A DNA stretch of 54,921 nt, taken from contig JAKPGL010000202.1 of the NCBI GenBank assembly GCA_029550925.1, positions 1 through 54,921 on the forward strand, given 5' to 3'. This stretch comes from Planctomycetota bacterium. Lineage in GTDB: Bacteria; Planctomycetota; Planctomycetia; Pirellulales; Thermoguttaceae. Under the pieces are notes generated by a model that saw only the letters and a list, made by a program, of their open reading frames with translations, did no database searches and had not been told where the DNA came from. The position numbers and the translations under genes are program-made. Positions 1 to 54,921 of this stretch are shown piece by piece; position 1 is the first letter of the stretch; each line of letters opens with the position of its first letter.

Positions 1-78
1 GATTTTTTCTGTGATCGGATTCATGGTCTCTTCTCAGATCCCAAGTGGCAGAAAAGCGTTTCCTGGATACCCCCTTGG

Positions 79-298
79 AACGCCGGCTGTCAAGCCGGCA
101 GTTCACTTGTAACGCCGGCTGTTAGCCGGCGGCTGGCTCAGCCTGACAGGCTAAGCGTACGTAATGCTGTCTGTAACGCCGGCTGTTAGCCGGCGGGCTG
201 GCTCAGCCTGGACAGGCTAAGCTACGTTGCTGTCTGTAGCGCCGTCTGTTAGCCGGCGGCTGGCTCAGCCTGGACAGGCTAAGCGTACGTAATGCCGT
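79..298. repeat. Tandem palindromic repeat, three units of 63-64 bp
   Basis: Three head-to-tail copies begin at about 108, 172 and 235, each opening with TGTAACGCCGGCTGTTAGCC or a close variant. A partial, diverged copy precedes them at about 79-107. Each unit holds two hairpins: GCCGGCT/AGCCGGC with a 3-nt loop, then AGCCT/AGGCT. The copies differ by a few substitutions and 1-nt indels. A diverged relative lies in the opposite orientation at about 8026-8097. No gene is seen inside. The role is unknown; a REP-like intergenic repeat is the simplest reading. Confidence 0.85.
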
Positions 299-828
299 CT
301 GGCAGACCGGTATCTAAAGCCAATCTGACAGAAGCCAATCTGACAGACTGGCAACGCAATCCACTCGTTTACCGGGCGTCTCTAGTCCACCCAAAAAAGA
401 ATCCTACCTCCCCGATGGCTTCCCCAGCCTCTTTTTCCAACTTATCCCGAATCCGGCCCTTTTGGCAAGAAGGCGCATCAACGTTTTCTCCTTTTCCGAT
501 CTCTCCAAGGGCCGGACGGTACAACCCCCATCCCCTCGGCAAGGGGTAGATTTTGCCGTGGATAAGAAACATTTCCCCATCCTGCCGGGGGACAACACCT
601 TTGGCGAGGCCTCCCGGGTTCTTTGGGATTCCTCTCCGGGAAGAAAGTCCGAGGCATACCTCCAGGGGTGTAAGCCGGATGCACCGTAAGTGGGGGCGCC
701 GTCCTCCGTTCCCTAGGAGCCTCCCTAAGAAATAACGATCTTTTTCAAAGGAGTTTATTGCAAAAGTTTCTGCGGGAAGGTATTCTAAAATCTTAGTAGT
801 GGGCCTTTTGCGAGAAGGAGATTCCCTT
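299..828. other. Non-coding or undecoded stretch before the DUF1598 gene
   Basis: I see no convincing gene here. Open frames exist on both strands, but they overlap each other, lack Shine-Dalgarno sites and encode no recognisable family. Positions about 715-795 are A+T-richer and directly precede the DUF1598 gene, so they probably hold its promoter. A structured RNA cannot be excluded by eye. Confidence 0.4.
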
Positions 829-2211
829 ATGCGAATCCAGGCTGTTGTTGGTTTTCGGTGGGCGGGTACTCTTTTGATTTTGATGGCATCTTTAGCCGTA
901 GGTCTTTTGCCCTCTTCGCCGGTGTGGGCGCAAGTCAATGATGACTATTACGGTCGGGCGGTTGGCGGCGTGTCGATTGATCCGGAGGGCGTGTTGCGCA
1001 GCGCCAAAGTGGACGCTACCGGTCAGCTTCGGCAAATGTTGCTCAAGCAGTTGGCCCAAGTCCCCCAGGATTTAGCCCAGGCAACCGAACTGCGAAAAAT
1101 CTCCTTGAAAGGGCTAGAGGCTGCCATCCAACAGGCCCTGCAGGCCGGAAAGCCGTTGCCCGACGAAGTGAAATATCTGGCCGGTTTGCAGCAAATCCGT
1201 TATGTCCTTGTCGATCCGGAGCATCAGGACATCATCTTGGCCGGACCGGCCGAAGGCTGGAAAGTGGATGATCAGGGCTTTTTGGTTGGCGTCACCAGCG
1301 GACGGCCGGTGATGCTTTTGGACGATCTGTTGGTAGCCCTGCGCACCGCCCAGCAAGCCGCCCAAGGGGGCATTAGTTGTTCGATTGATCCTACCCCCCA
1401 GGGACTCCAGCAACTCCAAGCCTATGTGAATACGTTAGATACCATCGGCCAGCCGGAGGTTACCATCCGTAACATCGAAAAGGCCCTCGGCCCGCAGCAG
1501 ATCACGGTCCACGGCGTACCGGCGGATTCGCATTTTGCTCGCGTCTTGGTGGCCGCCGACTATCGGATGAAGCGATTGGCGATGGGTTTCGATCCGGCCC
1601 CCAAGGGCGTGAAACTGCCCAGCTATCTGGGGATGCTCAGCGCCGGGCCGAAAGGCATGAGCAGCATGACGCCCCGGTGGTGGTTGGCCCCCAATTATCA
1701 GCCCCTGGTCCGGGATGAAGAAGGCGTTACCTGGGAATTTCGCGGCGGCAGCGTCAAAGCCATGACGGAGGAAGACTTCCTCACCTCCACCGGCCAGCGT
1801 CAACATACCGGCCGGGCGAACCCCCTGGCTCAAAAATGGGCCGATATGATGACCTCTCAGTATGATCGCCTGGCCGTGGCCGAGCCGATCTTCGGCCAGC
1901 TCCGCAACTGCATGGACCTGGCCATCCTCGGCGCGATGATGGTCCAATATCGCTTGCCGGAGAAGGCTGGGTATAGTTTCCCGGTGCTGCTGGAGGGCAA
2001 TCAGGTTCCCATGCTGAAGTTCGCCCCGCCCAAACAGACCGAGACGATTGCCAGCGTGATGAAAAAGGGGCGCAGTTGGGTCATCACCGCTTCCGGCGGC
2101 GTGCAGATTCCTTCGTGGCAGATCATCCAGAAGACCGAAAAGAGCGATTCTCTCAGTTCGGTTCGCGCTCAAGCCGCCGCGAAAAAGTCCTCCACGTGGT
2201 GGTGGAACTAA
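829..2211 (+). CDS. DUF1598 domain-containing secreted protein
   Basis: The predicted protein has 460 residues. It starts with a clear signal peptide: charged MRIQ, a hydrophobic stretch to about residue 28, and a likely cleavage after VWAQ near residue 35. The rest resembles the planctomycete family DUF1598, with the VDPEHQDIILAGPAEGWKVD block, a GRPVMLLDDLL segment and a C-terminal TASGGVQIPS segment. The function is unknown; family members are exported. I chose the ATG at 829 because AGAAGGAG ends 8 nt upstream; an in-frame GTG at 799 has no such site. A weak hairpin follows the gene, and the next gene starts 154 bp later on the same strand, so they need not be an operon. The family call is from memory of its motifs. 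Confidence 0.88.
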   Translation: MRIQAVVGFRWAGTLLILMASLAVGLLPSSPVWAQVNDDYYGRAVGGVSIDPEGVLRSAKVDATGQLRQMLLKQLAQVPQDLAQATELRKISLKGLEAAIQQALQAGKPLPDEVKYLAGLQQIRYVLVDPEHQDIILAGPAEGWKVDDQGFLVGVTSGRPVMLLDDLLVALRTAQQAAQGGISCSIDPTPQGLQQLQAYVNTLDTIGQPEVTIRNIEKALGPQQITVHGVPADSHFARVLVAADYRMKRLAMGFDPAPKGVKLPSYLGMLSAGPKGMSSMTPRWWLAPNYQPLVRDEEGVTWEFRGGSVKAMTEEDFLTSTGQRQHTGRANPLAQKWADMMTSQYDRLAVAEPIFGQLRNCMDLAILGAMMVQYRLPEKAGYSFPVLLEGNQVPMLKFAPPKQTETIASVMKKGRSWVITASGGVQIPSWQIIQKTEKSDSLSSVRAQAAAKKSSTWWWN

Positions 2212-2302
2212 GCGACCGGCCCAGGCCGTTGAAAAAAGTCGCCGCGATCTGAAACAATTCTTCATGGGAACCTCTTGGGGGTTGTCTCCTTCCTCGGATT
2301 GC

Positions 2303-2323
2303 AAGGAGGCAGCCCCTCCTTTT
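2303..2323 (+). terminator. Weak hairpin after the DUF1598 gene
   Basis: A 7-bp stem AAGGAGG/CCTCCTT with a 5-nt loop is followed by only a short T run. It may be a weak intrinsic terminator; the U32 gene starts about 45 bp further on. Confidence 0.35.
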
Positions 2324-2365
2324 CTAATGGGTCCGTAAAACCTCTGTTCAGGGAGGAATCTTCGG

Positions 2366-4501
2366 ATGGCGATGGAACTGTTGGCCCCAGCGGGAGATTG
2401 GGATTGTTTGCAGGCGGCGGTTCGCGGGGGGGCGGACGCCGTGTATTTCGGTTTCGGCCATTTGAACGCCCGCCGACGGGCGAAGAATTTCACTCCGGAC
2501 GAAGCCCGCCAAGCCGTCGAGTTTCTCCACCAGCACGGGCGTCGGGCCTATCTTACGCTGAATATCGACCTGGCCGCCCGCGAACTGGGCTTGGCCTTGC
2601 AGATGTTGCGAACCGCCGCTGAGGCAGGGTTCGACGCCGTCTTGGTGCGCGATCCGGCGCTGTTGGCGGTTCGACAAGCCTTTCCCAACATCGAGTTTCA
2701 TTTCAGCACGCAGACCTGCATGGCCAATAGCGCCGATGCGGCGGCCGCTCAATATCTAGGCGTCCAACGGGTGGTTTTGGCCCGGGAAATGACCCTGGAA
2801 GAGATCGCTGCCGCTTCGCAAACGCCCGGTCTCCGAACGGAAGTCTTCGCCCAAGGGGCGTTATGTTTTTCCGTATCGGGCCGGTGTCTGATGTCCAGTT
2901 GGGTGGGCGGACGCAGCGGCAACCGGGGACTGTGCGCCAGTCCCTGTCGGGCCCCGTGGACCGCCGACGGCCAACCGGCAGGCCAGCCGTTTTCGATGCA
3001 CGATTGGTGTACCCTGGATTGGCTCGATCGGCTGGAATCCGCCGGGGTGTCGGCCCTGAAGATCGAAGGTCGTTTGAAGTCTCCCGCCTGGGTCGAACAA
3101 GCGGTGCGGATTTATCGGCGGGCGCTGGCGGGCGAACCCGTTGCGCCGCTCAAATCGGAGGCCCAACGCCTGACCGACTATACCGGCCGCGACCTTACGG
3201 ACGGCTATCTGGCCGACCGCCGCAGTGAACTGACCGGGACCAATCGCGGTCGGCAACCCCGCCCCCAGACCGCCGCCGATCTGGGCGATTCCGAGCCGCT
3301 CGTCGCCGCCGGGGATCCGCCCTCCGAGGACGCCGCCGAACAGGCACTCGTTTCGACCGCCGCCGAGGACGACCTTGCTTCCGGCAGTTCCGGCCGAACG
3401 TTCCGCTTTCTGCTTTCTTCCGCCGGTCCGACCATCTCCTGTCATCTTTGGGTGGCCGAGCAGGAGCTTTGCTGGCAGTATCCAAAAAGCGTGATCCATC
3501 GGGCGCATCGGGCCGTTTCGGCCGGCAGTCTGTGTGCGGAGTTGGAAGGTCGCCGGATCCAGGGCCTATTGGCCGACTCGGTTACCGCGGATGATCCGGA
3601 TTTCCTGCTGGTTCGGCGGACCGCCAATGCGATCGTCGAACGGATTGCCGCTGAACTGGGGCGATTGCGGCGTGCGGCGGCCCGACCCGTGGCTCTCAGT
3701 CTGCCGACCGAGTCGCTCATTCACGAAGAGGAGTTGCAGCCGGCCAACATAAACATAAGAACCCTTGGCGATCCGCCCAATTGCGTCCGTCTGCACAAAG
3801 ACCAACTGGAGGAGTTTCTCCGGCTGCAAACGCCGGCCCATATCATTGTGGAAGGGATGTCGCCGGACGATGTGGGCTGGCTGGCTCAGACCTGCCGAAA
3901 GGAGCGTCCGGTGGTGGCCTTGCCGGGCGTCTTTTTTGAAGATGATTTGGATTGGGTTCGAGAACTGGCGGCCCGGTGCAAAAAGGCCCGTTTGGCCGTG
4001 GAAGTGAACAGTTGGGGCGGCTGGTGGATCGCCCGCCAGGCAGGAATCGCTTTTGAGGCCGGTCCCGGACTGAGTGTGCTCAATCCGCTGGCCGCCGCCA
4101 TGCTCCGCAAACTGGGCGCCCGAACCGTAACCGTTTCCCTCGAAGCAGATCGCCGCCAACTGGAAGACCTCTGCGCAGCCGCTCCGGTGGGACTGTCGCT
4201 GTATGTGTTCGGTCGGCCTCCGCTGGCTGTTACCAGGGTAGAACTCCCCGCCGACTTCCAAGACCAGGTCTTTGAAGACCGCCGCAGTTTGCGCATGATC
4301 GCCCGCCGCGAACGAGACCTGTGGGTCTTCCGACCGGAGACGCCCTTCGATTGGCGTCGGCTGCGGAATCAACGCATCCGGGTAAAGAACCTTGTCGTCG
4401 ATCTGGTCGGTTCGCCGGACGCGGTCAGCGAATGGCTCTACACCACCCCCCGCTCAGGCCGACGCACCGCCTACTTCAATTACCACCGCAGCCTCCAGTA
4501 G
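2366..4501 (+). CDS. Peptidase U32 family protein, RlhA-like
   Basis: The 711-residue protein opens with the family N-terminus MELLAPAGDWDCLQAAV and a GADAVYFGF strand. At about residues 158-200 it has the U32 signature EVFAQGALCFSVSGRCLMSS followed by GLCASPCR, giving the Cys residues thought to bind an iron-sulfur cluster. The long region after residue 300 matches the position of the DUF3656 half found in RlhA (YdcP), which hydroxylates C2501 of 23S rRNA in E. coli. RlhA is about 650 residues; this one is longer, with an acidic linker near residues 295-340. An RNA-hydroxylation role is inferred from architecture; U32 proteins also include tRNA hydroxylases and collagenase-like members. GGGAGGA sits 8 nt before the ATG. 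Confidence 0.85.
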   Translation: MAMELLAPAGDWDCLQAAVRGGADAVYFGFGHLNARRRAKNFTPDEARQAVEFLHQHGRRAYLTLNIDLAARELGLALQMLRTAAEAGFDAVLVRDPALLAVRQAFPNIEFHFSTQTCMANSADAAAAQYLGVQRVVLAREMTLEEIAAASQTPGLRTEVFAQGALCFSVSGRCLMSSWVGGRSGNRGLCASPCRAPWTADGQPAGQPFSMHDWCTLDWLDRLESAGVSALKIEGRLKSPAWVEQAVRIYRRALAGEPVAPLKSEAQRLTDYTGRDLTDGYLADRRSELTGTNRGRQPRPQTAADLGDSEPLVAAGDPPSEDAAEQALVSTAAEDDLASGSSGRTFRFLLSSAGPTISCHLWVAEQELCWQYPKSVIHRAHRAVSAGSLCAELEGRRIQGLLADSVTADDPDFLLVRRTANAIVERIAAELGRLRRAAARPVALSLPTESLIHEEELQPANINIRTLGDPPNCVRLHKDQLEEFLRLQTPAHIIVEGMSPDDVGWLAQTCRKERPVVALPGVFFEDDLDWVRELAARCKKARLAVEVNSWGGWWIARQAGIAFEAGPGLSVLNPLAAAMLRKLGARTVTVSLEADRRQLEDLCAAAPVGLSLYVFGRPPLAVTRVELPADFQDQVFEDRRSLRMIARRERDLWVFRPETPFDWRRLRNQRIRVKNLVVDLVGSPDAVSEWLYTTPRSGRRTAYFNYHRSLQ

Positions 4502-4515
4502 CTGGCTTTACTTTA

Positions 4516-4789
4516 GGAACATTTAGCCGAATGCAAAGGAGGCTTATTTTAGGGCGGAATTTACCTGGGATGATCACTGCCGCTCTAGCGGCACTCCACC
4601 GCAGATTGGACTTCCAGCGAATCGCAGATTGTCATTCCCGCGCAAGCACCCAATCCAGGCTTCTTGCAGCCTCTACTTGGGAGGAATAACAAAGTAGCCC
4701 CCTCATAGGACCCTGGATCCCCGCTTTCGCGGGGATGACATTTTTGCCGAGAAAATCCCGGCACTTCTGCACTCGGCTGAATAATTACA
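4516..4789. repeat. MITE-like mosaic intergenic element A
   Basis: The left end contains AACATTTAGCCGAATG (4518-4533) and the right end CACTCGGCTGAATAATTAC (4771-4789), which is close to its reverse complement. Inside are two dRS3-like palindromes: GTCATTCCCGCGCAAGC at 4631 and, in the other orientation, TGGATCCCCGCTTTCGCGGG at about 4714-4733. No coding sequence is visible. The element fills the space between two convergent genes and may also terminate them. Confidence 0.65.
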
Positions 4790-4797
4790 CGGTTCTT

Positions 4798-7479
4798 TTA
4801 TTCCGAAATCCCTTCCAAGCGGATTTTGTTCGGGTCGGCCTGGCCCGGTTTGGCAAACCAAACCGTCAGCCGCTGGCCATCGCCTTCGATCTGAACGCCC
4901 ACCTCCGTAGCTGTTTCCACCCGACGGGCTGACCAGGTGGGCCGCTCGCCGGCCCGATACGGCACTATGACCGTCAGCATCCCCAGGCTTCGAACCTTTT
5001 CCTGGGTGCTGGCTTCCACGTGCCATTGGTTGGGGAACTCTTGGGTGGGCGGCGGCTGGTAGCCGTCCCATTGCCGGAAACCAAGCCCCACCGGCCCAAC
5101 GTATTGCACCTCCACGCCCGCTTGCTGGCGTTCTAACCGGAGGCGGGCCTTCGGCTGGTCAATGGTAAACGGCCCAAGCCCGTGGAGCATGAATTGGAAA
5201 CTGGCCGGCTCCCGGGCCTCCAGATCGTCGTAAAGCACCACCAGCGGCGTCCTGCCGACGCCGGCCCCGGCGGATGGAGCGGCTGCCGATTTGGCCGCCG
5301 ACTTGGTTTCTTCTTCCGATCTGGAAGACGGCACGTTGGCCTCTGCCGACTTGCCGCCCGGTTTGACCAGCACCACATGCCGACGGAAACGCAGCAATCG
5401 TCCCTCATACGCCTCGGCCGCCTCGCCGACCACATGGTCCCATTGGGTCGTCAGTTGCCAGTGGGCGATTCGGCCCAGCGGGGCCGCCGTGTGTTTGATC
5501 TGCCCCTGCCCATCCACCAGCACCCCGTTATGGGCCATCGTACTGTGCGCCCACTGGTAGTGAAATGGGCTTCCGTGCAGGTCCCGATAAACACAGGTCG
5601 AAAGCAGCTCTTCGCCGTAGGCGTTCAGTTGGAATGTATTGTGCGGGTTGTGTCCGTGGCTTTGCGTACCGAACGGGCTGGATTTAAACAATAGATGCAC
5701 ATCCTGTCGGCTATCCAGGAGGTTGGTGTGCAGGCTGGCTACGCCGATACCGCGGAAAACTTTGGAGGCTGGCCAGTCGGCGGGCGGTTTTGGCGATGGC
5801 GGCGGCGGAAGACGCACTGCATATAAAAAGCCCGCTATTCCACCGGCCCCGTGCATCTTCCACTCCTGCCGCCACCACTGCCAATAGGGGGCGTGACTTC
5901 CCGGTTGACCGGCCCAGGCCCTGCAGAAAAATTCCACCATCGGCCCCCAGCCGGCACTGGGCGGCCGGTACGAAAGATCGCCAAAGCCGCTGTTGGGCGA
6001 TCCCGGCGGGGCCACATACAAGGCGTAATCACACGCCTGGGCGAAAAACGGCTTCTTTCGCCAGTCGATGCCCAGCCCCACTTCCATCGCCTGGAGCCAC
6101 CAGACCACCTTGTTGATATAGCCGGTCCAATAGGAAAGGCCCTCATGCCAGCCGCCGTCCTCGTCGTTCCAGACCGGATAGCAGGCGAAAAATTTATTCA
6201 CCGCATAATCGAGCCAATCCTCCGCCTCCGGCACTTCGCCCAAAAAGGCCATGCCGGCCTCGCCGATCTTGTGCCAGGTGCGGTTGCCGTGGCTATCGTA
6301 AGGATTGGTGAAATGGCCCACTCCTTGGCGGACCTCCCAACTGACCCAGGCGTCGTGCACTCGCTGGCGCATCGCCGTCTGAATCTGCTGCCGCTCCGAA
6401 GGAGTGAACATCGGATAGGCCCAGTCGTAGGCCCGCGCCGGTCGAAAGAGCATCGGCTTGGCCGCCTCGCAATTTAAGGAAAAGTTCGTCGGCCCTTTTG
6501 GGTCCCAACTGGCCAGGTGCAACACCCACCGCCTGGCCGACTGGCCGTATTTGGGGTCCCCGGTCAGAAGATAAACAAAGGCCAACGTCTCCGCCTCCAT
6601 GCAGGCCCGCTCGGCCAGCATCCGGTTGGGCCACCAATTTTTGATCGCCTCGGCGTCCTTTCGATCTCGCACACTGCCGCGTTTGGTAGGCTCCGGCGTG
6701 GGACCGGCCTGGATGATCCGATCCGCCTCGGCCCGAAGCTCTTTGACCAGCGGGGCCAGTTCCCCTTGAGCCAAGGCCCGCAACCGCGGCAACTCTTCCG
6801 GACGGACAAAAAGCCGAGGATGCTCCGCCGGCAACCGCCGCCGCTGCTCGGCCCGGGTGGGCATCGGAAATGCTACCGCATCGGCCGGCACAATCACCGA
6901 TCGAACCTGGCTCCACTCCGAAACTTCGCCCTCCTTGGTCTTGAACCGGTACCGCCAATAGTAGGTCCCCGGCGTCCAGGGGGTATGATGGGTGTAGGTA
7001 TTCCAGGGGATGTCGGCCACGGTAACCGCATCGGAAAAGTCCTGCTTCTGCGCCCATTGGACCGTGTAGGTGTGCGCCGGTTTTTCATGAATCCAAATGA
7101 GCGACGGCGGATTCAGCCGGGCTTGGCTGCCGTCCAGCGGCCGGTAGCCCATTTCGGCCGGTTTGGGCGTCCGATTGGAAATCCGAAAGCTGGGCTTCGG
7201 TTCCGACTTCGTTTCCTCCGGACGCCCTTGGGAGGTAGGAGAACCGGCAGCGGTCTGAAGAAGGGCGCCTGTCTGGAGGTTGAACGGTGCCGGTGGGTTG
7301 TTCGACTCGGCCACACTCGCCGAATCGACCCCGTTCGCCTGTTTGCCGAAAGCGGACTTCGCCCAGCCAATGACGACCACTCCTCCGACAGCCAAAAATA
7401 TCCCTAAAACACCTATCCCTCCCAGGCCAAGGCCCAGGCGCACAGCACCAATCTTCAAAAAACTTTTCATCGCCGACAC
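4798..7479 (-). CDS. DUF4962 / heparinase II/III-like secreted protein
   Basis: The protein of about 893 residues begins with an N-terminal membrane segment (residues 10-40, GLGLGGIGVLGIFLAVGG) acting as a signal peptide or anchor. A fibronectin-like module follows (WIHEKPAHTYTVQWAQ ... PGTYYWRYRF), then an alpha/alpha-barrel region with ARAYDWAYPMFTPSERQQIQ, and a C-terminal beta-rich region containing SHGHNPHNTFQLNAYGEELL. This order matches DUF4962/heparinase II/III-like proteins, a family that includes polysaccharide lyases for uronic-acid polymers. The substrate cannot be told. I chose GTG at 7479 because AAGGAG lies 8 nt upstream; an ATG at 7470 would have 17-nt spacing. Residues about 660-690 form a low-complexity Ala/Ser/Glu linker. 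Confidence 0.82.
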   Translation of the reverse strand: MSAMKSFLKIGAVRLGLGLGGIGVLGIFLAVGGVVVIGWAKSAFGKQANGVDSASVAESNNPPAPFNLQTGALLQTAAGSPTSQGRPEETKSEPKPSFRISNRTPKPAEMGYRPLDGSQARLNPPSLIWIHEKPAHTYTVQWAQKQDFSDAVTVADIPWNTYTHHTPWTPGTYYWRYRFKTKEGEVSEWSQVRSVIVPADAVAFPMPTRAEQRRRLPAEHPRLFVRPEELPRLRALAQGELAPLVKELRAEADRIIQAGPTPEPTKRGSVRDRKDAEAIKNWWPNRMLAERACMEAETLAFVYLLTGDPKYGQSARRWVLHLASWDPKGPTNFSLNCEAAKPMLFRPARAYDWAYPMFTPSERQQIQTAMRQRVHDAWVSWEVRQGVGHFTNPYDSHGNRTWHKIGEAGMAFLGEVPEAEDWLDYAVNKFFACYPVWNDEDGGWHEGLSYWTGYINKVVWWLQAMEVGLGIDWRKKPFFAQACDYALYVAPPGSPNSGFGDLSYRPPSAGWGPMVEFFCRAWAGQPGSHAPYWQWWRQEWKMHGAGGIAGFLYAVRLPPPPSPKPPADWPASKVFRGIGVASLHTNLLDSRQDVHLLFKSSPFGTQSHGHNPHNTFQLNAYGEELLSTCVYRDLHGSPFHYQWAHSTMAHNGVLVDGQGQIKHTAAPLGRIAHWQLTTQWDHVVGEAAEAYEGRLLRFRRHVVLVKPGGKSAEANVPSSRSEEETKSAAKSAAAPSAGAGVGRTPLVVLYDDLEAREPASFQFMLHGLGPFTIDQPKARLRLERQQAGVEVQYVGPVGLGFRQWDGYQPPPTQEFPNQWHVEASTQEKVRSLGMLTVIVPYRAGERPTWSARRVETATEVGVQIEGDGQRLTVWFAKPGQADPNKIRLEGISE

Positions 7480-7694
7480 GGGAAAATCTCCTTTCCTAAA
7501 GGAATCCGAAGGGAGGCTCAAAAAGCGGGATTTCGTCGCGGTGGTTCGGGAAGGAAGGATTCTTGGAAAGCGGAATGTTGCTAATACGACGTGGGGGGAA
7601 AGTCCTCTGTGCAGTTGGAGACGCCTTGGGGATGCTCGTAAACGTAAGAAAAACTTCCTTGGACATCCTGGGTAAGGAAAAACAACCTGGCAGT

Positions 7695-7895
7695 TCATCC
7701 GCCGCCGACCAGCGTAACAATCTCCAGCCGATCGCCCGGCTTGAGCCGATACTCAGTGTACTTCTGGTGCGGCACCACCTGCAAGTTGACTTCCACGGCT
7801 ACAAAACTTTTCGACAATTTCAATCGGTCCAGAAGCTCGGCTACGGTGATGCCTTCCGGCACTTCGTGCTTTTGATCGTTGACGACTATTTTCAC
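7695..7895 (-). CDS. thiS: Sulfur carrier protein ThiS
   Basis: This small ubiquitin-fold protein donates sulfur for the thiazole of thiamine. The 66-residue product starts MKIVVNDQKHEVPEG and ends in LVGGG; ThiS is adenylylated and thiocarboxylated at its C-terminal Gly-Gly. Here there are three terminal glycines. I chose the GTG at 7895, 6 nt after GGAGGAG, which gives the usual family length; an ATG at 7931 would add 12 atypical residues. ThiG, ThiF and ThiE are not in the window, so the gene is isolated. A MoaD-like carrier is the alternative. No TPP riboswitch motif is visible upstream. Confidence 0.85.
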   Translation of the reverse strand: MKIVVNDQKHEVPEGITVAELLDRLKLSKSFVAVEVNLQVVPHQKYTEYRLKPGDRLEIVTLVGGG

Positions 7896-8025
7896 CGGCA
7901 ACTCCTCCAAAGGAACCTCTGGGGAGGTCAAAAACTTCCTCCGAACTCTTTTATCTTACCCACCAAACTGGCCTAGCCAATAGGTTGCCCACCAGGGCAG
8001 TGCCGCCGGTCTGCCGTCTGGGGAA

Positions 8026-8097
8026 GTAACTTAGGCTGTCTAGCCTGAGTGGGCGCCTGCTAGACAGCGGGCGTTACAGGAGAGCGGGCGTTACGGA
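8026..8097 (-). repeat. Diverged relative of the 64-bp palindromic repeat
   Basis: On the minus strand this reads TGTAACGCCCGCTGTCTAGC, then a second hairpin AGGCTAGACAGCCT and GTTAC. It resembles the units at 108-298, in which TGTAACGCCGGCTGTTAGCC is followed by a CAGCCTGGACAGGCTAAG hairpin. A partial second TGTAACGCCCGCT-like start is present. The TAA inside GTAACG (8091-8093) is the stop codon of the upstream GT39-type gene. Confidence 0.6.
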
Positions 8098-11090
8098 CGC
8101 ACCCGGTAGCATCGGCCCGGATGGTCTTCGATCGGCGGGAGCGGTTCCAAAACTCCCCACCGGACCCCCGCCTCGAAAAGCTCCGGCTCCACCAGCGGCG
8201 TAAAACCATAATTGCCAGGACTCCGGTACCGGGTAATTTCCCCCCAGTGGACAAAAATATATTTTATTTCTCGCTCAGCCAAAAGCTGCTTGACCGTCTG
8301 GGTAAATTGCTGACCAAGCCGATCGGGTGGATGCCCGCTTCTGGAAAAAGCATCGGTTACTTTTTCCGCATCGCCAAAAACCGGAGAGTCCAGGAAAGCT
8401 AAGGAGAAACCCATTCGGGCGGCCGCTTGCCAAAGGATATCTTCCAGCGGCGAGGTATTGAAACAGGTGGCATAGAACACCGGCACTTCCAGGTCGAACG
8501 GCTGGGCGTCGCCCACGAGGAGGACCCGGCCTTCCTGTACATAACGGTTGAACCAAAGATGCCACGGATCGACCCGCTCCGGATCGTGGCGTAGTCGCTC
8601 CAGGGGGACAAAATACCGGTTGTAGCCGCCCGCTGCCGGCAGACCGCTAGCTAGCAGAAACCCATAGAGCACTCCTATCGCCAATAGTCCCCCCCGACAG
8701 TACCGCCACAGCCGACTTTCGGACCAACAGGCCCCGGCCCCGGCCAGCAGAGCCGCCATCGGCAGCACCGGCAACCAAAACCGATCGATCCGATGGGTCA
8801 GGAGCCACCACATCGCTATCCACCAGACCAGAGAACCCAAAAGCAGCCAGCGAAACGCCGATTCTTCTTGGAGCCGAGTACCACTACCCAGAATTTCCCT
8901 CTTTTCTGGCGGCAAAGGGGTAGGGGCTCCATTCCACGGAAGAGGGTTAGGGGAGAAACTCCCCTCTCCCCTCCGCGGGAGAGGGTTAGGGTGAGGGGGA
9001 AATTCTTTCGGAGGGCCGCTCCCTATCGGCGGGGGCTTTGAGCGGTCCGCCTCACCCGGCCAGCCAACAGGCTGGCCGGCCTCTCCCGCCAGGGGAGAGG
9101 CCACTGGAGGGCTAGCACCTCTCGGTTGCTCTCTACCGGGTCGCTGTTTGGACCGGCGCAGAAAGGCCAGCACCATCAGCGGTACAATGAGCGGGCCGAT
9201 CCATTCGCTTCGCCAAATCACTCGGCTCAGATCGTCGGCCAATCGGCCCAGGCTAAATTGCTGCGGCAGATGCACCCGGTTCCAGCGGCTCTCTTTGTCC
9301 GGGTCCCACGCTTTGCCCCCCAAGACCGAGTAACAGAGCGGATAGACCGGATTGCCGGCCAAACAGGCGTTTTTCACGTACCACAAACCACCCCCCAAAA
9401 AGGCCGCCAATCCAAATACCCCAACCTTCAGAAGGAGGTTTCGGAAGCAGGGCTTTGGGGAGGCCCTTAGGCAGGCCTGCCAACCGACCCACACCAAGCC
9501 GGGCAGTCCCAAAAACAAAACAGCCGGATATTTGGTCCCGGCAGCCGCCCCGACCAGATACCCGCCCAGCACCAGATACCCCCAGGCCGATTGCTGCACC
9601 GGTTGCCCGCCGGGGCCAGCGGTTGGCGGTGGGATGGCCGGGCTTCCGCCAGAGAGTTGCTCGCCTGCTGGGGAAGGATCGGCCGGAAAATTGGTGCGAG
9701 CCCACCCACCGGAGGTTCCGCTGGCAGGAGAACCACCCCGTTCTATCTGGCCCGGCTCGGTCCAGAGCCATAAGGCCCACCCAGCCAGCAGCACGTAGCA
9801 GGCGGTTACCCCTTCGTTTAGCCCGGCCGTGGAAACCTGAATGATCCAAGGGGTAGCCAGGTAAAGGGCAGCGGCTACCAGACCGGCCCGGGGAGAAATC
9901 ATCCGTCGGCCAATGGCCCATAAAGCGGCGGCACAGACCAATGTCAAACTGGCCATGGCGGTTTTACCGGCCAACGCCCCCAACCACCACTGGCCCGAAA
10001 AACCCATCGCGGCCAGGGCTAACATCTCCGCGCCCAGCGGCATGTTGGCATAGACATTGTACGGTAGGAAGGAGATTCGGCCTTGCTGATACCACTCTTT
10101 GGGGGCCTGGAGGTGGTATTCCCGCACATCGAAATCCACCGGCGGCAACATGGCCCCCAACAGGATCAGGATGACCAAAGGGACTATTGCCACCGCCCAC
10201 CAAGCCGAAACCGGAGTGTCCGAGTTTGGGGGCTCACCCTTTTGAGTAAAAGTTTTTTGGAACACTTCAGGATGGCGGGATGAGGGTATTTTCATCTCTC
10301 GCTTGGTGGCGGATGAGCTTATTTTCCCCTCCCCCCTGGTGGGAGAGGGTAAGGGTGAGGGAGGATTTTTAGGAGATCCCTGTTTTTTATCCCCTTTAGC
10401 CGGCCTAGGGTTTGCCGAGGCTGGCCTCTCCCGCAGAGGGGAGAGGCCGGTGGTTTTAGCCTGCTCAGATGTTGCGGATTTTTCTGCCGGTGCAGAGCAG
10501 GATAGAGATTTTAGGAAATTTAGAAATTTTGCGAAAAATAATAAAAATAAACGCTTTAGATAATTTCTATTGATCCATCCGGTACCCCCTAAAAGTAGGA
10601 TTGTTGGTGTCCAAAACACGGCCCGGTACGGGAGCAGACCAGCCAGGCCAACGGCCAGGGTGTAGGTGGAGAGCAGACTGGCCCCGACGGCCAAGGAAAA
10701 GCAGTGTTTTTCCACCGGAGAAAGTTTTTTCGGAAGGCCAAGGGCCCGGAGCACCAGCCAACCGGCAGCCCAGCCCGTGGCCAATACCACCCCCGCCCAC
10801 CAAAGGACCGGTAGCCGATCCCAAAGTCCGAACTCGCCCCGGCCGCCAAACCAGGCCTTTCCAACCCAATCTTCCGGCAAAAGGAGAAGCTGAACCAGGA
10901 GGTCGATTCGGCGGATTTGGCCCCCGTTGGCCTCCGGCGGCAGCCGGGCTTCCAGGGTGGGCAATCGGCTGGTGAAAAACAGAAACCAATATCCCCCTAA
11001 AAGGAGAGGGGTGCCAACCATCCCGGCCATGCCTGCCCATCGGCGCCAGGCTGCTTTTGCGTTGTATTGTGCCGGGGCAGAGTCTATCAT
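8091..11090 (-). CDS. Polytopic GT39-type glycosyltransferase-like membrane protein with repeat-derived loops
   Basis: The 999-residue protein has about ten or more membrane segments. An extracytoplasmic MLPPVDFDVREYHLQAPKEW motif resembles the acidic first loop of GT39/ArnT/RgtA-like enzymes that use polyprenyl-phosphate sugars. The C-terminal soluble domain (YNRYFVPLERLRHDPERVDP onward) includes VLLVGDAQPFDLEVPVFYAT. Three Pro/Gly/Ser-rich stretches at about residues 195-270, 445-500 and 655-720 interrupt the fold. Two of them encode peptides such as SPLPSPTRGEGK and PHPNPLPRRGEG, which are translations of an intergenic CTCTCCC repeat. The frame stays open across all of them, so the gene is probably functional. 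No strong ribosome site precedes the ATG. The sugar and acceptor are unknown. Confidence 0.75.
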   Translation of the reverse strand: MIDSAPAQYNAKAAWRRWAGMAGMVGTPLLLGGYWFLFFTSRLPTLEARLPPEANGGQIRRIDLLVQLLLLPEDWVGKAWFGGRGEFGLWDRLPVLWWAGVVLATGWAAGWLVLRALGLPKKLSPVEKHCFSLAVGASLLSTYTLAVGLAGLLPYRAVFWTPTILLLGGTGWINRNYLKRLFLLFFAKFLNFLKSLSCSAPAEKSATSEQAKTTGLSPLRERPASANPRPAKGDKKQGSPKNPPSPLPSPTRGEGKISSSATKREMKIPSSRHPEVFQKTFTQKGEPPNSDTPVSAWWAVAIVPLVILILLGAMLPPVDFDVREYHLQAPKEWYQQGRISFLPYNVYANMPLGAEMLALAAMGFSGQWWLGALAGKTAMASLTLVCAAALWAIGRRMISPRAGLVAAALYLATPWIIQVSTAGLNEGVTACYVLLAGWALWLWTEPGQIERGGSPASGTSGGWARTNFPADPSPAGEQLSGGSPAIPPPTAGPGGQPVQQSAWGYLVLGGYLVGAAAGTKYPAVLFLGLPGLVWVGWQACLRASPKPCFRNLLLKVGVFGLAAFLGGGLWYVKNACLAGNPVYPLCYSVLGGKAWDPDKESRWNRVHLPQQFSLGRLADDLSRVIWRSEWIGPLIVPLMVLAFLRRSKQRPGREQPRGASPPVASPLAGEAGQPVGWPGEADRSKPPPIGSGPPKEFPPHPNPLPRRGEGSFSPNPLPWNGAPTPLPPEKREILGSGTRLQEESAFRWLLLGSLVWWIAMWWLLTHRIDRFWLPVLPMAALLAGAGACWSESRLWRYCRGGLLAIGVLYGFLLASGLPAAGGYNRYFVPLERLRHDPERVDPWHLWFNRYVQEGRVLLVGDAQPFDLEVPVFYATCFNTSPLEDILWQAAARMGFSLAFLDSPVFGDAEKVTDAFSRSGHPPDRLGQQFTQTVKQLLAEREIKYIFVHWGEITRYRSPGNYGFTPLVEPELFEAGVRWGVLEPLPPIEDHPGRCYRVRP
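8936..9112. repeat. CTCTCCC/GGGAGAGG repeat cluster inside the GT39-type gene
   Basis: Two palindromic modules lie here, one reading CCCCTCCGCGGGAGAGGGTT followed by AGGGTGAGGGG, the other GGCCTCTCCCGCCAGGGGAG. Similar modules lie at about 10320-10450 and in intergenic elements near 16670, 44215, 46730, 46910 and 48665. Inside the gene they read in frame as residues about 660-718 of the membrane protein. Confidence 0.75.
10315..10455. repeat. Second CTCTCCC/GGGAGAGG repeat cluster inside the GT39-type gene
   Basis: CCCCTCCCCCCTGGTGGGAG followed by GGTAAGGGTGAGG, then GGCCTCTCCCGCAGAGGGGA further on, form two hairpins of the same family as at 8936-9112. They fall within a non-conserved Ser/Pro/Lys-rich loop at about residues 210-260 of the protein. 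Confidence 0.7.
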
Positions 11091-11278
11091 AGTGTACTAC
11101 CCGAAGCTTGTCGCCTATCCTGGAAAACCACTTGGGAGGGTCGCTCCCAGGGCTGCCAGCCCTGGAAAGAATGGGTGTTTTCGGGTAATTTTCCCTAGGG
11201 ATTTGTTTCCGAGGGTTTTGCCAGAACCTATAGTTCAGAAGAAAGTCTCCAAGATATTTATTTTCGGATTATTGTACC

Positions 11279-12307
11279 ATGACGGCTGGAAGAGGACGAA
11301 TTTGCGGTATTTATGTTCCCCACATGGTGCCGCTGACGGACCGGGGGGAGATCAACGAGCGGGAACTGCGTCTGTACATCGACTGGATGATCGACCGTGG
11401 GGTGCATGGGCTGTATCCGAACGGTTCGACGAGCGAGTTTACCCGGTTTACGCCACAGGAACGTCGGCGGATCATCGAGATTGTGATGGATCAGACGGCA
11501 GGCCGGGTTCCGGTGCTGGCCGGGGCGGCGGAGGCCAACGTGCGGGAAACCCTGGCCGCCTGTGAGTACTATCATCAGCTGGGCGCCCGGGCGGTGGCGA
11601 TTGTTTCGCCGTTTTATTATCGGCTCAGCCCGGACAATGTGTATGCCTACTTTCGGGAGATCGCAGAGCATACGCCGATTGATGTTACTTTGTACAATAT
11701 CCCGATGTTTGCTTCGCCGATCGACGTGCCGACGGTGCGTCGGCTGGCCGAGGAGTGCCCCAGGATTGTCGGCATCAAGGATTCCTCCGGGGACCTGGCG
11801 CAGATGATGCGGATGATCGAGGCGGTTCGGCCCATCCGGCCAGATTTTAGTTTTCTGACCGGTTGGGATGCGGTGCTGATGCCGATGCTGGTGATCGGTT
11901 GCGATGGCGGCATCAACGCTACGGCGGGCGTTGTGCCGGAGCTGACGCGGAAACTGTATGATCTGACACTGGCCGGTCGGCTCGAAGAGGCCCGCACGCT
12001 TCAGTACAAATTACGGAAGGTATTTGATCTGTTGCTGTACTCGGCCGATTTTCCGGAAGGGGTGCGGGTGGGGCTGGCGATTCGAGGATTTCGGATGGGC
12101 GTCGGTCGGCAACCGCTTTCGGAAAAGCACCAGCAGGCCCTGGCCCAATTGCAGCAGGCGCTTTGGGAACTGCTTTCGCAGGAGGGGTATCCGTGTGAGT
12201 CGCTGGGGGCTTGTGGGATAGAGGCCAGGGCGGGTTTTGATCCGGCAGAGGTGGCCCGGTTGGCCGACCAGATCGCCGCCGCCCTGAAAGCCCGAGGACT
12301 GCCCTAA
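11279..12307 (+). CDS. Dihydrodipicolinate synthase / N-acetylneuraminate lyase family aldolase
   Basis: This is a class I pyruvate-type aldolase of 342 residues. Schiff-base Lys167 lies in GIKDSSGD and catalytic Tyr139 in TLYNIP; the substrate loop reads NGSTSEF near residues 49-55 instead of the GTTGE of true DapA, so another 2-keto acid or aldehyde substrate is likely. The C-terminus is about 45 residues longer than usual, including a segment with Cys. A microcompartment shell gene starts 56 bp downstream on the same strand, suggesting co-transcription and possibly an encapsulated or shell-associated aldol reaction; that link is inference. The ATG lacks an obvious Shine-Dalgarno sequence. 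Confidence 0.85.
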
Positions 12308-12363
12308 AAGAAACTGCCTCAGGAGTAGGACCCGAAAAGAAAAACCTGCTGGGGACGGAGTGG

Positions 12364-13014
12364 ATGAGTTACAGTCTAGCCCTGTTGGAAATTGCGAACC
12401 TGACGCCAGCGTTTGTGGTGTTGGACCGATGCCTGAAGGCAGCCGGGGTGGAACTCCTAGGGGTGGAAAGCACGATGGAGGCCGGTCAGGTGCTGAAGCT
12501 GATCGGGCCGACGGCCGATGTGGAGTCGGCCGGGGAGGCTGGGGCGGCCTTGGCCCGGCAGATGGGGTCGCAGGCGACGGTGGTCATTTTGCCTGCCCCG
12601 GACCCCGGCGTGCAAGTCTTGAGCAACCAACCTCCCGAATATGTACCGATGTTGGATATCATGGATCAACGGATCAAAAGAACTCGTGGTTCTGGGAAAT
12701 CTACGATGCGAGAAACGACGATGGACGCTCCTGATGCTTTAGGGCTTTTGGAAACTCAAGGGTTAGTAGCGGCCCTTCATGCCACGGATACCATGCTCAA
12801 GACCAGTGCGGTGAGCCTGGTGGGCAAGGAGAAGATTGGCGGGGCCTATGTAACGATTGTGGTGCGGGGGGATGTGGCGGCGGTGCAGGCGGCCATTACG
12901 GCGGGCCGGGAAACCGTGGAAAAACTCGGCGGCCGATTGATCATGGCCGACGTGATCACCCGGCCGCATCCGGAACTATTGGCCCTGCTGCCGAAATTGG
13001 AACTGGCCCGCTGA
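12364..13014 (+). CDS. Two-domain bacterial microcompartment (BMC) shell protein
   Basis: The 216-residue protein contains two BMC folds. The first, about residues 4-80, is divergent (SLALLEIANLTPAFVVLDRC). The second, about 125-205, is canonical: ALGLLETQGLVAALHATDTM, the pore-loop segment KIGGAYVT, VVRGDVAAVQAAI and ITRPHPEL. A basic linker with RIKRTRGSGKS joins them. This architecture forms pseudo-hexameric trimers (BMC-T) in known shells. No other shell gene (BMC-H, BMC-P) or typical core enzyme such as PduP or PduL is in the window. It lies 56 bp after the aldolase gene. GGAG is present only 3 nt before the ATG, a tight spacing. Confidence 0.88.
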   Translation: MSYSLALLEIANLTPAFVVLDRCLKAAGVELLGVESTMEAGQVLKLIGPTADVESAGEAGAALARQMGSQATVVILPAPDPGVQVLSNQPPEYVPMLDIMDQRIKRTRGSGKSTMRETTMDAPDALGLLETQGLVAALHATDTMLKTSAVSLVGKEKIGGAYVTIVVRGDVAAVQAAITAGRETVEKLGGRLIMADVITRPHPELLALLPKLELAR

Positions 13015-13130
13015 GTCTCTGGGGCGAAGAAGGGGCGGGCAATGCGGAGATGGCTGGGCCATCCGGAGGGCTTTTTTGGGAAAATGGGCAAAATGGGCTG
13101 TCTGGACGGCTTGGGCAAAAAATATGGGCA

Positions 13131-13160
13131 TTGACCGGCCTTTTTCTTTTTCCGTATGCT
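13131..13160 (+). promoter_or_regulatory. Candidate sigma-70-type promoter before the LptF/G gene
   Basis: TTGACC (13131-13136) and TATGCT (13155-13160) are separated by 18 bp, including T-rich DNA. The permease ATG lies 130 bp downstream. This fits a promoter starting a transcript separate from the aldolase/BMC pair. No other signal was found in the 276-bp gap. Confidence 0.5.
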
Positions 13161-13290
13161 TTTAACGGAGTGGGAAAACATTCCATTTTGGATTCTGTCC
13201 CTAAAGGAGTTTTCTCCCGTTTGCTGAGGCAAGGGGGTTGTTGGCCGGCGGCTGGATGGATGGCGATTTTGCTTCGATAGGTACACACGG

Positions 13291-14457
13291 ATGGGCATTA
13301 TCGACCGGTATCTCTTGCGCCAGTTCTTGCAGACGTTTGTGATCTGTTTTTTGAGTCTGTGGGGGCTGTATGTGATTTTTGATCTGTTTACGAACCTGGA
13401 GGAGTTTTTGCAGGCGGGGGAAAAGACCGGCAATTTGTGGCGGCTGATCGGCGAGTTTTACGGCTATCAGGCCATCGCATTTTTTGATCGGACCAGCGGC
13501 CTACTGGCATTGATTTCGGCGATGGCCACGCTGGCCTGGCTGGAACGCCATAACGAGATGACCGCCCTGATGGCGGCCGGCATTTCCAAGTGGCGGATTG
13601 CCGCACCGGTGGTGGCCGCTTCGGCGGTGGTTACCCTGTTGGCGACGGTCAACCGGGAAACCCTCATCCCTCGATGCCGAGAGCAGTTGGCCCGGAAAAC
13701 GACGGATCTGTTGGGTGACCGGCCCCAGGTGATGGCGCCCTGTTACGATACGACGACCAGGATTCTGTTTCGTGGCTCGGCCGTCTATACCCATCAGCAG
13801 CGGATCGAAAAACCCGATCTGTTGTTGCCGCCGGGATTGGACGAGTATGGACCGACGTTGGCGGCGGAAAATGCGTTTTACCGGCCGGCCAATGCCGAGC
13901 ATCCGGCCGGGTATCTTCTGGAGGGGGTCCAACAGCCGACAGGTTTGGACAAACGCTCCTCGCTTTTGAGAGACGGGAATCCAGTAGTGATTACGCCGCT
14001 GGATGCCCCGGATTGGCTTCGGCCGGGAGAGTGTTTTGTGGTGAGCGACTTGGCGTTTGAGCAATTGGCCGGGGGGCTGGCCTGGCGGCAATATGCTTCG
14101 ACGGCGGAACTGATCCAAGGGTTGCGATCCAAGGGTCTGGAGTTTGGCGCGGATGTCCGGGTGGCCATCCACAGCCGATTGGTCCAGCCGCTGTTGGACC
14201 TGACGCTTCTGTTTTTGGGGTTGCCGCTAGTGCTTCGGCGGGAGATGCGGAACGTGTTTTTGGCCCTGGGTACGTGTTTGCTGTTGGTGGCGGGGTTTAT
14301 GGTGGTGGTGTTTGCGTTTCAGTATTTAGGGACGATCTATCTCTTGCCGCCTTCTTTGGCGGCTTGGGCGCCGCTACTGATCTTTACACCGGCGGCAGTG
14401 GCTATGTCGGAACCCTTGTGGGAACGGACCCACCGCCGGCGATTGCAAATGACCTAG
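13291..14457 (+). CDS. LptF/LptG family permease
   Basis: The 388-residue inner-membrane protein starts MGIIDRYLLRQFLQTFVICF, the typical first helix of LptF/LptG (YjgP/YjgQ). Helices at about residues 65-85 and 105-125 and three C-terminal helices (RLVQPLLDLTLLFLGLPLVL and following) flank a periplasmic beta-jellyroll domain of about 170 residues. In the LptBFG complex this subunit helps extract lipopolysaccharide or a similar lipid for transport to the outer membrane. Whether it is LptF or LptG cannot be told; the partner is not in the window. The ribosome site is weak. Confidence 0.85.
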   Translation: MGIIDRYLLRQFLQTFVICFLSLWGLYVIFDLFTNLEEFLQAGEKTGNLWRLIGEFYGYQAIAFFDRTSGLLALISAMATLAWLERHNEMTALMAAGISKWRIAAPVVAASAVVTLLATVNRETLIPRCREQLARKTTDLLGDRPQVMAPCYDTTTRILFRGSAVYTHQQRIEKPDLLLPPGLDEYGPTLAAENAFYRPANAEHPAGYLLEGVQQPTGLDKRSSLLRDGNPVVITPLDAPDWLRPGECFVVSDLAFEQLAGGLAWRQYASTAELIQGLRSKGLEFGADVRVAIHSRLVQPLLDLTLLFLGLPLVLRREMRNVFLALGTCLLLVAGFMVVVFAFQYLGTIYLLPPSLAAWAPLLIFTPAAVAMSEPLWERTHRRRLQMT

Positions 14458-14513
14458 ATCGCTTGGGGTGTTCCAGGGCGTCTTTTTGTCGATTGTCCAG
14501 GGATACGGAGAGG

Positions 14514-15446
14514 TTATTGGGACACGGGGCCGGAAGGCGGGGCAGGCGGACGAGCTGTTTGAGGTGCTGAAGGAGGATGGGAGTTCGGCGCTGTCTCCGG
14601 CGGGGGCGTATTGGAGGCCGGTAGCCCAGCGGCCTGTTGAGGGCCTACGCCCGACTTCTCCCCCGAAGCAGAATTTTCTGGTCGGTTCTTTTGGGCGAAC
14701 TCCTCGCTGGGTTCTGCAAAGAAGGCTTCATCCGCCACGGAGAGACGTTCCCGCCTGTCTTGGCCGGGATAGATCAGAGGTATATCCAGTTTACTGCCGG
14801 CAAAGGTGGTTCCTTCGTAGATGGTGCCGCGTTGGAACGGCCCAGCGCCGAAGACCCAGATGCTTTTGGCTTTGCTTTCGGACGCCACCACCCCGGATTG
14901 CCACGCAGGCCGACCAGTGGTGCGGTTATAGGCGAAGACAGCGATTTTGGCCACCCCGTGCTGTTGGGTCCGTTTGATAAAGGGAATCTCAGGAATGCTG
15001 GTCGGGACGCCATTCATTGGAAAGACCGATGGTAATTGAGTGGCCGGAACGCCAAAGAGAATGTCATGCCGATCGGTGCCGAGTGCCCCGGCTCGGAGTT
15101 CGACGATATAATCGGCCTCTTCTCGTTTTTCTTTCAAGATGCACCCGTTGGCCAGGAGTTGTTGCCGCAGCGTACTGACCAGATAGGGGGCGTCGGTCAT
15201 GCCTTGCACGGGTTGGGAGTCCAGATAGACGGTTCGGCCAGCCAAGGCCCGGAAATCCACCTGACTAACCGCACGATCCATGGCATCGGAGAGCAGGAGT
15301 TGTTCGGTGGCGGTTCGGCTGGTATCGGTCCATCGGGTGGTCCCGCACCCGCCAAATAGAGCTGCTGCCGCCAGCAGGATGGCGAAAAAGAAATATCTTT
15401 TACCCTGTCGGCAGTTTGGGACCGTGGGTTGCCCTCCGGTCAGCAA
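14514..15446 (-). CDS. Planctomycete lipoprotein (DUF6655-like)
   Basis: The product has about 310 residues. A hydrophobic signal (YFFFAILLAAAALFGG) ends in the lipobox ALFGGC, so it should be an outer- or inner-membrane lipoprotein. The mature part begins GTTRWTDTSRTATEQLLLSD, a block I associate with planctomycete family DUF6655, followed by a domain with YIVELRAGALGTD and AVFAYNRTTGRPAWQSG. The last 60 residues are Pro/Ser/Ala-rich and disordered. I chose TTG at 15446 because AGGAAGG lies just upstream and the signal peptide then has a normal n-region; an ATG at 15557 would add 37 atypical residues. It converges on the LptF/G gene with a 56-bp gap. Function unknown. Confidence 0.75.
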   Translation of the reverse strand: MLTGGQPTVPNCRQGKRYFFFAILLAAAALFGGCGTTRWTDTSRTATEQLLLSDAMDRAVSQVDFRALAGRTVYLDSQPVQGMTDAPYLVSTLRQQLLANGCILKEKREEADYIVELRAGALGTDRHDILFGVPATQLPSVFPMNGVPTSIPEIPFIKRTQQHGVAKIAVFAYNRTTGRPAWQSGVVASESKAKSIWVFGAGPFQRGTIYEGTTFAGSKLDIPLIYPGQDRRERLSVADEAFFAEPSEEFAQKNRPENSASGEKSGVGPQQAAGLPASNTPPPETAPNSHPPSAPQTARPPAPPSGPVSQ

Positions 15447-15728
15447 AGAAACCTTCCTCGGACTGTGTCGGGCGGATTCCGACCGGCAAAGCACCCTTTG
15501 CCGATCTGGTTTTCTTCGGAAAAAAGTGGGTGGATGGGGAGGAGGAGCGATCAACACCTTCTTTGCTCTCCAGCGTTTCTTACCACCTGCGCAACACGAT
15601 CCAAGACCGGGTTTAAGAGGGTCGGGATTGTACCCAAACCCTCTGGAGGCAAGAAGAGCTTTTTCAAAGCTCCCTCTTTTCAGGGGGGAATAAGGCCAAT
15701 CTGTGGAGAGGTGTTCTCATCCATCAGA
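15447..15728. other. Gap with no gene between lipoprotein and DUF1080 genes
   Basis: Open frames on the plus strand here are antisense or compositional and lack ribosome sites. The lipoprotein promoter should lie in this stretch on the minus strand, but I see no clear consensus hexamers. Confidence 0.4.
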
Positions 15729-15774
15729 AGAAAAAACGAAAAGGGCCATTACCCCTCTTCGGTGGCAATGGCCC
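15729..15774 (-). terminator. Intrinsic terminator of the DUF1080 gene
   Basis: On the minus strand an 8-bp stem GGGCCATT/AATGGCCC encloses a 16-nt loop and is followed by a T-rich tail (TTTTCGTTTTTTC). It lies about 90 bp after the DUF1080 stop codon in the reading direction of that gene. Confidence 0.75.
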
Positions 15775-15865
15775 AGTTCTTATGGCTGCCAATTTAACAA
15801 TCTGTGGGATTTGAGAAAAATACACAAAATAGGCAAGCCAAGTCGCTCTGCAGGACAGTCAAAGC

Positions 15866-16555
15866 CTATTCCAGCGGCTTGATTTTCAGATTTCGGAAGT
15901 AGATCGGGGCGTCGCCGTGTTTGCCCTGAAAACCAATATAGCCTTTGGTCCCCAGCTCGGCCTTCGGCTTGTTCAGCCAGGGGGGAATATCGGTACCATC
16001 CGGGTTTTTCTTGGCCGAGGTGTATTTCCGCATGTCGAAGGTATTGACTGGTTTGCCGTTGAGCATGACATAGATCATCGGTCCTTTGCAGACGATGGTC
16101 ATACGGTTCCACTCGCCTGCTTTTTTGACGACTTGTTCTGTAGCGGGCTGATGGCCGAAAATGGCGGCGGTGTGCCAGCTACGGGGCATTTTGGCCCATT
16201 TTTCGGCGTAATCGTCGCAGATTTGGATTTCCACGGAATCGGAAATATATTTATTCTGATCAATGCAATACACGAACACCCCGCTATTGCTGCCCGGGGC
16301 GTTTTTGAACTCCAGGTCGAGGATGAAGTTTTCGTATTGTTTTTTGGTCCAAATGCAGCGGTCTTCGGTAGCAGTCAGGACCCCATCCTCAATCCGCCAT
16401 ACCCCTTTGGGAAAAGCGGCGTTCGACAGGTCCGGGCCGAAAAGGTCCGGCCAATCTTTCGAGTCGGGATGGTCTTTTAAGGGGAATTCATCGGCCCCAG
16501 CCCAACCGGCCAAGCCCAACACCACCAGGAGTGCCATCGTCCAAAGTCTGTTCAT
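15866..16555 (-). CDS. DUF1080 (3-keto-disaccharide hydrolase type) secreted protein
   Basis: The 229-residue protein has a signal peptide (MNRLWTMALLVVLGLAGWAGA, cut about residue 20) and one concanavalin-like beta-sandwich domain. Family hallmarks are WRIEDGVLTATEDRCIWT, FILDLEFKNAPGSNSGVFV and the C-terminal GYIGFQGKHGDAPIYFRNLK. DUF1080 proteins are abundant in planctomycetes and some hydrolyse 3-keto-glycosides. The start at 16555 follows GGAG with 7-nt spacing; an upstream in-frame start at 16588 has none. Its upstream region holds mosaic element B. Confidence 0.9.
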   Translation of the reverse strand: MNRLWTMALLVVLGLAGWAGADEFPLKDHPDSKDWPDLFGPDLSNAAFPKGVWRIEDGVLTATEDRCIWTKKQYENFILDLEFKNAPGSNSGVFVYCIDQNKYISDSVEIQICDDYAEKWAKMPRSWHTAAIFGHQPATEQVVKKAGEWNRMTIVCKGPMIYVMLNGKPVNTFDMRKYTSAKKNPDGTDIPPWLNKPKAELGTKGYIGFQGKHGDAPIYFRNLKIKPLE

Positions 16556-16597
16556 CACCCATCTCCTTTCAGAAAAACCCTGAGACAAAAAGAAGAA

Positions 16598-16809
16598 GTA
16601 ACATTTCAGCCGAATGGAGGGCTTCTGTTCGTGTCATTCCTGTGAAAGCTCCTGATCCAGCAGTTTCGCCTCTCCCCCGGCCGTCGAGAGTCCGGTAGGG
16701 CGTAGGTTTTGCCTACGCCGAAAGCCGGGCGAGGTGGAACAGGATTCCCACTTGCGCGGAAATGAGATTCTCCGAAAAAGAAGCCTACTCGACTTGGCGG
16801 AAGTGTTCG
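16598..16809. repeat. MITE-like mosaic intergenic element B
   Basis: The left end is GTAACATTTCAGCCGAATG (16598-16616). Inside are a degenerate dRS3-like GTCATTCCTGTG, the module CTCTCCCCCGGCCGTCGAGAG, and a perfect hairpin GGCGTAGG/CCTACGCC with a TTTTG loop. A poorer right end, CTACTCGACTTGGCGGAAGTG, lies near 16786-16806. The right boundary is uncertain. Confidence 0.5.
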
Positions 16810-17160
16810 CAAAAGAATCGGTTGTCTGGTTTCCGTGGAGCCTCCGGACTGGCGAGCCGTTTCCCCTCCTTGGAAAATGGGAAACCTAAGAAAGATAGCA
16901 TAATTTCCTCGTCTAGGGAAAGCAAGTCCTTCGGAATGAGGGGTCGAAAAGGGGAGCAGCGTTCCATAGAATCCTTACGGAACTCAAAGAATGTGTGTTG
17001 GGAAAAAGGAAAAAGTTCCCGGAGGATTGCCTCCGGGAGAAAATGGGGTAAAACAATGGAAGATAGAGGGAGGTTCCTTTCCGAAAATGGTTCAAAACGT
17101 ACGGGCGGGGCAAAAGGGGAATTCTGGGTAAGATAGTTCTCTCTCATGGAGGGCAAAACC
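16810..17160. other. A-rich gap with no recognisable gene
   Basis: Open frames cover this stretch on both strands, but their products are low-complexity, Ser/Arg/Lys-rich and resemble no family, and their starts lack ribosome sites. The region is A+T-richer than its neighbours. It should contain the promoter of the SDR gene. Confidence 0.4.
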
Positions 17161-17925
17161 ATGTCGGGTCAGCCGGGCGAATTGGAGGGAAAGACAGCGG
17201 TGGTTACCGGGTCTTCGCGGGGGATTGGCCAGGCCATTGCCTTGGAATTGGCCGAGGCAGGGGCCGATGTCGTCCTGCACGGCTGGCATCATCCGGAGGA
17301 AGCCCGGGTGGCGGCGGAGACCATTCGGCAAAAAGGCCGGGACGCCTTGGTGGTGTTGGCCGACTTGGCCGACCAGGCCCAGCAGGATCGGCTCCTCGAG
17401 GAGGTGTGGCGTTGGCGGGAGCGGGTGGATATTTGGATCAACAATGCTGGGGCGGACGTGCTTACAGGCGAGGGCGCCGGGTGGTACTTTGAGCAGCGTT
17501 TGGAGGCCCTTTGGCGGGTCGATGTGGTGGGGACCATTCGGCTCAGTCGGGAGGCAGGGCAACGGATGAAGCGGGCCGGCCAGGGAGTGATTATCAACGT
17601 CGGTTGGGACGGTGTGCATCGGGGCATCGAGACCGACGGCGGGCAGTTGTTTGCGGCAGCCAAGGGAGCGGTGATGGCTTTCAGCCGGAGTTTGGCCCGG
17701 GCGCTGGCCCCGCAGGTCCGTGTGCTGTGCCTGGCGCCGGGTTGGATTCGCACCCGCTGGGCCGAGCAGGCCTCCGACCTCTGGCAGCAGCGGGCCATGC
17801 AGGAGTGTCTGTTGGGCCGATGGGGCGCCCCACAGGATGTGGCCGACCTGGTGCGATTTTTGGTTTCGCCTCGGGCGGCTTTCCTGACCGGGCAGATCAT
17901 TGAAATCAACGGCGGCGCCCGATAA
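17161..17925 (+). CDS. Short-chain dehydrogenase/reductase-like protein lacking catalytic Ser and Tyr
   Basis: The 254-residue protein has a classical SDR Rossmann fold: TGSSRGIG at residues 16-23, a WINNAGADV strand, and a C-terminal FLTGQIIEINGGAR. The active site is degenerate. The YxxxK position reads F164-A-A-A-K168, so Tyr is Phe, and there is no Ser at all between residues 141 and 164 (INVGWDGVHRG). The cofactor motif and Lys are intact. It probably binds NAD(P) but may not perform normal SDR chemistry. GGAGG 8 nt upstream supports the ATG at 17161 over the in-frame ATG at 17146. It is most like FabG/glucose-dehydrogenase-type SDRs. It is separated by 130 bp from pabB. Confidence 0.85.
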   Translation: MSGQPGELEGKTAVVTGSSRGIGQAIALELAEAGADVVLHGWHHPEEARVAAETIRQKGRDALVVLADLADQAQQDRLLEEVWRWRERVDIWINNAGADVLTGEGAGWYFEQRLEALWRVDVVGTIRLSREAGQRMKRAGQGVIINVGWDGVHRGIETDGGQLFAAAKGAVMAFSRSLARALAPQVRVLCLAPGWIRTRWAEQASDLWQQRAMQECLLGRWGAPQDVADLVRFLVSPRAAFLTGQIIEINGGAR

Positions 17926-18055
17926 AAAAGGGGACTCCAGCTCCCCTAGGCCGATGTACCTAATTTTCTGAGGTTTCCGTTGCGATGGCGCCTCGGGTTT
18001 CTAGCCCCTGACTGTTCAGGACCGGGATTCTCTGCCGGCGAGAAAGCCGACTCGT

Positions 18056-19648
18056 ATGTCCTCTTTGTTACCTCTTGTCGAAGAGATTTCGCCCGATTGG
18101 ACGCCGGAGGCGCTGTTTGTCCGGTTGGCGGGTCGGCCGCATTGTGTGTTTCTGGACAGCGCCATGCGCCATCCACATTTAGGGCGTTATTCGTTTGTGG
18201 CGGCGGATCCGTTTGAGTATCAGGAACTGTTCGAGGATGGTCCGGACGCCCTGGCGGAACTGGCGACCCGGTTGGAGGCGTTTCGGACCTGCTCGGCGCC
18301 AGGACTTCCGCCGTTTCAAGGCGGAGCGGTCGGGGTATTCGGATATGAGTTGGCCCGGCAATGGGAACAATTGCCCAAGGCGAGGTGGAATGAATTCGGT
18401 TTGCCGGTGTTCGCGGTGGGGTTCTATGACATTGCGGCGGCCTTTGACCATCGAGAAGGCCGGGCCTGGATCATCTCGCAGGGGTTTCCCGAACGAGAAC
18501 CCAACCGCCGCCTACGCCGTGCGCGCGAACGATTGGAGGAATGGAAGGCCCATTTGCTTGGCCCCACGGTCGCCTTGGAAAACGATCCGGGCAATGGGCA
18601 AAAGCCGTCTCAAGCAGGTTGCCGGACCCTACCGCTGAATTTCCCCAACAGTGCTTCGCACGTGGAAAACGTTTCTAACCAGGGCGGCCCCCGGCGGCAA
18701 CATGTTCCTGAAAAATTCGTTCCTGAAAGGCCCACCGCAACCGACAACGCCGCTATTTTGCCGGAGCAGTTGGCCCCGTGCTATGCGGTGGAGGGATTGC
18801 CCCCGGTGGCCAGCAATTTTACCCCCGCCGGGTACCAGGAGGCGGTGCGTCGGGTAATAGAGTATATTTGTGCGGGGGACGTGTTTCAGGTGAATTTGGC
18901 CCAGCGGTTGTTGTTGCCGGCCCAGGGGCCGGCGTGGCGGTTGTATTTGCGTTTACGCTCCGCGCATCCGACGCCGTTTGGCGGATATTTTGATCTAGGG
19001 GGATTTCAAATCCTCAGCGGGTCGCCGGAAAGGTTTTTGTGTGTTCGCGCCGGGCAGGTGGAGACCCGGCCGATCAAGGGCACCCGGGCGCGGACGGGCA
19101 ATCCGGCGCAAGACCAGGCGGCCGCCGAGGAGCTTTTGCGGAGCGAGAAAGACCGGGCGGAAAATGTGATGATTGTGGATTTACTGCGGAATGATTTGTC
19201 CCGGGTTTGCCTGCCGGAGAGCGTTCGGGTGAGCCAACTGTGCGGCCTGGAGAGCTATGTCCGGGTGTTTCATTTGGTTTCGGCGGTGCGGGGTCGGCTT
19301 CGGTCGGAGTGTTCTCCGGTCGATCTTGTGCGGGCGTGTTTTCCGGGCGGTTCGGTAACCGGCGCTCCCAAGGTACGGGCCATGGAAATCATCGCCGAAC
19401 TGGAACCCACCAGCAGGGGCGCTTATTGCGGCTCGTTAGGCTATATTGGATTTGATGGGAACATGGACTTGAATCTTTTGATCCGCACGATTACCGTCGG
19501 GCGGGGTTGGCAGCAACTGCACGTCGGCGGCGGCGTAACCGTGCTTTCCGATCCGGAGCAGGAATACCAAGAGACCTGGCACAAAGCCCAGGGATTGCTC
19601 CAGGCCATGACGCCGCCTGAAGAGGAAATCCTGTTCGCGCAGCAGTAA
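18056..19648 (+). CDS. pabB: Aminodeoxychorismate synthase component I (PabB)
   Basis: PabB converts chorismate with ammonia to aminodeoxychorismate for folate synthesis. The 530-residue protein has an N-terminal half (HLGRYSFVAADPFEY, FQGGAVGVFGYELAR) and a C-terminal chorismate-binding domain (QVNLAQRLLLPAQG, SGSPERFL, VMIVDLLRNDLSRVC, FPGGSVTGAPKVRAMEII). The diagnostic PIKGTRARTG at about residue 339 has Lys341, typical of PabB; anthranilate synthases have Ala there (PIAGT). A non-conserved linker spans about residues 165-245. The glutamine amidotransferase PabA and lyase PabC are not in the window. The ribosome site is weak. Confidence 0.85.
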   Translation: MSSLLPLVEEISPDWTPEALFVRLAGRPHCVFLDSAMRHPHLGRYSFVAADPFEYQELFEDGPDALAELATRLEAFRTCSAPGLPPFQGGAVGVFGYELARQWEQLPKARWNEFGLPVFAVGFYDIAAAFDHREGRAWIISQGFPEREPNRRLRRARERLEEWKAHLLGPTVALENDPGNGQKPSQAGCRTLPLNFPNSASHVENVSNQGGPRRQHVPEKFVPERPTATDNAAILPEQLAPCYAVEGLPPVASNFTPAGYQEAVRRVIEYICAGDVFQVNLAQRLLLPAQGPAWRLYLRLRSAHPTPFGGYFDLGGFQILSGSPERFLCVRAGQVETRPIKGTRARTGNPAQDQAAAEELLRSEKDRAENVMIVDLLRNDLSRVCLPESVRVSQLCGLESYVRVFHLVSAVRGRLRSECSPVDLVRACFPGGSVTGAPKVRAMEIIAELEPTSRGAYCGSLGYIGFDGNMDLNLLIRTITVGRGWQQLHVGGGVTVLSDPEQEYQETWHKAQGLLQAMTPPEEEILFAQQ

Positions 19649-19720
19649 CAGATGGTTCCACGGGACAGAATTGGCGTTCCTTTTCCAACAAGCGACGGTT
19701 CGTTTTTCAGGAGTGTTTGG

Positions 19721-22129
19721 ATGAGCTGGCGGGGAAAGATTTCGCTTTCCTGGGGTTGGGCGATAGCGATTGGGCTTTTGGCCGGTGGGCGGCTTGACCC
19801 CTGGATGGGCGCCAAGGCGGAGGCGGCGGTGGTGGTCATGGAAGATGGGCGGATGATTTCGGGCAAGCTGGGGCCGCCCCTGATAACCGTGGGCAATATT
19901 CCCCGTTCAGCGCCGGAAGGGGATGTGGTTCCGCTGATTCTCTTTTTGGACGACGATTTGCGGCGGATTTTCCTTCCCAAACGGCAGGTGCGGGAAGTTC
20001 GGCAGGATGATGTGGGCGGCGCCGACGAAAAGTTCGTCATTTGGCAGCGGGTCTTACGCAGCGGCGCCAGTGTGCAGACGGTCGGCCCTCTGGTACGGAT
20101 TGGGCCGTTCGACGAATATGGCCGACGCATCCTGACCATGGCCACCGCCCGCGGCAATGTGGACATCATTCAAGGCATTACGGAGCTTACGCCCCGCTGG
20201 GCCAAAGTGGAAGGAATTACGCACGTCTGGGACATGCGGATGGCTACTTCCACCATTCCGCAGGAGATGTTGGCCAAAATCCTGGCCAAACAGATCGATC
20301 CGAAAAATCCCGAACATCGCAAACGGGTGGCCCGCTTCTATCTCCAGGCCGAACGGTACGAAGAAGCCATCAAAGAATTGCAGGCCCTGGCCCAGGAGCA
20401 TCCGGACGACCCATCGCTTGGGCAGCAGTTGGAGGGGACGATTCGGGATTTGCGTCAACTGGCGGCCCGTCGGCTTTTGGAGGAGTTGAAATTGCGTCGC
20501 CAGGCCGGCCAGCATCAGTTGGTCATCCAGCTACTCAAAAAGTTCCCCTCCGAGGGAGTGGCCGGCGAAATCCTTCAAGAAGTCCGAGAATTGCAGGAAG
20601 AGTACGAAAAACAGCTCGCCCAGCGGGAGGAATCGCTTCAGCTTTTGGATCGTTTCCTCTCGGAGGTCAAAGAGGAAAAATATCGTCAGCCGCTTCAGAC
20701 GGCGATAGAAGAAATCCGGCGAGAATTGAACTTCAATACCCTAGGCCGATTGACCGCCTTTCGGCAATTGGCCCAGGAGGGGAAACTCAAAGCGGAGGAA
20801 AAACTGGCGCTGGCTGTTACCGGCTGGCTGATGGGCTCGGACGGCGCAATGCCGCGGGTTTCGATCGCCGTTTCGCTCTATGAAGTCCGAAACTTGGTTC
20901 GGCAGTATCTGACCGAAGAGTTGAAACCCAATCGGGATCAGATTCTGGAATCTTTGAGCCGACAGGAAGGCGCCACCCCCGAACGGTTGGCCCGGGTATT
21001 GGCCCACATAAAACCGCCCCTGGAGGCCCAACCCGTCGAAGGAAAACCCGGCTATTACGCCCTGGAGGTTCCCGGCGTGGGCCGAGAGCCGCCGGTCCGC
21101 TACTATGTCCAATTGCCGCCCGAATATGACCCCTATCGCCGGTATCCGACGATCGTAACCCTGCGGGGCGCCGGCACGACGGCGGAGTTGCAAGTGGATT
21201 GGTGGGCGGGGGCGTGGAACCAAGCGGGTGTGCGCACCGGCCAGGCCGCCCGCCACGGCTACATCGTCATCGCCCCGGATTGGCCCGCCGAACATCAAAA
21301 ACAATATACCTATTCCGCACGCGAACATACGGCGGTACTGCAAGCCCTCCGGGATGCCTGCCGACGCTTCTCCATCGACACGGATCGGGTCTTCTTGAGC
21401 GGCCACTCGATGGGCGGCGACGCCGCCTGGGACATCGGCTTAGCGCATCCAGACCTTTGGGCCGGTGTAATTCCCATCGTGGCCCAGGCCGATAAATACG
21501 TCTCCCTTTATTGGGAAAACGCCGCCCTGGTTCCTTTCTACTTTGTCTGCGGGGAGTTGGACGGCGGCAAGATGAGCACCAACGCCCGCGACCTCGACCG
21601 CTATCTCAACCGGGGATATAACGCCACCGTGGTCGAATATCTGGGCCGGGGCCATGAGGATTTTTACGACGAAATCCTTCGGCTTTTCGACTGGATGGGG
21701 CGGATGCAACGGAACTTTTTCCCGCGGGAGTTTGCGGCGGTTTCGATGCGTCCGTGGGACAACTTCTTCTGGTGGGTGGAGTTAGAGGGATATCCGGCCC
21801 GGTCGATGGTCGATCCCACCCAGTGGCCGCCGCCCAGCGGCTTTCGACCCATTAAAACCGAAGCCGCCGTCACGGCGAATAATAACGGCCTCCGGGTGCA
21901 GGCCCGCTCGGCCCGGATCACCATCTGGCTTGCGCCGGAGATGGTCGATTTTCAAAGGCAGATCGTCGTGATCGTCAACGGGATGCGGGCCAATCCTCCC
22001 AACCGGGTCGTCCAGCCGGACGTAGCGGTGATGCTCGAAGACGCCCGATTGCGGGCGGATCGGCGACATCCGTTCTGGGCCAAACTGACCGTCCCCACCG
22101 GCCGCGCCCTGGAAAACGCCGCCCGATAA
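19721..22129 (+). CDS. Secreted alpha/beta hydrolase with a helical N-terminal region
   Basis: The 802-residue protein has a signal peptide (ISLSWGWAIAIGLLAGG) and then a beta-rich segment (VVVMEDGRMISGKLG). Helical TPR-like repeats around residues 205-260 (RVARFYLQAERYEEAIKELQ) and a coiled-coil-rich stretch follow. The alpha/beta-hydrolase domain spans about residues 455-665, with nucleophile Ser563 in GHSMGGD, a likely Asp in CGELDGG and His in GRGHEDFYDE. The arrangement resembles polyhydroxybutyrate-depolymerase or feruloyl-esterase-like secreted hydrolases. A C-terminal beta-domain of about 130 residues follows. AGGAG with 7-nt spacing supports ATG 19721 over 19652. The substrate is unknown. 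Confidence 0.8.
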   Translation: MSWRGKISLSWGWAIAIGLLAGGRLDPWMGAKAEAAVVVMEDGRMISGKLGPPLITVGNIPRSAPEGDVVPLILFLDDDLRRIFLPKRQVREVRQDDVGGADEKFVIWQRVLRSGASVQTVGPLVRIGPFDEYGRRILTMATARGNVDIIQGITELTPRWAKVEGITHVWDMRMATSTIPQEMLAKILAKQIDPKNPEHRKRVARFYLQAERYEEAIKELQALAQEHPDDPSLGQQLEGTIRDLRQLAARRLLEELKLRRQAGQHQLVIQLLKKFPSEGVAGEILQEVRELQEEYEKQLAQREESLQLLDRFLSEVKEEKYRQPLQTAIEEIRRELNFNTLGRLTAFRQLAQEGKLKAEEKLALAVTGWLMGSDGAMPRVSIAVSLYEVRNLVRQYLTEELKPNRDQILESLSRQEGATPERLARVLAHIKPPLEAQPVEGKPGYYALEVPGVGREPPVRYYVQLPPEYDPYRRYPTIVTLRGAGTTAELQVDWWAGAWNQAGVRTGQAARHGYIVIAPDWPAEHQKQYTYSAREHTAVLQALRDACRRFSIDTDRVFLSGHSMGGDAAWDIGLAHPDLWAGVIPIVAQADKYVSLYWENAALVPFYFVCGELDGGKMSTNARDLDRYLNRGYNATVVEYLGRGHEDFYDEILRLFDWMGRMQRNFFPREFAAVSMRPWDNFFWWVELEGYPARSMVDPTQWPPPSGFRPIKTEAAVTANNNGLRVQARSARITIWLAPEMVDFQRQIVVIVNGMRANPPNRVVQPDVAVMLEDARLRADRRHPFWAKLTVPTGRALENAAR

Positions 22130-22344
22130 ACTCCCGCCCCCGGCCCACCGACCCAACTCCCTACCAACAAACCCGCTCTCTGCTACAGCGTGGCTCGATT
22201 CCCCATCCACCTCTACTCCCGTCTCCCTACTTCCTACCCCCCCACTGCCTGCTCACTTCCCGTTGGCCAACCGATGTGCTTTAATATACTTTACCGGCGC
22301 TGGGGATCACCCGAAATCCTCTTTGCCTCCAGGAGGTTGGCCGG

Positions 22345-25113
22345 ATGGAATCTATTGTCCAACAAGCGCTCGAAAATTATGGGTTCAAGATTGCCCCTCG
22401 GATTGGCTGGGGTGGGTTTGCCGAGGTCCACGAAGCCTATTCCGCCGAAGGAGTGCCGTGTGCCATCAAAGTGTCGCTCCACCCGTTGGATGAGGCCGAC
22501 TCGGAAATCCGACGCGAACTGGAAAACCTCAACTATTTGAAGATGTTGCCCGGACATCCGCGGATTGTTACTTTGATGGACATTTGGATGATCGGCGGCT
22601 ATCTGGTTACCCGCTGGGAATTGGCCCCCGGCGAAGGCGAACTTGCCCCCGGCAAAAAAATCCGCTCCTTGGAGGATATGCTACGGTACTATGAGCTTGT
22701 AGGCCAGCAAGGTATCCCTCTTAGCAAACTCATTCGATATATCTATGAAACCGCGCAAGCGATAGATTTTCTCAACGAAAAAGGAATCTATCATCGAGAC
22801 ATCAAACCCTCGAACCTACTTTTGTTTTGGGATCGAGTGAAGGTGGGGGATGTAGGGCTGGCGAAGTTTATTGGCGCTTCAATTGGTTCCCACAGCCGGT
22901 TGGGTACTCTTGGTTATTTGCCTCTGGAAGCGTGGGACCAAGGGGTTTTACATCCAACGGTGGATATCTATAGTCTTGCAGCCACCTATGTGAAACTTCG
23001 CACCGGCCGAGAGCCGTTCGGTACAAAACCTAAGGAAATTTTGGATAACCAAACTCTCGGCAAACCGTGTTTAGAGGGTTTGGGGGATGCGGAAAAATTG
23101 GTGGTGATGCAGGCATTGGCGGCGGACCCCGCTGCTCGGCCCCAACACGGTGCGGTGCAGTGGGTTCGTGAATTGTATGCTGCTATTCGAGCGCCGGATT
23201 CACCACCGCCGCTTGGACCTGTAAGTCAAATGGTGGTTTCGGATGCCCACTCGTTGATCCGCGCTGTCGCAAACGCTCCGCCCGGAGCCATCATCTATCT
23301 CCAGCCAGGTACGTATCGTCTGCCCAAAGGCCTTCAGATCAAAAAGTCGCTTTTGCTGCGCGGAAGTGGAAAAGAAAATACATATATCCTGGTAGATACA
23401 CCTGGACGAGCGGCTATTTCTTATTTAGGGACTGGTTTATTCAGTGTGCGCGACCTTAGCGTAGAATATATCGGTTTGGGACCTGCTGATGTTCTATCGG
23501 CCAGTTCTGGAGTGGTAGACATTAGAAATTGTGTCTTTCAAGGTGGGAAGTGGGCAGATGGTTCTGGCGTGTTCGGTGCTGGAGTTCGGTTACAGGGAAT
23601 AGTCCGAGGAACTCTACACGGATGCATCTGCCGGAAAAATACCTATGGAATTTGCGTTTCTGAGCAGGCGCAGCCGACTTTGGAAGAAAACCAATGCCTG
23701 GAAAACGCAACGGGTATTGCCTACTTTGGAACCAGTTCTGGAGTAGCCAGAAAAAATATCTGCCAAAAAAATCAAGACCATGGGATTCAGGTTTCTGAGC
23801 AGGCGCAGCCGACCTTGGAAGAAAACCAATGCCTGGAAAACCTGGCAACGGGCATTGCCTACTTTGGAACCAGTTCTGGGGTGGCCAGAAAAAATATCTG
23901 CCAAAAAAATCAACTTCAGGGGATTGCGGTTTCTGAGCAGGCGCAGCCGACCTTGGAAGAAAACCAATGCCTGGAAAACGTCGAAACAGGCATTGCCTAC
24001 TTTGGAACCAGTTCTGGAGTAGCCAGAAAAAATATCTGCCAAAAAAATCAACTTCAGGGGATTGCGGTTTCTGGGCAGGCGCAGCCGACCTTGGAAGAAA
24101 ACCAATGTATAGAAAACCAAGACTGTGGTATTGTTTACTTGTGGAGTAGTTCCGGAATAGCCAGAAAAAATATCTGCCAAAAAAATCAATACCATGGGAT
24201 TCAGGTTTCCGAGCAATCGCACCCCACCTTAGAAGAGAACCAATGCCTAGAAAACGAAGATACTGGCATTGTATTTTTTGACAATAGTTCTGGAACGGCT
24301 GACAGAAACATTTGCAGAAAAAACGCAAAACATGGAATCTCGATCGAGGATCAGGCCGAACCCGGAGTAGTCGGAAACAAGTGCCTACAAAACGGCAAGA
24401 ACGGGATTGCTTATTCTAACTACAGCAAGGGGACGGCACGAAATAACCTTTGTGGGGGGAATGGGCGTCGCGGTATTCAAGTCTCCCAGAACGCTTCCCC
24501 TACCCTGGAAAAGAATCGTTGTGTTAAGAATAAAGGCGCCGGGATCGCCTATGTAGATCAAAGTGAAGGGATAGCAAGAAAAAACAGATGCATAGAGAAT
24601 GGATATACTGGAATTTTTGTTACCGATGATAGCAACCCTACTATCGAACATTGCCAATGTGTGCGAAATAAAGATTGCGGGATAGCTTTTTGGGGACGAA
24701 GTCAGGGACTGGTTAAAGGGAATATTTGCACAGCGAACGAACAATATGGCATTTATATAGCAGGGGCCTCGCAACCCATTTTACAGGAAAATCACTGTTC
24801 CGAAAATAAAAAGGCGGGTATTGGATATGGAGGTTCTCAAGGAGGAAAGGCCCAGTATAACCTTTGCAAGGGGAACGGTACTTATGGCATTTGCGTGGGA
24901 GGAAACGCCCAACCTCTGTTAGAAGAAAATCAGTGTCTGGAAAACGTTCAAGCAGGAATTGTTTACAAAGATAACAGTGGGGGGGTAGCAAGACGCAACA
25001 TTTGCCTCCGCAATGACAAACAAGGGATTCATATAGAAGATGAAGCCGCTCCCTTGTTAGAAGACAATCAACTAGACACTCCTTTGCCTGGTAGGAAAGA
25101 AAGCCCAGTGTAG
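22345..25113 (+). CDS. Ser/Thr protein kinase fused to a right-handed beta-helix repeat domain
   Basis: The 922-residue protein has an N-terminal kinase domain (about residues 12-285): Gly-rich loop GWGGFAEV (21-28), Lys42 in CAIKVS, the catalytic loop HRDIKPSN (150-157), and D169-V-G in place of DFG, followed by GTLGYLPLEAW. The rest (about 295-910) is a NosD-like parallel beta-helix: a PPGAIIYLQPGTYRLP start, then about 25 coils of 22-23 residues with repeating GIAYxxxSSGVARKNICQKN and PTLEENQCLEN patterns. No signal peptide or membrane segment is visible, so it is probably cytoplasmic. AGGAGG with 8-nt spacing supports the start. The beta-helix DNA is much A+T-richer than its neighbours and has near-identical tandem units, suggesting recent expansion or transfer. 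Confidence 0.88.
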   Translation: MESIVQQALENYGFKIAPRIGWGGFAEVHEAYSAEGVPCAIKVSLHPLDEADSEIRRELENLNYLKMLPGHPRIVTLMDIWMIGGYLVTRWELAPGEGELAPGKKIRSLEDMLRYYELVGQQGIPLSKLIRYIYETAQAIDFLNEKGIYHRDIKPSNLLLFWDRVKVGDVGLAKFIGASIGSHSRLGTLGYLPLEAWDQGVLHPTVDIYSLAATYVKLRTGREPFGTKPKEILDNQTLGKPCLEGLGDAEKLVVMQALAADPAARPQHGAVQWVRELYAAIRAPDSPPPLGPVSQMVVSDAHSLIRAVANAPPGAIIYLQPGTYRLPKGLQIKKSLLLRGSGKENTYILVDTPGRAAISYLGTGLFSVRDLSVEYIGLGPADVLSASSGVVDIRNCVFQGGKWADGSGVFGAGVRLQGIVRGTLHGCICRKNTYGICVSEQAQPTLEENQCLENATGIAYFGTSSGVARKNICQKNQDHGIQVSEQAQPTLEENQCLENLATGIAYFGTSSGVARKNICQKNQLQGIAVSEQAQPTLEENQCLENVETGIAYFGTSSGVARKNICQKNQLQGIAVSGQAQPTLEENQCIENQDCGIVYLWSSSGIARKNICQKNQYHGIQVSEQSHPTLEENQCLENEDTGIVFFDNSSGTADRNICRKNAKHGISIEDQAEPGVVGNKCLQNGKNGIAYSNYSKGTARNNLCGGNGRRGIQVSQNASPTLEKNRCVKNKGAGIAYVDQSEGIARKNRCIENGYTGIFVTDDSNPTIEHCQCVRNKDCGIAFWGRSQGLVKGNICTANEQYGIYIAGASQPILQENHCSENKKAGIGYGGSQGGKAQYNLCKGNGTYGICVGGNAQPLLEENQCLENVQAGIVYKDNSGGVARRNICLRNDKQGIHIEDEAAPLLEDNQLDTPLPGRKESPV
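23641..24254 (+). repeat. Near-identical 135-138 bp tandem units within the beta-helix coding region
   Basis: The sequence GTTTCTGAGCAGGCGCAGCC or a close variant recurs at 23656, 23791, 23929, 24067 and 24205, giving spacings of 135, 138, 138 and 138 bp. Each unit encodes 45-46 residues, that is two beta-helix coils. The first four units are almost identical at DNA level, including synonymous positions; the fifth and later ones are diverged. Confidence 0.9.
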
Positions 25114-25229
25114 AGGCAGTGGTGTTACCTATGGTGAACTCGGAGGGCGGGGGGGGACGGCGCATAACCAAGGCGCGAGCGTTCGGGAGCGGCTTTTTGC
25201 TGGGCGGAAGTGAGCGGCCGGCGGCGGTT

Positions 25230-27566
25230 TTACGGTTTTGGCCGGTAGAGTTCTGGCCGGCGGTGCTGGAGTAAAACGGCGCGCAGATCGCCTTTGGCCA
25301 CTGGTTGGCGCTTCTGTTGGTAGCCGTCCGGATAAGGGCCTTTGGCTCGCAGGTCCTCCGGCCATTCGAAATACCGGGGCCGATTGTCCAACTGGAGGCG
25401 GACGATTACCGGCGGGTTATTGGTCAAATGTTGACTTGCACCCAGGACCATGCCCCAGGGGTCGAGGAGGTAGGCCCGGTGGTCGCTTGGGCCGCAGGGG
25501 CTGGTGGCCCGCAGCAGAAAATACCCGTGATCCACCGCCCGATGGCCGTCCCGCAGCCGGATGAACTCCCCATACGGCCCGGCATCTTGGGTAGGATGCA
25601 GCATCAGATCCACCTGGTGCAGGCCGGCCGCCAGGTCCAAAAGCGGGGCATAGACATCGGCGCATATCTTCACACACACCCGGCCGAAATCCAGGTCGAA
25701 AATCCCCACCCGGTCGCCCACCCGATAGTATTTCGACTCTTTCGGCGTGGTTTGAATGATTTTGGTGTATCGGCCCAGCTCTTTGCCCTGGCGGTCGTAG
25801 AGGATGGCTTCGTTGAAGCCCCGATGCAGTTCGCCGGCAATGACGATGTACATTTTATGCTTGGCGGCCTTTTCGGCGATCTGCCGGAGCCACTGCTCGT
25901 TCCGCTGGCGGTATTTTTCGACCTCCTCGTCGTTTTGATACCAGACGTATTCCCACAGACAGACCAGGTCGCACTGCTGCTGGCCGCAGTAGTCCAGCTT
26001 CTGGAGGAGCCGTTCGATATTGGGTTCACATTCGATGGCGGCCACTCGGACGACGCGGGGTTTGTCCGAAGTTCTGGGCCAAGGCGGGGGCAATTGGTCG
26101 TTCGGGGCGGTTACAAGCCGATAGGGGCCTTCGGTGTCCAGTCCGGCTTTGGGGTTGATGCCGCCGACGGCTAGGGCGGCAGCCGGCGCCGTGGCCACTG
26201 CAACGCCGCCGCCATGCCCGGAGTCGGCCAGCGTATGGCCGTCCGGGGCGATGACCTGCGCCCGACCGATCGGCCACGTGCCGGTCCAGGAAAACCGATC
26301 CTCGTACCCGCCGTAGCCTTTCTGCCCCGCATATTGGGCCACTGCATAGTAGAGGTCCAGATCGACGGCCCGGCCCTGGAGGGCGAAGGCAAACAAATGC
26401 TCATCACGCACGGGAAACGGACTGGTGGACCAGACGATCAGCCTCGCCCCCCGACGCCGCAGCACCATGTCGATCTCCGGGAAATAGTGATCCGTGCCGA
26501 TCTTTAGCCCGATGGGGCCAATATCCGTGGAAAACACCGGCAGGTCGTCGCCCAGGGCAAACCCGGCGTCCGGCCCCGGCCCTCGCTCGTAGGGCAGGCA
26601 ATGGCTCTTTCGGTACTTGCCCACCAGTCGGCCTTGCCGATCGCACAGAAACGAGGTTACATACCATCGGTCGGCGTCTTTTTCCCGGAGATTGCCCACG
26701 ACCAGCATCTTATACTGGGCCGCCTTTTGGGCGATCTTTTCGTAGGTGGGGCCTGGAATAGGCTCCGGCGGCTGATCGACGCAGACTTCCGGCAGGCAGG
26801 CCAAATCGGCCCCTGCCTGGCCCGCCTCGTCCAGCCCGCTCAAAACGGCCTCCAGGGTCCGATGGCCCTGGTCCCAGAGGAGCGAAATCGGCGCGATCCG
26901 CACCTTGCGGGTTCGCCGCCGGAAGGCTTCCTGGCGAATGGCCTCCTTAGCGCCAGCGGGGCCTTCGAGGCACAGGTCGTCCAACAGGATGTCGGCCTTG
27001 GCGCCGCGGGTGTTGCCGACGGCCACGATGATGGCCTGCACCCAGGCGCCTTCGGCCGACTGACCGCCGCCTTCGCACCATTTGCGAAGCTCTTGGTAGG
27101 CGTCCCGGAGGCGCACTTCTTGCCACTCGGCCGACGGACCAACCCCCGGACCATGATAAATAAATCCATACGGCGAAATGGCCACCTTCAGCGACACCGG
27201 CACATTGGTCTTCACGGAAAAGCGGATCGTCTCCAGGCCGGGGGCAATCGGCGTCGGCTGGGGCAGTTCGTAGCTCCAATAGGAAAGATTCTCCTGGACC
27301 GATTCAGGAAAATCCAGTTGCAGGCGCATGCATCGGGAATTGCCCACTCCAAGGCCATCCTGCGGGGCAATCCAGGTACGGACCGGCGCATCGCCCCAGG
27401 TGTGCCGAAACGAGAAGAACTCTTCCTTATCAAACGAGCGGCGAAAAATTTCCTCGGCCTGGAGCACCGTTTCCCCCGCCTTCCCGATTCCGACCGGTTG
27501 CCAAGCGGGCTGGAACCAGCCGATCCCTGCGGCCAGACAAATCAACCCAATTCTGGTACATCGCAT
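25230..27566 (-). CDS. Secreted tandem carbon-nitrogen hydrolase (nitrilase superfamily)
   Basis: The 778-residue protein has a signal peptide (residues 1-30), a jellyroll-like carbohydrate-binding-type region (about 35-205) and two nitrilase domains (about 222-470 and 505-765). In the first, Glu260 (LPEVCV) and Lys320 (YRKSHC) are present, but the nucleophile position in LKIGTDHYFPE is Gly357 instead of Cys. In the second, Glu539 (LWEYVW), Lys602 (YTKIIQ) and Cys635 (KICADVYAP) complete the triad. So only the second should be catalytic. Family members cleave amides or nitriles; the substrate is unknown. AAGGAG with 8-nt spacing supports ATG 27566. It converges on the kinase/beta-helix gene. 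Confidence 0.82.
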   Translation of the reverse strand: MRCTRIGLICLAAGIGWFQPAWQPVGIGKAGETVLQAEEIFRRSFDKEEFFSFRHTWGDAPVRTWIAPQDGLGVGNSRCMRLQLDFPESVQENLSYWSYELPQPTPIAPGLETIRFSVKTNVPVSLKVAISPYGFIYHGPGVGPSAEWQEVRLRDAYQELRKWCEGGGQSAEGAWVQAIIVAVGNTRGAKADILLDDLCLEGPAGAKEAIRQEAFRRRTRKVRIAPISLLWDQGHRTLEAVLSGLDEAGQAGADLACLPEVCVDQPPEPIPGPTYEKIAQKAAQYKMLVVGNLREKDADRWYVTSFLCDRQGRLVGKYRKSHCLPYERGPGPDAGFALGDDLPVFSTDIGPIGLKIGTDHYFPEIDMVLRRRGARLIVWSTSPFPVRDEHLFAFALQGRAVDLDLYYAVAQYAGQKGYGGYEDRFSWTGTWPIGRAQVIAPDGHTLADSGHGGGVAVATAPAAALAVGGINPKAGLDTEGPYRLVTAPNDQLPPPWPRTSDKPRVVRVAAIECEPNIERLLQKLDYCGQQQCDLVCLWEYVWYQNDEEVEKYRQRNEQWLRQIAEKAAKHKMYIVIAGELHRGFNEAILYDRQGKELGRYTKIIQTTPKESKYYRVGDRVGIFDLDFGRVCVKICADVYAPLLDLAAGLHQVDLMLHPTQDAGPYGEFIRLRDGHRAVDHGYFLLRATSPCGPSDHRAYLLDPWGMVLGASQHLTNNPPVIVRLQLDNRPRYFEWPEDLRAKGPYPDGYQQKRQPVAKGDLRAVLLQHRRPELYRPKP

Positions 27567-27715
27567 GGTCAATTCTCCTTGGGGGACACTCATAGTGTAG
27601 CATGGGCATCCCCCCTAAAAATAGGGGTTCTGGCGGAAATTTTCCTGGTCTGGGATAATAGAAGCCATCGGGCATTTTGGAATCGTCGCTACGAAATGGA
27701 AGAAGCTATTCCCTT

Positions 27716-27982
27716 ATGGCGGACAAAGAATATACCCCGTATCAACAGCGGATCATCCGCAATTACTACCAAAACCAACAGGCCATTATGCTTCAGCGGT
27801 TGCAGGAGATTGCAAGCGAGTTGTATTTGGCCGAGGGGAAGGCCCGGGGGCGGCTTTGGCAGCGAGCCGCCGCGGCCATGGAAAAACTCCACATCCCCGC
27901 CTCCCGCATCGAGCATTTAGTCCAAACGGATAACCCGGCCCTGTTGGCCAACGTGATCCAGGAGTTGTGGAAAAAGACATAG
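27716..27982 (+). CDS. Small conserved hypothetical protein, 88 residues
   Basis: The product begins MADKEYTPYQQRIIRNYY and is highly helical, with LYLAEGKARGRLWQRAAAAM and HIPASRIEHLVQ. I recall similar short proteins from planctomycetes but know no function. No signal peptide, membrane segment or metal site is visible. The ATG at 27716 is preferred over an in-frame TTG at 27677, though a Shine-Dalgarno match is only partial. It lies divergently from the nitrilase gene and about 110 bp before thyX. Confidence 0.65.
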   Translation: MADKEYTPYQQRIIRNYYQNQQAIMLQRLQEIASELYLAEGKARGRLWQRAAAAMEKLHIPASRIEHLVQTDNPALLANVIQELWKKT

Positions 27983-28093
27983 CGGCGTCGGTCAAGACGG
28001 TGGGTTCCAAGATCAGCTTCGTTCCTAGGAGTCGAGAGGTTCCGTGAACCTTCGGCTGGCCGGGGGAGTAGGTTTTCGGTGGATTTTTCGACG

Positions 28094-28984
28094 ATGAGCA
28101 CGCACAGCGAACTAGTCGAGACATTGCGTTGGAAGAAATTTCCGGTGCTGGACGATGGTTTGGTGGCCCTGGTGGATGTGATGGGCGACGATCGGGCCAT
28201 TGTCCAGGCCGCTCGCGTCAGCTACGGCGAAGGCACCCGCACGGTGTCCGACGATCGGACATTGCTTCGGTATCTGATGCGGCACGGGCATACCAGTCCG
28301 TTTGAAATGGCCGAGGTGAAGCTATTTGTGCGGGTTCCGATGGACTGCTGGCGGCAGTGGATTCGGCATCGGACCGCCTCGGTCAACGAGTATAGCACGC
28401 GGTATTCGGTGGCGATCGACGCGGCCCAGCGCACGCCGCCGGACCAGTGGCGGTTGCAATCGGCGCAGAATCGGCAGGGGAGCGAAGGCTTTTTGCCGAA
28501 GGAGCTGGGCGAGGAGCTTTCCGCCGCCGAGCTGGAGTTGCAGAACCACGCCCGCAGCGTCTATCAGCGCCGTTTGGACCTGGGGGTGGCCCGCGAACAG
28601 GCCCGGAAAGACCTGCCGCTTTCTACCTATACGGAAGCCTACTGGAAGATCGATCTTCATAATCTATTGCATTTTTTGGAGCTTCGGCTTGCGCCGCAGT
28701 CGCAGTGGGAGATTCGGCGGTATGCGCAGACGATCGGTTATGAAATCATCCGGCCGTTGTTTCCGCTGGTTTGGGAGGCGTTTGAGGATTACCGACTTCT
28801 GGCGATGCCTCTGAGTCGGTTGGAGCAGGGGGTGATCGAGCGGCTGGCCCAGGCGGGCAAGGTCCCAGCCGCGGAAGAAGATTTCCTGGTCGCCCAAGAC
28901 CCTGCATGGAAGGAGCTGGCCCGGTGCCGGGAGCGCGACGAATGCCGAGAAAAGCTCCGCCGGCTGGGTCTCCTGCGACCCTAA
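28094..28984 (+). CDS. thyX: Flavin-dependent thymidylate synthase ThyX
   Basis: ThyX methylates dUMP to dTMP using methylenetetrahydrofolate, FAD and NADPH. The 296-residue protein carries the ThyX motif RHRTASVNEYSTRYS, plus DRTLLRYLMRHGHTSPFEMA and YWKIDLHNLLHFLELRL. It is somewhat longer than the roughly 220-250 residues usual for the family because of an N-terminal lead of about 20 residues and a charged C-terminal tail (CRERDECREKLRRLG). An alternative GTG start lies 15 bp upstream at 28079. No thyA is in the window. Confidence 0.93.
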   Translation: MSTHSELVETLRWKKFPVLDDGLVALVDVMGDDRAIVQAARVSYGEGTRTVSDDRTLLRYLMRHGHTSPFEMAEVKLFVRVPMDCWRQWIRHRTASVNEYSTRYSVAIDAAQRTPPDQWRLQSAQNRQGSEGFLPKELGEELSAAELELQNHARSVYQRRLDLGVAREQARKDLPLSTYTEAYWKIDLHNLLHFLELRLAPQSQWEIRRYAQTIGYEIIRPLFPLVWEAFEDYRLLAMPLSRLEQGVIERLAQAGKVPAAEEDFLVAQDPAWKELARCRERDECREKLRRLGLLRP

Positions 28985-29048
28985 GCTATAAAAACGTAGG
29001 CCAGTAAAGAGGGCTTCGTTGGCGATCGTCGTTTGGGGGAGACGCAAA

Positions 29049-29450
29049 ATGAAAGACCTCGAATCGACCAAACGGGAACTTTTGGACCTCACCCAGCGGC
29101 TCTTGGACGCAGTGAGCGAGGCCGACTGGGACGCCTACCAGCGTCTCTGCGACCCGACGCTCACCTGCTTTGAGCCGGAAACCCACGGCCATCTGGTCGA
29201 GGGCATGGATTTCCACGGGTTCTATTTCGATTTAGGCCCGGCGGAAAAGCCGCACAATACTACCATCTGCTCGCCCCAGGTACGGATTTTGGGCGATACG
29301 GCGGTGGTTTGTTATGTTCGGCTCACGCAGCAGATGGACCCGGCGGTCGGCAAACCCGTTACCCGCGGATTTTCAGAGACCCGCGTGTGGCATCGGGATG
29401 AAGAGGGGGCCTGGCGGCAGGTGCATTTTCACCGTTCGCCGTGCGGCTGA
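29049..29450 (+). CDS. CaMKII association-domain / SnoaL-like protein
   Basis: The 133-residue protein has the NTF2-like cone fold of the CaMKII association domain family: helix KRELLDLTQRLLDAVSEADW, then YQRLCDPTLTCFEPETHGHL, VEGMDFHGFYFDL and the C-terminal VWHRDEEGAWRQVHFHRS. Bacterial members are small, stand-alone proteins of unknown role that often oligomerise. GGGGGAG lies 7 nt before the ATG; an in-frame start at 29019 is less likely. It follows thyX by 64 bp on the same strand and may be co-transcribed. Confidence 0.8.
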   Translation: MKDLESTKRELLDLTQRLLDAVSEADWDAYQRLCDPTLTCFEPETHGHLVEGMDFHGFYFDLGPAEKPHNTTICSPQVRILGDTAVVCYVRLTQQMDPAVGKPVTRGFSETRVWHRDEEGAWRQVHFHRSPCG

Positions 29451-29513
29451 AGCGACCGCCGCCGCACCTCTGCTCGGCCCAGGATAGGAACGTCCCGGGC
29501 AAGCGGGCGGCTT

Positions 29514-30380
29514 TTAGGACTCCCAGCGGACAAACACCCCGCTGGGAAGCGCCCGTCCGGTGCGGGTGAGCAGCAGGAGTCGGCCTGCGGTGAGCCGCTC
29601 CGGCCCTGGATCGCCGAAGGACCGGGCCATCAGGCCGCGGAGCCTTTTAGGTCCGAAACCGGGGGTATGGGCGGTCAGCAGAATCCACCGCCGGTCTTCG
29701 ACCGTCAGGGCCGCACACAATTCGAGCAAACCTGCTAGGTCGCGGGCCAACCGCCACACCTCGCCATGCGCCCCATGGCCATAACTGGGCGGGTCCAGCA
29801 GCACGGCGTGAAACTGTTCGCCCCGACGCAACGCCCGCTTGCAGTATTTGCGCACATCTTCGACGATCCAGCGGATCGGCCGATCGGCCAACCCGGAAAG
29901 TTCCGCATTGCGTCGGGCCCAGGCCGTCATGTTGGCGGCCGCATCGACATGGACCACTTCCGCGCCGGCGGCAGCGGCGGCCAACGTACCGCCCCCCGTA
30001 TAGGCAAACAGATGCAACAGTTTCATCGGTTGCCCTGTGCGCCGCCGCTCCGCCTCGGCTTGCTGGGCGATCCAATCCCAATGGGTTGCATGTTCCGGGA
30101 AAAGTCCCACTTGGCCGAACTCGGTCCGTTTCAGCTCCAACTGCACCGGCCCATGACGGATCGTCCATCGTTCGGGCAGCTCCGGCCGGAGGAGCACCCA
30201 CTGACCTTTTGGCCCGTTGGTCCGGTCGTACCGGGCGTGCGCCTCCGTCCATAGCTCCGGTCGTTCCAGCGGCAGGCGTTCTACGGCCGGGCAAGGCCGA
30301 TCCAACACGATCGGCCCAAACCGCTCCAATCGTCGGCCTCGGCCAAAGTCGAGCAGCTCATATTCCTCCGGCGAAAACAC
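29514..30380 (-). CDS. Class I SAM-dependent methyltransferase, RlmI-like
   Basis: The 288-residue protein has a Rossmann methyltransferase core with motif I LHLFAYTGGGTLAAAAAGAE, an acidic strand end VVHVDAA, and catalytic motif IV LLDPPSYGHG. This matches the RlmI/RlmK-type family that methylates 23S rRNA (m5C1962 in E. coli). The N-terminal PUA domain of RlmI is missing and the PPSYG lacks a Cys, so the exact target is uncertain. GTG start at 30380 follows GGAAGGAG with good spacing. The gene converges on the SnoaL-like gene. Confidence 0.8.
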   Translation of the reverse strand: MFSPEEYELLDFGRGRRLERFGPIVLDRPCPAVERLPLERPELWTEAHARYDRTNGPKGQWVLLRPELPERWTIRHGPVQLELKRTEFGQVGLFPEHATHWDWIAQQAEAERRRTGQPMKLLHLFAYTGGGTLAAAAAGAEVVHVDAAANMTAWARRNAELSGLADRPIRWIVEDVRKYCKRALRRGEQFHAVLLDPPSYGHGAHGEVWRLARDLAGLLELCAALTVEDRRWILLTAHTPGFGPKRLRGLMARSFGDPGPERLTAGRLLLLTRTGRALPSGVFVRWES

Positions 30381-30461
30381 CGTCGCTCCTTCCGGTTGAG
30401 AAATCAGCGCCCTCCAGGATCAACGCATGGGGGATGTATTCGGCGCCCATCGACGCCGCGT

Positions 30462-31319
30462 TCATTCCGCCCCGCGGACGCTCAGATATTCTTTGAGGGC
30501 TTCTTGCCAAGGGGGCAGGTCCGGTCGGCCTGAGATCGCCAGATACTTCGACGGGTCCAGCACGCTATAACCGGGCCGACGCGCCGGCGAATTCCATTGG
30601 GCCGAGCTGATCCGCTCCAGTTCGACCGACCAGCCGAGAATACGGAACATCTCCGCGGCGAAATCGTACCAGGTGGTCGCTCCCTGATTGACGATATGAT
30701 AGACGCCGACAGCGCGGATGGCGACCAGGAAGCGAATGGCGCGCGCCACATGGCCCACGTAGCTGGGCGTGCAATGCTGATCGGCCACCACGCGGAGTCG
30801 GCCCCGCTGCTTGGCTTGATGGATCATGGTTTCCACGAAGTTGCCGGCCGCCCGCGGCCCAAGCCGTCCGTACAAACCGCAGCTACGCACAATCAGCCAA
30901 CGGGGGGCGGCCTTGGCGTGCCGTTCGCTCTCCAACTTGCTCAGCCCATACACATTCACCGGTCCGGGCGGGTCCTCTTCGCGATAGGGGGTTTGCCGGG
31001 CGGCGTCCGCGCCGAAAATGTAGTCCGTGCTGATCTGCACAAGAGCGGCGCCGGTGCGTCGGCACGCCTCGGCCAAGTAGGCGACGCCGCTCACGTTGAC
31101 CGCCCGACATCGGACCGAATCCGACTCCGCCCGATCTACCTGGGTATAGCCAGCACAATTGATCACCACATCCGGGGCCAATTGCTCCATCCAACGCCCT
31201 ACGCCCCGCTGATCCGTCAGGTCGAACTCCGGCAGGTCCAGGCCGACCGCCTCCGGCCCAAACTGCCGACACAATTCGCCGCCCAATTGGCCCAGAGAAC
31301 CGGTTACTACGATCCGCAT
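30462..31319 (-). CDS. rmlD: dTDP-4-dehydrorhamnose reductase
   Basis: RmlD performs the last step of dTDP-L-rhamnose synthesis, an NAD(P)H-dependent reduction. The 285-residue protein starts MRIVVTGSLGQLG, with STDYIFGAD, and the catalytic YxxxK in VYGLSKLE, and ends in the usual LPPWQEALKEYL. GGGGAG 5 nt upstream supports ATG 31319. It lies downstream of rmlA and the GT2 gene on the same strand, with a 185-bp gap to rmlA that may carry its own promoter. rmlB is not in the window. Confidence 0.93.
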   Translation of the reverse strand: MRIVVTGSLGQLGGELCRQFGPEAVGLDLPEFDLTDQRGVGRWMEQLAPDVVINCAGYTQVDRAESDSVRCRAVNVSGVAYLAEACRRTGAALVQISTDYIFGADAARQTPYREEDPPGPVNVYGLSKLESERHAKAAPRWLIVRSCGLYGRLGPRAAGNFVETMIHQAKQRGRLRVVADQHCTPSYVGHVARAIRFLVAIRAVGVYHIVNQGATTWYDFAAEMFRILGWSVELERISSAQWNSPARRPGYSVLDPSKYLAISGRPDLPPWQEALKEYLSVRGAE

Positions 31320-31504
31320 GAAATCTCCCCGCTGTGGAAAATCCGCCCCATCGCCCTGTCCCATCATCTCCTAGAAAACCATACCATATCGAAAATGGGT
31401 CTCCAAGACCATCGGGAAACGGTCGGCAGACCAACCCTCGCCTTTACGGACGAGGCTCGCCCTTCGGACTTGCGTTCGAGGTTTTTCGTTCCCCCGTACT
31501 CCCT

Positions 31505-32401
31505 CTAGATTTCTCCGTTTTCCAGTAGTTCTCGCAAGTATTGGCCGTAGGAACTGCCTCGATATTGGTCGGCCAAAGCGGCGAACTGCTCCCGGCTGAT
31601 AAACCCTTTGCGCAGGGCCACCTCTTCCAAACAGGCGATCTTCCATCCCTGGCGATGTTCGATGGTTTGGATGAAGTTGGCCGCCTGGAGCAGAGATTCG
31701 TGTGTTCCGGTGTCGAGCCAGGCAAATCCCCGGCCAAACCGTTCCACCCGAAGCCGACCCCGCTCCAGGTACGTGCGATTGACGTCGGTGATTTCCAATT
31801 CGCCGCGGGCCGACGGGCGCAACGACTCGGCGATGGAAACCACCTCGTGATCGTAAAAATACAGCCCCGTAACGGCGTATCGGGATTTAGGCTGGGTGGG
31901 CTTTTCCACGATGCTTACGGGTCGGCCCGTTGCGTCCAGTTCGACCACGCCGTACCGCTGCGGGTCTTTGACCGGATAGGCAAACACGGTAGCCCCCTCC
32001 CGCCGGGCAGCCGCCTGCGCCAACATCCCTTGAAATCCTTGGCCGTAAAAAATATTGTCCCCCAACACCAGCGCCACATGGTCCCCGCCGATAAATTCCC
32101 GCCCGATCAAAAACGCCTGGGCAATGCCCTCGGGCCGCGGTTGCGCCGCATACTGGATCGTCAGGCCCCACTGGGCGCCGTCGCCCAATAGCCGCTGGAA
32201 TGCGGGCAGGTCCTCGGGTGTGGTGATCAAAAGGATATTCCGAATCCCCGCCAGCATCAGCGTGGAAAGCGGATAATAGACCATCGGCTTGTCATAGACT
32301 GGCAACAATTGTTTACTGACCGCCCGGGTGATCGGATGCAGTCGGGTGCCGGCCCCCCCGGCCAAGACAATGCCTTTTTGGAAATAGTTTGTTTCCGCCA
32401 T
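31505..32401 (-). CDS. rmlA: Glucose-1-phosphate thymidylyltransferase
   Basis: RmlA makes dTDP-glucose from dTTP and glucose-1-phosphate, the first step toward dTDP-rhamnose. The 298-residue protein shows [40 protein letters not shown], a metal-binding [13 protein letters not shown] and [18 protein letters not shown], all typical. Its length equals the family norm. AAGGA 9 nt before the ATG supports the start. The GT2 gene ends 44 bp upstream, so the two are likely co-transcribed. Confidence 0.95.
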
Positions 32402-32445
32402 AGGGTGTGTTCCTTCGGGGCGATGGGGTTTCCCCCTCTATTCAA

Positions 32446-33441
32446 TCATAGATTATCAGGAGCAGGGGCGTCGGACGGCGAAGCCACTGCTTGCCGTCGC
32501 CCCGGCCTTTGCCGCCAAACCGCCTGGAGAATGCGGATCAAAGGGACGGGCAGGAAGGAGACGGCCCATAAGAGCCGAACCCGTCGGCTGGGCCGCCACT
32601 GAAGCGACCGACGGAAATTCTGTCGGGCCGATCGCCGATCCCCCGCGTCTAAATGCGCCCCGCCCAGTTGGTCGTACAGCCGGGCCATCCGAGCGCGGAG
32701 TTCCGGATCGTCGCCGAGGTTTTCCTCGGCCAATACCCGCTCCAAGAGCCGCGCCTCTTCCGAAAGCATCAACCGCCGGTCCCATGTGCCCTGATGGCCG
32801 TGGATACGAAAGATCACCATAGGCTCGGGCACATAAGCCAATTCCCAATGCTTGGCGATCCGGAGCCAAAGGTCATAGTCCTGGACCGTATTGCCGCGGA
32901 TGCTCAGATCGCATAGGCCGACCTGCCGAAGGGCTTCGGCCCGCAGGAGCACCGTGGAATTGTAAATCTGATTGTCCAAAAGGAGCCGACGGAAGCACTG
33001 GCCGACCAAAAGTTCCGGCCTGGCCTGCGGATTCAACGGACCGACCCACTCCTGCCGGGCCTGATCGTAATGCTCCACTGCGGTATGGACCAGCCCAATG
33101 CGGGGATCGGCCAACAGGAGCTTCGCCTGCCGAGCCAGCTTCTCCGGACGCCACCAATCGTCCTGATCCAGCAAGGCGACGAACTCGCCCTGGGCGCGTT
33201 CCATCCCTGCGTTTCGGGCCGCTGCCACGCCGCGGTTGGGTTGTTCCACCAAAACCAGCCGATCGGCGTACCGGGCGATCACCTCGGCGGATCGGTCCGT
33301 GGAGCCGTCGTTGACGACGATCAGCTCTACACGCGGCCAGGTCTGGGCCAGGACGCTTTCGATGGCCTGAGCCACAAAGGATTGGCCGTTATAAACAGGG
33401 ATCACCACACTGATGAGCGGTGTTTCCATCGGATCGGCCAT
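32446..33441 (-). CDS. Family 2 glycosyltransferase
   Basis: The 331-residue protein begins with the GT-A fold of family 2: SVVIPVYNGQSFVAQAIESV, VIVNDGSTD-like VVNDGSTDRSAEV, and the metal-binding LLDQDDWW. The C-terminal 80 residues are basic and contain a short hydrophobic segment LLWAVSFLPVPLIRIL that may touch the membrane. Between rmlA and acnA, it probably adds a sugar, perhaps rhamnose, to a surface glycan; this is inferred from the neighbourhood. Starts at 33441 or 33429 are both possible; no strong ribosome site is visible. Confidence 0.88.
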   Translation of the reverse strand: MADPMETPLISVVIPVYNGQSFVAQAIESVLAQTWPRVELIVVNDGSTDRSAEVIARYADRLVLVEQPNRGVAAARNAGMERAQGEFVALLDQDDWWRPEKLARQAKLLLADPRIGLVHTAVEHYDQARQEWVGPLNPQARPELLVGQCFRRLLLDNQIYNSTVLLRAEALRQVGLCDLSIRGNTVQDYDLWLRIAKHWELAYVPEPMVIFRIHGHQGTWDRRLMLSEEARLLERVLAEENLGDDPELRARMARLYDQLGGAHLDAGDRRSARQNFRRSLQWRPSRRVRLLWAVSFLPVPLIRILQAVWRQRPGRRQAVASPSDAPAPDNL

Positions 33442-33472
33442 TGCCAAGCAATAGGGGCCTGAACAGCCGGTT

Positions 33473-36199
33473 CTAGGCGTTCTCGACGGTTAAAAGTTTT
33501 CGGACCATCATGGGCAGCACACCGCCGTGCCGATACCACTGCATTTCCAACGGGGTGTCGATGCGGAGCTTAACCTGGAAACGTCGTCCTAGGCCGCCGG
33601 GCGGGACCACTTCTACGTCCATCAACTGGCCCGGCTCCATCTGGTCGTTCAGACCGGAAAACTCAAGCTGCTCTTGGCCGGTCAGGCCCAGACTTTGCCA
33701 ACTTTCTCCGGGCAGGAACTCCAACGGCGCAACCCCCATGCCGACCAGGTTGCTTCGATGGATGCGTTCAAAGCTGCGGGCCAATACGGCGCGGACGCCC
33801 AAGAGGGCAACGCCTTTGGCGGCCCAATCGCGGCTGCTGCCTGTGCCGTATTCCATTCCGGCCAAAATCACCAGTGGCGTTCCCTCTTGCCGGTATCGCA
33901 TGGCCGCCTCGTAGATGGTCATTTGCTCTCCTGACGGGAAATGCCGCGTATAGCCGCCTTCCACCCCGGGGACCAACTGGTTCCGAAGCCGAACGTTGGC
34001 CAATGTGCCCCGGACCATCACCTGATGGTTGCCCCGTCGGGCGCCGTAACTGTTGAACTCTTCGGGCCGAACACCCAACGATTGGAGATACTGCCCGGCC
34101 GGACTGCCAGGAGGAATCGAACCGGCCGGGGAAATATGGTCGGTGGTTACGGAATCGCCCAGCAGGGCCAGGATACGGGCCTTGCGGATCGGTTGGACGC
34201 CCGGCGGGACCAACGTCAGATTTTCGAGAAACGGCGGCTGTTGAATGTAGGTGCTGGCCGGGTCCCAGGCATAGAGCGCCCCTTCCGGCGTGGGCAGGGT
34301 GTTCCACAGCGGCGAGGCCTCCTGCAGGCGGGCGTATTGGCGACGGAACATTTCCGGCAATATGACCTCCAGGGCCTTGGCGATCTCTTTCTCTGTAGGC
34401 CAGATGTCCTGCAAAAAGACCGGTCGGCCGGTTGCATCGACGCCGATCGGTTCGGTTTGGAAGTCGATATCGATCCGACCAGCCAAGGCGTAGGCGACCA
34501 CCAGCGGCGGGCTGGCCAGATAATTGGCCCGCACCAGAGGATGGATGCGCCCCTCGAAGTTTCGGTTGCCGCTCAGCACAGCGGCCACAACCAGCCGATG
34601 CTCCTGAATGGCCTGGGCAACCGGCGCCGGCAACGGCCCGCTATTGCCGATGCACGTCGCACATCCATACCCCACCGTATGAAAGCCCAAGGTTTCCAAC
34701 GGCCTGTCCAACCCGGCGGCGGCTAAATAGGCGCTCACCGCCCGAGAACCCGGGGCCAAACTGGTTTTCACCCACGGCGGCGTGCGCAGCCCCCGCCGAA
34801 CCGCTTTGTCGGCCAGCAGACCGGCGGCCGCCATGAGCGCCGGATTGCTCGTATTGGTGCAACTGGTAATGGAGGCCAACACCACGGCGCCGTGGCAAAG
34901 CCGGACTTTTTCGCCGCCGCAATGGATTTCTACCTTTTGGTCGGCTTGCTCGGCCGATAGACCAAAACCCCGCTGATCCACCGGCGCTTGCAGGGCCTCT
35001 CGGAACGCTTTCGTCATCTGTAGGAGCGGTGTTCGGTCCTGGGGACGTTTCGGCCCGGCCAGACAGGACGCCACTGTGCCAAGGTCCAGCGTAAGCGTCT
35101 GAGAGTACTCCGGTGTGGGGGCGTCGGCGGATCGCCAGAGCATCTGTTCTTTCGTATATCTTTCCACCAGTTGGACGTGCTCTTCCGGTCGGCCTGTCTG
35201 CCGAAGATACGCCAACGTCTGCTCGTCGAAGGGGAAATAGCCCATCGTGGCGCCGTATTCGGGGGCCATATTGGCCAGGACGGCCCGGTCCGGAACGGTC
35301 ATCTCGCTAAGACTGGGGCCGAAGAATTCGACAAACTTGCCGACCACGCCCAATTGCCGAAGCCGCTGGGTGAGCGTCAGCACCAAATCCGTGGCCGTCA
35401 CCCCGGCGGGAAGCCGACCCACCAACTCCACGCCCACCACTTCCGGCAGCAGCATACCCATCGGTTGGCCGAGCATTACGGCTTCGGCCTCGATGCCGCC
35501 CACGCCCCAACCGACCACACCCAGACCGTTGATCATGGTCGTGTGGCTATCCGTGCCCACCAAGGAATCCGGAAAAGCCGTTGGCCCGGCAGAGTCTTTT
35601 TGGACAACGACGCATTGGGCCAGAAACTCCAGATTCACCTGATGGATGATGCCGACCGAAGGCGGGATGACGCGAAAATTCTGAAAAGCTTTCTGCGCCC
35701 ACCGCAAAAAGGTGTATCGTTCCTGGTTGCGTTGGAACTCCAGGGCCACATTTTTTGTCAGGGCGTCCGGCGAACCAAAAAAATCTACCTGGAGCGAATG
35801 ATCAATCACGAGATCGACGGGTCGGAGTGGATTGACCCGCTGCGGATCGCCGCCCAGCCGGGCAACGGCTGCCCGCATCGCCGCCAAATCGGCCGCACAA
35901 GGCACCCCGGTAAAATCCTGCAACAACACCCGGGCGGGCAGAAACGGCGCCTCGACCCTCGGCAAATCCTTCGGACGCCAGCGAGCCCATCGCTCCACAT
36001 CCTCAGGCTGGACCTCTCGGCCATTACAATGACGAAGGGCCGATTCTAAAAGAATCCGAATGCAATACGGCAACCGGTCCAGATGGGTCCACCCCAACTC
36101 TTCTAGCCGAGCAAGCCGATAGATGCCTACCTTCCCGCTCGGCCCGGCCAATTGGCTTCGGGCGTTCAATAGGTCTGGTGTTCGTTCCGAGGTGCTCAT
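33473..36199 (-). CDS. acnA: Aconitate hydratase
   Basis: Aconitase isomerises citrate and isocitrate in the TCA cycle. The 908-residue protein matches AcnA/IRP-type aconitases in length and order: VLLQDFTGVPC near the start, SLVGTDSHTTMINGLGVVGWG, cluster cysteines in ITSCTNTSNP and YGCATCIGNSGP, and the swivel domain with EFNSYGARRGNHQVM and YGTGSSRDWAAKG. All three cluster ligands are present. It begins 31 bp beyond the GT2 stop in reverse order and may lead that transcript. A TACAAT hexamer upstream of the ATG is a possible -10. Confidence 0.96.
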   Translation of the reverse strand: MSTSERTPDLLNARSQLAGPSGKVGIYRLARLEELGWTHLDRLPYCIRILLESALRHCNGREVQPEDVERWARWRPKDLPRVEAPFLPARVLLQDFTGVPCAADLAAMRAAVARLGGDPQRVNPLRPVDLVIDHSLQVDFFGSPDALTKNVALEFQRNQERYTFLRWAQKAFQNFRVIPPSVGIIHQVNLEFLAQCVVVQKDSAGPTAFPDSLVGTDSHTTMINGLGVVGWGVGGIEAEAVMLGQPMGMLLPEVVGVELVGRLPAGVTATDLVLTLTQRLRQLGVVGKFVEFFGPSLSEMTVPDRAVLANMAPEYGATMGYFPFDEQTLAYLRQTGRPEEHVQLVERYTKEQMLWRSADAPTPEYSQTLTLDLGTVASCLAGPKRPQDRTPLLQMTKAFREALQAPVDQRGFGLSAEQADQKVEIHCGGEKVRLCHGAVVLASITSCTNTSNPALMAAAGLLADKAVRRGLRTPPWVKTSLAPGSRAVSAYLAAAGLDRPLETLGFHTVGYGCATCIGNSGPLPAPVAQAIQEHRLVVAAVLSGNRNFEGRIHPLVRANYLASPPLVVAYALAGRIDIDFQTEPIGVDATGRPVFLQDIWPTEKEIAKALEVILPEMFRRQYARLQEASPLWNTLPTPEGALYAWDPASTYIQQPPFLENLTLVPPGVQPIRKARILALLGDSVTTDHISPAGSIPPGSPAGQYLQSLGVRPEEFNSYGARRGNHQVMVRGTLANVRLRNQLVPGVEGGYTRHFPSGEQMTIYEAAMRYRQEGTPLVILAGMEYGTGSSRDWAAKGVALLGVRAVLARSFERIHRSNLVGMGVAPLEFLPGESWQSLGLTGQEQLEFSGLNDQMEPGQLMDVEVVPPGGLGRRFQVKLRIDTPLEMQWYRHGGVLPMMVRKLLTVENA

Positions 36200-36441
36200 C
36201 GTTGTCCAATAGAATCAGGGAAAAACGAAACAAAGCCTCCAACTCCCCAGTCAGGTCTATTGTACTAGGGAGAATAGGAAATTGTTGCCTTTAACGCGGT
36301 TTTCCACAAGACCTGGCAGCCTTGGAGGCGGAGAATTTTTCTGGCGCGAGGACCATGACGCCAATGGCCTGCCCGTTTGCTCCTGAACATGCGGAGGGCC
36401 AAGAGGTTCCCCAAAATCTGCCGTTGGGACGGCGGGCCGGC

Positions 36442-37920
36442 TCAGCCGTAACACGGGGATTTTTCGAGCAATTCATCTGTTTCGGACGGTCTTTTGGGTA
36501 CCGTAAAGTAAAAGGTGGTCCCCTCGCCGGGCGTCGATTTGCACCAGATGCGGCCTCCGTGGCGTTCGACGATCCGTTTGCAGATGGCCAGCCCGATTCC
36601 TGTCCCCGGATACCTATGCTCGTCATGGAGCCGTTCAAAGATCACAAAAATCCGCTCTTGGTCCTCCGGCGCAATTCCGATGCCGTTGTCCCGAACGGCA
36701 AATACCCATTCGTCGGCGTTCTCTTGACATGAAATATGGACCTTCGGCGGCCGGCCTTCGGCGTGGAACTTCACCGCATTGCCGATGAGATTCTGAAACA
36801 GCTCCAACAGGAGCGTAGCATCGGCAATCACAAGGGGCAATTCGTCCCTGGTAATTTCTGCCTTTGTTTCTTCGATGGCCGCCTGCAAATTCTGGATCGC
36901 TTCCTCCACCACCCGCTTCGCATCCACCCGTTCAAAATTGGCCCCTCGCGTTCCTACCCGACAATGAGACAACAGATCATTAATCATCCGCTGGAGGCGT
37001 TGGCAGGCGTCCAACGAAAGGTCCAGCAACGATCGTTCCGAAGGTTCAAGGCGATTTCGGAGCCTGCCGCCCAACGCTTGCAAATAGGCGCCCATCATTC
37101 GCAGGGGCTCTTGCAGATCGTGCGAAACGCTATAGGCAAATTGCATTAGGTCCCGATTGGAACGCTGGAGTTCGGCGGTTCGTTCGGCAATGCGTCGTTC
37201 GAGTTCCTCTTGGCTTTTTCGAAGGATTTCCTCGGCTTGGCGACGTTCGGTAATATCGGTAATAAATCCTTCCAAAGCGATCACTTTACCTTGAGGATCC
37301 AGTACCGCGGCGCCTTGTTCCCAGACCCATTTCTCCTCGCCCTGGGCCGTGCGAATCCGATAGATGAGCTGAAAGGGTTCGCCCGCGGCAATGGCCCGTT
37401 GAACATTGTCATAGACCTGTTGCCGGTATTCCGGCACAATGACATCCGCGTAAGAAAGACGTCGATTGCCGATCAGGTCTTCGGGCCGATAACCGGTCAG
37501 GGCCAGACAGCCGTCGCTCACATACTCCATCGTCCACTGCGGATCGTTCTGGCACCGATAGGCCATGCCGGGCAAGTTTTTCATCAGGGCCGACAAGGCC
37601 CGTTGGCTTTCTCGCAGGTCGGCTTCCGAACGGGCGATCTCGGTAAAAAAAGGCCCTAACCGAGCCACCCCGATGAGCAATAGAATGGAAATTACTAAAG
37701 CAATCAGTTCTATCCCCCAGGAAATCCTACCTCCGGGGATGCCCTCCAGATGGACGCCCAAGGTCAGCACACGTCGCAGGGCCATTAGCCCCATCGCCGC
37801 GGTAATCACGCCCCACGGCCACCGCTGCTTCGGCACTTCCAATACCTGCCGGAGGGCCAAGACCACAGCCGCCAACTGCACCAGGATCGAACTGAGTAAT
37901 ACGAGCGTCGTCCAGTCCAC
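36442..37920 (-). CDS. PAS-domain sensor histidine kinase
   Basis: The 492-residue protein has three N-terminal membrane segments (TTLVLLSSILVQLAAVVLAL, WGVITAAMGLMAL, WGIELIALVISILLLIGV). A PAS/PAC domain of about 120 residues (MAYRCQNDPQWTMEYVSDGC ... ITDITERRQAEE), a coiled coil, the H-box SVSHDLQEPLRMM with phospho-acceptor His267, and a HATPase domain (N-box LIGNAVKFH, DNGIGIAPEDQERIF, GTGIGLAICKRIVERHGG) follow. I prefer GTG at 37920, 7 nt after AAAGGA; TTG at 37941 is possible. No response regulator is adjacent; a single-domain receiver lies at 43717. Confidence 0.9.
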   Translation of the reverse strand: MDWTTLVLLSSILVQLAAVVLALRQVLEVPKQRWPWGVITAAMGLMALRRVLTLGVHLEGIPGGRISWGIELIALVISILLLIGVARLGPFFTEIARSEADLRESQRALSALMKNLPGMAYRCQNDPQWTMEYVSDGCLALTGYRPEDLIGNRRLSYADVIVPEYRQQVYDNVQRAIAAGEPFQLIYRIRTAQGEEKWVWEQGAAVLDPQGKVIALEGFITDITERRQAEEILRKSQEELERRIAERTAELQRSNRDLMQFAYSVSHDLQEPLRMMGAYLQALGGRLRNRLEPSERSLLDLSLDACQRLQRMINDLLSHCRVGTRGANFERVDAKRVVEEAIQNLQAAIEETKAEITRDELPLVIADATLLLELFQNLIGNAVKFHAEGRPPKVHISCQENADEWVFAVRDNGIGIAPEDQERIFVIFERLHDEHRYPGTGIGLAICKRIVERHGGRIWCKSTPGEGTTFYFTVPKRPSETDELLEKSPCYG

Positions 37921-38017
37921 TGGCAGGTCCTTTTGGCCCAATGGGGGTCCCTGCCTGACTCACTCCGCCATAGCGACCCCTCCCACAAGTAACAAACCCC
38001 TTCTTGGCAGGGTAAAG

Positions 38018-38091
38018 CGCGCCCGGAGGGATTCGAACCCCCAACCGTCGGTTCCGAAGACCGATGCGCTATCCAGTTGCGCTACGGGCGC
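38018..38091 (-). tRNA. tRNA-Arg(TCG)
   Basis: The 74-nt cloverleaf on the minus strand has acceptor GCGCCCG/CGGGCGC, a D-arm with CTGGATAGCGC, anticodon stem TCGGT/ACCGA with loop CTTCGGA (anticodon TCG), and T-arm GGGGTTCGAATCCC. CCA is not encoded. Its decoding of CGA and perhaps CGG is inferred. Confidence 0.93.
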
Positions 38092-38121
38092 ACGAGGCGA
38101 CAATCCGATTCCGAAACAGAT

Positions 38122-38127
38122 ATTATA
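38122..38127 (-). promoter_or_regulatory. Candidate -10 box of tRNA-Arg
   Basis: A perfect TATAAT on the minus strand ends 30 nt before the tRNA 5' end. The -35 region is weak by eye. Confidence 0.45.
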
Positions 38128-38424
38128 ACCAGAAAAATAGGGCAGAGAAGACCCCCTGTTCGGTGTATATTTTTACGGGTCTTTCCCAGAAAGACTCCTT
38201 GTCCCCTTCCTTCTCGTAATTTTAATCGCTCTATTGGGTAGAAGCAACCCCCCCGGATAGAGAAAAAATAATACATCGTGGTATTGTCTTCCCCCCTAAA
38301 CTAGGTGGATTCTATCGGCGAAGGCCCCCCTATATCTTGTGGATAAAAACGCTTCCGCCCTCAATAAATTGCGGTAGCGCCCCCCATACCCGAACCAGAC
38401 AACCAATCCTGGGTGCTGGTCTCT
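38128..38424. other. A+T-rich gap without a gene
   Basis: Between the symporter stop and tRNA-Arg I see only the tRNA promoter region and runs of C (for example CCCCCCCGG near 38252). No open frame has a credible start or family. Confidence 0.4.
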
Positions 38425-40515
38425 TTATCCGTTGAAATACAAGTACGCGGCCAGGATAGCGCCCAGCACCACGACCGAAGCGGCCACTTCTCCCCACCCC
38501 CAACTGGCCCTCGACCGGGCCCGATCCTCTTCGGTCAATGTTCCAAAGGTCAGTCCCCGAATCCGTTCCTCGGCCGGCGGCGCCGTCAGGTAGCTCACCA
38601 AAAACATCACCCCCACACTCACCAAAAACACCAGCAGACTGTAGTACTGGAAGTAAATCTGATTGACAATCCACAAAAACGAACCCACTGGATACCCTTG
38701 CTCAAAACCGTGCAACTTCAGCGCCACCGGCGTATCCACCGCCAGCCGAAAGACACCCAAGGCAAACCCTACCACCAACGCCGCCAAACACCCCTTCGCA
38801 TTGAGCCGCTTGTTGAACACCCCGAAGAAAAAGACCACAAAAATCGGCGGGGCCAGATATCCTTGCACCGTCTGCAAATAATCATACAATCCCCGGGCGC
38901 CCTGAATGACCGGCACCCAGGCCAACCCGATCAGCACCATCGCCGTCGTGGCTGTTCGACCGATCCAGACCAACTGGTGTTGCGAGGCCGACGGCCGAAA
39001 CTTCTGGTAGAAATCCATAGTAAATAAAGTAGAACTGGCGTTAAATACGCCTGCCAGCGAGCTCATCAGGGCGGCCAACAACCCCGCCACCACCACACCC
39101 CGCACACCGATCGGCAACACATGGGCCACCATGAGCGGGAAGGCGGCCTGGCACTGTTCGGCCACGGCCCGGCCGTTTGCGTCCACCAAGTGGACCAGTC
39201 CCGGGTGCCCCCGGCTTGCCAGGGCAAAACAGATCATCCCCGGAATGATAAAGATAAACACCGGAAGCAGCTTCAGATACGAGGCGAAGATGCTGCCCCG
39301 CCGGGCTTCTCGCTCGTTCGGTGCGCCGAGTGCCCGCTGGACAATATATTGATCCGTACACCAATACCAAAGCCCAATGATCGGCGCACAAAACAGCATC
39401 CCAAGCCAAGGATAATTCCCGTTAAAATACCAGGCCATCCGGATTACCTTTTGGCCGTCCCGTTCCTCCTCCTGTCGGACCGGCGCCCAAGTACCTTCGA
39501 CTTTCTTGCCGTCGATTTCTTTGGGAATCAGAGGCTTCCAGAGGTTGAATCCCTCGTTGTAGCCCACCTCCACCTGGGAGCCGGGATACGGGGCCTTTCG
39601 CAGCTCCTGCCAACCGCCCAGTTCCGCCAGACCATACACGGTAACCAGCACCGACCCGATAATCAGCACCAGCGTCTGCAAGGCTTCCGTGTAAGCCACC
39701 GCCCGCAATCCGCCCAGCACCGTATAAAGTCCTGTAAACAAAATCACCAGCACCGACCCGATCCAAAAGCTATCAAAGACATATCCCCCGATTTCCAGCC
39801 GAAGCTCCGGCAGCAATGTCCGGAACACCACGCCCCCGGCGAAAATCCCCACGGCGATTTTCGTCAAAATATATGCGACCAACGAAATGATCGAGAGCAC
39901 CCACCGGGCTGTGGCCGAGTACCGCCGCTCCAAAAACTCCGGCATGGTAAACACCATCGACCGACAATAGAACGGCACCATGACCCAGGCCAGGACCAAA
40001 AGACACCAGGCGTGGAGTTCATAATGGGCCATAGCCACCCCGTCCGTACACCCGGAACCGGCCAAGCCGACCAGGTGCTCCGAACCGATATTGGACGAAA
40101 AGATCGAGGCGCCCACGATCAGCCAGCCCAGATGCCGACCTGCCAGGAAATAGTCGTCGGCCGTGTCTCGACTTTTGCGGACCGAGTACCAGGTCAGAAG
40201 TAGAAGCACCAGAAAATAGCCGGCCAGCACCGCCCAATCGACCGCGCCCAAAACGGATCGGCCCGGAACCGGTCCCGCAGCGGGCGTTGGTTCCTTTGTT
40301 GCCGCCGATGCAGCTTCCGGAGCAAGGGGGGTGGTTTCGCCAGCGGTCGGCTTGGCAACCGCCGATCTGTCCCTCTCCGCCGCCGCCCGTCCTACAGGCG
40401 CCGGCCCTGGAGCAGCTTTCACGCCGTGCGCCCATCCGAACAGGACTACCGCCGCCCCCACTATTCCGCTGATCCACCGTCGGTGGTTGACGCTCCGCCG
40501 ATGTGTCTGGTGCAT
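38425..40515 (-). CDS. Sodium/solute symporter family (SGLT-type) transporter
   Basis: The 696-residue membrane protein belongs to the SSS/SLC5 family. Signature segments are YFLVLLLLTWYSVRKSRDTA, DDYFLAGRHLGWLIVGASIF, SSNIGSEHLVGLAGSG, and MPEFLERRYS, with about 13-14 membrane helices. SNIGSEHLVG resembles the sodium-dependent sugar symporters such as vSGLT. It is unusual in having a signal-like N-terminus (residues 10-35) and a Pro/Ala/Thr-rich linker of about 50 residues before the first core helix. GAGGAG with 7-nt spacing supports the start. Sugar specificity is inferred from motif and the nearby FGGY kinase. Confidence 0.9.
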   Translation of the reverse strand: MHQTHRRSVNHRRWISGIVGAAVVLFGWAHGVKAAPGPAPVGRAAAERDRSAVAKPTAGETTPLAPEAASAATKEPTPAAGPVPGRSVLGAVDWAVLAGYFLVLLLLTWYSVRKSRDTADDYFLAGRHLGWLIVGASIFSSNIGSEHLVGLAGSGCTDGVAMAHYELHAWCLLVLAWVMVPFYCRSMVFTMPEFLERRYSATARWVLSIISLVAYILTKIAVGIFAGGVVFRTLLPELRLEIGGYVFDSFWIGSVLVILFTGLYTVLGGLRAVAYTEALQTLVLIIGSVLVTVYGLAELGGWQELRKAPYPGSQVEVGYNEGFNLWKPLIPKEIDGKKVEGTWAPVRQEEERDGQKVIRMAWYFNGNYPWLGMLFCAPIIGLWYWCTDQYIVQRALGAPNEREARRGSIFASYLKLLPVFIFIIPGMICFALASRGHPGLVHLVDANGRAVAEQCQAAFPLMVAHVLPIGVRGVVVAGLLAALMSSLAGVFNASSTLFTMDFYQKFRPSASQHQLVWIGRTATTAMVLIGLAWVPVIQGARGLYDYLQTVQGYLAPPIFVVFFFGVFNKRLNAKGCLAALVVGFALGVFRLAVDTPVALKLHGFEQGYPVGSFLWIVNQIYFQYYSLLVFLVSVGVMFLVSYLTAPPAEERIRGLTFGTLTEEDRARSRASWGWGEVAASVVVLGAILAAYLYFNG

Positions 40516-40688
40516 AGGACTACTCCTCTAGGCAAGGTCCCGGAAATCCCTCGAGCGATTTTCCACCGCAGAGAATTGGGCGTGATTATAAACCATCGGC
40601 AGCGCGGGGAACAGTAACCCTTCCCTTCCAAGCTGGTTGAAGACGCCCCTGAAACCGGCGGCTATGCGGCCGAAAAAAACAGGCCAGC

Positions 40689-41243
40689 TTACGGGAAGAG
40701 GTCCGGCTGCTGCGAGAGCGGCGGCAGACGGGCGTCTTTGTCCGAAAGGATCGCTTCTTCCGACCTGATGGGCCAGGCGATTCCTAAGGCCGGGTCTCCC
40801 CAGAACACGCCCCGTTCATGCTGGGGACTGTAGTAATTGCTCGTCTTGTAATGAACTTCCGTATCCGGTTCTAACACGGCAAACCCGTGGGCAAATCCCT
40901 CCGGCACGAAGAGATGACGGCCTTCCGAGGCCGAAAGCACCATCGCTACATGCTGGCCGAAGGTGGTCGAACTGCGCCGCAGATCGACCGCCACATCGAA
41001 AATCGCCCCCCGAACCACCCAAATCAACTTCGCCTGCCCAGCCGGCGGAACCTGATAATGCAGCCCCCGCACGACCCCCCGGAACCGAGAAACCGAAACG
41101 TTATCCTGGACAAACTCGACGGCCAGTCCCGCTTCGGCAAACCGTCGCTTATGATACGTCTCGCAGAAAAACCCCCGGGCGTCCGTAAACCGCCGGGGCG
41201 TAATCAGTTTGATCTCTGGAATCGCCGCAGAACACACTTCCAT
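40689..41243 (-). CDS. rmlC: dTDP-4-dehydrorhamnose 3,5-epimerase
   Basis: RmlC epimerises dTDP-4-keto-6-deoxyglucose in dTDP-rhamnose synthesis. The 184-residue cupin shows ARGFFCETYHKRRFAEAG, the catalytic-His segment GVVRGLHYQVPP, AIFDVAVDLRRSS and VPEGFAHGFAVLEPDTEVHY. Length is normal. AGGAG with 8-nt spacing supports the start. It is about 7 kb from rmlA and rmlD on the same strand, split from them by acnA, the kinase, tRNA-Arg and the symporter. rmlB is missing from the window. Confidence 0.95.
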   Translation of the reverse strand: MEVCSAAIPEIKLITPRRFTDARGFFCETYHKRRFAEAGLAVEFVQDNVSVSRFRGVVRGLHYQVPPAGQAKLIWVVRGAIFDVAVDLRRSSTTFGQHVAMVLSASEGRHLFVPEGFAHGFAVLEPDTEVHYKTSNYYSPQHERGVFWGDPALGIAWPIRSEEAILSDKDARLPPLSQQPDLFP

Positions 41244-41400
41244 CCGAATTGCTCCTGCCCAGGCGTGCTAAGGGAACCGAAATCCGTAGGAAGCCACGCT
41301 CCCTACGTCCTACCCCACTGGCTGCTCTCTACTCCCCGCCCAAACGTCGCTGCCTTACGCCGAGCGGCTCGGCTGCGGGCTTTCCGCCTTCCGTCCTTTG

Positions 41401-42954
41401 CTATCGGGCCAGTTTTTGGATGCGTTTTTCAAAGTCGGCCAGGCCCTTCTGGTACGGTTCGATCCATTCCGGCGTAGGATCGACGGGTTCCCGGAATTTC
41501 ACCAGGACGGCCACGGCGTCGGCCACCTGGAAAGGTTCCGGATCGCCTTGCTGACGACGACGATGGGTTTCCAAGGCGGCCAAAGCGGTAACCGCGGCGC
41601 CCAGAGCGGGACCTTCGTCCGAAACAAGCCGCTCTAACCGACGGCCCAGCACCGACGCCAAAATCCGGCACATCAGGTCGCTTCGGGCAATTCCGCCGGA
41701 AACGGTAATGCGGGTAATGGTTTGGCCGGCCTCCTCATGCTCCCGAATACCCAGGGCGATCAAGTAGGCAATGGCTTCTAGGCAAGCCCGGAACTTGACG
41801 CCTCCTTGGTGTGGTTCTTTGGGCACCCAACGGAAGCAGGGCTTGGAAATACGGCGTGACGGCTCCGGCGCCACGAACGGCAGGACCGACACGCCCTGGC
41901 AACCGGGCGGAACCTTCTGGGCCTGATGTTCCAATTTTTCAAACGGCGGCTTTTCGCCAAAGACATGGTGGAGCAGGCCCGCCCCGTTGTTGTAGCACCG
42001 CATCCACAGATACGGTCCCCAGTTCAGACGCATCACATCTAAACTGCCCCCTTGCGGCGGCTGTCGGCCTGAAGAGTTGACCACCGCGGAATTGCCCAAC
42101 ACCACCGCGACCTGGCCCGCCTCCACCGCGCCGCCGCCCACCAGGCCCGCCTGTTGATCGTCCGAGGTGGGAAAGACCAACGGCCGATGGTCCAACGAAA
42201 CGCCTGCTTCCAGGGCCAGGTGCTCGGCCAAAGGCCCGATCGGCTCAAACTGATCTACAATCCGGGGCAATTGGTCCCAGGCCAATTGCCGATACTCCTC
42301 TTTGGCCAGGCACTGCAACATCCGGCGCTCCCATTGGCCGGTCCGAAGGTCCATCAGGCCGGTCGAGGCGGCTGAAGAGATGCTGATGACATCGAAATTG
42401 CCGGTCATCCAACCGGCGGCCAACGGGCCATGCGGCAAAATCCGCCAGGTCCGCCGCCAATCTGCCTCCGGCAGACAGGCTTCGTCTTTGACCAGATGGC
42501 TGAGCGAGTAGCGGATGGCCCACGGGCCGCCGATCAGTTCTCGAACTTTCTTTTGCCCGCCCAGGCGACGAAGACCCCGGCTGTGGTACAGGGCCAAGGT
42601 GTGGTCGTTCCAGCAGATGGCCCGGCGGACTTGCACTCGGTCCCGGTCGATCCGGCCTGCAGTGTGATGGGTGGCGGAGATGCCGGCAGCGGCCCAATCG
42701 TCCAATCGGCCGATTTCTTTGAGTCGGGCGGCAATGGCCCGAATACTGGCCCGCACCTGACCCTCCAGTTGCATCAGGTTCAGTTCCGACAAGCCCTCTT
42801 CGGGCGGATCACCCCGCCACAAGTCCGTCGGCAGCCGTACCGAAGCAACTCCCTCCCCCTGAAGATTAAACGCCAAAAACTTCACCGCCCCCGTACTGAA
42901 ATCCGCTCCGGTAATAATGGCCGTTTCTGGCACACAACGCAGACTCTGAGCCAT
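41401..42954 (-). CDS. FGGY-family carbohydrate kinase
   Basis: The 517-residue protein has the two actin-like domains of FGGY kinases. The N-terminal phosphate motif reads GADFSTGAVKFLAFN, followed by GISATHHTAGRIDRD, and the second domain shows VVLGNSAVVNSSG and the adenosine motif TVSGGIARSDLMCRILASVL, DEGPALGAAVTA. It phosphorylates a sugar or polyol; xylulokinase is the closest impression but ribulokinase- or glycerol-kinase-like substrates are possible. AAAGGA upstream supports the ATG. It sits upstream of rmlC on the same strand and near the sugar symporter, consistent with import then phosphorylation. Confidence 0.85.
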   Translation of the reverse strand: MAQSLRCVPETAIITGADFSTGAVKFLAFNLQGEGVASVRLPTDLWRGDPPEEGLSELNLMQLEGQVRASIRAIAARLKEIGRLDDWAAAGISATHHTAGRIDRDRVQVRRAICWNDHTLALYHSRGLRRLGGQKKVRELIGGPWAIRYSLSHLVKDEACLPEADWRRTWRILPHGPLAAGWMTGNFDVISISSAASTGLMDLRTGQWERRMLQCLAKEEYRQLAWDQLPRIVDQFEPIGPLAEHLALEAGVSLDHRPLVFPTSDDQQAGLVGGGAVEAGQVAVVLGNSAVVNSSGRQPPQGGSLDVMRLNWGPYLWMRCYNNGAGLLHHVFGEKPPFEKLEHQAQKVPPGCQGVSVLPFVAPEPSRRISKPCFRWVPKEPHQGGVKFRACLEAIAYLIALGIREHEEAGQTITRITVSGGIARSDLMCRILASVLGRRLERLVSDEGPALGAAVTALAALETHRRRQQGDPEPFQVADAVAVLVKFREPVDPTPEWIEPYQKGLADFEKRIQKLAR

Positions 42955-43212
42955 ACGTTATCCTTTCCTTTTGCGCGCAGAAAGAACCACCCTGCTATGC
43001 TCCTTCTTTTGACCGGCTCCGTGATTACCCCCTTTTTAGAGAAACCCCTAGGATTTGACAAGTGCCTGGGAAAAACAGCCCTAATGGCCCATTCTCCAGG
43101 GAATTTGACAACGTGGGGAAGAAACGTAGGCTTGAGGAAGAGGTCTTTTAGTAAAAATGCCACTTAAGAGTTAGCTAAGACCCCCCCCTAAGATATGTGT
43201 GAGGGTTTTCCC

Positions 43213-43392
43213 ATGAAGCTTTTTACTCTTAGACGATGCCTGAAAGAGGAACAAGCTGCTACCAGCGTTGAATATGCCGTCATGCTGGCGCTGATCTTAA
43301 TGGTGGTGATCGCCGGAATTGCCGCTTTAGGCGGGGAATCGCATACCCTTTGGGGCTGGATTCAGGAAAGAATCGAGGCGTTCATGTTCTAA
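43213..43392 (+). CDS. Flp/Fap-type pilin
   Basis: The 59-residue protein begins MKLFTLRRCLKEEQAATSVE, with the Flp signature ATSVEYAVMLALILMVVIAG and a short C-terminal tail. The leader is normally removed by a TadV-like prepilin peptidase before the Ala-Thr; here the residue before the cleavage position is Ala rather than Gly. No other Tad genes are in the window, so the pilin is separated from its assembly machinery. GAGGG 7 nt upstream supports ATG 43213. Confidence 0.88.
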   Translation: MKLFTLRRCLKEEQAATSVEYAVMLALILMVVIAGIAALGGESHTLWGWIQERIEAFMF

Positions 43393-43716
43393 AAACTCCA
43401 GAGAAGGCTATCCCAAAGGCTGCTATATTTTGTGGCCATTTCTGTTGGCAACACAATATGTAGTATCTTCTGCGGCAGACTCTCCAGAAGGATCGTCCCA
43501 GATAATCTCTCTTTTTGACCGGCAGGTCTATTTCCCTTCCTTTTCCCTTGAATATCGTTTTCTCATCCTTGCCGCTTAGCTGGGGGGCAAGGGGGGTGGG
43601 GCTTTCCACAGGACCGTCTTCCTGGTAGGAATAGAAGAAGATGTTCCCCCCTGATGTTCCTAACCCGGTGGTTTAATTCCTGCCCCCCGAAATAGCGGTT
43701 CTTTCAAGGTTGTCCC
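43393..43716. other. Gap between the pilin and receiver genes
   Basis: No open frame here has a credible start or family. The region is pyrimidine-rich and should contain the promoter of the receiver gene; I see no strong hexamers or hairpin. Confidence 0.4.
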
Positions 43717-44112
43717 ATGGCCGAGGTTCCTTCCCAATCGCAGATCACTACAGGCAAACGGATTCTCTTGGTCGATGACGATCCGGAAATCGTGGAAACC
43801 ATTCGGATTGCTTTGGAAGCCAAGGGGTATCAAGTCTTTGTCGCCCGCGACGGCAACCAAGGATTGGCCTTGGCGGATCGGGAAAATCCCGATCTGATCG
43901 TCCTGGATATCATGATGCCCAAACGAAGTGGATTTTTGGTCTTAGAAAGGCTCCGGCGGACCCGTCCGGTGCCGATCCGGGTGATCATGATTACGGCCAA
44001 CGAAGGAGCCCGGCATAAGGCCTATGCAGAAATGCTAGGGGTGGATGACTATATCCGCAAACCGTTTCCTATGGATCGGCTGTTGGAAAGTGTGCAACGG
44101 CTGATCGGCTAA
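43717..44112 (+). CDS. Single-domain response regulator
   Basis: The 131-residue protein is one receiver domain with no output domain. The acidic pair lies in RILLVDDDPEIVE, the phospho-acceptor Asp in LIVLDIMMPKRSG, the conserved Thr/Ser position reads MITANEG, and the Lys is in DYIRKPFPMDRLL. It starts with a 14-residue polar lead. Such proteins relay phosphate or act by binding other proteins. A cognate kinase is not adjacent; the histidine kinase at 36442 is a possible partner but this is speculative. Confidence 0.9.
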   Translation: MAEVPSQSQITTGKRILLVDDDPEIVETIRIALEAKGYQVFVARDGNQGLALADRENPDLIVLDIMMPKRSGFLVLERLRRTRPVPIRVIMITANEGARHKAYAEMLGVDDYIRKPFPMDRLLESVQRLIG

Positions 44113-44139
44113 TCCGGTCGGGGCTATACCGAGCCTCTC

Positions 44140-44300
44140 AGCCATTCTTTCCGGACGCCTGGCGGTAGAAAACGTTTCGGTTCTCTTTCCGCCGAAGGGA
44201 AACACTCGCCTCTTTCCTGGAGCGGGAGAGGCCGGCCTCGGCAAAACCGAGGTCGGGGGAGGGGGCCTATAATCCCCGGAGGCCCAGATTACAGTCCTTT
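44140..44300. repeat. CTCTTTCC-type mosaic repeat
   Basis: The sequence CCTCTTTCCTGGAGCGGGAG followed by AGGCCGG is a copy of the CTCTCCC module, and it carries an inserted hairpin CCTCGG/CCGAGG with a CAAAA loop. It lies in a gap of about 465 bp with no gene. The remainder, 44300-44577, should hold the promoter of the next gene. Confidence 0.6.
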
Positions 44301-44577
44301 CCCGGTTTGGACTCTCCTGAACCTCAGCCTCCTCCACCCCGATTTGTGTAGATACCAATGCGGTTGGGGAGAGGGGAGAACATAGGGGCGTTCCCTTTGG
44401 CGGAAGCGTTCCGGAAGGGGTACGAAAACAAAAGGAAGCTTGACTTTGGAGGGACAAAAACCGTATAGTCTATCTTTTCGGCGGGGAAGGAAAGTCCGTT
44501 GGGGAGCTTACCGGAACAGGTTCCCAACTCTTTTGTAGGGAAAGTCCTAAGCGGATGTTTTGGAGAAGGATATTGGG

Positions 44578-45486
44578 ATGAGAACCGAACGGCGACATGA
44601 ATTGGAAGAAAATCTGTTAGCCAATTGGGTGGCTTCGGTGTTGGTGAAGATTCGGCCTTATCAGAACGCCATTTTTGGGGGGGTGGTGGTAGTGGTATTG
44701 GCGGTGGTGATTTATACCTGGGTAGTCCGGCGGTCCGCTGGGGAAGCGGAGGCGGCTTGGCAGGAAGTGTTAATGAACATGGCCGTCGCCCGGGAAAAAC
44801 CCTCCGAGCTAGAAAAAACCGCTGAAAACTTCACCGGCAGTGAACCGGGCCAATGGGCCGCCCTATTGGCCGCCGAAGCCTACCTGGCCAATGGCTGCGA
44901 CGCCCTTTTCCAGAACAAGGCCGAAGCCCGAGAGTATCTGAACCGCTCTCGCGAGCTTTTCCAACGAGTCTTAGACGAGTCCCGCAATGAGATGCTTCGA
45001 GAACGGGCTACTTTCGGACTAGCACGGGCCGACGAAGCCGCCGGCGATCTGGAAAAAGCGATCGAAAGTTGGAGTTCGCCCTCGGCCAAAAGCGGGCAGG
45101 CGGATCGCGGTTACCAGGGAGTGCTGAACCTCTGGCCCAAAGGCGCCTATGCCGAAGCAGCCAAGGCCCGTCTGGAAGACCTGAAACGTTACAGCACCAA
45201 AAAGTTTTACGACGATTTTGTCCGGTGGACGCCCCGACCTCTGCCGCCCGAACCGGGCGACTCTGTCCTGAAAGCCAAAACCGGCCCGGAGCTGACCATC
45301 CCCGAAGGTCCCGTCTTTACCCCGGGAGAATTGCCAAACGCTAAAACCTCCGAAAAAACTCCTCCTGCCCAAGAGCAAGGGACCGAGTCGAAAACAGTTC
45401 CTTCTCCGCCTCCTCCGTCTTCCCCGCCCGAGCCGCTTCAAAAACAACCCGCCGCGCCGGACCAGAAGACATCGCCTCCCCAATAG
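44578..45486 (+). CDS. Single-pass membrane protein with TPR-like region (YfgM-like)
   Basis: The 302-residue protein has one N-terminal membrane helix (GGVVVVVLAVVIYTWVV, about residues 35-51) after a cytoplasmic lead MRTERRHELEENLLANW. A helical, TPR-like region follows (AALLAAEAYLANGCDALF, ERATFGLARADEAAGDLEKA), then a Pro/Glu/Lys-rich tail of about 70 residues. This layout resembles the YfgM/TPR_21 type seen in planctomycetes. AAGGA supports ATG 44578. Function unknown; a scaffold at the membrane is plausible. Confidence 0.75.
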   Translation: MRTERRHELEENLLANWVASVLVKIRPYQNAIFGGVVVVVLAVVIYTWVVRRSAGEAEAAWQEVLMNMAVAREKPSELEKTAENFTGSEPGQWAALLAAEAYLANGCDALFQNKAEAREYLNRSRELFQRVLDESRNEMLRERATFGLARADEAAGDLEKAIESWSSPSAKSGQADRGYQGVLNLWPKGAYAEAAKARLEDLKRYSTKKFYDDFVRWTPRPLPPEPGDSVLKAKTGPELTIPEGPVFTPGELPNAKTSEKTPPAQEQGTESKTVPSPPPPSSPPEPLQKQPAAPDQKTSPPQ

Positions 45487-45622
45487 GCAACCGTATTCTT
45501 GGAGCCGGCTGGAAAAGCGGCGGTTCGAGATAGCGTCCCCACAAAAACAGTAGCCCTACGGCGCCTGATTCCTCCGTAGGGAACAGTCCAAAATCCTCTC
45601 TTGGCCGATCGTGGAACGCCGG

Positions 45623-46642
45623 ATGGTTTCCCAAGATTTTTCTGCGCCAGATTTGGGCAACTTCCGGCCCGGCGGGCCGGTGGCGCTTCGAGTGCGGCCC
45701 GAAGAGGAGGGGTGGAGGCTCGATGTCTTCCTGACGCATCACTTTGCCGATTATAGCCGGGTCCACATGCGTCGGCTGATCACCGCCGGCGGCGTCCGGG
45801 TGGATGGCAAGGGGGCCAAACCTGCCTATCGGCTCCATACGGGCCAGCAGGTCGAACTCGTCCTGCCCGAAATTCCCCGAGAGGCCCCCCATCCGGAACC
45901 CATCCCGTTGGACATCCTTTATCAGGACGATTATTTGGCGGTGGTCAACAAACCGGCCGGCATGGTGGTCCATCCGGCCCGGGGGCATTGGAGCGGCACG
46001 TTGGTCAGCGCTCTACAGTATCATTTTGGCGGTCGGCTATCGGCAGCCGGTGGGCCGACCAGGCCCGGCATTGTGCATCGGCTGGACCGGGACACCTCGG
46101 GGGCGATTCTGGTGGCCAAGACAGATCCGATCCATCAGAAATTGGCCGCCCAATTTGCCAACCGCACCGTCGAAAAGGAATACTTCACCCTAGTAAGTGG
46201 GCGCCCGGAGCGAGACCGAGATGTGGTCGTTGAGCCGATCGGGCTGCACCCCACCCAGCGTGAGAAAATGGCCATCCGCCGCCAAGGCCCTGATGTGCGA
46301 TTGGCCGAGACCTTCTACGAAGTCCTGGAACGGTTCGACGGCTTTGCCGCCATGCGGATCCTGCCCCGCACGGGCCGAACCCATCAAATCCGGGTCCATT
46401 TGGCGCATATCGGTTGTCCGGTGCTTTGCGATCGCCAGTACGGAGGCCGAAGCCAAATCACCCTGGCCGACCTGAGCCGAAATCCGGCCGATACCACCGT
46501 GCTGTTGGCCCGCCAAGCCCTCCATGCCCGCCGGATCGGTTTTACCCACCCGGTAACCGGCCAGCGTCTCCAGGTCGAAGCGCCGCTTCCGTCCGACATC
46601 CAAGCCGTCCTGGACGCCCTGCGACAGTTCCGAAACAGATAA
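45623..46642 (+). CDS. RluA/RluD-family pseudouridine synthase
   Basis: The protein, about 339 residues, isomerises uridine to pseudouridine in rRNA or tRNA. It has an S4-like N-terminal RNA-binding domain (WRLDVFLTHHFADYSRVHMR), then DDYLAVVNKPAGMVVHPARG, and the catalytic loop HRLDRDTSGAILVAK with the essential Asp, and a C-terminal RILPRTGRTHQIRVHLAHIG. The layout is RluD-like. The stop codon TAA at 46640-46642 lies within ATAACGCTTCAGGTGAATG, the left end of mosaic element C. An upstream in-frame GTG at 45611 is possible but has no ribosome site. Confidence 0.9.
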   Translation: MVSQDFSAPDLGNFRPGGPVALRVRPEEEGWRLDVFLTHHFADYSRVHMRRLITAGGVRVDGKGAKPAYRLHTGQQVELVLPEIPREAPHPEPIPLDILYQDDYLAVVNKPAGMVVHPARGHWSGTLVSALQYHFGGRLSAAGGPTRPGIVHRLDRDTSGAILVAKTDPIHQKLAAQFANRTVEKEYFTLVSGRPERDRDVVVEPIGLHPTQREKMAIRRQGPDVRLAETFYEVLERFDGFAAMRILPRTGRTHQIRVHLAHIGCPVLCDRQYGGRSQITLADLSRNPADTTVLLARQALHARRIGFTHPVTGQRLQVEAPLPSDIQAVLDALRQFRNR

Positions 46643-47003
46643 CGCTTCAGGTGAATGACGGGTCCACGGATACTGAATGGGAAAAAAGGCCCAAAAAGAA
46701 GGCCCATATCAATTGTCATTCCCCCCGTCTCCCCTGGCCGTCGAGAGGCCGGCCTGCGCAGCAGGCCGGGTGAGGGGGGCCATCGTATCATTCCCGCCAG
46801 AGCGGCAGTGGAGGAATCTGCTGAATTGTCATTCCCGCGCAAGCGGGAATCCAGGCTTCTTGGTGCTGTCCATTTGTTCCCATTCACCCGGCTAGCCTGA
46901 CGGCTAGCCGGCCTCTCCCGCCGAGGGAAAGGCAAATATCCACCCCGTCCCGCTAGGGGAACTAGGGGAGGAGCGGCTTTCTTCACTCGGCTGAAAGGGT
47001 ACC
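46639..47003. repeat. MITE-like mosaic intergenic element C
   Basis: The left end reads ATAACGCTTCAGGTGAATG and the right end CACTCGGCTGAAAGGGTACC, close to its reverse complement. Inside, from left to right, are a dRS3-like start GTCATTCCCCCC, the CTCCCCTGGCCGTCGAGAGG module with an inserted GGCCTGC/GCAGGCC hairpin, a full dRS3-like GTCATTCCCGCGCAAGCGGG at 46828, and GCTAGCCTGACGGCTAGCCG followed by CTCTCCC. No gene is visible. Confidence 0.65.
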
Positions 47004-47032
47004 AGAAAAGAGGGAAATGGTATCCATCTGGT

Positions 47033-48607
47033 TCAGTCGGGCAGGCCGAGGTTGCGGCGGTACGCCTGACGTTGGCGGTCCAAGCCCAGTCGGTGGGTGA
47101 TCTCTTGCCATTTCTGGGCTGCCGCCTGGAGGGCTTGCTGGGCGGTTTTTTCGCCCTGGACCGCCGCATGAACTGCCGCATCCAACTCGGCCATATACTC
47201 CGGCCAGCCGGGTATCCGTAAACCCACCAGCCATTGGCTGCTCGAAAACGTCTGGTGGAGGGCGTCGGCGTATTGCAGGGCGGTTTCTCTGGGCATGGCC
47301 GGTTCCACCCAGGCCTGCAAGCGTTTGGGATCTTTTAGCTCGCTTTTTCGGAACACGGTCGTAGCAGGGCAAACAGCCGGGCGGGGTTCGGAACCCTGTT
47401 TGCCGACCAACCAAAAGATCAGTTGCAGGGCGGCCTCCGGGTGCTCGGAGCTTGCTCCCACAGCGGCCCACCGGCCTGAGATGCCCAAAAGCGGCGTCCG
47501 GAACAGTTCACCTTTGGACGCGGGGAGCCATTTTTGCTCTTCAGGGTGCCAGACGGCCGAGGCGCCCGGAATGGGAACGATGGTGCATTTGATTTCGGGC
47601 GATGCGTTTTCCGGTCCAGCCCGGCTCGGCCAGCAAAGCGCCAAGCCGCACTGGCCCCGCCAAAACCGCTCCCGCACCTGGTCTGGATCCGCTTCCCGTA
47701 GGTCCGGGGGGGCCAATTTGGCCGTGGCCACTAATTCCTCCAAGGCCCGGACAAACGGCGGCTCGGCGATCCGGGGCCGCATCGACTGCATCTCAAACAA
47801 CGTGGAATAGTAGTTGGGGTGTTTGGCATAGGAGGCAGCCCGGGCCAGAAACGTCCAGCCCGCCCAGCCCGCTGCCCACGGCTCCAGGGCCGGCGCCCAG
47901 GTCGGCTCCTTCGGCGATTCCGCAGCACCCAACCGACTCCGTTCCTTCAACTGCTGGGCCGCCTGGAGATATTCCTCCCAGGTGCGAGGCGGACGGAGTC
48001 CAAGCCGATCCAATAAATCCGCCCGACAATAACAGACCAACACCGGCGAACCCAACGGCACCGCATACACGTGCCGTCCCCATCGGCCCTCCTGGTCCCG
48101 CACTAGCTCCACCAGATCGGACCAGGCTGCGGAGTGAGGGAGGAATTTTTCTTCGGCAAGGGGTGCAATCTGTCCCGCGTCGGCCAACTGACCCAACTGA
48201 GCCGACCGAAAGACTATCACATCGGCTTTTTGCAGTTGCCCTTCGTTGGACGCCGCATGGACTTCCAACGGGGCGCCGATTTCCGCCTGCCATTGGCCTT
48301 CGTAGGAGCGGAGCGTGTCGGCCAGCCGGGAGTCCTCCAGCACGGCTACGGTCAACTTTGTCGGTGCAGAAGGCCCCGGTTGCCCTTCTTCTGCTGGTTG
48401 GGACCTACAGCCGGTCAAGCAGAACACGCAAAAGGCCAGCCCAAGCAGCCCGGCCCAAATCTCCGGGGGGGAAATCCACGCTGACCGGACGCCGAGCTTT
48501 TTAGAAAAAATCCTCTCCGTTCTTGGTTGGCCCTTGTTCGACCCCAGGGGCCGAATTTCCTCTTGCTTTTGCCGAAAGAGTGTTAGAAGATGGGGTAGAA
48601 ACCGCAT
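47033..48607 (-). CDS. Extracellular solute-binding lipoprotein
   Basis: The 524-residue protein has a lipobox CLTGC at about residues 63-67, preceded by a hydrophobic stretch (IWAGLLGLAFCVF). It should be a membrane-anchored periplasmic binding protein, resembling ABC-transporter sugar-binding proteins: KLTVAVLEDS at the start, VIVFRS, VYAVPLGSPVLVCYCRADLL, PRTWEEYLQAAQQLKER. The N-terminus before the signal is unusually long (about 50 residues); an internal start is possible but no better ribosome site was seen than AAGGA before ATG 48607. No permease or ATPase gene is adjacent. It lies between elements C and D. Confidence 0.75.
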   Translation of the reverse strand: MRFLPHLLTLFRQKQEEIRPLGSNKGQPRTERIFSKKLGVRSAWISPPEIWAGLLGLAFCVFCLTGCRSQPAEEGQPGPSAPTKLTVAVLEDSRLADTLRSYEGQWQAEIGAPLEVHAASNEGQLQKADVIVFRSAQLGQLADAGQIAPLAEEKFLPHSAAWSDLVELVRDQEGRWGRHVYAVPLGSPVLVCYCRADLLDRLGLRPPRTWEEYLQAAQQLKERSRLGAAESPKEPTWAPALEPWAAGWAGWTFLARAASYAKHPNYYSTLFEMQSMRPRIAEPPFVRALEELVATAKLAPPDLREADPDQVRERFWRGQCGLALCWPSRAGPENASPEIKCTIVPIPGASAVWHPEEQKWLPASKGELFRTPLLGISGRWAAVGASSEHPEAALQLIFWLVGKQGSEPRPAVCPATTVFRKSELKDPKRLQAWVEPAMPRETALQYADALHQTFSSSQWLVGLRIPGWPEYMAELDAAVHAAVQGEKTAQQALQAAAQKWQEITHRLGLDRQRQAYRRNLGLPD

Positions 48608-48625
48608 GGTAGTTTTCCTTATTTC

Positions 48626-48813
48626 GTAACATTGTAGCCGAATGCAGTGGGCATATCCTTATCCCTCTCCCCTGGCCGTCGAGAGGGTAGGGTGAGGGGG
48701 AAAAGGGAGGGAGACAGTCGCCTTTTGCCCCCCTCATTCGGCTAGCCTGACGGCTAGCCGGCCTCTTCCACAGGCGGCAGAGGCAGCTTTCTTCACTCGG
48801 CTGCAATGTTGCC
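48626..48813. repeat. MITE-like mosaic intergenic element D
   Basis: The left end GTAACATTGTAGCCGAATG (48626-48644) and the right end CACTCGGCTGCAATGTTGCC (48794-48813) form a near-perfect inverted repeat of about 20 bp. Inside are CCCTCTCCCCTGGCCGTCGA with GGGTGAGGGGG, and GCTAGCCTGACGGCTAGCCG. The total length is about 188 bp. It lies between divergent genes, so it may supply or displace promoters. The remaining gap to 48970 has no gene. Confidence 0.75.
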
Positions 48814-48970
48814 CTTTTTCCTGCTTCCGAAGCCGCGGGAAGAAAGGCCGGGCGAAGGTTGTTTGCGTGTGGAAAAGGCGGACGACGCGGTTCAAGCGGA
48901 AACGCCTGTTCCGCCTCGCCATAAGTCTTTTTATACGAAACGAGTTTAATAAAGGTTTTTCTGGAACGCT

Positions 48971-50725
48971 ATGACTCCTGAAGTTTCGTCCCAAGATGGG
49001 GTGCTCCATTTGGGGAAAAGTTCTCGATGGGTGCAGGCCGCCGAAGTGGTCGCGGTGTTCGCCGTCTTCTTCCTCCAAGGGGCCTGGCCGGTCCCGGACA
49101 CCAATGAGCCGCATTACCTCGGCAAGGCCATCCACTATTGGAGCCCCGAATGGATTCGGAAGGACTTTTTCCTGGATTCGCCGGACGCCCACGATGTGTT
49201 TTATTTTACCTTTGGCTGGTTGTCGCGGTATTTGCCGCCGGCCCAGTTGGCGTGGGCGGGTCGGCTTTTGACCTGGCTGTGGTTAGCCTGGGCGTGGCGT
49301 CGGCTAAGTTGGGCGGTCCTGCCCCGACCTGGCTACGCCGTACTTTCCGCCGCCCTATTGGCGACCCTCCTGGACCGCGCCCACATGGCCGGCGAATGGC
49401 TCATCGGCGGTGTGGAAGCCAAAGGGTTTGCCTGGGCAATGGTGCTGATGGGGCTGGAGCGGCTTTTGCGCGGCCGGTGGAACTGGGCCTTGGCCTGCTT
49501 CGGTGCGGGCGCCTCCTTCCATGCGCTGGTGGGCGGATGGGGCGGGGTGGCCGCCGGGTTGACGTGGCTTTGGGCAGGAAAAAATCGTCCCAAGCTCCTC
49601 TCCCTCTGGCCGGGGATCGTAGGCGGCGGGTTGCTTGCGCTGCCGGGCCTGGTTCCGGTGGTTCGGCTCAACTGGGGCGTCGATCCGGAGATGGTACGTC
49701 AAGGCTACCAAATTTATGTAGAAATCCGGTTGCCCCATCATCTGGACTTTCTGGCCTTCCGCCCGGATTTTCGCCTGCGATTTTTGCTTCTGTGCGTAGC
49801 CTGCTGGTTGCTGAGCCGATCGGTGCTCCGAACCCAACCCACTCACCAGCTCCCCCAGAACCAACAGGATCCGGCGATGGATATGCTCCGGCGATATTGG
49901 TGGGCAAGCTTGGCGATCGTTGGCTGTGGGATTGTGTTTTCGGTGGGACTGCTGCCCTGGCCGGACCTCCGGATCAGTTTGCTCCGGTATTACTGGTTTC
50001 GGTTGGCGGATATTATGACGCCGGTGGTTGCTTCCCTGTTTTTGCTCCGATGGGTGGCTGAAAAAACCGCCCTGTTGGCAGGCGAGAACGATACTTCTGT
50101 TTCCAGGCGGGCAGGGATGTGCCTGCCTTCTTTTGGTCAATGCTTCTTGCCGCCTTGGTTTCGGAGGGGAAGACCCAAAAGCGCTGTTGCAGCGGCGCCT
50201 TGGGCGGCGATGGTGCTGGCCACGGCGGGTACATTCCTGCATCTTGCCGGGTATGTTTGGGTCCGAGTGCAGCCGACGGTCCCCCGGGCCTTTACGGCCC
50301 ACAAAGACCAATGGAAAAACACGAAGCAGCAGTTGGCCGATTATGTCTCGTGGCGGCGGATGTGCCAGTGGATCCAGGAGCATACGCCGCCGGAAGCCCG
50401 ATTCCTGACCCCCAGGCAAGAACAAACGTTCAAATGGTACGCCCGCCGCAGCGAAGTGGCTACCTGGAAAGACATCCCCCAGGATGCCCCAGGATTGGTG
50501 GAATGGTGGAAACGCATGAACACAATCTATGGCACCGGCAGCAACGAACCAGGCCACCGCTGGGTCGATTCCCTGGCGCAGCTTCCGCCGGAAAAGCTCC
50601 GGCAATTGGCCCGGGCGTATCAAGCCCGGTATCTGGTGGTCGAGAGCCGACCTCGGCTTCCGTTCCGATTGGTCTATCGGAACCGTCATTGGGCCGTCTA
50701 TGAGATGGTTGACCAGGTCGATTGA
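48971..50725 (+). CDS. Polytopic membrane protein (DUF6798-like)
   Basis: The 584-residue protein has about ten membrane helices and begins, after a 25-residue lead, with VVAVFAVFFLQGAWPVPDTN, then NEPHYLGKA. The NEPHYLGKA start is typical of a planctomycete family I know as DUF6798; the name is from memory. It has features of GT-C-type membrane glycosyltransferases: a first loop with acidic residues and a C-terminal soluble domain (HTPPEARFLTPRQEQTFKWY ... RLVYRNRHWAVYEM). Function unknown. The start ATG has only a partial ribosome site (GGAA). Confidence 0.75.
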   Translation: MTPEVSSQDGVLHLGKSSRWVQAAEVVAVFAVFFLQGAWPVPDTNEPHYLGKAIHYWSPEWIRKDFFLDSPDAHDVFYFTFGWLSRYLPPAQLAWAGRLLTWLWLAWAWRRLSWAVLPRPGYAVLSAALLATLLDRAHMAGEWLIGGVEAKGFAWAMVLMGLERLLRGRWNWALACFGAGASFHALVGGWGGVAAGLTWLWAGKNRPKLLSLWPGIVGGGLLALPGLVPVVRLNWGVDPEMVRQGYQIYVEIRLPHHLDFLAFRPDFRLRFLLLCVACWLLSRSVLRTQPTHQLPQNQQDPAMDMLRRYWWASLAIVGCGIVFSVGLLPWPDLRISLLRYYWFRLADIMTPVVASLFLLRWVAEKTALLAGENDTSVSRRAGMCLPSFGQCFLPPWFRRGRPKSAVAAAPWAAMVLATAGTFLHLAGYVWVRVQPTVPRAFTAHKDQWKNTKQQLADYVSWRRMCQWIQEHTPPEARFLTPRQEQTFKWYARRSEVATWKDIPQDAPGLVEWWKRMNTIYGTGSNEPGHRWVDSLAQLPPEKLRQLARAYQARYLVVESRPRLPFRLVYRNRHWAVYEMVDQVD

Positions 50726-51025
50726 TCAGGCAGGGGAGAGGGGAGAAAAACACGACTACTCCCTTCGGCTGAAGTATTTCTGTTTTCTTTGCGAAATGCC
50801 AGAAAAACCGGCAAAGGCGTTTTCCTCGGAGCGTCCTGCTTTGGGACATAGCCTTATTAGGGGATTCGCATCCTCCACAACTGCCCCATAAGGGGCGGCT
50901 TGGTCAACCAATCCCAGGGGGATATGCCATACTTGCTTAGGAGGCTCCTCCTACAGCCCCAAGCCCTCTTTAGCCCCTATTTCTGAATACTCCGTGTCCG
51001 GCGGCCAAACTGGCCGGAGGTGTGT
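50726..51025. other. Gap with a solo element end and hairpins
   Basis: No gene is visible in this 300-bp gap. At about 50756-50778 the sequence CTACTCCCTTCGGCTGAAG resembles the right end of the mosaic elements, without a matching left end. A small hairpin GCCCC/GGGGC lies near 50883. Confidence 0.4.
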
Positions 51026-52180
51026 ATGGAACTACAAATGCTTTCGGACGTGGACGCCCTTTTGGCCCATCGGGAGGCGTGGGACGATCTTTGGCATCGT
51101 TCCCGGACGGTTTTACCGACGGCCAGGGCGGAACTGGCGGCGCATTGGCTCCACCATTTTGCCCAAGGTCGCCGGTTTACCGCTTTGGCGGTCTCCGACG
51201 GAGATCGTCTGGTGGCGGCTTTGCCGTTGGTCCAGCGGCGGATCAAAGGCATATTCCGAGCCGGCGATCTGCCGGCCAATCCCTGGGCTGCCAACGGAGA
51301 CTTGCTTTTGGACGAATCCGCCGATGTGGCTGAGGTGCTCCAATGCCTTTGCCGGGGACTTCGGCAAACCGGTTGGCCGATGGTGTGGGTCGATCTGGCG
51401 CCGGTGCAGACCAGCCGGTGGCGCCGCCTCGTTGACCAATCGCAAAAGGCCGACATGTCTTGCCTGGTCCATCTGCGGTATCCGGTGGGGCTGGTCTATT
51501 GGGAAGACTTTGCCGCCTACTGGGCTAGCCGTCCCCACGGGCTCCAAAAGAAAGTCCGAAAGTGCCTCCGTCAATTGGAACAGATCGGCCCCATAGAACT
51601 TCGAGTCCTCCCGCTGGTTTCTGGCCAGGAGTGGGAAGAAGCCTTAGACACGGCTTGGCGGATCGAAGACGCCAGTTGGAAAGGCCAAGCTGGCACTTCG
51701 GTACTCCGGACTCCAGGCATGAGGGAGTTTTATCTCAAACAGACCCAAATGTTGGCCCAATGGGGATATGCCCGATTGGCGTTTTTAGAGGCGGCAGGGC
51801 GACCGATTGCCTTTGCGTTCGGGTGGGAGACCAAGGGAGTCGTGCAGGTCTGGAAGATCAGTTATGATCCGGAGTTTTCCCGGTTTAGCCCTGGGCATCT
51901 GTTGTGGTATTTGTGGTTCCAGAAGTTGGCCGAAAGCAACAAACCCGTAACGGTGGATTTCTTGGGACCTTTAACCGATGGTACCAGGCCCTGGGCTGCC
52001 GGGAGTTACCCTATCGGACGGTTGATTTTGGCCACCCGTTGGTGGGGCAAGTGCCTGATGGGTGGTTATCGGGCCTATCGGGGATGCCGGGGCACAGCCG
52101 CTTGGCCAGATTGGGCGGACGAGTGTACGGCTGCCGAGCCGCATCCTTTGGCTTTGGATGGCGAAGTTATCCATGTTTAG
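51026..52180 (+). CDS. GNAT-like / FemAB-type N-acetyltransferase (BioF2-like domain)
   Basis: The 384-residue protein has the layout of the BioF2-like acetyltransferase family, which adds acyl groups to polysaccharide or amino sugars. It shows a GNAT-type N-terminal part (RRFTALAVSDGDRLVAALPL), SRPHGLQKKVRKCLRQLEQI, then ARLAFLEAAGRPIAFAFGWE, YDPEFSRFSPGHLLWYLWFQ, and VDFLGP, as in exopolysaccharide-associated members. GGAGG 5 nt upstream supports ATG 51026. A role in surface polymer modification is inferred. Confidence 0.8.
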   Translation: MELQMLSDVDALLAHREAWDDLWHRSRTVLPTARAELAAHWLHHFAQGRRFTALAVSDGDRLVAALPLVQRRIKGIFRAGDLPANPWAANGDLLLDESADVAEVLQCLCRGLRQTGWPMVWVDLAPVQTSRWRRLVDQSQKADMSCLVHLRYPVGLVYWEDFAAYWASRPHGLQKKVRKCLRQLEQIGPIELRVLPLVSGQEWEEALDTAWRIEDASWKGQAGTSVLRTPGMREFYLKQTQMLAQWGYARLAFLEAAGRPIAFAFGWETKGVVQVWKISYDPEFSRFSPGHLLWYLWFQKLAESNKPVTVDFLGPLTDGTRPWAAGSYPIGRLILATRWWGKCLMGGYRAYRGCRGTAAWPDWADECTAAEPHPLALDGEVIHV

Positions 52181-52240
52181 TTTAACCAGACTGTCTATAT
52201 TGCCAATGGTTCCGTTGAGAGATGAATGCGGGTTGCCCCC

Positions 52241-52268
52241 TTGACTTTTTTAACATTTCGTGTATCTT
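52241..52268 (+). promoter_or_regulatory. Candidate promoter of the leuA leader transcript
   Basis: TTGACT (52241-52246) and TATCTT (52263-52268) are 16 bp apart, in the A+T-richest part of the gap. Transcription would begin near 52275, about 45 nt before the leader peptide ATG. Confidence 0.5.
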
Positions 52269-52321
52269 TATAAGAGATCGAAGGTTGTGATCTGTCAGTA
52301 AACGTGTTTCCGAAATATTGG

Positions 52322-52384
52322 TATGGCGCTGGCGAACCTGCTTAGCCTGTTGTTATTGGGGCTTCCTGCGGCCGGTCGGCCGTA
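52322..52384 (+). CDS. Leucine-rich leader peptide of leuA
   Basis: A 20-codon open frame encodes MALANLLSLLLLGLPAAGRP and stops at TAG (52382-52384). Eight of 20 residues are leucine, including four in a row encoded CTG-TTG-TTA-TTG. It lies about 180 bp before leuA and just before an intrinsic terminator, the classic place for a leader peptide that senses leucyl-tRNA. No clear Shine-Dalgarno site precedes the ATG, which is the main weakness. Confidence 0.7.
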
Positions 52385-52461
52385 GGGTTCGCTAGCGTAC
52401 TATACCGAAAATCCGTAGGCGAATCCGAACCCCAAGGCCGACCAAAGGCTTTGGGGTTTTT
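52384..52461 (+). terminator. Transcription attenuator of leuA (terminator and competing antiterminator)
   Basis: The terminator stem pairs 52427-52438 (AACCCCAAGGCC) with 52446-52457 (GGCTTTGGGGTT): 12 bp with one G-T pair and a 7-nt loop, followed by a T-rich run. GGGTTCG at 52384-52390, directly after the leader stop codon, is perfectly complementary to CGAACCC at 52425-52431, which includes the terminator 5' arm. If a ribosome stalls on the Leu codons this segment is free to pair and block the terminator; at the stop codon it is covered and the terminator forms. Confidence 0.75.
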
Positions 52462-52562
52462 TGTTTGGCGCGTGGGCTTCCCCCTCAATCGGGGAAGGAC
52501 TTGTTGCTGGGAGCATCTTCACGGTGCGACGGAAAAAGAGTGTATCTGGAAAGGGTCCTCCG

Positions 52563-54209
52563 ATGACAGAAACGACAACAGGAACACCAAGGCCGGCAGG
52601 CGAGGTTCGCGAGATTCGTATTTTTGACACGACACTACGGGACGGGGAACAATCGCCCGGCTGTAGTATGAACCTGATGGAGAAGTTGGAGGTAGCCCAG
52701 GCATTGGCCGACCTCAAGGTGGATATTATTGAGGCGGGCTTTCCGATCGCTTCTCCCGGCGATTTTGAAGCAGTGCGGGAAATTGCGCGGGTGGTGCGGG
52801 GGCCGGTCATCTGCGGACTGGCCCGTTGTCGGCCGGAAGACATCGACCGTGCCTGGGAAGCGGTCCGATATGCGGAGCGGCCTCGCATCCACGTCTTTTT
52901 GGCCACCAGCCCGATCCATCGGGAACATAAACTCAAAATGACCAAAGAACAGATCGTGGAGCGAGCGGTGGAAGGGGTTCGTCGGGCGCTTGGTTATTGT
53001 CCGAATGTCGAATTCTCTCCGGAAGACGCCACCCGCACGGAGATCGACTTCCTTTGCCAAGTCGTCGAAGCCGTGATCGACGCCGGGGCGACAACGGTCA
53101 ATATCCCAGATACGGTCGGGTACGCCACGCCCCGACAGATGTTTGAGCTGATTTCCAATCTTCGGAACCGGGTTCCGAATATCGACAAGGCGGTCATCAG
53201 CGTCCATTGCCACAATGACCTCGGTCTTGCGGTGGCCAACAGCCTGGCCAGCATCGAAGCCGGCGCGGGCCAGGTGGAGTGTACCATCAACGGCCTGGGG
53301 GAACGGGCCGGCAATTGCGCCCTGGAAGAAGTCGTCATGGCCCTGCGGACTCGACACGACTACTACCGGGCCTATACGAACATCCACACCCAACGTCTGG
53401 TTCCTACCAGTCGGCTTGTCTCCGGCATAACCGGCATGGTGGTGCAGCGGAATAAGGCCATCGTGGGCCAAAACGCCTTTGCCCATGAGGCGGGCATCCA
53501 TCAAGACGGCATCCTGAAAGAGCGGACCACCTACGAAATCATGCGCCCGGAGGACGTGGGGTTTACCACCACTCAATTAGTGCTGGGTAAACACAGTGGA
53601 CGGGCCGCTCTGGCCGACCGAGCCAGGGCGCTCGGCTATCGCCTCACTGGCGACCAACTGAACGCCATCTTCGAGGAGTTCAAAATCCTGGCCGACAAAA
53701 AGAAGGAAATCTACGACGCCGACATCGCCGCCCTGATCGAGCAGGAAATCGCCCAGGTGCCCGATCGCTGGACCTTCGAGGCCTACCGGGTTTCCACCGG
53801 CAGCGGCCAAACTCCGCAGGTTTGGCTTCGACTCCGCCGGGGAGACCAACTCCAGGAAACCGAATTGCACGGCGGCGACGGCCCCATCGACGCCGTGTTC
53901 CTGGCCATCGAAAAACTCACCCGCCTGTCGGTCGTGTGCAAAGATTTTCGCGTCCATAGCGTGACCCTCGGCAAAGACGCCCAAGCCGAGGTAACCGTCG
54001 AGGTGGAATACCAGGATCAGATTTACCGCGGCCGGGGACTTTCCACCGATAGCGTCGAGGCCAGCGCCCGGGCCTTCCTGAACGCCATCAACCGCATCCT
54101 GGCCCTGGCCAATGGATCGAAAACCAAAAGGACTCCCTCCCCAGCCGCCGAACAAAAACAGCCGCCGTCGGACAATGTTTCTTCGTCTGGACCATCCAAG
54201 TCATCCTAA
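52563..54209 (+). CDS. leuA: 2-isopropylmalate synthase
   Basis: LeuA condenses acetyl-CoA with 2-ketoisovalerate in the first committed step of leucine synthesis. The 548-residue protein has the HMGL-like TIM barrel with IFDTTLRDGEQSPGCSMN, EAGFPIASPGDFE, metal-binding VHCHNDLGLAVANSLA and NGLGERAGNC, HEAGIHQDG, and a C-terminal regulatory domain (about residues 375-500) for leucine feedback. A low-complexity Ser/Pro/Lys tail of about 35 residues ends it. I start at ATG 52563; an in-frame ATG at 52461 would lie inside the terminator. The gene is preceded by a leader-peptide attenuator and followed by tRNA-Leu(UAA). Confidence 0.95.
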   Translation: MTETTTGTPRPAGEVREIRIFDTTLRDGEQSPGCSMNLMEKLEVAQALADLKVDIIEAGFPIASPGDFEAVREIARVVRGPVICGLARCRPEDIDRAWEAVRYAERPRIHVFLATSPIHREHKLKMTKEQIVERAVEGVRRALGYCPNVEFSPEDATRTEIDFLCQVVEAVIDAGATTVNIPDTVGYATPRQMFELISNLRNRVPNIDKAVISVHCHNDLGLAVANSLASIEAGAGQVECTINGLGERAGNCALEEVVMALRTRHDYYRAYTNIHTQRLVPTSRLVSGITGMVVQRNKAIVGQNAFAHEAGIHQDGILKERTTYEIMRPEDVGFTTTQLVLGKHSGRAALADRARALGYRLTGDQLNAIFEEFKILADKKKEIYDADIAALIEQEIAQVPDRWTFEAYRVSTGSGQTPQVWLRLRRGDQLQETELHGGDGPIDAVFLAIEKLTRLSVVCKDFRVHSVTLGKDAQAEVTVEVEYQDQIYRGRGLSTDSVEASARAFLNAINRILALANGSKTKRTPSPAAEQKQPPSDNVSSSGPSKSS

Positions 54210-54458
54210 CGCGAACTGTAAACGGAGTAACATTTCAGCCGCGTACAGTTACCCCGCCTCTCCGGTTGCGCCTGGTACCGCCGACCTACAACCGGTTGCG
54301 ATCGTATCCTGAGGCTGGCTCCAAGCTATAGTGGTTGAAGTGCCACAACGCAACCGGCTCGGTCTCCCCCTGGTTTGTTCTGGTTTTCCTGGGTAAAAAT
54401 AGGGAATACACGCCATCCAGCCGCCCGCTGCAACGGAGTGGGGGGCCGGTCCTTCCCA
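54210..54458. other. Gap with a solo element end
   Basis: GTAACATTTCAGCC at 54227-54240 is a solo copy of the left end of the mosaic elements; no matching right end is seen. No gene is visible. The tRNA-Leu promoter should lie here. Confidence 0.4.
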
Positions 54459-54544
54459 GGCCGAGTGGCGGAAGTGGAAGACGCTCAGGACTTAAAATCC
54501 TGTGTGGAGCAATCCACGTGCGGGTTCGAGTCCCGCCTCGGCCA
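54459..54544 (+). tRNA. tRNA-Leu(TAA)
   Basis: The 86-nt class II tRNA has acceptor GGCCGAG/CTCGGCC with discriminator A, anticodon stem CAGGA/TCCTG with loop CTTAAAA (anticodon TAA), a long variable arm (GTGGAGCAATCCAC), and T-arm GCGGG/CCCGC around TTCGAGT. It reads TTA and TTG. Its 3' half overlaps the end of the integrase gene on the other strand, so it is probably an attachment site. Confidence 0.95.
54492..54544. other. Probable attachment-site core in the 3' half of tRNA-Leu
   Basis: The tRNA anticodon-to-3'-end region overlaps the integrase 3' coding end. Tyrosine integrases commonly recombine into the 3' part of tRNA genes and restore it. The second copy (att at the far end) would lie outside the window, so the exact core length cannot be set here. 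Confidence 0.5.
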
Positions 54545-54921
54545 GTAAGTCCTTATGCAGTAAAGAGTTACGACAAGCAAGATCAAGAAAAGCCGGGTAA
54601 TTCTCAGGGGCCGGAAAGCCAGATTCCGCCTCTTGCGCCCTGGTTCTGACGTTTGCCTTGACGCTTTTCTTGACGCCGCTTTCTTGTGTCCAATCGTTCA
54701 TTTCTCCCCCCCGAACGGAGGCCCAAACATCCTCTTGGGCCGCCGCCTGGAAATGCTGGTCTGTCGGATCGACGTAATGTCGATAGGCAATCATACTGCT
54801 ATTGCCAAGCCATTTTGCTACCACTGGTAGGGGGTATCGCTTAACTAGGTCGGTTTCACAAGAGGCCCGCAAGTTATGCCATAACCGAGGCCAAGGTTTT
54901 TCCCCTGCCCGCCGGATAATC
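54492..54921 (-). CDS. Tyrosine recombinase/integrase, C-terminal part (gene runs off the window)
   Basis: This is the C-terminal end of a phage/ICE-type tyrosine integrase. Reading in from the window edge it shows HNLRASCETD (the HxxR box), PVVAKWLGNSS and the nucleophile region AYRHYVDPTDQHF with catalytic Tyr. The last residues (AEAGLEPARG) are translated from the antisense of tRNA-Leu, as is common where an integrase abuts its attachment site. The 5' end lies beyond 54921. Between the Tyr and the stop lies a tail of about 90 residues that is polar and poorly conserved. The integrase reads toward the tRNA. Confidence 0.85.
   Translation of the reverse strand, partial: IIRRAGEKPWPRLWHNLRASCETDLVKRYPLPVVAKWLGNSSMIAYRHYVDPTDQHFQAAAQEDVWASVRGGEMNDWTQESGVKKSVKANVRTRAQEAESGFPAPENYPAFLDLACRNSLLHKDLLAEAGLEPARGLLHTGF

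Follow-up and report, generated by a model that had tools for sequence, protein, structure and literature searches.

A planctomycete Hanks-type kinase joined to a right-handed beta-helix whose near-identical coils vary on one face

In the 54,921-nucleotide stretch of planctomycete DNA analysed here (the window), one gene encodes a Ser/Thr kinase fused to a long right-handed beta-helix (protein P0001). The catalytic residues of this kinase are intact, no export signal is seen, relatives of the kinase carry differing arms, and variation among the coils is concentrated on one face. We judge the chances to be about even that P0001 is a soluble cytoplasmic Ser/Thr kinase with a swappable, diversifying arm of 21 coils for putative protein recognition. 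The features of the gene are as follows.

22331..22336, + strand: Shine-Dalgarno sequence AGGAGG, 8 nt upstream of the ATG (read by eye)
22345..25113, + strand: kinase-beta-helix gene (P0001), 922 aa, ATG start (single uninterrupted ORF, domain matches, model)
22345..23193, + strand: Hanks-type Ser/Thr kinase domain, residues 1-283 (Pfam Pkinase E 6.3e-27 over residues 16-231; fold Z ~25)
22402..22431, + strand: glycine-rich loop IGWGGFAEVH, residues 20-29 (motif reading)
22468..22470, + strand: ATP-anchoring Lys42 (motif reading, family alignment)
22792..22815, + strand: catalytic loop HRDIKPSN, residues 150-157 (motif reading)
22849..22857, + strand: DVG metal-binding motif, residues 169-171 (motif reading, family alignment)
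23194..23223, + strand: short linker, residues 284-293 (low model confidence)
23224..23646, + strand: beta-helix cap and first irregular coils, residues 294-434, a shared module (alignment and profile searches)
23647..25092, + strand: 21 successive coils, residues 435-916 (23-aa spacing, the first 22 aa; end of the last coil set manually)
23656..24271, + strand: 138-bp tandem repeat, equal to two coils (4.5 copies, 87% matches)

The fusion proposed in an earlier note on this DNA is borne out: both halves have Pfam matches within one open reading frame, the gene model gives one protein, and a pair of genes is ruled out by the single frame at 22345-25113. The source genome (G000), which falls near Thermoguttaceae (Planctomycetota), is a draft in 233 contigs, 97.5% complete. 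Its draft state means that misassembly could have altered the number of near-identical repeats, though not the reading frame, which is unbroken. This draft state, the GC content of the gene (48.4% versus 59.5% for the remainder of the window) and the separation of its neighbour genes in two congeners could point to an assembly or gene-model artefact, an explanation to which we give almost no weight, since the frame is continuous and has a Shine-Dalgarno sequence, and other genomes also encode kinase-beta-helix fusions. The gene neighbourhood is not conserved: the upstream and downstream genes lie on different contigs in the two congeners, and BLASTN revealed no counterpart of the kinase gene in four 15-19 kb stretches around the congener neighbour genes. 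No operon partner of P0001 was found.

The kinase domain resembles the folds of PknB, PknF and PknA (Z ~25), and a fold search with the full model gave only kinases among the matches listed. The sequence hallmarks of Hanks-type Ser/Thr kinases are present (glycine loop, VAIK lysine, HRD, Asn, DFG-type Asp and Arg), in agreement with the earlier statement that the catalytic motifs are intact; the residues concerned are the glycine loop, Lys42, HRD, Asn157, Asp169 and, in the C-lobe, Arg265. APE is replaced by PLE, and the Phe of DFG by Val. The DVG motif had been regarded as a telling deviation, which overstated its weight: DLG occupies this position in 12 of 15 aligned family rows, with the motif lost in two others, and judged by the alignment, DVG is a mild departure from the DLG of the relatives. 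A non-catalytic kinase serving as a structural or allosteric module would be in line with the unusual DVG and PLE motifs and with two pseudokinase relatives that carry the same arm and have lost HRD/DFG (L127, HRN/DFH; L087, HGY/ETG). We nevertheless consider this improbable for P0001, which retains all six of the elements named above and whose best PDB sequence match, NEK7, itself has DLG.

The C-terminal half matches Beta_helix (PF13229, E 2.6e-74) and the NosD profile (PF05048, E 7.4e-51, over its own cut-off). The 21 coil starts define 20 spacings, 19 of 23 residues and one of 22, and such regularity, together with the 138-bp tandem repeat in the DNA, indicates that the repetition is not a product of chance. 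The AlphaFold model of P0001 has a mean pLDDT of 91.4, with values of ~88-99 per ten-residue block in the coil region up to residue 910 and values below 50 at residues 171-173 and 175-185 (activation segment), in the linker (284-293) and at 915-922. No signal peptide was seen by eye, nor was a membrane segment, the top 19-residue hydropathy mean being 1.02 versus 2.97 for the membrane segment of the relative L147; the cytoplasmic location suggested earlier is thus likely.

A further question is whether this beta-helix could be an enzyme. Because the fold search with the full model gave only kinases among the matches listed, the beta-helix was also modelled and searched alone. Among the matches listed, the solved folds nearest to it come from mannuronan C-5 epimerases and lyases (2pyg: Z 33.8, rmsd 1.8, 304 residues, 19% identity); an FBXO11 structure is not among these matches, which proves nothing. 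When the beta-helix half was used as a phmmer query, no PDB chain reached E 0.01. Beta-helices of the NosD, epimerase and pectate lyase type are mostly found in carbohydrate enzymes that are exported, or in maturation factors for metal sites. The nearest folds would be in keeping with an enzyme acting on sugars under the control of the kinase, but this is very unlikely: DPH, the motif of mannuronan C-5 epimerases, is absent from P0001, the scores of the NosD (TIGR04247) and AlgG family models are far below their cut-offs (84.1 bits vs 300 and 40.3 bits vs 700), and the face on which beta-helix sugar enzymes bind their substrate corresponds to the one that is variable here. As P0001 scores below these family cut-offs, a NosD or epimerase function was rejected.

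The kinase family of P0001 gave 19 matches, spread over 12 of the 119 family genomes; a search of the genome contigs with the P0001 sequence gave one relative. Four paralogous kinases in the same genome, 57-63% identical, differ in what follows the kinase (leucine-rich repeats, membrane tails); the C-terminal arms of the five members are of beta-helix, LRR, TM+LRR or membrane type. In the kinase tree, in which 5 of 19 branches are starred and two beta-helix rows are very long, the six beta-helix-bearing rows require six changes. Profile searches located the cap module at 14 separate loci with E below 1e-25 (8 of them rows used to build the profile), joined to kinases or pseudokinases in seven cases, Hsp70-like ATPases in three and an unknown N-domain in two, while in two the partner was not read. 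That this beta-helix module is joined elsewhere to pseudokinases, to Hsp70-like ATPases and to an unknown domain indicates that the modules have been shuffled. The suspicion that similar planctomycete fusions exist proved correct, kinase-beta-helix proteins being encoded in other genomes; no published description of the architecture was found in the literature searched (titles and abstract starts), in which it is therefore not a common, well-described one. The kinase family with interchangeable arms and the variation on one coil face had both escaped the earlier note.

Between near-identical neighbouring coils, amino-acid changes are concentrated on the T3-PB1-T1 face (coil positions 3, 5, 6, 7, 21, 22 and 23). 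In 27 adjacent-unit coil pairs pooled from seven proteins, pN on this face was 0.341 versus a pS of 0.219, and pN at the remaining pattern-free positions was 0.051 (rates are uncorrected proportions). The 95% interval of pN-pS was 0.057-0.188, or 0.005-0.133 when the strongest protein is left out. Pairs below 75% DNA identity were excluded; of 10 proteins, 7 contributed pairs (all but L081, L085 and L146). The same positions vary in P0001 and in the other six proteins (rho 0.67, permutation p 0.0015, free positions only), with L126 departing from the pattern (rho 0.15). Since the variable set was first spotted on overlapping data (12 proteins with a cut-off of 80%; because every even-register pair was counted, the 38 pairs of that screen are not independent), a held-out check was run. 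The seven most variable positions of P0001 (3, 6, 11, 18, 21, 22 and 23) had a pN of 0.295 in the other six proteins, compared with 0.079 elsewhere and a pS of 0.204. Conservation at positions 1, 2, 4, 8 and 10 is partly by construction, as the coil-finding pattern loosely fixes them; the contrast holds at the free positions alone (0.341 vs 0.051). Moderate variability is seen in the adjacent pairs at positions 11, 18 and 19 (pN 0.11-0.17); the presumably exposed positions 9, 13, 14 and 16 are conserved (pN 0-0.075), and therefore not all surfaces are free to change. Tandem DNA repeats were found in none of 8 other beta-helix loci of the genome.

These data raise a question: does selection drive the variation of the face, or is it loose there? 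When P0001 is taken by itself, the face has a pN of 0.272 and the pS is equal to it (0.274), while pN at the free positions elsewhere is 0.028. By a tree-based count, omega is 1.0-1.15 for the face and 0.3 for the rest of the coil, and no individual site lies significantly above 1; these deeper comparisons also show variation at some further outward positions (9, 18 and 19 of one coil type). Among the paralogues, the LRR arm of L021 offers a single valid repeat pair (89% DNA identity), in which the amino-acid differences are confined to positions 9, 11, 13 and 16, the open LRR face; the LRR paralogue L022 varies at further positions too, and the WD40 repeats of L079 (two pairs only, one out of register) were not used. 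The equal rates in P0001 and the absence of a significant single site fit a fixed docking scaffold for a constant partner or for oligomerisation, in which the face varies through loose selection after duplication; fast evolution of repeats after duplication, under both relaxed and positive selection, is described as general in excerpts of PMC5120217. We regard such relaxation as possible, if rather unlikely, given that in the pooled data nonsynonymous change on the face outpaces synonymous change, that positions 9, 13, 14 and 16 stay conserved in adjacent pairs and that the single L021 pair changes only on its open face. Of the earlier suggestion of a docking scaffold or substrate array, the docking scaffold fits the variable face; no ligand or substrate of P0001 was found.

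By analogy, the beta-helix arm is best read as one that would work like the repeat arms of fungal NLRs, minus the NOD domain. The variable face would bind a partner, presumably a protein, and this binding would recruit a target or cluster copies of the kinase, which may then phosphorylate each other and downstream proteins. A possible role would be non-self recognition, directed at phage or competitor proteins. A more tentative extension, which we think somewhat unlikely to hold as a whole, is that Thermoguttaceae possess a class of NLR-like kinase receptors without NOD, with a conserved kinase head and interchangeable solenoid arms (beta-helix, LRR, WD40, TPR), often of near-identical repeats, whose binding faces are diversified by selection and repeat exchange against changing non-self proteins; the beta-helix would then be a new diversifying recognition scaffold in bacteria.

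A defence-kinase label was rejected. The top PADLOC match of P0001 is mad6 (105.8 bits), a model that scores 161-248 in 7 of 7 other scanned kinases of the genome, all of which outscore P0001; for mad6, PD-T4-6 and PglW, no match beyond that of ordinary kinases was found, and a literature search on mad6 (titles and abstract starts) gave nothing relevant. A diversity-generating retroelement was likewise rejected as the source of variation, as no RVT_1 match was found in the genome (97.5% complete).

What is new here is the one-face concentration of changes between near-identical neighbouring coils; planctomycete kinases with C-terminal repeat arrays are already known. If the preferred reading is true, a beta-helix, a fold best known from exported sugar enzymes, serves as a fast-evolving intracellular recognition surface wired to a kinase. 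P0001 and its relatives would offer a simple, tractable system for repeat-protein diversification, may connect the expansion of kinases in planctomycetes with recognition or conflict, and would provide a natural modular scaffold for designed binders, with 23-residue coils and a variable face.

Among known systems, NosD, mannuronan epimerase and pectate lyase share the fold of the P0001 beta-helix, whereas P0001 does not reach the cut-offs of the NosD (TIGR04247) and AlgG family models. P0001 resembles known Ser/Thr kinases of Planctomycetota that end in WD40 or TPR arrays: in both, a Hanks kinase precedes a long series of C-terminal repeats, and excerpts of PMC11032199 propose that such architectures evolved repeatedly. 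According to the same excerpts, however, their arrays are mostly periplasmic, behind a membrane segment, whereas P0001 has a beta-helix and no membrane segment; no word in the main text of that paper begins with "helix". The CASH domains of FBXO11 form an intracellular right-handed beta-helix that is said to recognise substrate, but FBXO11, unlike P0001, is a ubiquitin ligase subunit (excerpts of PMC8825234). In contrast to fungal NLRs, P0001 has a kinase and no NACHT or NB-ARC domain (neither is in its Pfam table at E 0.1); positive selection has been reported for NLRs with highly conserved internal repeats (excerpts of PMC4986451 and PMC1805685) and is only suggested for coils of the P0001 type. 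Judged at the DNA level, where the P0001 repeat is near-identical, and from the same excerpts, the two have in common near-identical repeats, a few variable positions on an interaction surface (a putative one in P0001), and interchangeable effector and repeat modules.

The kinase-beta-helix protein of the window, P0001, is encoded by a single uninterrupted ORF with the following features.

22331-22336, AGGAGG upstream of the ORF
22345-25113 (+), kinase-beta-helix ORF, 922 residues

The Pfam profiles Pkinase (residues 16-231, E 6.3e-27) and Beta_helix (E 2.6e-74; the related NosD and Pect-lyase profiles also match) both fall within this one frame, so the earlier note was right to read it as a single-protein fusion. 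It had also described a protein without a signal peptide or membrane segment; none can be seen, and hydropathy averaged over 19 residues peaks at 1.02, versus 2.97 for the membrane segment of the related locus L147 by the same measure. The catalytic set is complete (glycine loop, Lys42, HRDIKPSN at 150-157, Asp169 in DVG, Arg265), as the note had largely stated, but the DVG that it singled out is a small departure from the family norm, since the DFG site reads DLG in 12 of 15 rows of the kinase family alignment.

No other stretch of this length in the window has as low a GC content as the gene (48.4% vs 59.5% for the rest), and GC drops from about 60% to 44-53% across it (window 22500-25000). 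Low GC is no rule among relatives: in 16 of 16 cases their genes differ from the flanks by no more than 0.06. The genes flanking it are non-adjacent in two congeners. The same-strand upstream gene ends 215 bases 5' of it and the next downstream gene is convergent; thus, no operon partner is evident at the locus.

In the AlphaFold2 model of P0001 (18-row alignment; mean pLDDT 91.4, pTM 0.69), pLDDT falls below 50 at 171-173 and 175-185 (part of the activation segment), in the linker 284-293 and in the last eight residues. The modelled kinase resembles PknB, PknF, PknA and CDPK kinases (Z about 25). Modelled alone, the beta-helix reaches a mean pLDDT of 95.2, and its best VIA match is the mannuronan C-5 epimerase AlgE4 (Z 33.8, rmsd 1.8, 304 aligned residues, 19% identity). 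An irregular cap is followed by 21 coil starts within residues 435-894, spaced by 23 residues in 19 of 20 cases (the first spacing is 22), with the pattern G1 I2 x3 V/Y4 x5-7 A/S8 x9 P/G10 x11 L/A12 E/R13 x14 N15 x16 C17 x18 x19 N20 x21-23. By DSSP, the strands of the model cover approximately coil positions 1-4, 9-13 and 16-18, corresponding to PB1, PB2 and PB3, and the Asn at position 15 is predicted to sit in the short T2 turn.

Variation between coils is concentrated on one face. Among 38 coil pairs of at least 80% DNA identity (seven proteins, pairs non-independent), positions 3, 5, 6, 7, 19, 21, 22 and 23 carry 160 nonsynonymous vs 8 synonymous codon changes, and the remaining positions 21 vs 44. 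With 27 pairs from adjacent repeat units only (DNA identity at least 75%), the face (3, 5, 6, 7, 21, 22, 23) has a pN (uncorrected proportion) of 0.341 vs 0.041 for other positions and 0.051 for the non-face positions left free by the coil pattern; overall pS is 0.219. In P0001 alone, face pN is 0.272 vs 0.028 at other free positions. The variable residues are T3, the outward residues of PB1, and T1, presumably the side that binds substrate in pectate-lyase-type enzymes. Positions 9, 13, 14 and 16, also expected to face outward, are conserved (pN 0-0.075, adjacent pairs), and positions 11, 18 and 19 are intermediate (0.11-0.17).

Face pN exceeds pS in L077 (0.352 vs 0.053), L078 (0.387 vs 0.263) and L082 (0.356 vs 0.179). 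The excess is slight in L125 and L147; L126 (0.125 vs 0.140) and P0001 (0.272 vs 0.274) have none. The bootstrap interval of pN minus pS is 0.057 to 0.188 for all proteins, 0.005 to 0.133 with L077 left out and -0.108 to 0.115 for P0001 alone. The position profile of P0001 follows that of the pooled others, with a rho of 0.673 on free positions (permutation p 0.0015) and 0.627 on all positions (p 0.00075); L126, taken by itself, does not follow (rho 0.15). A tree-based count on 28 two-coil units put omega at about 1.0-1.15 on the face and at 0.3 for the remaining positions, and no individual site came out significantly above 1. Since position 9 also varies in this count, as do 18 and 19 of one coil type, the contrast shows most clearly between recently duplicated repeats. 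Relaxed selection on the repeats would also account for a variable face, and it is a serious rival because fast divergence is general among repeats within proteins (PMC5120217).

The most likely account of P0001 is nevertheless a kinase steered by its variable-face solenoid. It would act in the cytoplasm, its variable face binding a protein partner, and recruitment or clustering would then drive phosphorylation; a role in non-self recognition is put forward as a hypothesis.

Of 17 loci in the two module families, the window excluded, 10 hold tandem DNA repeats (period at least 40 and a multiple of three, within the stretches examined per locus). None of the eight other beta-helix loci of the same genome does, and among 10 further loci from the order and phylum one does.

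A profile of the cap (eight rows) matched 11 of 119 genomes of the family (E ≤ 1e-15), 59 of the 296 genomes sampled from the order (E ≤ 1e-6; nine below 1e-25) and 6 of the 392 sampled from the phylum (E ≤ 1e-12). Together, these searches gave 14 distinct loci below 1e-25, eight of them the profile's own rows, and the partner is a kinase or pseudokinase at seven.

Partners of the cap, by genome
Window, P0001: kinase
G309: kinase, truncated by the contig start; no membrane segment within the part read
G328: kinase; membrane segment precedes the helix
G134 (L125, 5094-6987): kinase, domain order as in P0001; in-frame stop and frame change between the parts
G558: kinase, C-lobe only up to the contig end; ahead of the helix, a stretch of borderline hydrophobicity (hydropathy 1.61)
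G026, G166: pseudokinases
G002, G020, G287: Hsp70-like ATPases (n=3)
G001 (contig C24), G030: N-domain of no known kind (n=2)
G001 (contig C4), G003: no partner read; contig edge at the C4 start, start of the G003 frame 115 bases from an edge

The module is attached to kinases recurrently yet rarely among the genomes searched. For L125, decay and sequence error are indistinguishable as the source of the stop and frame change. The fusions L087 (4963-7098) and L127 (4325-6352) lack HRD and DFG, so the architecture persists without the usual catalytic residues. The Hsp70-like fusions L081 (2094-4945), L085 (3203-5506) and L126 (1-2547) adjoin dynamin-like GTPase genes (Dynamin_N match for the L081 neighbour, resemblance by eye at L085 and L126) and may form a separate membrane-linked system; the L081 gene may be broken or misassembled, since its Hsp70-like part lies in two frames (2094-4391 and 4361-4945). 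The N-terminal domain that precedes the same beta-helix in L078 (2512-5634) and L090 (1812-4028) matches nothing in Pfam. By eye, a stretch of L078 resembles a signal peptide, and the module may therefore also act outside the cytoplasm. Two incidental finds, outside the cap-profile count, are different kinases with beta-helices of their own: L109 (850-3003, genome G250), an unrelated soluble kinase without a membrane segment by hydropathy and with repeats that by eye resemble FBXO11-type coils, and L133 (G151), with a membrane segment by eye. In the weakly supported cap tree, the window cap groups with the Hsp70 and unknown-domain caps, apart from other kinase caps (support 79/84).

The same genome encodes four more kinases with 57-63% identity to P0001 across the kinase domain and different C-termini, and a kinase profile search gave 19 matches (a stop in two), spread over 12 of the 119 family genomes.

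Arms of related kinases
L022, same genome: leucine-rich repeats (LRR), no membrane segment by hydropathy
L021, same genome: membrane segment, then LRR
L020, same genome: glycine-rich membrane tail
L019, same genome: membrane tail
L079, fragment at a contig start: WD40 repeats
L084: glycine-rich tail; weak WD40 match at the contig end (20.4 bits vs cut-off 27)
L091, from another family of the order: TPR arm

In the LRR of L022, positions 9, 13 and 14 differ in amino acid in five of five adjacent comparisons and several further positions in most; L021 offers one valid pair, 89% identical in DNA, whose amino acids differ only at 9, 11, 13 and 16, presumably the open LRR face. Alanine/glycine-rich membrane tails, some of GAIxGAI type, end L020, L075, L080, L086, L159, L077 and L082 and form another internally repetitive arm. 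On the kinase tree (starred inner branches only 5 of 19; L087 and L127 very long), the six beta-helix-bearing rows require six changes, so each stands apart from the others.

P0001 belongs with the known planctomycete kinases bearing C-terminal repeat arms. Earlier work on planctomycete kinases includes Arcas et al. 2013, as cited in PMC8567305. In a 2024 survey of Planctomycetota kinases (PMC11032199, main text), which counts 105 accessory domains and 307 architectures, arrays of WD40 and TPR repeats stand out and lie mostly in the periplasm, whereas the arm of P0001 is a beta-helix; 'helix', 'NosD' and 'pectin' are absent from that main text, and the supplements may list such an architecture. 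No kinase-beta-helix fusion of this kind was found among the best-ranked titles and abstracts of a search with most subscription journals outside its scope. The apparently diversifying beta-helix face is a testable feature that this search did not find in print. Recognition by a beta-helix inside the cell has a likeness in the CASH domains of FBXO11, beta-helices that act within cells and are described as recognising substrates (PMC8825234). Repeat similarity with surface-position variation has one in the recognition arms of fungal NLRs, for which near-identical repeats, positive selection at surface positions and exchange in concert are reported (PMC4986451, PMC1805685).
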